Source: Kiritimatiellia bacterium (GTDB lineage: Bacteria > Verrucomicrobiota > Kiritimatiellia > RFP12 > UBA1067). Taken from it: 35,046 nucleotides of DNA. Location: positions 1 to 35,046 of the forward strand of contig JAFSTA010000043.1 of assembly GCA_017450695.1 (NCBI GenBank), in the 5' to 3' direction. How positions within the stretch are numbered: position 1 is the first letter of the stretch; each line of letters opens with the position of its first letter. This document shows, piece after piece, positions 1 to 35,046 of this stretch. The notes under the pieces are model-generated. The model worked only from the letters and a program-made list of their open reading frames with translations. It was not told where the DNA came from and did not search any database. Position numbers and translations under genes: made by a program.

Positions 1-2
1 AC

Positions 3-950
3 ACGCTGGACGGGAGCGAGCCGAACTCGCACTCGGCGAAGTACACGGCGCCGCTCCACGTGACGGGGAGCTGCACGGTGACGGCCTACGCCGCGGCCGC
101 GGACTACCTCAACTCGGCGGTGGCGTCGTTCGCCGTCGAGAAGGTGTGGGGGATCGGCGACGCGCTGGGCGCGCCCGACCACGGGTTCGCGACGGAGGGC
201 GACGGCGGCGCGGGCTGGACGCGCGTGGAGGACGCGTCCGCGCCGGGCGGCGAGGCGATGAGGTCGGGCGCGATCACCCACGACCAGGTCTCCGTCCTCT
301 CCACCACGGTCACGGGGCCGGGGACGCTGACGTTCTCGTGGCGCACCTCCTGCGAGGAGGACCCCGACGGCCTCTACCTGTGGGACCACGCGGAGCTGCT
401 GGTGGACGGGACGGTGGTCCTGCGCCTCGACGGCGTGACGGCGTGGCTGGACGAGGCCGTGGCGGTCGCGGGCGACGGGGAGCACGCGGTCGAGTGGCGG
501 TACGTGAAAGACGACGTGGAGAGCGCGGGGGACGACGCCGCGTGGGTGGCGGGCTACGGCTGGGCGAGCGCGTACACCGCGACGCGGACGACGGCGACGC
601 CCGTGCCCTACGCCTGGCTGCGCGGCCACGACCCGTGGCTGCCCGACGAGTACGGCGCCTACGAGTCGGCGGCGAAGTCGCGGGCGGCGAACCCCGCCTA
701 CACGGTGGAGGACGCGTACGTGGCGGGGCTGGACCCGAACGACCCGTCCGCCGAGTTCCTCGCGTTGATCGCGATGGAGGGCGGCGCGCCCCGCGTGACG
801 TGGACGCCCGACCTGAACACGAACGGCGTGGAGCGCGTCTATACCGTGCTGGGCAGGGAGAGCCTGACCGACGGACAGGAGTGGGCGCCGACGAACGCCA
901 CGCACCGCTTCTTCAAGGTGATCGTGGAGATGCCGCCTTCCGAGTTCTGA
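3..950 (+). CDS. Large surface/secreted protein, C-terminal part (5' end outside window)
   Basis: The frame is open from the first bases of the window, so this is the tail of a longer protein and the GTG at 60 is not its start. The first residues (TLDGSEPNSHSAKYTAPLHV and on) match the chitobiase/beta-hexosaminidase C-terminal domain (CHB_HEX_C), an immunoglobulin-like repeat common in large exported proteins. Next comes a roughly 150-residue beta-rich module of jelly-roll character (GTLTFSWRTSCEED, then LLVDGTVVLRLDG). The C-terminus has a module with VPYAWLRGHDP, YVAGLDPNDPSAEF and RFFKVIVEMP. Such tails recur in giant surface proteins of Kiritimatiellota and Lentisphaerota (recalled, not searched). 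No catalytic motif is visible. The substrate and anchoring mode are unknown. The very high GC and near-exclusive G/C third positions differ from the neighbours. Confidence 0.75.
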   Translation, partial: TLDGSEPNSHSAKYTAPLHVTGSCTVTAYAAAADYLNSAVASFAVEKVWGIGDALGAPDHGFATEGDGGAGWTRVEDASAPGGEAMRSGAITHDQVSVLSTTVTGPGTLTFSWRTSCEEDPDGLYLWDHAELLVDGTVVLRLDGVTAWLDEAVAVAGDGEHAVEWRYVKDDVESAGDDAAWVAGYGWASAYTATRTTATPVPYAWLRGHDPWLPDEYGAYESAAKSRAANPAYTVEDAYVAGLDPNDPSAEFLALIAMEGGAPRVTWTPDLNTNGVERVYTVLGRESLTDGQEWAPTNATHRFFKVIVEMPPSEF

Positions 951-1020
951 GTTCTGGGCGCTTCGCGCCAGCTGAGAGGCGGTAGGCACTACGCGCCTGC
1001 TGAGAAGAAGTCAGACAGGA

Positions 1021-1150
1021 TAATCGATAGCAATCGACTGCAATCGACGGCGATCGACGACAATCGATTGCGATCGACAGCTATCGACTGCAATCGACTA
1101 CCTAACCACCCAACTACCCAACCACCTAACTACCCAACTACCCAACCACC
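1021..1150. repeat. 10-bp-period ATCGA array followed by CCAACTACC-type repeat
   Basis: Positions 1021-1100 are eight consecutive decamers of the form NNATCGANNN (for example CAATCGACTG, CGATCGACAG) with no length variation. Positions 1101-1150 are a C/A-rich degenerate repeat built from CCAACTAC and CCAACCAC. A shorter copy of the same order (ATCGA decamers, then CCAACCACC) occurs at 17121-17168. Immediately upstream (956-980) is the GCGCTTCGCGCCAGCTGAG unit, which also recurs near 17062, 18972 and 19066. No gene is seen between 951 and 1161. Function unknown. Confidence 0.85.
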
Positions 1151-1161
1151 TCCGTTACTCG

Positions 1162-1758
1162 CTACCGGTCGAGTTTTTCGCGGCGGGCGAACTTGCGGAT
1201 TTCTTGTTCGTCGGTCCAGATGATTTCACCGGAGCGCAGATCCTTGAGAATCATCGTGAACTTGTAGTAGTGGTCAACGGTTCTTCCCAGCCGCGTCGTG
1301 ATGTCGGTCAGGGTGCCTGTCAGATACATTTGCGCCGCCAGCTGTTGGCCGGGGCGGATCGCTTTTTTCGGATCCGTCAGACCGAGCTGCGCCTGTTCGT
1401 CCATGATGGCGATGTCGGCACCGGTCGTGGAGCGATCGACGAAACGGAAGAGGCGCGAACGGATGAGGCGCGTCCGTACCGAGTCGGTGATGCTCTTCAT
1501 ATCGACGCTCATCGCCGTGCGGTTTTTCATCGGCTCGATGTCCAACACCGGTTTCTGTCCGGCGGTCGCGGCCACGACGGCGTCGTCCGCAATCAGGGAC
1601 TCGGCCATCTTCTCAACCGTGCGACGGATATCCTGCGCCTCCAGGCGCGAGGTGATCGGCCTGCGGTCGAGTTCGGATTCATAGACGCGCGGTCCGCCAC
1701 AGCCCGTGAGGATGACGAGGGATGTGAGGCAAAGGAAGCAAGTAACGGATGTTTTCAT
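1162..1758 (-). CDS. LpoB-like penicillin-binding protein activator lipoprotein
   Basis: This 198-residue lipoprotein has a signal peptide ending in the lipobox LTGC (Cys near residue 20), so it should be lipid-anchored, probably in the outer membrane. The body resembles the LpoB family: IRRTVEKMAESLIAD, then KPVLDIEPMKNRTAMSVD, a ...TRLIRSRLFRFVDR segment, GADIAIMDEQA, and a C-terminal GEIIWTDEQEIRK. In E. coli LpoB reaches through the periplasm to activate PBP1b in peptidoglycan synthesis. A similar role here is inference. An AGGAG ribosome site lies about 10 bases before the ATG. It is the last gene of a five-gene minus-strand cluster and sits 33 bases after a YcfL-like gene, the same pairing as ycfL-lpoB in enterobacteria. 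A generic CsgG-fold lipoprotein is the alternative. Confidence 0.8.
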   Translation of the reverse strand: MKTSVTCFLCLTSLVILTGCGGPRVYESELDRRPITSRLEAQDIRRTVEKMAESLIADDAVVAATAGQKPVLDIEPMKNRTAMSVDMKSITDSVRTRLIRSRLFRFVDRSTTGADIAIMDEQAQLGLTDPKKAIRPGQQLAAQMYLTGTLTDITTRLGRTVDHYYKFTMILKDLRSGEIIWTDEQEIRKFARREKLDR

Positions 1759-1791
1759 GTGGATGATTCTCCTGACGAGTGTGAAAGTGGA

Positions 1792-2205
1792 TTAATGAGA
1801 GGAATCCCATTCGCGGATGCGGATCCGGGAGGTGACGGCATTCGGGCTATTGGCGACGCCGGTCACGGTCACGGAGTCCAGCCCTTGGACAATCAACGGG
1901 CGGTAGGTGCGCGAATCGCCATCGATCTCCATGCCCTCGCTGTTGAACCACGCGATGCGGTACTGCAGGTGGATCTCCTTCTGAACCTGCGAGGCGAGCT
2001 GGAAGTTGACGCGGTTCATGCCGGATGCCACCTTGTCGTAGGTGACGGCGGTGACGGCAATCCGGTTCCTCAGGGTGGTGTTGCCCTCGAAAAGGACGGA
2101 TTCGCCCGTGTTGTGGTTCAACACAGCGGATGTCCCCGCCGTGGAGTAACACCCGACGAATTGCGACATCGCCAACAGGCAAGCGGCTAAAGCGAACAGT
2201 TTCAT
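1792..2205 (-). CDS. YcfL-like (DUF1425) lipoprotein
   Basis: This 137-residue protein has a short signal peptide and a probable lipobox FVGC, with Cys near residue 19. The body has the features of the YcfL/DUF1425 family: a beta-sandwich-like sequence with NRVNFQLASQVQKEIHLQYRIAWFNSEGMEID and a C-terminal DSVTVTGVANSPNA. An AAAGGAG ribosome site lies about 6 bases before the ATG. The family is commonly next to lpoB, and here the LpoB-like gene follows directly. The molecular role of YcfL is not established. An accessory role in the envelope or in the LpoB system is inferred from context only. Confidence 0.75.
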   Translation of the reverse strand: MKLFALAACLLAMSQFVGCYSTAGTSAVLNHNTGESVLFEGNTTLRNRIAVTAVTYDKVASGMNRVNFQLASQVQKEIHLQYRIAWFNSEGMEIDGDSRTYRPLIVQGLDSVTVTGVANSPNAVTSRIRIREWDSSH

Positions 2206-2232
2206 ATCAGTCTCCTTTCTGGTGCGAATGGG

Positions 2233-3537
2233 TTAGTGCTTCGGGGCGGTCGGTACCGGCACGGGGACGGGCGTCACGGGTTGCACAACCGTATCCGTGA
2301 CCGGCTGCACGACATTGGATGACGAAGACGAGAAGGATTTGATGGAGGAATCCGGTGCCCAGGTCACCCGCTGCCACGCCTCGGTGTTGAAGTTCACGCG
2401 GCAACCGCGCCGGAAGGCCGCCTCGGCGTAGGCGAGGGCGACTTCGGCGCGCAACTGTTCTTTGTTGCGATAATGGCGGAATCCCTCCTCGGACATCTCC
2501 AGCGCAACGTTGAACACGGCACCGTCCGCGATATTGACGGCTTGGACCCAAGGCTTCATCCACTGCCTGCTCACGCGAAGCTGGTGGAGTCCGGGGCGGA
2601 CGCGGAATGTGCCGCCGGAAGAACCGACGGCCGCGCCATCAACCTCCACGGTGATGCCGCCCGCGATGACGCGGAGCTCGTCCTTGACGGGCTTTGACGC
2701 GTCAACCGTTACCTCCAGCGGGGTGAAAATCGAGTCCAGCGTGGTGGTGACGGTGAACGAGGCCAACGTGCCCGGATCCTTTACCGGCGCGCGCCAACGG
2801 GGGCTGCTCTCCGCCAGGTCCGTTCCGGTGTCTTGCACCCACATGTCGATGAGGTCATCGTAGAGATTCAGCGGGTCGTCATCGTTTCCCTTCGGGACGG
2901 GGCGCTTGTTCGTCCAGTTCTTCCCATAGACGCTGCCGCCGGTTGTCGCGTCCAGCACTTTCGTCGTCATGCGCAACGTATAGATCGTGACGGGACGGTC
3001 GCCCGCCGTCCGGCTCATTTGCGACGCGCCGATGATCGAGGCGGTGAGAATGTAGTCCGCGCCGATCATCTGGGCGACGCGCGTGACGCTGCCGCCGGAG
3101 AAGAGTCCATCCACCAGCTTGGCCTTTTCCTCGGCGATCGTAACCTTCTGCCGGTTGAACGCCGCGCCGATTTCGGCGGCGTCCAAAACAACGAAGTTCA
3201 GTCCGGAGACTTCCGCCGCAAGGCGGTCGCGGATTCCGTCCACCTGATCGTCCATGCCTTTCGTCTTCGTGTGGTTCTTTACGAAAATCGCCATCACGGG
3301 TGTTTTTGCCGCCGGGGGCGGGGCAAGCACGGCGCGCTTCATCACGTCCCCCTCGATCTTCACCACGTCCAGTTCCGGATGCATCGCGGCGACGCGGTTC
3401 TTAAACTTCTGCAGCTGCTCCGAGGTTTTCGGATCCAGCTTTTCCGTTTCGGTCACCGTTTGGATCTCGGTGGTTTGTGCGCGGACCGTCAGGCACAAGA
3501 TGGTGGTTCCCAGTAAAACAGAGAGTCTCGTTTTCAT
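2233..3537 (-). CDS. Exported protein with CsgG/LpoB-like N-terminal half and PEGA-like C-terminal half
   Basis: This 434-residue protein starts with a signal peptide (MKTRLSVLLGTTILCLTVRAQ) without a clear lipobox. Residues about 75-230 resemble the nucleotide-binding-like fold of the CsgG/LpoB group: VMAIFVKNHTK, VVLDAAEIGAAFN, VAQMIGADYILTASIIGAS and TTKVLDATTGGSVYGKNW. Residues about 290-350 resemble a PEGA-type beta domain (VEVDGAAVGSSGGTFRVRPGLHQLRVSR), usually found in surface or cell-wall-associated proteins. The tail is a low-complexity VQPVTPVPVPVPTAP stretch. AAAGGAA lies before the start codon. Its place beside LpoB-like and YcfL-like lipoproteins suggests an envelope complex, but its function is not known. 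Confidence 0.65.
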   Translation of the reverse strand: MKTRLSVLLGTTILCLTVRAQTTEIQTVTETEKLDPKTSEQLQKFKNRVAAMHPELDVVKIEGDVMKRAVLAPPPAAKTPVMAIFVKNHTKTKGMDDQVDGIRDRLAAEVSGLNFVVLDAAEIGAAFNRQKVTIAEEKAKLVDGLFSGGSVTRVAQMIGADYILTASIIGASQMSRTAGDRPVTIYTLRMTTKVLDATTGGSVYGKNWTNKRPVPKGNDDDPLNLYDDLIDMWVQDTGTDLAESSPRWRAPVKDPGTLASFTVTTTLDSIFTPLEVTVDASKPVKDELRVIAGGITVEVDGAAVGSSGGTFRVRPGLHQLRVSRQWMKPWVQAVNIADGAVFNVALEMSEEGFRHYRNKEQLRAEVALAYAEAAFRRGCRVNFNTEAWQRVTWAPDSSIKSFSSSSSNVVQPVTDTVVQPVTPVPVPVPTAPKH

Positions 3538-3558
3538 GGTTTTCCTTTCGGGTGGTGT

Positions 3559-4209
3559 TTAGAAATAGCAGTTGAAAATCGGCATGAAAGGCACGTCCGA
3601 GTTGCTGATGATGTTCACCAGCCCGATCTGGACGCCCCGCATCCGTTGCGCGGTGTTGATGACGCCGATCTGAACCCCCTGGACGTCAAACGCGCCGTTG
3701 AAGGCGCCGATCTGCAGGGAGTCGCCCGAACCGATCCAGTTCGCCGCGCCGATCTGCCATCCTTTGAAATCCCCGCCGAGGTAGTTCACCGCGCCGGTGT
3801 GGAGTCCCATACCGTCCCCGTACGCCACGTTGATCACATCCGCGAGCCAGCCGTTCGCATGATTCTCCGAAACCCCGACGAGACCCAGGTCCAGCCCGTC
3901 GAAATTGCAGCAGGTTCCGTACAGGATGGAGAGGCGAAGACCGCCGATGTCGTAGTCCGCAGCGGGGAACTGGACGGGCGTGACAAGGCTGAACTGGACG
4001 GGCCAGAAGCCGATGCCGCACCGGTTGTCTCGATCCAGCTGCACCCGTGCTTGCGGCATCGCCTCTTGCGCGCCTTTCGGCATGACGCCTGTTCCCGAAT
4101 TATAGACGGGGCGCACCCCCGGCCTCACTTCGCGCACGGTGGCCGTGGCGGCCATACCCGTGGCTGCGGCGAGCGACAGCATACAACAGATCACGTGCAG
4201 TTTCTTCAT
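3559..4209 (-). CDS. Exported protein with LA_2272-type surface repeats
   Basis: This 216-residue protein has a clear signal peptide (MKKLHVICCMLSLAAATGMAA). Its second half has short repeats with the core G-x-Q-I-G-x-x-N: FKGWQIGAANWIG, DSLQIGAFNGAF, VQGVQIGVINTAQ and RGVQIGLVNIIS, ending in PFMPIFNCYF. This pattern matches the surface repeat family described from Leptospira LA_2272, which is also frequent in Bacteroidota and PVC genomes (from memory). Such repeats are expected to form a regular beta structure, perhaps outer-membrane associated. A GGAG site precedes the start. It lies 21 bases upstream of the CsgG-like gene, so co-transcription is likely. Automated tools often label these proteins PHA synthase; nothing here supports that. 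Confidence 0.7.
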   Translation of the reverse strand: MKKLHVICCMLSLAAATGMAATATVREVRPGVRPVYNSGTGVMPKGAQEAMPQARVQLDRDNRCGIGFWPVQFSLVTPVQFPAADYDIGGLRLSILYGTCCNFDGLDLGLVGVSENHANGWLADVINVAYGDGMGLHTGAVNYLGGDFKGWQIGAANWIGSGDSLQIGAFNGAFDVQGVQIGVINTAQRMRGVQIGLVNIISNSDVPFMPIFNCYF

Positions 4210-4221
4210 TTCACCTTCTCC

Positions 4222-5211
4222 TTACTTTCCGGTCTGGAACTCCACTTCCAGAACCTGTTCGTCTTTCCTGAAGTCCTCGCGACCGATCGTGAAGCGAGGT
4301 TTCCCGATTCCAAAAAGCGTCGCGTTCTTGTCATGCGCCAGCGTCGCGATGTTTTCGCGCACCCACTGGCGGGTCAATTCGTACTGCTGCGGGTTCACCT
4401 TCACGACGAGCCTCCCGTGCGCCGTTTCGGGATCGTACACGAATTCGAGCAGTTCGACCGCCATCACCTGCGCGCGCCCTTCCACCTTGCCGTCCTTGAT
4501 GGCGTATTGCGGAAACTCGATCCGCAGGGAGGCGAGATTCTTGGTAGAGGTCGCCGCCGCGTAATCGGCGCGAACCGCTTCGCGCAAGTCTGACTGGATG
4601 CGGCGTGAGAGCGTCAGGTCGGCCGCCGCCGAATCGGAGATGGCGAGGACGAAACGGTATGAGAACCCGTCTCCGCCCTCCCGCTCGAAAAGTTCGATGG
4701 TGTAGGGGACGGCTGGACGGGGCGGCGTGACGGATTGGGGAACCGTGTTGGTGCTGCCGGGCGCGACAACATACACGGGGGCCGCGATGGGCTGCGGAGG
4801 GATAAATTTGGCGGCGTCTCTCAGAATCCGCTGGCGCAACGCCTCCACGCTGCGGTTGTACCGGCTGTGGATATCCTGCATATCAGGACGGTAGAAAAGC
4901 CCTTCCGTCTCGACATACTCGATCGAGAAAGACGGTCCCGAATGCCTCACATCGACAACGATTCGCCAGGAATGCGCGGCGAGCGTGCAACGCACCACAT
5001 CCGGCGCGGTGATAGAGGTCGTCCAGCGGCGCGCATGGGCGGAACGCTGGATCAACGCCGTGATATCCGATCCTTGGGGTAGGGGAACGGCGACGTTTTG
5101 AATGACGACAACCGGTTTGTGTACAACAATTCCGAACATGGAACACCCCGTCAGCATCGCGCAGCACAAACACGCGAACACCCAAGTCAGCCTTATCCGT
5201 TTCTTGCCCAT
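4222..5211 (-). CDS. Lipoprotein, first gene of the LpoB-like cluster
   Basis: From the ATG at 5211 this is a 329-residue lipoprotein: signal MGKKRIRLTWVFACLCCAML and lipobox LTGC. The first half has the pattern of a widespread family of small lipoproteins: WTTSITAPDVVRCTL, WRIVVDVRHSGPSFSIEYVE and DIHSRYNRSVEALRQRI. The second half (ELFEREGGDGFSYRFVLAI onward) is not recognised and may be a second related alpha/beta domain. Start choice is uncertain. The mRNA has GGAGG at 5254-5258, close to an in-frame TTG at 5250, which would add 13 charged residues. The ATG gives the better signal peptide but has only a weak ribosome site. Twelve bases separate the gene from the next. Function unknown. 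Confidence 0.65.
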   Translation of the reverse strand: MGKKRIRLTWVFACLCCAMLTGCSMFGIVVHKPVVVIQNVAVPLPQGSDITALIQRSAHARRWTTSITAPDVVRCTLAAHSWRIVVDVRHSGPSFSIEYVETEGLFYRPDMQDIHSRYNRSVEALRQRILRDAAKFIPPQPIAAPVYVVAPGSTNTVPQSVTPPRPAVPYTIELFEREGGDGFSYRFVLAISDSAAADLTLSRRIQSDLREAVRADYAAATSTKNLASLRIEFPQYAIKDGKVEGRAQVMAVELLEFVYDPETAHGRLVVKVNPQQYELTRQWVRENIATLAHDKNATLFGIGKPRFTIGREDFRKDEQVLEVEFQTGK

Positions 5212-5275
5212 AAGTCCGTTATCCCGTTCTCGATCAACCCCGCGTTCCAAACGCCTCCAAAATCATAAAAAAAGC

Positions 5276-5304
5276 ATTTTACCACAGAAAAAACCGATGT
5301 ACAA
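5276..5304 (-). promoter_or_regulatory. Sigma-70-type promoter for the five-gene lipoprotein cluster
   Basis: On the minus strand, TTGTAC (5304-5299) and TAAAAT (5281-5276) are separated by exactly 17 bases. The predicted transcript starts near 5269, about 58 bases upstream of the ATG at 5211. Confidence 0.6.
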
Positions 5305-5400
5305 GACCGTTGTTTCCACGAGAAAATGGCACCTCAGTTCTTGCCTTGCCTCTCAGTTCCGAGTTCTTCTGCGCGAGACGTTCGGGGGAGCGGCACACCT

Positions 5401-5488
5401 GCGGCTATGCCGCTCAATGGGCCTTCGGCCCTAAGTGACCTAGCCCCGCAAGGGCTACGCCATTCGGGGAAGCGACACTCTTGTCGCT
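5401..5488. repeat. Array of four small hairpins
   Basis: Four short palindromes follow each other: GCGGC-tat-GCCGC, GGGCC-ttc-GGCCC, TAGCCC-cgcaa-GGGCTA and GCGACA-ctct-TGTCGC. TAAGTG-like linkers occur as in the arrays near 17001 and 19005. The array lies upstream of, and divergent from, the lipoprotein cluster. No gene is seen in 5305-5911. Confidence 0.7.
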
Positions 5489-5759
5489 TTTCTGGAATAA
5501 ACCGCAATGCTCGAAATAACCACGGAACACACGGAACTCACGGAATATGCCGATGCGGGCGCTACGCGCGACCACGAAAGCTCTAGGCAGGAAGGTGCCG
5601 CTTGGGGGCACGGAGAATGGGGTGGGGCGCGCCGTGGTGCTTTTCATCTGCGTGAAGATGAGGAAACGGCGGACAAGCGACATACAGGGCGGTTGAATCT
5701 CTTTGATCTCGTTTGCTCCACACTCAACCGCGAAGCGACAGGAGTGTCGCTTCCCCGAA
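5463..5759. mobile_element. Possible 297-bp MITE-like element with 27-bp inverted ends
   Basis: The left end (5463-5489) begins TTCGGGGAAGCGACACTC. The right end (5733-5759) is its reverse complement with a single mismatch over 27 bases. Each end is itself a hairpin (GCGACA...TGTCGC). The interior has no credible gene and contains one arm of the CACGGA repeat (about 5520-5548: CCACGGAACACACGGAACTC). No target duplication could be recognised in the flanks, so mobility is inference. Confidence 0.45.
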
Positions 5760-5911
5760 AGTCCCGGTTCAGGGGGGCAAGCCAGTTGAACCGGATATTC
5801 TGGATACGCAATGCGGACGCGACGAGGCGCATCCCTGTGCCGCTACCCGCCATCCGCTACTAGCTACCTTCTACCCCGCTTCTCCGCTGGCGCGTCCGGG
5901 ACAGAAAGCGT

Positions 5912-5940
5912 TTGAGGAGCGGGGTGGATTGTGGTAGAAT
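5912..5940 (+). promoter_or_regulatory. Sigma-70-type promoter for the GH2 gene
   Basis: TTGAGG (5912-5917) and TAGAAT (5935-5940) are 17 bases apart. The start codon at 5969 and its GGAGG site (5957-5961) lie directly downstream. Confidence 0.55.
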
Positions 5941-5968
5941 GCCGGGCGTTTTATGTGGAGGTTTTGTC

Positions 5969-8317
5969 ATGAAAAAAATTGGTGCAGTCTGGTTCGGGAT
6001 TCTTTCCGTTGCGGTTTCCGCGTCCGCCTTGTCGCTGGACGGAACGTGGTCGCTCTCCTATTGGAAACAGCCGGATGACGGCGCGGTGCGTTCCGTTCCC
6101 GTAACCGTTCCCTTCGAGACGATTTCCGCGCAGGTTCCCGGCGTGGCGGAACTCTCGCTCCAGCTCGCGGGGAAGGCTCCCGACCCGATGATCGGCACGA
6201 ACGTCTATCTCTTTCGCGAGTACGAAGGGTATCAGTGGCTTTATACGAAAACCTTCACCGCGCCGCTTCTCGCGAAGGGGCAGCGGGCGGATTTGGTTTT
6301 CGAGGGAATCGACACGCTGGCCGATATTTTCCTGAACGGCGTGAAGATCGGCGAGACGGATACTATGTTGATCGCGCACTCGTTTGATGTCACGAAGAGT
6401 CTGAAAGCGGGTGCGGAGAACACGTTGCAGGTACTGATTCGTTCCATCGTAATCGAGAGCCAGTACCAGACGATTGGCGAATTGGGATACAGCATGGCGG
6501 GGGGAGCGGACGGCGAACCCTTCCGCAAGGCGGGTTCGATGTACGGCTGGGATATCCATCCCAGGCTGGCCTGCGCGGGAATCTGGCGTCCCGTCTCGCT
6601 GGAGATCCGGAATGCGGAGCGGATTGATCAGCCTGCCTGGATCGTCCGCGACCTCGACCGGAAAAACCGTTCGGCGTTCCTCTTGGTTGGATGCCGTGTG
6701 CAGGCACCGTTCTCCAGGCTGGATCGCGGCAAGGTTCGCGTCTCGCTCTCGCGCAACGGGAAGGTCGCGGCTTCGGCGGAGCAGGTTTTCCGCCACTATC
6801 TCACGCGGGTCGGTCTCTCGATTCAGAATGCCGATCTGTGGTGGCCCCGCGGCTTCGGCGAACCCGCGCTCTACGACGGCACGATCGAATTGCTGGACGA
6901 GTCCGGAAAGGTGTTGGCGACGGACAGCCGCAAGATCGGAATCCGTACGGTGGAACTGGAGCGCGACGACTGCTACAGCTCCGAACGTCCCGGACAGTTT
7001 CTCTTCCGCGTGAACGGGGAGCCGGTCTTCATTCGCGGAACGAACTGGGTTCCGCTCGATGCCTTCCATTCTCGCGACATGGAACACATGTTGCCGACGC
7101 TTGACCTGATCCGGGAGGCGAACTGCAATCTGGTTCGCGTGTGGGGCGGCGGGGTCTATGAGCCGGAAGTCTTCTTCGACTACTGCGACGCGAACGGGAT
7201 TCTCGTCTGGCAGGATTTCTGCACGGGGTGCAGCGTCTTCCCGCAGAACGACCGGTATGCCGAGCAGACCCGCGAGGACGTTCTCCGTGTGGTTCTCCGT
7301 CTCCGCAACCATGCCTCCCTCGCGCTTTGGTCCGGCAACAACGAGAACGACAACGCGTTCCACTGGCAGCTGGGGCGGCTCGCCCGCGACCCGAACCAAG
7401 ACCGGAACAGCCGCCGCACGATTCCGGAGGTACTCTACGAGTTTGACGTGACGCGTCCTTACCTGCCCAGTTCGCCCTACGAGAGTCCCGCCTACCGTGC
7501 GGGACAGGCGAGAATGCCGGAAGACCACCTGTGGGGGCCGCGCGGGTATTACAAGACGTCGTTCTATACCAACAGCGCCGCCTGGTTCGTCAGCGAGATC
7601 GGATACCACGGCGCTCCCAACCGCGCCTCGCTGGAGCGGATGATGACGCCGTCCTGCGTCTATCCGTGGACGAATCCCGAAAAGAAGTGGGACTGCTGGA
7701 ATCCCGAATGGCAGTGCAAGGCGACAATGGCGTTCACGGAAGGCCCCTGCGGCAACCGGAACAACCTGATGCTGAACCAGGTCAAGCTGATGTTCGGTTC
7801 CGTCTCGTCCGATCTGGACACCTTTATCGCGCAGTCGCAACTGGTGCAGGCGGAGGCGATGAAGACATTTGTCGAACTGTTCCGTTCCCGCAAGTTCGCC
7901 CGCAGCAACGGGATCGTCTGGTGGAATATGCGGGACGCCTGGCCGATTGTCTCCGATGCCGTTGTCGATTACTACGGCGGGAAGAAACGCGCCTTCCACG
8001 AGATCAAGAACGTGCAGTACAATCAGCTCGTGATGATCAACGACGACCGTCAGGTGATTGCGGTCAACGATACCCTTCATCCGGTGAAAGGTCACGCCAA
8101 GGTGACCGACATCGAGAGCGGAAAAACCTTGCTGGATCTCGACTACGAGGTCGCGGCGAATGCCACCGCGAAGATCGGGATTGTCGCGTTCGACGGGCAG
8201 GGCGTCTGCCGCATCGACTACACCGCCGACGGCGAAACGCACGTCAACCACTTCCTTTACGGATCGCCGGTCTTCGACTACGCGAAAGTTGCCGCCTGGC
8301 TGGAAAAGGCGCGGTAG
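5969..8317 (+). CDS. Secreted GH2 beta-mannosidase-like glycoside hydrolase
   Basis: This 782-residue protein has a signal peptide (MKKIGAVWFGILSVAVSASA). The GH2 architecture is clear: an N-terminal sugar-binding jelly roll (SLDGTWSLSYW onward), an Ig-like domain, and a TIM barrel from about residue 350 (NGEPVFIRGTNWVPLDAF, then NLVRVWGGGVYEP). The acid/base is predicted as E459 in LWSGNNEN and the nucleophile as E543 in VSEIGYHG. WGGGVYE and QDFCTGC fit the beta-mannosidase branch rather than LacZ, so hydrolysis of terminal beta-mannosides in the periplasm or outside the cell is likely. I chose the ATG at 5969 for its GGAGG site and signal peptide. Its own promoter (5912-5940) and flanking repeats suggest a single-gene unit. 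The exact substrate cannot be read from sequence. Confidence 0.88.
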   Translation: MKKIGAVWFGILSVAVSASALSLDGTWSLSYWKQPDDGAVRSVPVTVPFETISAQVPGVAELSLQLAGKAPDPMIGTNVYLFREYEGYQWLYTKTFTAPLLAKGQRADLVFEGIDTLADIFLNGVKIGETDTMLIAHSFDVTKSLKAGAENTLQVLIRSIVIESQYQTIGELGYSMAGGADGEPFRKAGSMYGWDIHPRLACAGIWRPVSLEIRNAERIDQPAWIVRDLDRKNRSAFLLVGCRVQAPFSRLDRGKVRVSLSRNGKVAASAEQVFRHYLTRVGLSIQNADLWWPRGFGEPALYDGTIELLDESGKVLATDSRKIGIRTVELERDDCYSSERPGQFLFRVNGEPVFIRGTNWVPLDAFHSRDMEHMLPTLDLIREANCNLVRVWGGGVYEPEVFFDYCDANGILVWQDFCTGCSVFPQNDRYAEQTREDVLRVVLRLRNHASLALWSGNNENDNAFHWQLGRLARDPNQDRNSRRTIPEVLYEFDVTRPYLPSSPYESPAYRAGQARMPEDHLWGPRGYYKTSFYTNSAAWFVSEIGYHGAPNRASLERMMTPSCVYPWTNPEKKWDCWNPEWQCKATMAFTEGPCGNRNNLMLNQVKLMFGSVSSDLDTFIAQSQLVQAEAMKTFVELFRSRKFARSNGIVWWNMRDAWPIVSDAVVDYYGGKKRAFHEIKNVQYNQLVMINDDRQVIAVNDTLHPVKGHAKVTDIESGKTLLDLDYEVAANATAKIGIVAFDGQGVCRIDYTADGETHVNHFLYGSPVFDYAKVAAWLEKAR

Positions 8318-8367
8318 GCGGCTGGCGGATGACCCCGAGGTGCGCGGCAAGTATGCCGCGTCCGCTG

Positions 8368-8425
8368 AACCACGGAATACACGGAACACACGGAAATTTC
8401 TGATTTTTCCGTGTGTTCCGTGGTT
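8368..8425. repeat. CACGGA-type inverted repeat, possible terminator
   Basis: The left arm contains AACCACGGAA, an extra TACACGGAA unit and CACACGGAAA. The right arm (8406-8425) reads TTTCCGTGTGTTCCGTGGTT. The arms pair except for the extra 9-base unit. The element sits about 50 bases after the GH2 gene and resembles those at 5520-5548 and 32896-32975. The rest of 8318-8777 shows a small palindrome (GCGGC-aagtat-GCCGC near 8343) and no convincing gene. TATGAT at 8736-8741 could be a -10 box for the next gene, but its -35 is poor. Confidence 0.65.
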
Positions 8426-8777
8426 ATTTCAAATTGTTCAACTGAAGAATTTGTGAAAAGAGAGGGACGGTTTTCGGCGGGACCTGTTTCTTCGGGGAAA
8501 AGGACGGAAATGGATGGATATGCTGGTTCGCGCACTGGCGCGCACCGGCATTCGAAACGATTCGCCATGTCCGCAAAGCCTCCCGAAGTCGGGATTCCAT
8601 CCATCTTCTGTAAATTTTCATCCTCTTGCCTCTCTTTGCAAAGTCCGCGAAAAGTAAAGTCGGGATGTTCCCGTTCTGGGCGCGAATAGGCGAGGTTCGG
8701 CGAAAAATACGCTGGCTTTTTCCCTTTGAACGGATTATGATAAACCTTTCATTTGATTTGAAGAAAGGGGTCATGTT

Positions 8778-9236
8778 ATGGCGGAAGGTTTGAATCTGGC
8801 ATCTGTTGAAATGGCGAAGAAACTGATCGCGGAGGCGGTACAGGCGTTGCGCGATCCGAGTAAGACATTGGCGAACAGCCCGTTGAAAGCGGTTATCGAG
8901 TCGCTCGGCGCGTTGGGGAAGGACGGCGGTTCTCTTTTGAACAAGGGAATGGAACTGCTTTCCGGCGTTCTGGGCACTGCTGGCAACGGCGCCAAGCAGG
9001 GCGGCGGCATTCTGGGCGGGTTGCTCAACAGCGTACTGGATCCGTTGACGGGGAAAGGGAGCGAAGCTCCCGCCGCGTCCTCGGAGACCGTGTCAATCGC
9101 GGAAGAGGCGAAGAAAACGAGCGACGATCTGGAGCGCGAGGTGCAGTCCAATCCGGAGGCGGCGCAGGACCGCAAGGATTACCTGTCGGGGCTGTCTTCC
9201 ATCTTGACCGCTGTCTCGAAAGCGCTCAAGGGATAA
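8778..9236 (+). CDS. Unknown 152-residue helical, probably cytoplasmic protein
   Basis: I do not recognise this family. The gene has a good ribosome site (AAAGGGG about 7 bases before the ATG) and a consistent coding pattern. There is no signal peptide. Residues 1-60 look like amphipathic helices (ASVEMAKKLIAEAVQALRD). Residues about 72-95 are glycine-rich and hydrophobic (GAKQGGGILGGLLNSVLDPL), perhaps a membrane-interacting or packing segment. The C-terminal third is strongly charged and helical (AEEAKKTSDDLEREVQSNPE). Nothing in its neighbours, both secreted glycoside hydrolases, suggests a role. A structural or stress-related small protein is possible, but that is a guess. Confidence 0.6.
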   Translation: MAEGLNLASVEMAKKLIAEAVQALRDPSKTLANSPLKAVIESLGALGKDGGSLLNKGMELLSGVLGTAGNGAKQGGGILGGLLNSVLDPLTGKGSEAPAASSETVSIAEEAKKTSDDLEREVQSNPEAAQDRKDYLSGLSSILTAVSKALKG

Positions 9237-9335
9237 GTCCCTCGCCTGAGCCGAAATCCTCTGTGGGACAAGCGGAAATCGCTTCTCTGTCGCCACGTGT
9301 GTGTGGAATCGAAATGCCTCTGTTCCCGATACTTT

Positions 9336-9387
9336 CTCTGCGCATTCTGCGTCCTCAGCGGCTTTGCGTGAGAACCGAAGGGAGGAA
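9336..9387 (+). repeat. Partial family B repeat overlapping the GH97 ribosome binding site
   Basis: CTCTGCGCATTCTGCGTCC followed by GGCTTTGCGTGAGAACCGAAGGGAGG resembles the right end of family B elements (compare 29935-29985, CTCTGCGCCC... GGCTCTGCGTGAGAAACC... GAGGGA). The GGAGG used by the next gene (9381-9385) lies inside this resemblance. Confidence 0.45.
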
Positions 9388-9393
9388 TCTACG

Positions 9394-11340
9394 ATGAAAC
9401 GAGCTTTTGTTTTCTGGGGCGCCGCCGTCTGCTGCGGCATCGTGTGGGCGGGTGTCGTCACCTCTCCGCAAGGGGAGGTCGCGCTTTCCTTTCATGTGAA
9501 AGAGTCCCGTCCCGTCTTCTCCCTTTCGTGCCACGGACACCCGGTTCTTGCGGACTCCGCGCTCGGTTTCGCGTATCACGGCGTATCCGAACTCCCGTGC
9601 GCCGAGGTCGCGCTGCATTCCGATGCGCCGGGGACGGATGACGCGCCACTTGTCTGGGGCGACCGCGAACGGCTACACGGCGCGTCGATTCGGGGGAATT
9701 TCACCTTCCGTTCGGCGCAGGGCGGCATCGTGTTGCAGGGCGAGTATCTGGTGCATGACGAGGGCGTCGCCTTCCGTTACCGGATGCCGATGGATGCGGA
9801 ATGGCGGGTGAAGGAGGAATCGACGGCTTTCTCCTTTCCCGACGGTTCCGCGGCCTGGGCCATTTCCGGTACGGAGGAGTTGTATCCGATCGATCCGCTT
9901 CCGGTACGGCAGATTTCTGGCGACCGGATGCTGCCGTTGACGGTCCGTCTGCCGGGAGAGGGCGGGTACGCCTGTCTCCTGGAAGCGTACGCCGAATCCT
10001 TCCCGCGCGCGAAAATCGCCGGGGACGGGAAGGGGAGTCTGCGGATACGGCTCTGCGGGAAAGCGGAGAAGAAGGATGGCGCGGTGTTTTCGCCCTGGCG
10101 CGCGATTGTCTTGGCGGATCGTCCCGGACAGTTAATCGAGCGGGGCGATTTCCTCTACAGGCTGTCGAAACCCGCTGCGGACGGGAAACCGCCGCGTGTC
10201 GGTCTGATGGTCTCCAACGAGGTCAACTGCGGTTTGGAGATGAAGGACCTGACGCGCCTGGTTGACTTCGCGCATTGGCTCGGGATTCCGTATGTCCAGC
10301 TGGACTGGGGCTGGTACGGAACGGAGTGGACGTGGAGTGACAAGGAACGCGAGGCGTTTCAGCGCAAGTTCCCGGAGTTCGAGAAGCGGACGGACTGGAT
10401 TGCCAACACCCGTGCCGATCCCTACCGCCCCGCGGCCGGATATGTGCCGTATAGTCCCGGTGTGAAGTGGGGAACCAAGGTGGATCTGGACATCCCGAAA
10501 CTCGTCGCCTATGCGAAAGAGCGCGGGGTCGGCATCTGCCTCTACCTGAACTGGCGGGTGATGGCGCAGAACGATCTGGATCGGCTGTTCGCCACCTACC
10601 GTCAATGGGGGATCGTCGGCTTGAAGCCGGGGTTTGTGCGGTACGGGGACGCGGATTCGACCGAATGGTTGCGCGGCATGATCGCGACCGCCGCCCGCCA
10701 CGAGCTGGTGCTGGACATCCACGATGCCTACATCCCGGACGGGATTCAGCGCACCTATCCGAACCTGCTGACAGCGGAAGGCGGAGGTGGTTTCGAGCAC
10801 CATTATCCTGCCCATCAGGAACTGGTGCTTCCCTTCACGCGTTGCTTGGCCGGACCGCAGGATTTCACGCCGATGCTTTGCCGCAAGGGAACCAGCCACC
10901 TGCATTCGGTGGCGTTGCTCGCCGCCTTTCCGGGACCCACTGCGGTCATCCGGGGCGGTTTGGCGAATTGGCAGAGTCAAGGCGCCGACCGGATCGGGGA
11001 CGAGGTGGAGTTCATCCGCCAGCTGCCGATGAACTGGCGCGAAGTCCGTGTGCTGGACGCCGAGATCGGCAAACGCCTGATCGTGGCGCGGCAGTCGCGA
11101 ACAGACGGCAGGTGGTTCGTCGTCGGGCTGACAGGCGAGACCGCCGGGTGCGAAACGGAAATCCCGCTCGATTTCTTGGCGGTCGGCAAATCCTACCGCG
11201 CGACGATCTTCACGGATGCGGAAACGGAAGAGAACGGGTACCGCCATGCGGTCAAAAGCTCGTGTCCGGTTGCCGCCGGGCAGAAGCTGCCCGTTCGCAT
11301 GGCGCGCAACGGCGGATTCGCGGCAGTGATCGGCGAGTGA
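9394..11340 (+). CDS. Secreted GH97 family glycoside hydrolase
   Basis: This 648-residue protein has a signal peptide (MKRAFVFWGAAVCCGIVWAG). The N-terminal beta-sandwich starts VVTSPQGEVALSFHVKE, typical of GH97. A (beta/alpha)8 domain begins near residue 290 (YVQLDWGWYGTEW). Later family motifs include HDAYIPDGIQRTYPNLLTAEG, then LPFTRCLAGPQDFTP and GLANWQSQG. A C-terminal beta domain follows (RFVVGLTGE-like segment). GH97 enzymes are calcium-dependent alpha-glucosidases or alpha-galactosidases. The catalytic-site region is atypical (see findings): G413 occupies the place where retaining members carry an Asp, and D444 replaces the Glu of inverting members. Activity is therefore uncertain. 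The ATG at 9394 was chosen for its GGAGG site and signal peptide. Confidence 0.82.
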   Translation: MKRAFVFWGAAVCCGIVWAGVVTSPQGEVALSFHVKESRPVFSLSCHGHPVLADSALGFAYHGVSELPCAEVALHSDAPGTDDAPLVWGDRERLHGASIRGNFTFRSAQGGIVLQGEYLVHDEGVAFRYRMPMDAEWRVKEESTAFSFPDGSAAWAISGTEELYPIDPLPVRQISGDRMLPLTVRLPGEGGYACLLEAYAESFPRAKIAGDGKGSLRIRLCGKAEKKDGAVFSPWRAIVLADRPGQLIERGDFLYRLSKPAADGKPPRVGLMVSNEVNCGLEMKDLTRLVDFAHWLGIPYVQLDWGWYGTEWTWSDKEREAFQRKFPEFEKRTDWIANTRADPYRPAAGYVPYSPGVKWGTKVDLDIPKLVAYAKERGVGICLYLNWRVMAQNDLDRLFATYRQWGIVGLKPGFVRYGDADSTEWLRGMIATAARHELVLDIHDAYIPDGIQRTYPNLLTAEGGGGFEHHYPAHQELVLPFTRCLAGPQDFTPMLCRKGTSHLHSVALLAAFPGPTAVIRGGLANWQSQGADRIGDEVEFIRQLPMNWREVRVLDAEIGKRLIVARQSRTDGRWFVVGLTGETAGCETEIPLDFLAVGKSYRATIFTDAETEENGYRHAVKSSCPVAAGQKLPVRMARNGGFAAVIGE

Positions 11341-11414
11341 GGCGGGGCGACGGCGTTTCCGCCACCAGGGGTATGCGCGGTATGTGTACCGTGTTCCCGG
11401 ATGCGCTTCTCGCC

Positions 11415-11622
11415 GGGCGCATCTGTGTTTTTCACCGTGATCCTGTCCGGTACACACGACACTGAACCGCGGAGATTCAACCTCACGCAAAGTCCGCAAC
11501 GTTCGGAAAGGGGGGGATAAACGGCAACTTCGCGGATTTGGCGGACTTGGCGTAAAACCATGACACGAAATTTTCCGTGTTTGGGTGTCACAGGCATTTG
11601 TTGAATTACGCAGATACGCCCC
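11415..11622 (+). mobile_element. Family A element, copy 1 (208 bp)
   Basis: It is bounded by GGGCGCATCTG (11415-11425) and CAGATACGCCCC (11611-11622). The interior shares long stretches with the copy at 23842-24049: TTTTTCACCGTGATCC, CTCACGCAAAGTCCGC, CGGCAACTTCGCGGA and TTTGTTGAATTA. An internal inverted repeat (CTCACGCAAAG...CTTGGCGTAA) allows a long hairpin. There is no open reading frame of note. It fills most of 11341-11729, where no other feature is visible. Confidence 0.7.
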
Positions 11623-11729
11623 TTCTCACCTTCTCGCCGCATCCTTGACTTTTCACTTCAAATATGGTAAGTTCCTTCCGTTTTTTCCTTCGGGGCGCCG
11701 TCTCCCGGAACTGAAAACGAGGTGGACAC

Positions 11730-12716
11730 ATGGCAAAGTACCTTGACCCAAAAGCGGACGTGACCTTCAAGAAGGTTTTCGGCGAGCACAAAAATCTCGT
11801 CACGAGCCTTTTGAATGCCCTGTTGCCCCTCGAGGACGGGAAGAAGGTCGAGTCGATCGAGTACCTGCCGGCGGAGTTGGTGCCGCGCACCCCGATCGAC
11901 AAGGACACCTCCGTTGACGTACGGTGCAGGGAGACGGGCGGGCGCACGTTCATTGTCGAGATGCAGATGAACTGGAGGGCGAGCTTCAGGCAGCGCGTCC
12001 TGTTCAACGCCTCGAAGGTGTATGTGAAGCAGCTCGACAGGGGCGAGGAATACGCGCTTCTGCAGCCGGTCTATTCGCTCAACCTCGTGAACGACACGTT
12101 TGAGCCGGACATGGAAGACTATTACCACTACTACCGGCTTGTCCATTACCTTCACTCCGACAAGGTGCTGGACGGTCTGCATCTCGTGTTCGTGGAACTC
12201 CCGAAGTTCCGGGCGGGGAACCTCGCGGAGAAGAAGATGCAGGTGCTGTGGCTCCGCTTCCTCACGGAGATCGGCGAGGCGACAAAAGAGGCGCCGCAAG
12301 ACCTCGTCGACAACCCGCAGGTGAGCCAGGCCCTCGGGATTCTGGAGGAGTCCGCCTACAACGAGGCGGAGATGTACGCATACGACAGGTTCTGGGATTA
12401 CGCCAGCCGCGAGGCTACAAGGGAGGCGGATTGGAAAAGGGCGGAAGCCGCCCTCGAGGCGGTGACGGCGGAACGCGAGGCGGTGACGGCGGAACGCGAT
12501 GCGGCGACGGCGGAACGCGATGCGGCGAAGGCGGAACGCGATGCGGCGACGGCGGAGCGCGATGCGGCGACGGCGCGGGCCGAAGCGGCGGAAAAGAAGT
12601 TGCGGCAAGACAAGTTCCAGATTGCCCGCAACCTAAAAATCATGGGGCTAGCCACAGAACAAATCGTTACGGTAACAGGTCTGTCCCCCGCCGAAATCGA
12701 CTCACTCAAGTGCTGA
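11730..12716 (+). CDS. Rpn/PDDEXK_2 family nuclease (PD-(D/E)XK 'transposase family')
   Basis: This 328-residue protein starts MAKYLDPKADVTFKKVFGE, the signature opening of the PDDEXK_2/Rpn family. The nuclease core is visible: D72/D76-region IDKDTSVDVRCRE and then TFIVEMQMNWRASFRQRVLFN (E-x-Q of the PD-(D/E)XK fold). FKKVFG and YSLNLVNDTF are also family-typical. Rpn proteins are DNA nucleases that promote RecA-independent recombination; many PVC and Bacteroidota genomes carry dozens. A coiled coil of heptads (A-x-TAER-D/E) spans about residues 244-285 and is encoded by a 21-bp tandem repeat. The C-terminus, KFQIARNLKIMGLATEQI, ends in a short helical motif typical of the family. GAGGTGG precedes the ATG. 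The gene stands alone. Confidence 0.88.
   Translation: MAKYLDPKADVTFKKVFGEHKNLVTSLLNALLPLEDGKKVESIEYLPAELVPRTPIDKDTSVDVRCRETGGRTFIVEMQMNWRASFRQRVLFNASKVYVKQLDRGEEYALLQPVYSLNLVNDTFEPDMEDYYHYYRLVHYLHSDKVLDGLHLVFVELPKFRAGNLAEKKMQVLWLRFLTEIGEATKEAPQDLVDNPQVSQALGILEESAYNEAEMYAYDRFWDYASREATREADWKRAEAALEAVTAEREAVTAERDAATAERDAAKAERDAATAERDAATARAEAAEKKLRQDKFQIARNLKIMGLATEQIVTVTGLSPAEIDSLKC
12459..12575 (+). repeat. In-frame 21-bp tandem repeat coding for a heptad coiled coil
   Basis: Five full 21-base units (12459-12563) of the form GCGGYGAMGGCGGARCGCGAK are followed by a partial sixth. Each encodes one heptad A-(V/A)-(T/K)-AER-(E/D). Because the unit is a multiple of 3, copy-number change would alter coiled-coil length without breaking the frame. 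Confidence 0.9.
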
Positions 12717-12995
12717 AACCAAAGCAACTCCTCCGTTTCGCGATGCGGCGATGAAGACCTCACCTATGCGGCCGGACAGGGGCGGGCTTACCGCATGGTT
12801 TGTATCGGGATGGTTTGTCAGCTTCCGTTACTCCGAATTCCAGCTGCTCTTCCATTGCCTGCTTATGACTGCTCGGTCTCCGCCTCTCAACGTTTCAGCC
12901 TTTCGGCCGGAGCGAAACTCTTCGTTGAACAGGTTTGACAGGCTTGGCTGGCTTAACCCGATTGTGCCGGACGGAGTTCATGTTTGCATTGGACT

Positions 12996-13032
12996 GGCAG
13001 TGCGGCTTATCCATAAGCCGCACGAAACTGCC
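12996..13032. repeat. Long stable hairpin
   Basis: GTGCGGCTTA (13000-13009) and TAAGCCGCAC (13014-13023) form a perfect 10-bp stem with a 4-base loop. An outer GGCA/TGCC extension adds 4 more pairs after a 5-base bulge. There is no U-run, so it is not a classical terminator. The rest of 12717-13042 shows no convincing gene. Confidence 0.6.
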
Positions 13033-13042
13033 CAATACCCCA

Positions 13043-13072
13043 TTGCGTCTCCCAATCGAAATCTGTTATACT
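13043..13072 (+). promoter_or_regulatory. Probable promoter for the GH29-like gene
   Basis: TTGCGT (13043-13048) and TATACT (13067-13072) are separated by 18 bases, upstream of the start at 13165. Confidence 0.5.
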
Positions 13073-13164
13073 ACCAACCGACAGCAAGAAAGCTTCATCG
13101 GCACAAGGCCACGTAACGGGAGAGGTACTGGCTGATGAGGTATCGACTGGGGAGGGAATCGGGC

Positions 13165-14628
13165 ATGAAATCTTGGATCGTATGGAGTATGGCGGTGCTT
13201 GCCTCGGTGACGGGATGGGGCGCGTCGGAGGAATCGGAGGCTTGGCGTGCGCGGACGGCGTGGTTTCGCGAGGCGAAGTACGGCGTGTTCACGCATTATC
13301 TGTCACAACAGGTGATGAATCCCGGAGACATTCATTCGGACGGGGTCGCCCGAAGCTGGGATGTGTGCGTGGATGGGTTTGATGTGCGGCGCTACGCGGA
13401 TGCCATGAAACGGATGGGGGCCGGGTATGTGGTGTTTACCGTCTATCAGGGACGGCGCAACCTGGCCGCGCCGCTGGAGGCTCTCGATCGGTTGTTCGGT
13501 ACGAAACCCGGCGAGGGGTGCTCGCGACGGGACTTGGTGATGGAGATCGCCGATGCGTTGGCGGAGCGTGGCATCCCGTTGTTGCTGTACTGGACAGGCG
13601 ACGGCCCGGATCGGGATGATCCGAAGCGGAACGAGAAGAACGGATTCCGGAGACCCATACCGATGGAGTGGGTTGAGAAATGGGCGAAGGTACTGGAGTG
13701 CTGCGCCTGCCGCTACGGTACGAAGGTGAAGGGATGGTGGATTGACGGCTGTTACGTGAAGCACGGTGGACTCGGGTACACGCCCGAAAAACTTCGCCTG
13801 TACGAACAGGCGATCCGGAAGGGGAACCCGGACGCGATTGTCGCCTTCAACAATCCGATCAGCTGCGACACGGGGCCGATCCAGCCGTACATGCCGTTTG
13901 AGGATTACACGGCGGGGGAGATGAACAACCTCTCGCAATGCCCCGACGGGAGCGATATTGGGCGGCAGTGGCATACGCTCACGTTCCTCGGCTCCCCGTT
14001 CTGGGGCGATCCCGGCGTACGCTACTCCCTGCGGTCGCTCGGTCAGTACGTTCATCTGGTCAACGCCGGAAAGGGCGTTGTCACCTTTGACGTGATCTGT
14101 TATTGGGACGGAGGCCTGGACCGTTCGCAGGTTAACACCCTGGCGCGGCTTCGCGCCGAGTTGGAAAAGTACAGGAGTCCCCCCGCGGATCCTGCGAACC
14201 TCGCCTACTGCAGTCCCGCCCGCGTGTTGACTCTGCGGGGCGAACCGTTGGGCTGCCAGGTGTTCTGTCGTGACCAACCGCTCTCCGCGACGGATGGAGA
14301 TCCCGGTACGGTCATTCAGGGATGTTACGAGTGGCCTTGGCAGCTGGAGGTTGATCTAGGCGGAGAGAAGACCTTTTCCCACGTGGAGGTCACATACGGT
14401 TCCGGTCGTTTCGCGACGCGATACCGTGTCTCGGTCTCCTCCGACGGGAAGGAGTGGCGCACGGTCTGCGAGGGGGATAATGACAACTCGCACTCGACGG
14501 CCGTTTCGTTCCGTCCCGTCACGGCGCGTTTTGTGCGGTATGCCGCGCTCAAGCCCGACGGTGAGGGACAGCGCGGTATCCAGATGGCGGTTGCGGAGAT
14601 TGCCGTCAAGGCCGCGGCAACGCCGTAA
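13165..14628 (+). CDS. Secreted GH29-like alpha-L-fucosidase with C-terminal F5/8 type C domain
   Basis: This 487-residue protein has a signal peptide (MKSWIVWSMAVLASVTGWGA). The catalytic domain shows GH29 features: WFREAKYGVFTHY near the N-terminus, YADAMKRMGAGYVVFTV, ERGIPLLLYWTGDG, and GWWIDGCYV, where D194 is the predicted nucleophile. The family normally opens with W-x-x-A-K-F/Y-G-hydrophobic-F-x-H, which is present. Residues about 370-485 resemble a discoidin/F5-8C carbohydrate-binding domain (YEWPWQLEVDLGGEKTFSHVEVTYG, TARFVRYAALK). It likely cleaves fucose or a related sugar outside the cytoplasm; the exact linkage is unknown. ATG 13165 has GGAGGG upstream. An upstream ATG at 13135 also has a ribosome site but would put charges before the signal. 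The next gene is 53 bases away and probably co-transcribed. Confidence 0.78.
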   Translation: MKSWIVWSMAVLASVTGWGASEESEAWRARTAWFREAKYGVFTHYLSQQVMNPGDIHSDGVARSWDVCVDGFDVRRYADAMKRMGAGYVVFTVYQGRRNLAAPLEALDRLFGTKPGEGCSRRDLVMEIADALAERGIPLLLYWTGDGPDRDDPKRNEKNGFRRPIPMEWVEKWAKVLECCACRYGTKVKGWWIDGCYVKHGGLGYTPEKLRLYEQAIRKGNPDAIVAFNNPISCDTGPIQPYMPFEDYTAGEMNNLSQCPDGSDIGRQWHTLTFLGSPFWGDPGVRYSLRSLGQYVHLVNAGKGVVTFDVICYWDGGLDRSQVNTLARLRAELEKYRSPPADPANLAYCSPARVLTLRGEPLGCQVFCRDQPLSATDGDPGTVIQGCYEWPWQLEVDLGGEKTFSHVEVTYGSGRFATRYRVSVSSDGKEWRTVCEGDNDNSHSTAVSFRPVTARFVRYAALKPDGEGQRGIQMAVAEIAVKAAATP

Positions 14629-14681
14629 TTGCGAGTTCATTCATGCCAAACGTTCAAGGTAATCAGTTACAAGGAGTCAAG

Positions 14682-16973
14682 ATGAAATCCAACGGAATGA
14701 GTTTCAGTCCTATGCGGTGTGTTTTCACAGCGGCGTTCTTCACGTTCAGCGCCAGTGTCCTTGGCGCGGCGCCGTACACGGTTTCCGGTCCGGAGAACGC
14801 GAAGCCGCATGAGCGGACGGCGATGGAGGAGTTGTCCGCGTATCTCGGCAAGCGCGTGGCGGGGACGCTTCGGATCGGCGGTCAAGAGGGGATCGTCTTC
14901 CGCGTGGGCGACACGGAACTGGCGAAGCGGAACGGGTTGCTCTCCTCGCAGTTGCCGGAGGAGAAGTGGGTGATCCGTTCGTTCGGCAACGAGGTGCTGC
15001 TGAACGGTGGCGGGCCGCGCGGGGCATTGTTCGCCGTCTATCATTTCCTGGAGGACTATTGCGGCGTGCGGTGGTGGAGCGAGTTCGAAGAGGACGTGCC
15101 GGCGCCGGGCGCGCTCGAATTGAATGCGCTGGACGCGCAGGGAAAACCGGCCTTCGCCTTCCGCGACATCTACCGCGAGCAGGTCGGTTCGGATGCCGCG
15201 CGGTTCGAGCGGCGGACGCGCCTGAACGCGCGTGGCGGCGCGAAATTCGGCGGCGCCTTCACTTTCGGTCCGCCGAACTTCTGCCATACCTTCGACGACT
15301 ATCTCAACGCCGACAAGTACATGAAGGACCATCCCGAATGGTTCTCCCTGCACAAGGGAAAGCGCGTCGGGGGGCAGAGGCAGGGCCAGCTCTGCCTGAC
15401 GAATCCCGAAGTGCGCGAGAAGGTGCTGGAGCGGATGCTCGCCTACATCCAACAGGGAAACGCGGAGGCGGAGAAGAACGGAGTGGAGCCGCCGCGTATC
15501 TACGACCTTTCGCACAATGACAACCAGTCCTATTGCGAGTGCGACCGTTGCAAGGAGGCAGCCGAGAAATACGGCCTTTCCGGCGTGAACCTGAATTTCG
15601 TCAACGCCGTTGCCGGGGCGATCGCGAAAAAGTATCCGAACGTGCTGCTCTGCACGTGGGCCTACCAGTACACGCAGGACGTTCCGAAAGGCGGCGTCCG
15701 CGCCGCGGACAACGTGATCGTCCGCCTCTGCGACACTGACTCTAACCAGATTTCCTCCATTGCCGAGCCGGACAACCGTGCGTACTACGACCGCGTGGTC
15801 GCCTGGAGCAAGGTGACGAAACACCTCTTCGTGTGGGACTATGCGATCACCTTCTCCAAGGGACTGACGGGACTGCCGTTCCCGAGCGAGTTCCACTACG
15901 GCGACCTCTTCCGGCACTACCGCGACAACCACGTGTCGGGTATCTTCTGGGAACACGAGCATCCCTATCTCACCGATCTCTGGGAATTGAAATTCTTCCT
16001 GGAGAGAAAGCTGATGGAGGATCCCGATCTCGACTGTAACCGGTTGATCGAGCAGTTCATGCGCGAGTACTACGGGCCGGCCGGTCAGCACATCCTCGCC
16101 TATCGAAAGTATTTGGATCGAATCCGCCGCGAGAAAAAGGCGTTCGTCAGCTGGTTTCCGCAGCTCTCCGCATTCGACTACATCGACGATGAGAATGTCG
16201 CGGCGTGTAACCGGATGCTGGATGCGGCTGAGGCGGCTGTCGCCGGGAACGACAGGTTGCTGGCTCGCGCGCGCCATGCGCGGCAGGGGCTGGACCGCCT
16301 GATCTGTCTCCGCTCCTGTCCCGTCATCCTGCACGACCCCGCGCAGAAGGGGATTGTCGTGAAAAAGGTTCCGGGATTCGACGCCGTGAAGGCCCGGCTG
16401 ACAACGGACTGGCCGAAATGGATTCGACCCTATCCGAATTCCGAAAACCTGATCAAGGTGGAGATGGACCGGCTGGCCAAGGCGTGGTGTTCGGTGGTCT
16501 CTCCGCTTCCCGTTCCGGAACGTTTCCAGAACAACCGCTACTACGATTTCCCGGCTTTCTTCCTCTCCAGCCACGGCAAACCGGGGCAGGAGATTCTGGT
16601 GGATGATCCGGAAAGTCCGGTCGGTCGTGCGATGCGTACCTCCGCCGACATGAGCCACTATTTCAAGCTTCCGTTCGCCGGCGGCGTGTATGACGAAAAG
16701 ACGAAGCGCAACCAGGGGAGCGGCGAATGTGCCGAGGTGCAGGGAGACGGTTACCGCTGGTACCACATCTGCAAGGCGAAATTCACGCCGACCAGTTACC
16801 TGTGGCTGACGCGGGCGTGGACGACGCAGGTCCGTACCGGAAACTACCGTGAGCTGTCGGGGAAGGAGATGGACGTGTGGGCCTCGGTGAAATTCACCGG
16901 TCCGATGTTCCGGCCCGGCGCCACGGGCAAAAGCTACATCTGGATCGACCGTGTCCTCCTCGTGCTGCCGTAG
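14682..16973 (+). CDS. Secreted DUF4838 (GH20/GH67-like) protein
   Basis: This 763-residue protein has an N-terminal export signal (MKSNGMSFSPMRCVFTAAFF to VLGAA). Residues about 25-130 form a GH67/GH20-type N-terminal alpha/beta domain (TAMEELSAYLGKR, NGGGPRGALFAVYHFLEDYC, VRWWSEFEEDVP). The DUF4838 barrel follows: YDLSHNDNQSYCECDRCK, FVNAVAGAIAKKYPNVLLCTWAY, then GIFWEHEHPYLTDLWELKFF and a LIEQFMREYYGPA segment. These are typical of PVC and Bacteroidota DUF4838 proteins thought to act on polysaccharides, though few have been tested. The C-terminal third may be a beta-rich carbohydrate-binding domain. AAGGAG precedes the ATG at 14682. It follows the GH29-like gene, suggesting a two-gene fucose-containing glycan unit. 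Confidence 0.85.
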   Translation: MKSNGMSFSPMRCVFTAAFFTFSASVLGAAPYTVSGPENAKPHERTAMEELSAYLGKRVAGTLRIGGQEGIVFRVGDTELAKRNGLLSSQLPEEKWVIRSFGNEVLLNGGGPRGALFAVYHFLEDYCGVRWWSEFEEDVPAPGALELNALDAQGKPAFAFRDIYREQVGSDAARFERRTRLNARGGAKFGGAFTFGPPNFCHTFDDYLNADKYMKDHPEWFSLHKGKRVGGQRQGQLCLTNPEVREKVLERMLAYIQQGNAEAEKNGVEPPRIYDLSHNDNQSYCECDRCKEAAEKYGLSGVNLNFVNAVAGAIAKKYPNVLLCTWAYQYTQDVPKGGVRAADNVIVRLCDTDSNQISSIAEPDNRAYYDRVVAWSKVTKHLFVWDYAITFSKGLTGLPFPSEFHYGDLFRHYRDNHVSGIFWEHEHPYLTDLWELKFFLERKLMEDPDLDCNRLIEQFMREYYGPAGQHILAYRKYLDRIRREKKAFVSWFPQLSAFDYIDDENVAACNRMLDAAEAAVAGNDRLLARARHARQGLDRLICLRSCPVILHDPAQKGIVVKKVPGFDAVKARLTTDWPKWIRPYPNSENLIKVEMDRLAKAWCSVVSPLPVPERFQNNRYYDFPAFFLSSHGKPGQEILVDDPESPVGRAMRTSADMSHYFKLPFAGGVYDEKTKRNQGSGECAEVQGDGYRWYHICKAKFTPTSYLWLTRAWTTQVRTGNYRELSGKEMDVWASVKFTGPMFRPGATGKSYIWIDRVLLVLP

Positions 16974-17000
16974 GAGACGGCTGAGAAGCAGATGCAGATA

Positions 17001-17083
17001 AGTGGCGGCTGCGCCGCCTAAGTGGTCCTGCGGCCCTAAATGGGGCTGGTGCCCCTAAGAGACGCTTCGCGCCAGCTGAGAAG
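17001..17083. repeat. Short-hairpin array, copy 1
   Basis: The array has GGCGGC-tgc-GCCGCC (17004-17018), GGTCC-tgc-GGCCC (one mismatch), GGGGC-tggt-GCCCC and then the GCGCTTCGCGCCAGCTGAGAAG unit, joined by TAAGTGG/TAAATG linkers. It aligns without gaps to 19005-19087 with 9 differences in 83 bases. Confidence 0.8.
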
Positions 17084-17120
17084 CTGAGAAGCGGGGAAGC
17101 TGAGAAGAAAGCGGTAGGGA

Positions 17121-17168
17121 ATAAACGATAGAGATCGAAAGCGATCGATTGCCCCCAACCACCCAACC
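17121..17168. repeat. Short relative of the 1021-1150 ATCGA / CCAACC array
   Basis: Three decamers, of which the second and third contain ATCGA, run into CCCCCAACCACCCAACC. The order and the upstream TGAGAAGAA match 1003-1150. With the hairpin array it fills 16974-17278, where no gene is seen. Confidence 0.6.
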
Positions 17169-17278
17169 TTGAACGTATAGGCGGAATTCCTGCCGCCGTT
17201 TCTCCACTCCGAAATACCCCAAAAGAATGGGAAATCCACCCTGCTTCCCTCTTTTTGTAAAAAATCTTGATTTGCCCC

Positions 17279-17308
17279 TTGACATATGCCCGGTGAATTT
17301 GCTATAGT
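17279..17308 (+). promoter_or_regulatory. Near-consensus sigma-70 promoter upstream of small ORF and tRNA-Cys
   Basis: TTGACA (17279-17284) and TATAGT (17303-17308) are 18 bases apart. Initiation is expected about 7 bases after the -10 box, near 17315, only about 4 bases before the ATG at 17319. Confidence 0.75.
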
Positions 17309-17318
17309 CACACGCGAT

Positions 17319-17414
17319 ATGGGACAGCAATTAAGAACACGAGCCAAGCGTCGGCGGCGCATTGCCCGCAACAAGCGGATCAAGGAACGCCAGCTTGCGA
17401 ATAAGAAGAAGTAA
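17319..17414 (+). CDS. 31-residue very basic peptide, possibly leaderless
   Basis: The frame encodes 31 residues starting MGQQLRTRAKRRRRIARN and ending in KKK before TAA. About half the residues are Arg or Lys, as in very small ribosomal proteins or RNA-binding peptides. I recall similar short MGQQLR-type basic proteins in PVC genomes, but could not check this. No ribosome site precedes the ATG, and the strong promoter at 17279-17308 predicts a 5' leader of only a few bases, so translation would be leaderless or nearly so. tRNA-Cys begins 18 bases after the stop, so the two likely share a transcript. The alternative is that the frame is a chance leader of the tRNA transcript. Confidence 0.55.
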   Translation: MGQQLRTRAKRRRRIARNKRIKERQLANKKK

Positions 17415-17432
17415 TTCTTCGGGTACAGATTT

Positions 17433-17506
17433 GGTGCGATGGCCGAGTGGTCAGGCAGAGGACTGCAAATCCTCGTACGACGGTTCAATTCCGCCTCGCA
17501 CCTCCA
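17433..17506 (+). tRNA. tRNA-Cys (anticodon GCA), CCA encoded
   Basis: The acceptor strands GGTGCGA (17433-17439) and TCGCACC (17496-17502) pair. The anticodon stem GAGGA/TCCTC encloses CTGCAAA with anticodon GCA at 17465-17467. The T loop is TTCAATT. The discriminator base is T (17503), as expected for tRNA-Cys, followed by genome-encoded CCA (17504-17506). Confidence 0.95.
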
Positions 17507-17515
17507 TTCTACCGT

Positions 17516-17549
17516 CTCCTGTCCGGGGTTTCCGGATAGGAGTTTTTTT
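17516..17549 (+). terminator. Rho-independent terminator after tRNA-Cys
   Basis: CTCCTGTCCGG (17516-17526) pairs with CCGGATAGGAG (17532-17542; 11 bp with one G-T) and is followed by seven T. It stands only 27 bases before hisH, with no promoter visible between, so some read-through into hisHF or an undetected promoter is needed. Confidence 0.85.
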
Positions 17550-17575
17550 GTTTGTTTCGGAAGTTGAGGGTATCG

Positions 17576-18187
17576 ATGATTGCCATTGTTGATTACCATG
17601 CGGGAAACCTGACGAGCGTTCGGCTGGCGTTTCAGGCGTTGGGGTGCGCCGCGAGCGTGACCTCCTCCCCGGACGAGATCCGGGCGGCGGACCGGGTGGT
17701 CTTCCCGGGGGTGGGCGCCGCCTACGCCGCGATGGAGAACTTGCGTTCGCTGGGACTGGTCGAGGCGGTGCGCGAGGCTGCCGTGACAAAGCCCTTTCTC
17801 GGTATCTGCCTGGGGATGCAGATTCTCTTCGAACACAGCGAGGAGGACGGGGGTGTCAATCTGCTGGGTGTCTTGCCGGGGCGCGTGCGTCGGTTCCCGA
17901 ACGTGCCTGGCTGCAAGGTGCCCGAGATCGGGTGGAACGAGATCGAGGCAAACGATCCGCGGGGGTTCGTCCGGACATACGAGGAATACTATTTCGTCCA
18001 TTCGTACTATGCGGAGTTGAATCCCTGCACCGTGGCGACAGCCGGATACTCGGGGGTGAACTTCACGGCGGCTGTCCGGAAAGGCGACCTCTTCGCGTGC
18101 CAGTTCCATCCGGAGAAGTCGGGCAAACTCGGGCTCAAGCTCCTGCGGTGTTTCGTCCAGACGCCGTCAACCGAAGGGAGGTCGTGA
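17576..18187 (+). CDS. hisH: Imidazole glycerol phosphate synthase, glutaminase subunit HisH
   Basis: This 203-residue class I glutamine amidotransferase supplies ammonia to HisF in histidine biosynthesis, in the cytoplasm. It opens with MIAIVDYHAGNLTSVRLAF and has the oxyanion-strand region VFPGVGAAYAAM. The catalytic triad is C78 in FLGICLGMQILFEHSEE, H178 and E180 in CQFHPEKSG. Length fits the family. ATG 17576 is chosen because the conserved protein begins there and GAGGG lies upstream. hisF follows after one base, so the two subunits are translationally coupled. No other histidine genes are in the window. Confidence 0.97.
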   Translation: MIAIVDYHAGNLTSVRLAFQALGCAASVTSSPDEIRAADRVVFPGVGAAYAAMENLRSLGLVEAVREAAVTKPFLGICLGMQILFEHSEEDGGVNLLGVLPGRVRRFPNVPGCKVPEIGWNEIEANDPRGFVRTYEEYYFVHSYYAELNPCTVATAGYSGVNFTAAVRKGDLFACQFHPEKSGKLGLKLLRCFVQTPSTEGRS

Positions 18188-18188
18188 G

Positions 18189-18968
18189 ATGCTGAAGAAA
18201 CGAATCATTCCCTGCCTGGATGTTCGCGGAGGTCGCGTGACGAAAGGCGTCCGGTTCCAGAACAACGTTGACCTCGGCGATCCCGTGGAGATGGCGGTGG
18301 CGTATTCCGACGGCGGGGCGGACGAGCTGGTGTTTTACGACATCACCGCGTCGGCGGAACATCGCCCGATCGACATCGGGATGGTGTCGGAGGTGGCGCG
18401 GACGATCCGCATCCCGTTCGCGGTGGGGGGCGGCATCTCGACGTTGGCGGATATGGAGCGCGTCATTCTGGCGGGCGCGGAAAAGATATCGGTCAATTCC
18501 CTGGCGGTTCAGAATCCGCAGGTCATCGCCGAGGGTGCGCGGGAGTTCGGGAACCAGTGCATTGTGCTGGGGATGGATCCCGTCCAGACGGAAGACCACA
18601 CCCGCTGTCCAAGCGGATACGAGATCACGACGCGCGGCTTCCGGGAACATTCCGGCATCGACGCGGTGGAATGGGCGAAACGCGCGGTGGAACTGGGCGC
18701 GGGGGAGATCGTCGTGAACAGCGTGGATGCGGACGGCACGCAGAGCGGGTTCGAGCTGACGGTAACACGCCTGATTGCCGAGGCGGTGGATGTTCCCGTT
18801 GTCGCCTCCGGCGGAGCCGGTTGCGCGGAACATATCCGCGACGCATTCCGGATCGCCCATGCGGACGCGGCCATCGTGGCGGGAATCCTGCATACGGGCC
18901 GGACCACGATCCGCCAGCTGAAGGACGCGCTCCACGCCGATGGTATTCCCGTCCGCATGACCTGGTAA
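18189..18968 (+). CDS. hisF: Imidazole glycerol phosphate synthase, cyclase subunit HisF
   Basis: This 259-residue (beta/alpha)8 barrel converts PRFAR plus ammonia from HisH into imidazole glycerol phosphate and AICAR. The catalytic aspartates are visible as D11 in IIPCLDVRGGRVTKGV and D130 in LGMDPVQ. The phosphate-binding loops are PFAVGGGIS and VVASGGAGC, and NSVDADGTQSGFE is typical of HisF. It begins one base after the hisH stop, with GGGAGG at the end of hisH serving as its ribosome site. Confidence 0.97.
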   Translation: MLKKRIIPCLDVRGGRVTKGVRFQNNVDLGDPVEMAVAYSDGGADELVFYDITASAEHRPIDIGMVSEVARTIRIPFAVGGGISTLADMERVILAGAEKISVNSLAVQNPQVIAEGAREFGNQCIVLGMDPVQTEDHTRCPSGYEITTRGFREHSGIDAVEWAKRAVELGAGEIVVNSVDADGTQSGFELTVTRLIAEAVDVPVVASGGAGCAEHIRDAFRIAHADAAIVAGILHTGRTTIRQLKDALHADGIPVRMTW

Positions 18969-19004
18969 GCGGGCGCTTCGCGCCAGCTGAGAAGCTGAGA
19001 GGCT

Positions 19005-19087
19005 AGTGGCGGTTGCGCCGCCTAAGTGGTCCTGCGGACCTAAATGGAGCAGATGCCCCTAAGAGGCGCTATGTGCCAGCTGAGAAG
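19005..19087. repeat. Short-hairpin array, copy 2
   Basis: It aligns to 17001-17083 without gaps. GGCGGT-tgc-GCCGCC is a stem with one G-T pair, and GGTCC-tgc-GGACC is perfect here but broken in the first copy. An extra GCGCTTCGCGCCAGCTGAGAAG unit lies just before, at about 18972-18993. The two arrays bracket the tRNA-Cys/hisHF segment. Confidence 0.8.
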
Positions 19088-19170
19088 CAAGAGGGAGTGG
19101 CGAATCCCTTTTATCCCTTCCGTCCCTTTCGTCCCTTCCCGCCCACTCCCGTTCCGGGTACGGTTTGGAA

Positions 19171-19202
19171 TTGACGGGCGCATTCCGAAAGTGATACACT
19201 TT
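19171..19202 (+). promoter_or_regulatory. Promoter with palindrome over the -10 region
   Basis: TTGACG (19171-19176) and TACACT (19195-19200) are 18 bases apart. AAAGTG-ATA-CACTTT (19188-19202) is a perfect 6-bp inverted repeat covering the -10, a plausible operator. The start codon is at 19223 with GAGG upstream. Confidence 0.5.
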
Positions 19203-19222
19203 TCTCACTACGAGGTTGTATC

Positions 19223-20044
19223 ATGAAAACTGAAATCGAGAATGTCTTGACGAGTCACGCTTATTCGCTTCCGCTCCGCTGCGAGGTGGCGGCGATTACC
19301 CGTATCTTGAACAGTCAGCCGGAAGGGGTGAAAACAGGACTGGATATCGGTTTCACCAATCCGGGGGTGAGCCGTCACTTCCGCAAGATGCGCGGGTATT
19401 GGATGACGGTTGAGCCGACGGTGGCGCGTCGCGATCTCGTGGCGGAAGAGCTGGGCGACGAGACGGTGCTGTGCATGGGGGAGAACGGAGAACTCCCCTT
19501 CGAGGACCGGCAGTTCGACGCGGTTTTGCTGGCGCAGCGGATGCTGCCTGCGGGGAACGGCGCCGTGGATATGATTCACGAGTGCCACCGCGTGATGAAG
19601 ACGGGGGGCGTTTTCATCCTGACCGTCGCCTCGCGCAAGCGCTTCGGCTTGGCCCGTTTCCTGGGGCGCAAGGCGGGCGTATCCGGGACCGTCTGGTACA
19701 CGGAAAAAGAAATCTTCGATTTGCTGAAGGGCGGCTTTGATGTGCTGGGGTTCCATTATTCCTGCCGCTTCTGGGTGCAGATGGTGAGGCAGTGGGCGGA
19801 CAACCGCAAGTCTGGCTGGCACGGGGCCTCGAATTTCTGGCTCCGGTTCCTCTACGGGTTGGCGTGGTTGCTGGACCTGCCGCTCTTCCTGACGCGCGGG
19901 TACCAGATGACCGTGTTTGGGCGGCGGAAGGGATGGCGTGACCACGCCACGAGGATGTTCAAGCACAGTACGCCGGTTTCGGACGCGATGCTGTTCAATC
20001 CCAAGTACAGCGGGGATCGGATCTCCTGGGACAAGTTCCGGTAG
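19223..20044 (+). CDS. Class I SAM-dependent methyltransferase
   Basis: This 273-residue protein has a Methyltransf_11-type core. The glycine-rich motif I is GLDIGFTNPGVSRHF, less canonical than DxGxGxG. The acidic end of beta 2 is VEPTVARRD. Motif IV is LPFEDRQFDAVLLAQRMLP, followed by IHECHRVMKTGGVFILTVA. These indicate a small-molecule or lipid methyltransferase rather than a DNA enzyme. The C-terminal region has a hydrophobic LYGLAWLLDLPLFLTRGY stretch that could associate with membrane. The antiporter gene starts 50 bases downstream and may be co-transcribed, but no functional link is evident. The substrate is unknown; a quinone, sterol-like or lipid target is speculation. Confidence 0.75.
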   Translation: MKTEIENVLTSHAYSLPLRCEVAAITRILNSQPEGVKTGLDIGFTNPGVSRHFRKMRGYWMTVEPTVARRDLVAEELGDETVLCMGENGELPFEDRQFDAVLLAQRMLPAGNGAVDMIHECHRVMKTGGVFILTVASRKRFGLARFLGRKAGVSGTVWYTEKEIFDLLKGGFDVLGFHYSCRFWVQMVRQWADNRKSGWHGASNFWLRFLYGLAWLLDLPLFLTRGYQMTVFGRRKGWRDHATRMFKHSTPVSDAMLFNPKYSGDRISWDKFR

Positions 20045-20094
20045 CGCGGACGACGGTTCTTTAGTTTACGGCGCGAAAGCGAGGTGATGTTCCG

Positions 20095-21441
20095 ATGAGC
20101 CATTTTTTGCTGCTGACGATGTACTTGGTCTTGATGCTGCTCGTAGTCACCGTGCCGCGTCTCCTGAACCGTTTCCATATCCCCGCCGTCGTCGCGATTA
20201 TGCTCACGGGCATCATCATCGGTCCGAACGCCTGCGACTTGCTGAACAAGCTCACCCATATCATTCCGGGCAACGCTTCCGCGTCGGACTTCCTGCCGGT
20301 GATCGACGCGCTCGGTTGGCTGGGGCTGGTCTTCCTGATGGCGCTGGCGGGAATGGAGGTGGACTTGCGGATGCTGACGCTGGAGAAGCGTCCCGTGGTC
20401 TGGCTGAGCATCCTGACCTTCGCGATTCCCAGTCTCGCCGGGTACTTCGTGTATGCCTGTTTCCGCCCGGAAGACGAGATCGGGAAATGGGTCTATGCCT
20501 CGCTCTTCGCCTCCCATTCCGTCGGCATTGTCTTTCCCGTGATCCGCGAGCTGGGCGTGACCAAGACGCGCTTCGGCGTGGCCGTGCTGGGTTCGACGGT
20601 CGTAACCGATATCCTGAGTCTGGTGATGCTCGCCGTCGCCATCCAGTATCAGAAAATCAAGCTGGGTGTTTCGCTCTCCGCCGGTTCGATCTCCCTCTTC
20701 GATCATTTCGGTATCAACTTCTTCGGTTCCTGGTTCACCCCGGTCTTTCTGTTCGCGATCTTTCTCTACATCGCGCTCTGCATGTGGGTAATCCCGATTA
20801 TCTGGAAGAAGGTCTCCAACACCTTCAATCCCCGGGATGATGTGCAGGTCACGTTTTTCCTCCTCTGCGTGTTGATCGTGGTCGCCCTGGGGGAGGGGAT
20901 CGGCGTCAACATGATCGTCGGCACCTTTATCGCGGGCCTCTCCGTGGTGCGCTCGGAAGGATTCGAGAATCGGGGACGGCATCTCCTGCACAAGCTGGAG
21001 GGAATCGGGTTCGGCATCATGATTCCCTTCCTTTTCCTCCAGATCGGGATGGAGAGTACGCCCGCCGTCCTGTTCAAGAGCCCCGACAACCTCTTGATCT
21101 GTGTGTTCACCGTGTTGGGCTTGGTCGGCAGCAAGGTCTTTTCCGGCTGGCTGGCTCTCCGCCTCTCCGGCTTCTCCAACATCAAGGGGCTTTGCGCGGG
21201 GCTGATGACCGTCCCGCAACTCTCCGCAACGTTGGCCGCCGCCGCAGTCGCGAAGGAACTAAATATTCTCGACGACAACTTCTTCAACGCCATCGTCGTC
21301 CTTTCGATGGTCACCACGGTGCCTGTCCCGACCCTCGTGCGGTACCTGATCGAGCACTACGAGATCAAGTTCGACAAGGTGAACCTGCCCGAATCGGACC
21401 GGATCACGCAACCGCAACCCATCGACGACATCGAACTGTGA
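20095..21441 (+). CDS. CPA2-family cation/proton antiporter
   Basis: This 448-residue inner-membrane protein has about 12 hydrophobic segments, the first MSHFLLLTMYLVLMLLVVTV. Motifs of the Na+/H+ exchanger (PF00999) fold are visible: HIPAVVAIMLTGIIIGPNA, GLVFLMALAGMEVDL, ASHSVGIVFPVIRELG, and the conserved-type GSTVVTDILSLVMLA with Asp. EGIGVNMIVGTFIAGLSV and MIPFLFLQIGME are also typical. It should exchange Na+ or K+ for H+ for pH and ion homeostasis. There is no RCK/TrkA-N domain at the C-terminus, so it is shorter than KefB/C. GAGG lies upstream of the ATG. Which ion is carried cannot be read from sequence. Confidence 0.88.
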   Translation: MSHFLLLTMYLVLMLLVVTVPRLLNRFHIPAVVAIMLTGIIIGPNACDLLNKLTHIIPGNASASDFLPVIDALGWLGLVFLMALAGMEVDLRMLTLEKRPVVWLSILTFAIPSLAGYFVYACFRPEDEIGKWVYASLFASHSVGIVFPVIRELGVTKTRFGVAVLGSTVVTDILSLVMLAVAIQYQKIKLGVSLSAGSISLFDHFGINFFGSWFTPVFLFAIFLYIALCMWVIPIIWKKVSNTFNPRDDVQVTFFLLCVLIVVALGEGIGVNMIVGTFIAGLSVVRSEGFENRGRHLLHKLEGIGFGIMIPFLFLQIGMESTPAVLFKSPDNLLICVFTVLGLVGSKVFSGWLALRLSGFSNIKGLCAGLMTVPQLSATLAAAAVAKELNILDDNFFNAIVVLSMVTTVPVPTLVRYLIEHYEIKFDKVNLPESDRITQPQPIDDIEL

Positions 21442-21516
21442 AGTAGCTGGTAGCTGTTAGGTGTTGGGTGGTGGCGGGTGGCTGACGCCGCCAGTTGAGA
21501 AGTGCGATGAGGGAGG

Positions 21517-21649
21517 GGCAACGTCCTCGTTGCCGGAATTGGGAGGGACGCGCCCCGTCGCGTCCGCTTGCGTAGCGACGGCGCCCAGCCGTCGGTTTCG
21601 GTACGCACCGGGACGGCACATTTCGGGAGGGACGCGCCCCGTCGCGTCC
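21517..21649. repeat. Array of four hairpins with a 26-bp direct repeat
   Basis: Perfect 7-bp stems occur at 21517-21534 (GGCAACG-tcct-CGTTGCC), 21546-21565 (GGACGCG-ccccgt-CGCGTCC), 21576-21594 (CGACGGC-gccca-GCCGTCG) and 21630-21649 (a second GGACGCG hairpin). 21541-21566 and 21625-21650 are identical 26-mers. The array lies between convergent genes and may act as a bidirectional terminator or repeat locus. Confidence 0.8.
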
Positions 21650-21713
21650 GCAATGCTTTCCCGGCTTTCCTAGCTTAACACGCTCCCCCAGCTCCCCAGC
21701 TCCCCGGCATGGA

Positions 21714-23705
21714 TCAGCGGTGCGGCGTCACGCCGAGAAATTTGCCGCCTATCCCGCGATGGAACGTTGTCGCCTTGTTATCATGGTTGGCGCTTAGCCG
21801 AAAATGCGTCAGGTCTTCTGGCACTTCCTCCATGCGCAACAGCTTCTGATACCGGTCGCGCTGGAGCGGTCTGCTGGGTTTGAGCACGACGGTGCCTTCC
21901 CCTTTGACGGAAATCGACTTCACAAACGCCTTCTCCGGATCGGCGGGAAGACGCAGAAAACTCCCTTCCTTCATCTCCAGATTACCCGCGACCTTCATTT
22001 CGTCCACGACCGCGAGCGAACCGTCGAGCCGGACGCGGTTCGCGCGCACGGCGGAGAAGGCGATCCCGTGTCCGCCGCGCGTCATGATGCGGACATTGTC
22101 TTCCAGATCGACGACCTTGACCCCGCGCAAGTCGATGTTCGCGCTCTCCGCAATCGCCCATCCTTCGATGGTGAATGATTTGTAGGCGAATTTCGTGTCC
22201 GGCGGGATCGAGGGCAACGCCTTCCCGGAGACCTTGACCGCCGTTTCCTTGGTAGGTAACGCGACGATCCTCTCTCCAAGGGAATTGACGCAGAACCAGT
22301 TTCCGGCATTGTCTATGTCGTCAGAACCCTGTTCTCCGCACCAGGAGGCGGTGACGGCGACGGCTCCGCGATAGTTCTCGTGGAAGGTCGTCGCGTAGCT
22401 TTTCGTCTCGCGCTCCCGAAACGTCCGCGTGAACACGCGCACATCGTCCAGCCGCACGCCGCCCTCGCCGCGTGGTTCGTTGATGCCGTACACGCCGATC
22501 CCTCCCGCCATTCCGCCCACCGCGAACGCCGGCGTGAAAACGCAGCCCGCGCACTTCGTCTGCATGTCGATCTTTGCCGCCGGCTTGCCGTCCACCACAA
22601 CCGCCGCCAGAGTGCCGTCGCGCGTCGTCAAGATGACGGAATGAGGCTTCGACAGGAAATCCGTCACGGGTATCGTCGCCGTCGAGACGATTGTGTACTT
22701 CTTCCCCAGCACGGATGCGATGACATGCGCCGCGAGCACGTCCTTCTGGGAGGTGGTCGCGAGGAGGACAGCCTTGCCTGCACCTTCCTTCGCCGAACCG
22801 AGGGAGGCGATCGCGACATTGCCGTCTCTCGGAAACCAGCCGTGCAGGGCAATCGTCATGTTGCCGTCGGCGAGTTCGTTCACCTTTCCTTCGGTGGCGC
22901 CAGTGAGCCACACGCCGGCCTTGTCGGACGTATCCTTCGCGGCGAGTGAATTGAGGGAACAGAACTTCTTGTCGTTGCGCACAACGCCGGGCACGGTTCC
23001 GTTGTACGTCCACTGGAACACCGGATCGTAGATGGTTTGCATCTGCCGCCACTCGGCAATGAGTCCGTCGAAATCCTTGTCGAACAGCTTCTTCCAGGGA
23101 TCCTTTCCGTAATCCCGGTACCCCTTGAGTATCTTGAAGATTGTCCCCTCGCCGTAGTTCTGCGTCATGAAGTCGATGAAGTTGGCGCCCGAAACGTATT
23201 TCCCGTAGTTCCGCCCGCCGCGCAACGCTTTGTAGCGGAGTCCGAGAACGTAGGGGGGATTGGAACATCTGTGGTAGTTCACCCTGTAATTGCGCACCCA
23301 GTCAGCCATCGCCTCGGTGAAGACGCCGTCGGACCCCATGTCGAGAACGTGCGTCATCTCGTGGCAGAGTAGTCCCATGCCGCCAGACCCGTCGCCGTCC
23401 GGATGTTCCCCCACTTTCCAGGTGATTCTCTTTCCCGACGCGAATGCCGGGTTGCCGCCCTTGGTGGGCGAGAGGAAGAGGGTTATTGTGAAGTCCTCAT
23501 GGATACGTGAACGTTCGTGGTCTCCGTAGAGAGCCTTGCATATCAGCGGCGCAAGAACTTCCATCTGCTCGCGAATGTAACACCTCTCGCCCCACTGGCG
23601 GCACTCCTCCGGGGTACGGTCGTCCCAGACCACGTTCAGCGCAACCGCGCTCGTCACCGTAAAGCCCGCTGCCAACAGAAGAAATACGTGTCGCGTCATT
23701 TTCAC
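21714..23705 (-). CDS. Secreted basic secretory protein-type metallopeptidase with LamG-like domain
   Basis: This 663-residue protein begins with a signal peptide (MKMTRHVFLLLAAGFTVTSA). The first 240 residues match the BSP family (PF04450): LNVVWDDRTPEECRQWGE, a zinc motif LLCHEMTHVLDM with H115, E116 and H119, then VFTEAMADWVRNY and YGKYVSGANFIDFM. A proteolytic role outside the cell is probable. Residues about 300-460 resemble a LamG/concanavalin-like sandwich (NMTIALHGWFPRDGNVAIASL, RLDDVRVFTRTF). The remainder is beta-rich with VVLKPSRPLQRDRYQKLLR, as in other large PVC surface proteins. The GTG at 23705 is preferred because AGGAG lies 8 bases upstream; the ATG two codons later is the alternative. 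It is a single gene convergent with the antiporter. Confidence 0.75.
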   Translation of the reverse strand: MKMTRHVFLLLAAGFTVTSAVALNVVWDDRTPEECRQWGERCYIREQMEVLAPLICKALYGDHERSRIHEDFTITLFLSPTKGGNPAFASGKRITWKVGEHPDGDGSGGMGLLCHEMTHVLDMGSDGVFTEAMADWVRNYRVNYHRCSNPPYVLGLRYKALRGGRNYGKYVSGANFIDFMTQNYGEGTIFKILKGYRDYGKDPWKKLFDKDFDGLIAEWRQMQTIYDPVFQWTYNGTVPGVVRNDKKFCSLNSLAAKDTSDKAGVWLTGATEGKVNELADGNMTIALHGWFPRDGNVAIASLGSAKEGAGKAVLLATTSQKDVLAAHVIASVLGKKYTIVSTATIPVTDFLSKPHSVILTTRDGTLAAVVVDGKPAAKIDMQTKCAGCVFTPAFAVGGMAGGIGVYGINEPRGEGGVRLDDVRVFTRTFRERETKSYATTFHENYRGAVAVTASWCGEQGSDDIDNAGNWFCVNSLGERIVALPTKETAVKVSGKALPSIPPDTKFAYKSFTIEGWAIAESANIDLRGVKVVDLEDNVRIMTRGGHGIAFSAVRANRVRLDGSLAVVDEMKVAGNLEMKEGSFLRLPADPEKAFVKSISVKGEGTVVLKPSRPLQRDRYQKLLRMEEVPEDLTHFRLSANHDNKATTFHRGIGGKFLGVTPHR

Positions 23706-23841
23706 GGGGTCATCTCCTCTACCGCGGAACAAACCATCGTCAACGATGCAACAACAGTCACCCGCTTGTTCGTGTTCATGCCGGCATTGTACCATAACCC
23801 CGTCCGGACAACCAACCTAATTTCGCTGCTAGCCCGGTGCC

Positions 23842-24049
23842 GGGCGCATCTGCGTTTTTCACCGTGATCCATGTAGATGCCTGCGATACCGAACGCGAAG
23901 ATTCTACCTCACGCAAAGTTCGCCACGTTCGCAAAGGTAGGGAATAATCGGCAACTTCGCGGACTTTGCGAACTTTGCGTGAGACTATGACAAAAAAACT
24001 TCTGTGTTTAAACACGGCAGACCTTTGTTGAATTATACAGATGCGCCCC
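23842..24049 (+). mobile_element. Family A element, copy 2 (208 bp)
   Basis: It runs from GGGCGCATCTG (23842-23852) to CAGATGCGCCCC (24038-24049) and has exactly the same length as copy 1. An internal inverted repeat, CTCACGCAAAGTTCGC and GCGAACTTTGCGTGAG, spans 23909-23984. No coding capacity is evident. Confidence 0.75.
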
Positions 24050-24130
24050 CCGGTGCCGCATCCATGAACGAGACCAGGTTTTACACATTGAACTCGATTC
24101 CTCGTTTGATCCATCCCGATCCCCCTTATA

Positions 24131-24170
24131 TCTCACGCAGAGCCGCCTAGAGCGCGGAGTTTAAGAGGAT
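24131..24170 (-). repeat. Partial family B fragment, reverse orientation
   Basis: Read on the minus strand it gives CTCCGCGCTCTAGG then GGCTCTGCGTGAGATA, like the right end of the family B copy near 29935-29970. The rest of 23706-24530 outside the listed repeats shows no gene. Confidence 0.5.
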
Positions 24171-24255
24171 ATCTCGCTTGATTCGTTCTTGATTTCTTCT
24201 CTTCATAACTTTCATTCCTAAATTCCTCTGTTACCTTTCCTGAATAACGGTTTTT

Positions 24256-24448
24256 ATCTCTCGCAGAGGCGCAGAGGCGCGGAGATTTTGTGGGTTTACG
24301 ACAATTTTCCGAACAAAATTCGATTCACCTGTCGGGTGAAGGGTCGTCCCCTTCCTTGCAGTCCGACCATACCGCTTTTTCATTTCAAATCCCGTTGTTT
24401 TCATGCCTTTCTAGCCTACTCTGCGCCCTCCGCGTCTCTGCGAGAGAT
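24256..24448 (+). mobile_element. Family B element, copy 1 (193 bp)
   Basis: The ends are inverted: ATCTCTCGCAGAGGCG at the left and TCTCTGCGAGAGAT at the right. The interior shares GGCGCGGAGATTTTGTGGGT, a variant of TTTTCCGAAC, and ATTCGATTCACCTG...GGGTGAAGG with 29783-29966. Confidence 0.65.
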
Positions 24449-24530
24449 ATTCAACAGATGATCAACAGAGGTAGGTTAAATGCGGTCCTGTTTCGGGGAA
24501 GCAAACACCGTCCGGTTGTGTGCGCACCTG

Positions 24531-27041
24531 CTACTGCATCTGATAGTCCTTGCGGCTGATCACGGTGCTGTATAGTCCCACGTTTTCGTCGGTATAGTGG
24601 CGGTCCACGCCGGTGTAAACCAAACTGGTGTCCTCGTAACGTTTGAACTTGTACACCGCGTCGTTCATCAGCGATTCGTTGAACACGTTCAGGCTCACCA
24701 GCAGTTCGAAGTCCTTCACCTCCAACCCCGTCACCTTCTTGAACAACTCCGGCTCCAGCTGCGTGATCACATCCCGAAGGCTGTATTCGCGGTAGTCGGT
24801 GAGGTACATGAATACCGGCACCCTTGTCGCGAACTTGATCAGCTTCTCCTGGATCATCTTGCGCTTGGACTTGTACTCCTTCTCGGCCTCCGACAACTCC
24901 TTCTTTTCCTTCGGCGATGGTTTTTTCCCGTCCCGCTTGGCTTTCTTCACCGCGTTGGAGGTGTTGATGATGGTCTCGATTTCCGAGTTCAGGCTGCGGA
25001 ATCCCTCGATGCGCATCAGCGCCGCCATCGCCTCGTCATTCGCCAGCAGACGCGCGAGCGTGTCGTTATCGACATTCACGAGCAGCGCGCTTTCCCACCG
25101 TTTGGCGAGCAACGTGGCCGACGTCCCCGCCATCGCGATGTCGAGGATTTCCGCCGCGTTCACCTGCCGCATCGCGCTGCCGTCATAGGCCAGCACCGGA
25201 AGGAAACTGATGAATTCCCCAACCTTCTTTTCCGGGTTGTTCTCCGCGACGTTCAACCGGCAGCTGTAGTCGGATATCTGTCGCAGCGCCCGGTCCAGCG
25301 CGAAGTCGAACACGTAGCACTCCCGCTTGACGATCTCGCGTTCGCCGTTGTCTCGGGTGATCTCCCACGGACTCTGGACGCGGAATGCCGCCTGGAAGTA
25401 GGTTTCCGGCGATGTCAGATTCCGCAGCATGAAGATGCCCGTCCACGGCTTAATCGTGACGCCGGTCGTCAGCTTCCCGCACGACAGCGTGATGGTCTTG
25501 CTCTCCAGCGGGTCCTCCATACTCCGCCGCACCGGTTCCAGCGCGGCCGCGCCGATGCACGCCGCCGCCCCCGCGCAGACGTTCACCTTGTAATCGTGAT
25601 AAAAGGTGTTCTGCTTCTGCGCGAGCAGGTTCGCCATCGCGTGGCACGCCGCCACGCTCGGCAGGAACCAGAGCGTGTGGGTCAGCACGTTCAGAAGACG
25701 CGTGTCCGAAAACGGCATCGGCGGTTTCTGCGCCCCCAGTTTCAGTTCATCGACGGCCGTTTCGAGGTACGATCCTCGGATCAGGTCCAGCCACTTCTGC
25801 ACGTATGTCGCGTACTTGAAGTGCGCGTCCTTACCCGTCCCCTCGGCGGAAAAGAAGACGTTCAGGTCAAACTCGTCAAACTCCCCGCCGCTGGCGATAC
25901 GCCGGATGCTGTCGGGGATCTTGTAGGTCAGCATGACCATCCTCGGCAACGCGGCGTACGGATTCTCCCCAGGACCTTTCCACTCTTCCTTCGCCTTCTG
26001 CTCGTCGGAATAGGTCCAGTTGTAGATCTGCTCCTCGATGAACTCCCCTGAGTTCAAGGCGCGGAACGGCGTACCGGAGAGATAGAGATAGTACGACGTG
26101 GTAATCGGCAGCCAGCTCTCGTCGTATGCGTTCCCGGCGTCATAGTCGGAAAGGTCTTCCTCGTAGGCGTCCTCGTCCTGCTCGAACAACTTCTTCGCGC
26201 TGTCCTTCCACGCCCCGAAATGGTACTCGTCGAAGATCACCAGATCCCAGTTCATGGTGTGGACCCACTCGTTGTTTGTCTTGATGCCGCCGGTTGCCTT
26301 GTTCACGCCGAGGAAATCTTGGAACGATCCGAAACAGACAATCGGACGAGACTTGTCCGCCTGCTGGTACTGCTCGTCATTCGTCAACCCGCCCGGTGCG
26401 GCGGGGCGCGTGATGAACTGCCAACCCTCGAAATCGACGTGCGTCAACAGATCCTCCCGCCACGCCGTCTGTACCGCCGGCTTGAAGGTCAGGATCAATA
26501 TCCGTTTCATTTTCATCCGCTTAGCCAGCTGGTAGGCGGCAAAGGTCTTTCCAAAACGCATCTTTGCGTTCCACAGGAATTTCGGTGTCTTGCCGCTATT
26601 CTCCTTGCGGGCGCTCTTGAAATACTGCTCGGTCATCTCCACCGCGCGTTCCTGCTCCGGGCGCATGGCGAACGTCTGCGTCCGGTTTTCGAGGTTTTCC
26701 GTCCCCGTGGTCACCGCCACGACGGCCGCCCGCACATCGTCCAGCGAACACCGGAACCACTCGTTCTTGTCCGCCCCCGCATTCAGTTGCTTTTTGCCTC
26801 TTGCCTTCAAAGCGGCGTGGTCGGTGAAACAGCTGCCGTCGGTTTTCATCGCGGGCCATTGACCGAGGATATGGTATTGCACGGCGGCGGTCTGTACTTG
26901 CTCCTTGATGCGTGTCTTCACGTCGCGCTCCGTGTAGCCCACCTTGATGTACCCTTTGTGTGTCGCGACACCTACGAATTCGTATGCGTAAATCGTCGGG
27001 CGCGAACCCGTCCTCTGCGGAAAGAAATCGGTGTTAGCCAT
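24531..27041 (-). CDS. Restriction-type DEAD/DEAH helicase with N-terminal GIY-YIG (T5orf172) domain
   Basis: This 836-residue cytoplasmic protein is the putative restriction subunit. Residues about 15-105 match the T5orf172/GIY-YIG nuclease pattern: IYAYEFVGVATHKGYIKVGY, TERDVKTRIKEQ, and the acidic residue E94 in KNEWFRCSLDDV. Residues from about 125 form a superfamily 2 helicase: Walker A in WNAKMRFGKTFAAYQ (GKT 164-166), LILTFKPAVQTAW, and a DEYH box at 271-274. RFRALNS-like and TGVTIKPW segments belong to the motor's second lobe. It would move along DNA and cut near unmodified sites. The start overlaps the methyltransferase stop (TAATG), so the two are coupled. A charged coiled segment lies near residues 685-725. 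Cleavage position and cofactors are unknown. Confidence 0.82.
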   Translation of the reverse strand: MANTDFFPQRTGSRPTIYAYEFVGVATHKGYIKVGYTERDVKTRIKEQVQTAAVQYHILGQWPAMKTDGSCFTDHAALKARGKKQLNAGADKNEWFRCSLDDVRAAVVAVTTGTENLENRTQTFAMRPEQERAVEMTEQYFKSARKENSGKTPKFLWNAKMRFGKTFAAYQLAKRMKMKRILILTFKPAVQTAWREDLLTHVDFEGWQFITRPAAPGGLTNDEQYQQADKSRPIVCFGSFQDFLGVNKATGGIKTNNEWVHTMNWDLVIFDEYHFGAWKDSAKKLFEQDEDAYEEDLSDYDAGNAYDESWLPITTSYYLYLSGTPFRALNSGEFIEEQIYNWTYSDEQKAKEEWKGPGENPYAALPRMVMLTYKIPDSIRRIASGGEFDEFDLNVFFSAEGTGKDAHFKYATYVQKWLDLIRGSYLETAVDELKLGAQKPPMPFSDTRLLNVLTHTLWFLPSVAACHAMANLLAQKQNTFYHDYKVNVCAGAAACIGAAALEPVRRSMEDPLESKTITLSCGKLTTGVTIKPWTGIFMLRNLTSPETYFQAAFRVQSPWEITRDNGEREIVKRECYVFDFALDRALRQISDYSCRLNVAENNPEKKVGEFISFLPVLAYDGSAMRQVNAAEILDIAMAGTSATLLAKRWESALLVNVDNDTLARLLANDEAMAALMRIEGFRSLNSEIETIINTSNAVKKAKRDGKKPSPKEKKELSEAEKEYKSKRKMIQEKLIKFATRVPVFMYLTDYREYSLRDVITQLEPELFKKVTGLEVKDFELLVSLNVFNESLMNDAVYKFKRYEDTSLVYTGVDRHYTDENVGLYSTVISRKDYQMQ

Positions 27042-28588
27042 TACTCGTCACCTCCATCCATTGGGCGAATCATCGACTCGATAAACGTGATCTCCTCATC
27101 GGTAAGCCCGTACTTCGCATAGAGTTCTTCGTCTGTCCAAGGCTTAGAGAAATCCTGCATGGGTACGAAACGGTAAGTTTTTGAAGTAGCATCTTGGCTT
27201 GTTTTGGCTAAACTATGGCAGAATCTTACAAACTTTGTTTGAAGATACGCAGCAAGGTTATTTGCTTCTGTCTTGGAAAACCTCAATGCGGCTCCGATAA
27301 CTATATATGACTCCGTACAAATTTCATCTTTACCGATAAATGCATTAAGGTTGTCATCGTTTAATTCAGTTCCAATATTATTTGCTCTTGAAGTAAATAC
27401 CTTCCATCGTCCAATCCATTCCTGATGGTTTGGAATGTCATTAAATTCAACATATCCAATCTTCTTTCCTTTACCATAACAACGTATCGGTGTGTTCATA
27501 CCTGTCGGTGTTAGATGAAATTTTTTTGTTTTAACAAAATCGGTACTCAATCCAAACGGTTTCCTTGATGACACATATTTAGCCACAACATCATCATCGC
27601 ACATAGACATGACTTTTTCTAATATCGAAAGAGATTCTCCATATCGTAAGAAAATATCAAGGTCTCTATACTTAAGAGATCGATGCATCGAATTAGTTTT
27701 ATCACCATCGTGCGTAACTACATTGACTAGATTCTTTTGATTATCAAAATCCTTTTTCCAGAGGAAGTAGCAAACACCTCCTCGAATGTTAACACCCGGA
27801 AAACAATCATCAGTGTTTGGGAAATCGTGTAATTCTTGTATGTGCGTATCTGTAATCATGTCATCCCTGAATTCATCAAGTCCCTTTCCACCAGCATACC
27901 AACGTGCAGGGATAATCATCGTAAGATACTGTGGATTTAGCTTCTTTGCTTGTTCTACGAAATAGTGATAAACCGGTTTTGCGCTTGCTTGTGCACCTCC
28001 ATCGCTCAATTGGTACGGCGGGTTGCTGATGATCACATCGAATTTCATGTTGAAGATCTCCTCTGGTTTCGTTGTGTGGATAAACTCGTAGGCGTGTGTT
28101 TCCAGAGCCTCGTCGCGGTCGTACTGGCTTTGCGACGCGCCGCAGAATTCGCACTTGCCGTCGTCCCACGTGTGGCGGGTGCTTTCAAAGCGGATGTTGC
28201 CGCCGGGGGTGTCGAATTGCGTCACCGAGTATTCACCGTCCGCCCGTTTGGAACAATAGAGGCTGCGGCGGGAGAGGTGCGAGGTCAGTTCCGTGATGGC
28301 GATTCCGAAAAGCTGACGCGTGAAGATGTGGTCGATGCGTTCCTGAAGGTCGGGAATCTTCTTCTCAAGCCCCTTCAGCAACCGCTTGGCGATCTCGCGC
28401 AGAAAGACGCCGCTCTTGCAGGCGGGATCGAGGAATGTCGTGTCGGGATTGCGGAAGAGTTTCTGTGGCAGCAGGTCGAGCATGGCGTTCGCCACCTCCG
28501 GCGGGGTGAATACTTCGTCGTTCGAGAGGTTGGCGATACAGGTCAACACGTCGGGGTTGTGTCCTGCGTTCGTGTGTTCACTTGTCAT
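27041..28588 (-). CDS. Eco57I-type N6-adenine DNA methyltransferase with AT-rich recognition half
   Basis: This 515-residue protein should methylate adenine to protect host DNA. The N-terminal half has EVFTPPEVANAMLDLLP, SAM motif I as TFLDPACKSGVFLREI (residues about 52-66), and the catalytic motif IV as IISNPPYQ (NPPY at 189-192). A single CEFCG at 147-150 could be part of a metal site. The C-terminal half (from about residue 200) should contain the target recognition domain, and its DNA (about 27160-28010) is much richer in A+T than the first half. It is the middle gene of the operon: it overlaps the preceding methyltransferase-like gene by 11 bases and the helicase start by one. I see no frameshift. 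Confidence 0.85.
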   Translation of the reverse strand: MTSEHTNAGHNPDVLTCIANLSNDEVFTPPEVANAMLDLLPQKLFRNPDTTFLDPACKSGVFLREIAKRLLKGLEKKIPDLQERIDHIFTRQLFGIAITELTSHLSRRSLYCSKRADGEYSVTQFDTPGGNIRFESTRHTWDDGKCEFCGASQSQYDRDEALETHAYEFIHTTKPEEIFNMKFDVIISNPPYQLSDGGAQASAKPVYHYFVEQAKKLNPQYLTMIIPARWYAGGKGLDEFRDDMITDTHIQELHDFPNTDDCFPGVNIRGGVCYFLWKKDFDNQKNLVNVVTHDGDKTNSMHRSLKYRDLDIFLRYGESLSILEKVMSMCDDDVVAKYVSSRKPFGLSTDFVKTKKFHLTPTGMNTPIRCYGKGKKIGYVEFNDIPNHQEWIGRWKVFTSRANNIGTELNDDNLNAFIGKDEICTESYIVIGAALRFSKTEANNLAAYLQTKFVRFCHSLAKTSQDATSKTYRFVPMQDFSKPWTDEELYAKYGLTDEEITFIESMIRPMDGGDE

Positions 28589-29285
28589 AGTCTTGAACCT
28601 TTCTGTAATCGGTAATGTACTGCTTGAGGAATGTCGGCTCGACGGATCCGTCCGCCGAGGCGAAGAGGTCGCCCTGTCCCGTCGTCCGGATCTCGTCCTC
28701 GATCTTCGCGCTGCTCAACAGCTCCGCGAAGGAATAGTCCTTGCGCTGCATCCGCGTGTCGTGGAAGGGGAAGGACCATTCGGAGAAGACGATCGGTTCG
28801 TTCGTGTCGTTTTGGTTTTCATCGACCCGCATCAGGGTCAGCGCGTTCCCGCAGACGATGTTGCGGCGCAGGATGAAACGGACCGCCTCGCGGCACTCCG
28901 CGTTCGTTTCGTTTCCACAGACCGCCGCGTACTCGGCATCCCAAATGCCGTAGAGCCGTTCCCGGCAGGTATCTACGTTGTCCGCCATCAGATCCACGCC
29001 GTAGAGGCTGGAGACAGCCATGACAGACTGCCGCTCGAATTCGGGCGGGAACGGTTTTCCCTTTCCTGGCGGGATGGATTGTTTTTTGGAGGCAACCAGT
29101 TTCCGGCGCAGGATTTCGGCGAGAAAGTTGCCGTCCCCGCAGGCGGGTTCGAGAAAACGGGAATCGACGCGCTCGGTTTCGGGCTTCACCAAATCGAGCA
29201 TGGCGTTCACCTCGCGTTCGGCGGTGAACACCTCTCCGAAAGCGCTGACGCGCTCGCGGCTTTTCACCTGGTCTGACGGTTGCAT
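28578..29285 (-). CDS. Methyltransferase-like protein lacking the NPPY catalytic motif
   Basis: This 235-residue first gene of the operon begins like its downstream partner: FGEVFTAEREVNAMLDLVKP, then SAM motif I in SRFLEPACGDGNFLAEIL (residues about 43-58), LYGVDLMADNVDTCRERL and NIVCGNALTL. Where N6-adenine enzymes carry (D/N)PP(Y/F), the sequence instead reads IVFSEWSFPFHDTRM, so catalytic motif IV is absent. The protein stops soon after, with no recognition domain. It is probably a non-catalytic SAM-binding partner, a split subunit or a duplicated remnant kept by the operon. The 11-base overlap with the next gene and an intact frame argue against simple decay. GAGAGGA precedes the start, and a second ATG lies 4 bases upstream out of frame. 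Confidence 0.75.
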   Translation of the reverse strand: MQPSDQVKSRERVSAFGEVFTAEREVNAMLDLVKPETERVDSRFLEPACGDGNFLAEILRRKLVASKKQSIPPGKGKPFPPEFERQSVMAVSSLYGVDLMADNVDTCRERLYGIWDAEYAAVCGNETNAECREAVRFILRRNIVCGNALTLMRVDENQNDTNEPIVFSEWSFPFHDTRMQRKDYSFAELLSSAKIEDEIRTTGQGDLFASADGSVEPTFLKQYITDYRKVQDYDK

Positions 29286-29473
29286 TCATTCCTCTCGGCG
29301 TGTACGCACCACAGTCGCCGCCGGGGAAATCCCGATGCATAAAAAAGAGCGCACTCCCTTTCCGTGCACTCTGCGGAAGCCCTGGTACAGGCATACTCTG
29401 AATACACGGAGAGACAGCACGCCCATACGGGCGCACCATCGCCCTCATGCCGTTCAGAGTTTGAAATAGTACC

Positions 29474-29502
29474 AGTATTTCCGCAGAACAGCGTGTTAGC
29501 AA
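29474..29502 (-). promoter_or_regulatory. Weak candidate promoter for the restriction-modification operon
   Basis: On the minus strand TTGCTA (29502-29497) and AATACT (29479-29474) are 17 bases apart, leaving a leader of about 180 bases. Each box matches 4 of 6 consensus bases. No gene is seen between 29286 and 29645. Confidence 0.3.
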
Positions 29503-29645
29503 ATGATGTTAAACTAACTGCGCGAAGGGTTTGACGCCTCCGCTCCAGCATCGGTCTCGACAGTTGCCCATAGAAACCGAACGAAGGGAGTGTAGCACAC
29601 CCCGCTCCGTGGTTTCAGGTTCGAATTTCAACCGATGCGGGTTCG

Positions 29646-30091
29646 GGGCGCATCTGTATAATTCAACAAAGGTCTGCCGTGTTTAAACCCAGAAGTTTTC
29701 ATGTCATGGTCTCACGCCAAGTTCGCGAAGTCCGCGAAGTTGCCGGTTATTCCCTTGTTCATTGTATCTGCCAGTGGTTTTGATCTCTCGCGGAGGCGCG
29801 GAGATTTTGTGGGTTTCCGGCAGTTTTCCGAACGAGGTTCGATTCACCTGCTGGGTGAAGGATCATCTCCTTCCGTTTGGCTCAACAATCCCGCTTCTTC
29901 ATTTGAAAACTCTGTTCCAGGACTGATCTCCGCGTACTCTGCGCCCGCGGCGGCTCTGCGTGAGAAACCAAACGAGGGAAGCTGGGGGTATTCCCCCTTT
30001 GCGAACGTAGCGGACTTTGCGTGAGGTTGAATCTCCGCGTTCGGTATCGTAGGTATCTACATGGATCACGGTGAAAAATGCAGATACGCCC
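29646..30091 (-). mobile_element. Family A element, copy 3, interrupted by a family B insertion
   Basis: The ends are GGGCGCATCTG (29646-29656) and CAGATACGCCC (30081-30091). The left part (to about 29754) and the right part (from about 29996) together match the reverse complement of copy 2 almost continuously: CAACAAAGGTCTGCCGTGTT on the left, GGATCACGGTGAAAAATGCA on the right. The 446-bp length equals 208 plus about 240 inserted bases. Confidence 0.75.
29755..29988 (+). mobile_element. Family B element, copy 2, inserted in family A copy 3
   Basis: The segment lies between two TATTCCC copies (29748-29754 and 29989-29995) that occur once in uninterrupted family A copies, a probable 7-bp target duplication. 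Its interior (from about 29783) is similar to 24256-24448: GCGCGGAGATTTTGTGGGTT, TTTTCCGAAC, and GATTCACCTGCTGGGTGAAG. Confidence 0.65.
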
Positions 30092-30223
30092 GCGGGTTCG
30101 CGACGAAGCGCGTCTCCCTCCGTGTTTCTGTGTCTCCGTGTGAGGAAAACGCAGAAGTTTCGACATCTGTAATTCCTCGTACGCACGGGAAAAGGGGTGA
30201 AAATTTACAAAATGAAGAATTAT

Positions 30224-30264
30224 TCAACTTTAACGTTGACTAAATCACCAGATTGTGCTACTAT
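30224..30264 (+). promoter_or_regulatory. Promoter and possible operator of the XRE/ImmA module
   Basis: TTGACT (30236-30241) and TACTAT (30259-30264) are 17 bases apart. TCAAC-N6-GTTGA (30224-30239) is an inverted repeat overlapping the -35 box, suited to autorepression by the XRE protein encoded 53 bases downstream. Confidence 0.65.
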
Positions 30265-30316
30265 GTTCTTGTTCTTTGTTACGGCAGGATGGAATTCCGT
30301 CGAGAAAAGGGGTTGT

Positions 30317-30673
30317 ATGAATACTGGGTTGACAGAATTGGGCAGGTTTTTAAGGAAATTACGGATTGACAGGGGCGAGTTGCTCCGTGATATGGCGAAG
30401 AAACTTGGCGTGACAGTTTCTTTCCTATCGGCTGTGGAGAACGGGAAGCGTGGTATGCCGTCGGAGTGGGGAAACTTGCTTTCGAACGTGTATAGGCTTT
30501 CTCCGGAACAATGCGGCGAACTTGATGTAGCGGTGGCGGCGAGCGAAAAAGGGGTTGCGCTGAAATTTGACGGATTGTCATCGACAAACCGTCGTCTTAG
30601 TGCTGCCTTCGCGCGGAAAATCCGCTCTTTCACGCAGGAGGAGCAAAAAAAGTTGGAGGAGATTCTTCTTTGA
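30317..30673 (+). CDS. XRE-family helix-turn-helix regulator
   Basis: This 118-residue DNA-binding protein has a helix-turn-helix at residues about 7-62: LGRFLRKLRIDRGELLRDMA, KKLGVTVSFLSAVENGKRGM, then SEWGNLLSNVYRLSPEQCGE. The C-terminal tail (LSAAFARKIRSFTQEEQKKL) is helical and typical of regulators paired with ImmA/IrrE proteases. ATG 30317 has AAAGGGG upstream. A strong promoter with a palindrome over the -35 suggests it represses its own operon. Its stop overlaps the TTG start of the peptidase gene, so the pair is coupled, as in phage and ICE switches where the protease removes the repressor. Confidence 0.9.
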   Translation: MNTGLTELGRFLRKLRIDRGELLRDMAKKLGVTVSFLSAVENGKRGMPSEWGNLLSNVYRLSPEQCGELDVAVAASEKGVALKFDGLSSTNRRLSAAFARKIRSFTQEEQKKLEEILL

Positions 30674-31347
30674 AACGGACTTACAGCATATGTAAACGCG
30701 GAATCCGCGATGACGGCTTTTGCGTTTCGCCGAAGTCCGCTGCGGATATCCGTTTTTGGGCCGAACGCATCCGGAAGATGTTTTTTCCGCATGGGCACAA
30801 ATTCATTGATATCGCAAAACTGATTGATTGCGAAATGCCGGTAGCTTATGAAAATTTCCATTGCGAGATCGTGACGGACGATGAGTTGCCAGGACGAGAA
30901 GCTGAATTCGACCCGTTCGCATTTTGTATCCGAATACGTGAGTCTGTGTACTTGGGGGCTTGCGAGATGGACGGACATTGTCGGTTCACGCTCGCGCATG
31001 AACTCGGACACCTGTTTTTGCACCGAGACCAGACTCTGGCATTTGGTTTTCCGATTCGTGGGGGGGAGATCCCGTATTATCGTAACTCTGAATGGCAAGC
31101 GGACACTTTCGCTCGAAATCTGCTGGTGCCCGTTGAGATGGCACGGGGTATGACGGTGGACGCAATCTCAATGTGTTTGAGGTCTCAAAAGGAGTGGCGA
31201 GAATTGTCCACCGGGAGGCACAGACAGAGTTTGCGAGTGAATCACGGCGTATGTCTCGAAACGATTGTTGCAACGATCATAAATGCGGATTTTTACCGGG
31301 GGTGGATTGGAGTCTTTACTGAAAGATTCTCCAGACGGGAATTCTAG
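30670..31347 (+). CDS. ImmA/IrrE-family metallopeptidase
   Basis: This 225-residue protein has the zinc motif H110-E-L-G-H114 in CRFTLAHELGHLFLH and a third ligand, probably E141, in SEWQADTFARNLLVP, all typical of the family. It likely cleaves the XRE protein encoded before it. The start is TTG at 30670, inside the overlap TTGA with the stop of the regulator gene. The N-terminal region (FWAERIRKMFFPHGHKFIDI) is helical, and the last 60 residues include a winged-helix-like RVNHGVCLETIVATIINA segment. Base composition is more AT-rich than the surrounding chromosome. 27 bases separate it from the MGGRGA gene, so all five genes to 32771 probably form one transcript. Confidence 0.9.
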   Translation: MKRTYSICKRGIRDDGFCVSPKSAADIRFWAERIRKMFFPHGHKFIDIAKLIDCEMPVAYENFHCEIVTDDELPGREAEFDPFAFCIRIRESVYLGACEMDGHCRFTLAHELGHLFLHRDQTLAFGFPIRGGEIPYYRNSEWQADTFARNLLVPVEMARGMTVDAISMCLRSQKEWRELSTGRHRQSLRVNHGVCLETIVATIINADFYRGWIGVFTERFSRREF

Positions 31348-31374
31348 TCCGGAGATGCAAAGAAAGGAAATCGT

Positions 31375-31776
31375 ATGGGAGGAAGAGGTGCTGCAAGCGG
31401 TCTCGCGCTATATCGGGACAGGCATGGACACATGATCACGTATGGAAGTGAATTCCGGTGTCTCCTGCAAGTCAAGAAGATCAAGTTCGTCACGTTAAGG
31501 AATCAACAGGAGAGTCCACGAATTCCACTCGAAACACAGACCCCGAAACGTATTTATGTATTGGTTGGCAAGAAGGGTGAGTTGAAAGCGATTTCCTTCT
31601 ACGATGCACAAGGGAAAAGAAGGCTCCAACTTGATCTTGACCATCCTCACGGAGGCATTCAGCCACACAGGCATGCGGGATATGGGCATGACGAGGGGAA
31701 ACCTTTACGGCATTCTGAGAAAAGGATGGTCTCGATCATCGAAAAAATCTGGAGGAATAGAAATGGAAACAACTAA
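31375..31776 (+). CDS. Small His-rich MGGRGA protein of unknown function, possible effector
   Basis: I do not recognise a named family. The 133-residue protein opens MGGRGAASG, a start seen in phage- and ICE-borne proteins (from memory). The central part predicts beta strands (KRIYVLVGKKGELKAISFYD). Residues 76-105 contain AQGKRRLQLDLDHPHGGIQP and then HRHAGYGH, with histidines at 90, 92, 98, 100 and 105, which could be a metal or catalytic site like those in small nuclease toxins. The C-terminus is basic. AAAGGA precedes the ATG. The downstream gene overlaps by 14 bases, an arrangement frequent for toxin-immunity or effector-partner pairs, but toxicity is untested inference. Confidence 0.65.
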   Translation: MGGRGAASGLALYRDRHGHMITYGSEFRCLLQVKKIKFVTLRNQQESPRIPLETQTPKRIYVLVGKKGELKAISFYDAQGKRRLQLDLDHPHGGIQPHRHAGYGHDEGKPLRHSEKRMVSIIEKIWRNRNGNN

Positions 31777-32083
31777 CGCGAAACCGGAACTCTATAAGGC
31801 TAATGATCTCATGACGTACCGGCAGTGGATTACTTTGATGGAGGAATTCGGGCATATTTGGTTCTATCTCGATGGGTCGTATTACTTTTTATTTCCTCTG
31901 GGAGACCATCGATACGGGATGTGCTTGGGAGAGGATGAGGCGACGGGAAATCTTCCCCGATGGAAATTCGATTCCGAGGAGGAGTTTATCCATGTGCCGA
32001 TGTTTGGGGGAAAGTCTATTCTTGAAAGAGCTGCCGATGTCCTCTCTTGGGATCCACCATTTTTCAGCACGGGAAAAAAATGA
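31763..32083 (+). CDS. Small acidic/aromatic protein overlapping the MGGRGA gene, possible partner or immunity protein
   Basis: This 106-residue protein is not recognised. ATG 31763 is selected because GGAGGA lies 6 bases upstream, inside the end of the preceding gene, giving a 14-base overlap. The sequence is rich in aromatic and acidic residues: YRQWITLMEEFGHIWFYLDG, SYYFLFPLGDHRYGMCLGED and KFDSEEEFIHVPMF. It has no signal peptide and no obvious catalytic motif. Its size, acidity and overlap with a basic His-rich protein resemble immunity proteins, but this is context only. The DUF4417 gene follows 10 bases later. Confidence 0.65.
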   Translation: METTNAKPELYKANDLMTYRQWITLMEEFGHIWFYLDGSYYFLFPLGDHRYGMCLGEDEATGNLPRWKFDSEEEFIHVPMFGGKSILERAADVLSWDPPFFSTGKK

Positions 32084-32093
32084 AGGGGGGGGA

Positions 32094-32771
32094 ATGTCTG
32101 ACAATTCGAGTCAAGGGGATTTTTCGCCAATCGAGAGATACTGGGGGCGGAATTTCAAATTTGATCTCGCCAAGGAGAGCTTGCGTTTTGGGGAGTTTCC
32201 TCCAATTCGCGGATGTGGCAAGGTGCCGCAATGTTTACTTTCCATTACCGACTTCAAGAAGGTATGTTGGCCCGGTGCATTCGTCCACACTTTCAAGGAT
32301 GACTATAAGTTCGATACGCGGAACGGTGTGTGGTATGAGACCGAAAAGCTTGTGGAGGTACTCCTTAAGAAGCGAATGGGAATGCTTTCGCCGGACTTTT
32401 CGACATTCTCCGATGCACATCCCGAAATTTGCAAGTGGAACTTCTTTCGATCCAGACTTGTCGGTTACCAACTGGAATGTGCCGGAGTCGAGGTGATTCC
32501 TACATTGATGTGGTGGAAAGGTGTGAAGATTGATTTCGTGTTGCAGGGATTGGTGCCGGGCGGAGTTTACGCCGTATCGACAATCAACGCGGCGAAGAAC
32601 CGAACGGAATGTGCGGAGTATGGTTCGCACATTCGCGAGATATGTGCCATTCTAAAACCGAGAGTGCTTCTTGTGCACGGTGTCGCGGATGGGATTGACT
32701 GGGGAGGACAAGTAATACAGGTTTATCCAAACGGATCGTATGACTGGACGAGATCCGGAAAGACGGCGTGA
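32094..32771 (+). CDS. DUF4417 protein
   Basis: This 225-residue protein matches the DUF4417 pattern: FGEFPPIRGCGKVPQCLLS, FVHTFKDDYKFDTRNGVWYE, then MLSPDFSTFSDAHPEICKWN, FFRSRLVGYQLECAGVEVIP and LVPGGVYAVSTINAAKN. DUF4417 proteins are common in phages, ICEs and defence-like islands of Firmicutes and others; no biochemical function is established to my knowledge. The region PRVLLVHGVADGIDWGG near the end is conserved in style. ATG 32094 has a purine-rich AAGGGGGGGGA upstream. It is the last gene of the XRE-ImmA-led operon. Confidence 0.8.
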   Translation: MSDNSSQGDFSPIERYWGRNFKFDLAKESLRFGEFPPIRGCGKVPQCLLSITDFKKVCWPGAFVHTFKDDYKFDTRNGVWYETEKLVEVLLKKRMGMLSPDFSTFSDAHPEICKWNFFRSRLVGYQLECAGVEVIPTLMWWKGVKIDFVLQGLVPGGVYAVSTINAAKNRTECAEYGSHIREICAILKPRVLLVHGVADGIDWGGQVIQVYPNGSYDWTRSGKTA

Positions 32772-32794
32772 GAACGAGAGAGAACATAGAAAAT

Positions 32795-32836
32795 AACGGC
32801 TTTCCGCCCCCAAACGGTTATGCCAGAAAAGCCGTT
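32795..32836. repeat. Inverted repeat after the DUF4417 gene
   Basis: AACGGCTTT (32795-32803) and AAAGCCGTT (32828-32836) form a 9-bp stem with a 24-base loop. There is no U-run, so a terminator role is uncertain. Confidence 0.4.
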
Positions 32837-32895
32837 CACCTAAATGGTGAAAGTCCGTCTTGTTCCGGAGTGCCGATATTCTTCCGATAGGTGAA

Positions 32896-32975
32896 GCACG
32901 GAATACACGGAACTCACGGAATCGCCGTTCCAAGAAGCGAATGATTTTCCGTGTATTCCGTGTGTGCCGTGGTTT
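32896..32975. repeat. CACGGA-type inverted repeat
   Basis: The left arm is GCACGGAATACACGGAAC plus TCACGGAA (32896-32922). The right arm (about 32945-32975) has TTTTCCGTGTATTCCGTG and TGTGCCGTGGTTTT. It is the third site of the family also seen at 5520-5548 and 8368-8425. The rest of 32837-33156 shows no gene. Confidence 0.65.
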
Positions 32976-33156
32976 TTCAAAGTGTCCAACAGAGGAATTG
33001 AAAATGCGTAAAACGCATACGAGGCAATTTCAAGCAACGACCTTTCGAAATCGACTCGTCGCCGCACCTCGAATCTGGTGTGCTAAACTTTCTGGAACAG
33101 GTCGTTTTCGGGAGCGGCCAATCGCGATCCTGTGGCGGGAACTGAGTTCATCCGCC

Positions 33157-34485
33157 TCAGAGGAAGACGATCATCGCGCTGCCGCCGGCGGGCAGCGAAA
33201 TCTTCCCGTCGGCAACGCCCTCGCCCGTGAGGGTGAGCGTGTTCTCGCCGTCGATGCGCAGCACCTGGACGTTCGCAAGGTCCACGCCCGTGAGATCGAG
33301 GCGAACCGCCACTTCCCCGCCCACGTTCGCCAGCAGCAGGATCCTGCGCCCCTTTCCGGACGCGCCCAGCACCGCAATCTGATCCGGGGTGTTCGTCCCC
33401 GTCGCCACCTCCCCGCCTAGCTTGTACGCCTCGTTGAACGCCACGAACGGATAGTAGGCAAGGCTCGGACGCCAGGTGTCGGGGTTGAAGAGCCCGGCGT
33501 ACCTGTCGGGCGAAAAGCGCGCGTCGTAGTAGCAAAGCACCGAGGTCGTCGTCTTCTTCTGCATCTCCAGCATCACGGCCATCACCTTCGCCGCCGTCGC
33601 CGGATTCGCCCGATCGCCGCCCGGATTCCACTCGTTCATGATGTCTTCCGCCGCGCCGTAGCCGTGCTTTTCCAGCAGCTTCCTGACGTCCTGGGCGCGC
33701 TTCACGCAGGCACCCGGCGTACCGTAGCAGTGCCAAGAGAAGAAGTCGAGCGGCACCTGGTGCGCGGCCATGTGGCCGAGGAACCGGTCGGCCCACTTCA
33801 GATCCCAGGCGAGCGCCGGCCCGCCGATGCGGAGCTTCGGGAATTTCGCCTTCAGATGACTGGCCGCCACCGCGTGGAAGTCGAAGTACTGTTCGGGCGT
33901 GCCGGACCAGGTAGCGCTTTTCCGGGCGGGGTCGTCGCAACCGCCGTCGGCCTCGTTCCAAATCTCCCAGTAGTCGATCTTCGCCTTCATCCCGTTCGCC
34001 CACCCCTCCGTGTAGTGCCGGATCACGTGTTCGCAAATCCGCGCCCACTTGGCGAAATCCTTCGGCGGGTGGATGCGGTACGAGCGGAGGTCGTGCCGGT
34101 TCTCGATCGTCACGCCCAGGCGGAAGAAGGGCTCCACGCCGTGGGCGAGTAGCTGTCGGACGAGGTCGTCCGTGAAGGCGAAGTCGTAGTTCTCCTCCTT
34201 GGTCTCGTCCGCGTCAAAGTTGCGGAAAAGGTTAGGGATGTCCACCCACAGCCCGCCGCCGAGCCAGCCGCCCACGTCGTGGAGGCGCGAATACGGGATC
34301 CCCGCGCGCTGCAGGTACTTGAACATCCCGTACTGCGTGAAGATGAACGGCGGCTGCCCGACGCCGTGCATCGCCCGCAACGGACGCACCACCTTCGTGA
34401 AATCGCCCGTGACGACCGCCTCCGGCGCACCGAAGGCATTCGCGCCGATTGCGGCCGCCACCGCCAACATCAACAGTTTTCTCAT
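33157..34485 (-). CDS. Secreted GH39-like glycoside hydrolase
   Basis: This 442-residue protein has a signal peptide (MRKLLMLAVAAAIGANAFGA). The clan A (beta/alpha)8 pattern is clear: LRAMHGVGQPPF, FKYLQRAGIPYSRLHDVGG, the acid/base E178 in DYWEIWNEADGG, FSWHCYGTPG, and the predicted nucleophile E285 in DIMNEWNPGGDR. A C-terminal beta-sandwich (RILLLANVGGEVAVRLDLTG, ADGKISLPAGGSAMIVFL) completes it. This fits GH39 beta-xylosidases and relatives, though GH5 or GH30-like activity is possible. AAAGGAA lies about 9 bases upstream of the start. The aldolase fragment lies 90 bases upstream on the same strand, without evident functional link. Confidence 0.8.
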   Translation of the reverse strand: MRKLLMLAVAAAIGANAFGAPEAVVTGDFTKVVRPLRAMHGVGQPPFIFTQYGMFKYLQRAGIPYSRLHDVGGWLGGGLWVDIPNLFRNFDADETKEENYDFAFTDDLVRQLLAHGVEPFFRLGVTIENRHDLRSYRIHPPKDFAKWARICEHVIRHYTEGWANGMKAKIDYWEIWNEADGGCDDPARKSATWSGTPEQYFDFHAVAASHLKAKFPKLRIGGPALAWDLKWADRFLGHMAAHQVPLDFFSWHCYGTPGACVKRAQDVRKLLEKHGYGAAEDIMNEWNPGGDRANPATAAKVMAVMLEMQKKTTTSVLCYYDARFSPDRYAGLFNPDTWRPSLAYYPFVAFNEAYKLGGEVATGTNTPDQIAVLGASGKGRRILLLANVGGEVAVRLDLTGVDLANVQVLRIDGENTLTLTGEGVADGKISLPAGGSAMIVFL

Positions 34486-34575
34486 TCTGGTTGTTCCTTT
34501 CTCTTGGGTATCGGATTCCCCCTCGCTAGCACGTCTGCAGAGAGAAGGATGTTGCTGCTTGCCGTCACGTCAATT

Positions 34576-35046
34576 CTATCGTCCCGCGAAGAACTTGATC
34601 AGCCGCTGCACATGCGTCGCGCATTCGTCGATGATCGGATCGGCCAGCTTGTCTGGCGGCACGAACGCGCCGTTGAGGTCGCCAAAGACTTTCAACGTGG
34701 ACTGGATGTAGCCGTCGAGGAATTCCGTGGCGATGTTCACCTTGGCGATGCCGCTCTCGATCGCGCGGCGCACGTCGGCGAGCGGCGTGCCGCTGCCGCC
34801 GTGGAGGACGAGCGGCGTGTCCGGCAACGCGTCCGCGATGGCGGCGCAGCGCGGGATGTCGAGCTTGGGCTCCGCCTTGTAGTAGCCGTGCGCGGTGCCG
34901 ATCGAGACGGCCAGCGCGTCCACGCCGGTCGCCTTCGCGAAGTTCACGGCCTCATCGACATCCGTGAGCGCGGTCTCGTCGCCCTGCGCGACGTGGCCGA
35001 TCTCGCCTTCGCACGTGGCGCCGAGCGCATGGGCGTAGTCGGCCAC
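34576..35046 (-). CDS. Class II ketose-bisphosphate aldolase, C-terminal part (start outside window)
   Basis: The frame is open to the window edge, so the protein is cut and the first codon seen (GTG, Val) is internal. The visible 156 residues have class II aldolase signatures: GATCEGEIGHVAQGDE with a metal-site glutamate, ALAVSIGTAHGYYKAEPKLD with a zinc-binding His, PLVLHGGSGTPLADVRRAIE with a second His and the phosphate loop, and VNIATEFLDGYIQ. It splits fructose-1,6-bisphosphate or tagatose-bisphosphate to triose phosphates in the cytoplasm. The fba and gat/kba types cannot be separated from this fragment. Confidence 0.9.
   Translation of the reverse strand: MADYAHALGATCEGEIGHVAQGDETALTDVDEAVNFAKATGVDALAVSIGTAHGYYKAEPKLDIPRCAAIADALPDTPLVLHGGSGTPLADVRRAIESGIAKVNIATEFLDGYIQSTLKVFGDLNGAFVPPDKLADPIIDECATHVQRLIKFFAGR

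Follow-up and report, generated by a model that had tools for sequence, protein, structure and literature searches.

The element studied here is located between two groups of genes in the window, i.e., the whole stretch of 35,046 nucleotides analysed, which represents contig C211 of the 5.0-Mb, 287-contig assembly that was surveyed. On one side of the element, Eco57I-like methylase and helicase genes form a minus-strand cluster that extends to position 29285; on the other side, an HTH/ImmA-like gene pair starts at position 30197. The cluster (24531-29285) is restriction-modification-like and comprises a ResIII/T5orf172 helicase and an Eco57I-type methylase, with a further, separate methylase-like ORF. 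The window also contains a PDDEXK_2 (Rpn-like) gene (11730-12716), which adjoins a copy of the repeat family designated A below and has a 21-bp tandem repeat in its 3' part (12434-12580), as well as two 84-nt direct repeats (17001-17084 and 19005-19088; 89% identical) with GCGCC-rich hairpin-like units, which flank hisH/hisF-like genes; a tRNA-Cys gene is located at 17433.

The segment at positions 29646-30091 has a length of 446 bp and inverted ends, i.e., GGGCGCATCTGTATAATTCA at 29646 and GGGCGTATCTGCATTTTTCA at 30091 (minus strand). It shares these ends with two 207-bp copies of family A in the same window and carries extra DNA in its middle. The relevant features are as follows:

29637-29645, no strand: GCGGGTTCG, the 9-bp target-site duplication of the whole composite on its left side (read from the sequence; 9 bp is typical of family A)
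29646-29748, minus strand: right half of family A (ISKra4-type MITE) with the outer terminal inverted repeat GGGCGCATCTGTATAATTCA
29749-29988, plus strand: family B (IS1380-type MITE, A[B] subtype) with worn ends ATTCCCTTGTTC... and ...CGAGGGAAGCTGGGGG
29748-29754, plus strand: first TATTCCC, mostly the terminal motif of B (ATTCCTC in sister copies) beside one A base
29989-29995, plus strand: second TATTCCC, A sequence; uninterrupted A copies read TTATTTCC / TTATTCCC there
29989-30091, minus strand: left half of family A with the terminal inverted repeat GGGCGTATCTGCATTTTTCACCGTG
30092-30100, no strand: GCGGGTTCG again, the target-site duplication (9 bp) on the right side (read from the sequence)
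11415-11621, plus strand: uninterrupted A, 207 bp, with the 9-bp duplication CTTCTCGCC / CTTCTCACC (one mismatch)
23842-24048, plus strand: uninterrupted A, 207 bp, with the exact 9-bp duplication CCCGGTGCC
24217-24480, plus strand: free-standing family B copy with the left end CCTAAATTCCTCTGTT

The segment is thus one miniature transposon (IS1380 type) inside another (ISKra4 type), which confirms the B-in-A structure given in a preliminary description of this DNA. The repeats far exceed a chance level: A-type ends (GSGCRYMTCTGYRTWWTTCA) occurred 93 times in the 5.0-Mb genome and B-type ends (CCTARATTCCKCKKTT) 110 times, as compared to 0 for the control in both cases (for A, the reversed pattern). 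The reported similarity between the inner segment and positions 24256-24448 also held (81% in an ungapped alignment of 120 nt and 76% in a gapped one of 203 nt), and the uninterrupted A copies do have the same inverted ends as the composite, but by the present boundaries their length is 207 bp rather than the 208 bp given before. The free-standing B copy matches the left end of an IS1380-type element from a relative at 16 of 16 positions; its right end is worn, and its flanks (TTCAT / TTAAA) show no clear duplication. The B copy inside the composite was tested for intact ends and for a clean 5-bp duplication and showed neither; as its own ends are worn, it was assigned to the IS1380-type family through its relatives. 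An Rfam search of the elements matched no RNA family.

All copy numbers represent lower bounds, as no more than 40 candidates per genome were scored in the DNA search and as many copies end at contig breaks. Many contigs of the genome start inside an A element, with A ends at contig positions 122-141, which suggests that the assembly breaks at A repeats; A and B repeats appear to interrupt metagenome assembly at many points.

Family A represents a MITE of approx. 207 bp; its ends are of the ISKra4 type (GGGCGCATCTG...), and its target duplications have 9 bp. The copies are short, numerous and dispersed, and carry no transposase gene. Among the 30 copies in this genome with both flanks readable, the 9-bp duplication was exact in 15 and had no more than one mismatch in 21, as compared to 0 and 0.14, respectively, when the left flank of one copy was paired with the right flank of another. 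An 8-bp duplication was found in one of these copies and duplications of 10-12 bp in none; ISKra4-related elements are described as having 8- or 9-bp duplications (PMC3942029). The flank GTACGAAGGGGYTGC is common to five A copies from different places, so that A also seems to be located inside a third repeated sequence. Exact matches to the 22-bp left end of A were present in named metagenome-bin records for Kiritimatiellae, Verrucomicrobia and Lentisphaerae; the labels of several give the rumen, omasum or rectum of sheep or goats as the source.

In relatives, the ends of A bound interiors of other sequence. An intact 1,804-bp insertion sequence is located between these ends in genome G004 (contig C42) and encodes a 438-aa transposase with ISKra4 as its best model (NF033572, E 2.5e-43); this model was best by a wide margin, and we therefore use the label ISKra4-like, though the score is below the curated NCBIfam equivalog cut-off (148.8 vs 205 bits). 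A second intact element with the ends of A (1,805 bp; genome G036, contig C78) is 94.7% identical to the first, is flanked by the exact 9-bp duplication CCGCGTTTT and encodes a transposase 93% identical to that of G004. Family A and these insertion sequences have the ends alone in common (approx. 22-31 bp), the interiors being unrelated. Besides the transposase gene, the G004 element carries an antisense DUF6788 gene; in the ISKra4-like insertion sequence, this gene (L206, positions 467-796) encodes 110 aa. In the surveyed genome itself, the search found no intact ISKra4-like element with precisely these ends; a broken ISKra4 remnant (C13) was all that turned up. A 1,990-bp pair of A ends on contig C107, considered as an autonomous element, apparently consists of two independent A copies with a VirB11-like ATPase gene between them.

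Family B represents a MITE of approx. 190-490 bp with IS1380-type ends (CCTARATTCC...) and 5-bp duplications; its ends were present in only 4 of the 59 other genomes searched. Complete copies show the exact duplications GTTAT (ATAAC on the opposite strand), TTGAA, TTCAT, TTCAA, ATCAT and ATCAA. Exact 5-bp duplications were found for 7 of 23 copies (control, 0.8), and duplications with at most one mismatch for 10 (control, 4.4); the higher control values reflect the target preference of B, as WTNAW fits 27 of 40 B-flanking 5-mers against a background of 1%. The earlier claim that B is a mobile unit in its own right and was inserted into an A element is supported. It had been suggested that other B insertions be examined for 7-bp duplications, and none of the 23 copies showed one.

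ISEcp1 is a member of the IS1380 family. Its ends are CCTAGATTCTACGT (IRL) and ACGTGGAATTTAGG (IRR), and its duplications have 5 bp (PMC7864471). A 1,840-bp element of genome G041 (contig C76) has the ends of B (CCTAAATTCCTCTGTT and CCTAAATTCCTCTTTT), with an IS1380-family transposase gene between them, and its flanking 5-mers are TTCAA / GTCAA. The transposase matches NF033539 (E 1.1e-40) below the curated NCBIfam IS1380 equivalog cut-off (139.5 vs 180 bits) and passes Pfam DDE_Tnp_1_4 (77.5 vs a cut-off of 34.7); we therefore label it IS1380-type. In the surveyed genome, no intact IS1380-type element with the exact ends of B was found, only a fragment at a contig end (C198), which was rejected as the mover of B because the end of B is absent from its visible flank. 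Transposases with matching inverted ends, which the preliminary description had proposed to look for, are hence present in relatives (G004, G036 and G041) but not in intact form in the genome itself. The GxxExxY genes were considered as carriers of CTCTGCG-type repeats and rejected, as the genome has only two and A or B ends flank neither of them. Some free B copies (L041/L236, L047 and L105) end in ...GAGGAATCTAGG or similar, directly 5' of an apparent ATG; the end of B could serve as a ribosome-binding site for the next gene.

The junctions between A and B are shared among composites. Read in the orientation of A, the left junction of nearly all copies is AAAGGGGGAATA followed by CCCCCAGCTTCCCTCGTTTGG, or AAGGGGGAATA followed by CCCCC..., the consensus end of B being CCTAGATTCCTCGTTTGG. 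The right junction is ATGAACAAGGGAATAACCGGC in the window, C165 and C202, ATGAACAAGAGGAATAACCGGC in C181 and C48 (and, by reverse reading, in C97) and ATGAACAGGGGAATAACCGGC in C150 and C269, as compared to the B consensus end AACAGAGGAATTTAGG; against this consensus, GGAAT at the right junction is best read as the end of B without its last bases. At the junction where the B copy of the window has the first TATTCCC, sister copies read ATTCCTCTTGTTC or ATTCCCCTGTTC, and the terminal consensus of B is AACAGAGGAAT. The preliminary description had taken TATTCCC on both sides of B as a 7-bp duplication. The word is indeed present at 29748-29754 and 29989-29995, but its left copy largely represents the end of B, and the 7-bp word is a B end that by chance resembles GGGAATA of A. 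Other B subfamilies are located at the same A site in C1 and C14, with the intact layout ATCAT[CCTAG...TTTAGG]ATCAT. For the window-type insertion, we infer that B may have entered at the 5-mer ATAAC, with subsequent decay of the duplication; ATAAC was also used as a target by a free B copy (C30). The case shows how readily a worn inverted end may, through a short matching word, be taken for a target-site duplication.

One or both A[B] junctions were also found at C165, C202, C181, C48, C269, C176 and C97, so that the insertion of B, previously assigned to the present locus, is a single older event, after which the composite was copied. In the fuller composites, A and B show similar divergence (C202: right part of A 96%, B 96%; C48: A 85-87%, B 91%). 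Exact 9-bp duplications surround the whole composite in the window as well as in C103, C143 and C53; among window-type composites, several of which are cut by contig ends, a clean two-sided duplication was observed for the window copy only, and C48 has three mismatches. The perfect A-type duplication GCGGGTTCG around all 446 bp indicates that the composite reached the window as one unit. B-type insertions occupy at least three positions in A, i.e., the middle, a site near position 185 (TTGAA/TTGAA at C215 and C103, and by layout at C143) and a site near position 65 (C53, with a worn CCTGGATTCC junction), and the capture of B by A was thus recurrent. The earlier order of events, A before B, stands. 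At three loci, A is followed by ATGAATTGATCAAAG, B and then A sequence, a second kind of composite.

These data show the nesting of B in A and the presence of A[B] at several loci, and they make it very probable that the two are non-autonomous MITEs and that A[B] spread by means of an ISKra4-like enzyme. A B element with true 7-bp target duplications that entered the A copy at this very locus is highly improbable. TATTCCC is found on both sides in the window, C165 and C202 copies, but the duplications of other B copies have 5 bp and not 7 bp, one junction in sister composites is ATTCCTC or ATTCCCC and thus matches AACAGAGGAAT, and the same composite occurs at several other loci; A copies that hold B without a matching 7-bp duplication likewise count against the 7-bp part of the preliminary description. 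Just as improbable is a longer ancestral element from which the 207-bp A copies derived by deletion of B. The numerous composite copies and the use of one A insertion site by several B subfamilies would fit such an origin, but there are also B-type elements outside A that have 5-bp duplications of their own, the 5-mer duplicated around B elsewhere in A is single in uninterrupted A copies, and one ancestral A[B] cannot yield three insertion positions.

Recombination or gene conversion between repeats, with A[B] not transposed in one piece, is a somewhat less remote but still unlikely source of the composite loci. Rearranged loci do exist, with half an A, B and an unrelated flank at C150 and C22 and with A-ATGAATTGATCAAAG-B-A arrays at C189, C202 and C269; the exact duplications of 9 bp that enclose the entire composite (window, C103, C143 and C53) are, however, the mark of insertion in one piece.

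In the most probable order of events, A amplified before B-type elements entered it at three or more positions; copies of the window-type composite then reached several loci, one of them in the window. From the common ends and duplication lengths, we infer mobilisation of both families in trans. An ISKra4-like (Mutator-related) transposase would recognise the approx. 22-bp ends of A and leave 9-bp duplications, and an IS1380-family transposase would act on the CCTARATTCC ends of B, with a preference for TTNAA-like targets and with 5-bp duplications. B would have entered an ancestral A near its middle, at the site also used by the ATCAT/ATCAT B subfamilies, and its ends would then have decayed. 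As the outer ends of A are still intact, the ISKra4-like enzyme may have kept moving the enlarged A[B], and the move into the window would have produced the GCGGGTTCG duplication.

The centre of A (23908-23983 in the window) is a palindrome of approx. 75 bp composed of CGCAAAGNN units (CTCACGCAAAGTCCGC...GCGTGAG), and this middle part gives a strong hairpin on folding (z -3.4). A similar palindrome of approx. 75 bp, without the ends of A, is located at seven examined loci of relatives within the family and order, and thus in several other genomes of the order; no duplication around these seven stand-alone copies was evident by eye. That the hairpin is a separate mobile palindrome captured by A is conceivable but rather doubtful. 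The palindrome and the related CGCAGAGNN stretches of B could have a common source. If this were true, mobile DNA would be present in the window in three layers, with transposase-dependent families spreading an otherwise separate repeat. The papers listed by a literature search for the repeat words CGCAAAGNN and CGCAGAGNN were all unrelated, apparently primer matches.

Overall, A and B are two new MITE families with a mechanism that is already known, and they provide two families of uncultured Kiritimatiellae-type bacteria that are each tied by their ends to a transposase family; many of the relatives come from rumen and gut samples. The locus also provides a clear bacterial example of a MITE-in-MITE composite that kept multiplying; in a 2024 review of prokaryotic MITEs (PMC10969869), the words nested, IS1380 and ISKra4 are absent.

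Compared to the ISKra4 family (Mutator-related, p-MULT 4) and its MITE derivatives, A likewise has ends that start with GGG and 9-bp duplications, and relatives that bear its ends have the same kind of transposase; A differs in that this transposase scores under the NCBIfam cut-off and in its unrelated interior with the strong hairpin of CGCAAAGNN units. Similarly, B shares CCTARATTCC... ends and 5-bp duplications with the IS1380 family (e.g., ISEcp1) and its MITE derivatives, and an IS1380-type transposase is located between its ends in a relative, whereas B is gene-less, its interior is unrelated to the insertion sequence and the transposase is under the NCBIfam cut-off. Both families resemble the bacterial MITEs Chunjie of Geobacter, MITEAba12 and the TIMEs, which are also short and gene-less, have inverted ends and target duplications, occur in many copies and are presumed to move in trans. 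Unlike bacterial MITEs in general, two unrelated families are here found one inside the other in repeated instances, and the resulting composite has multiplied in turn.
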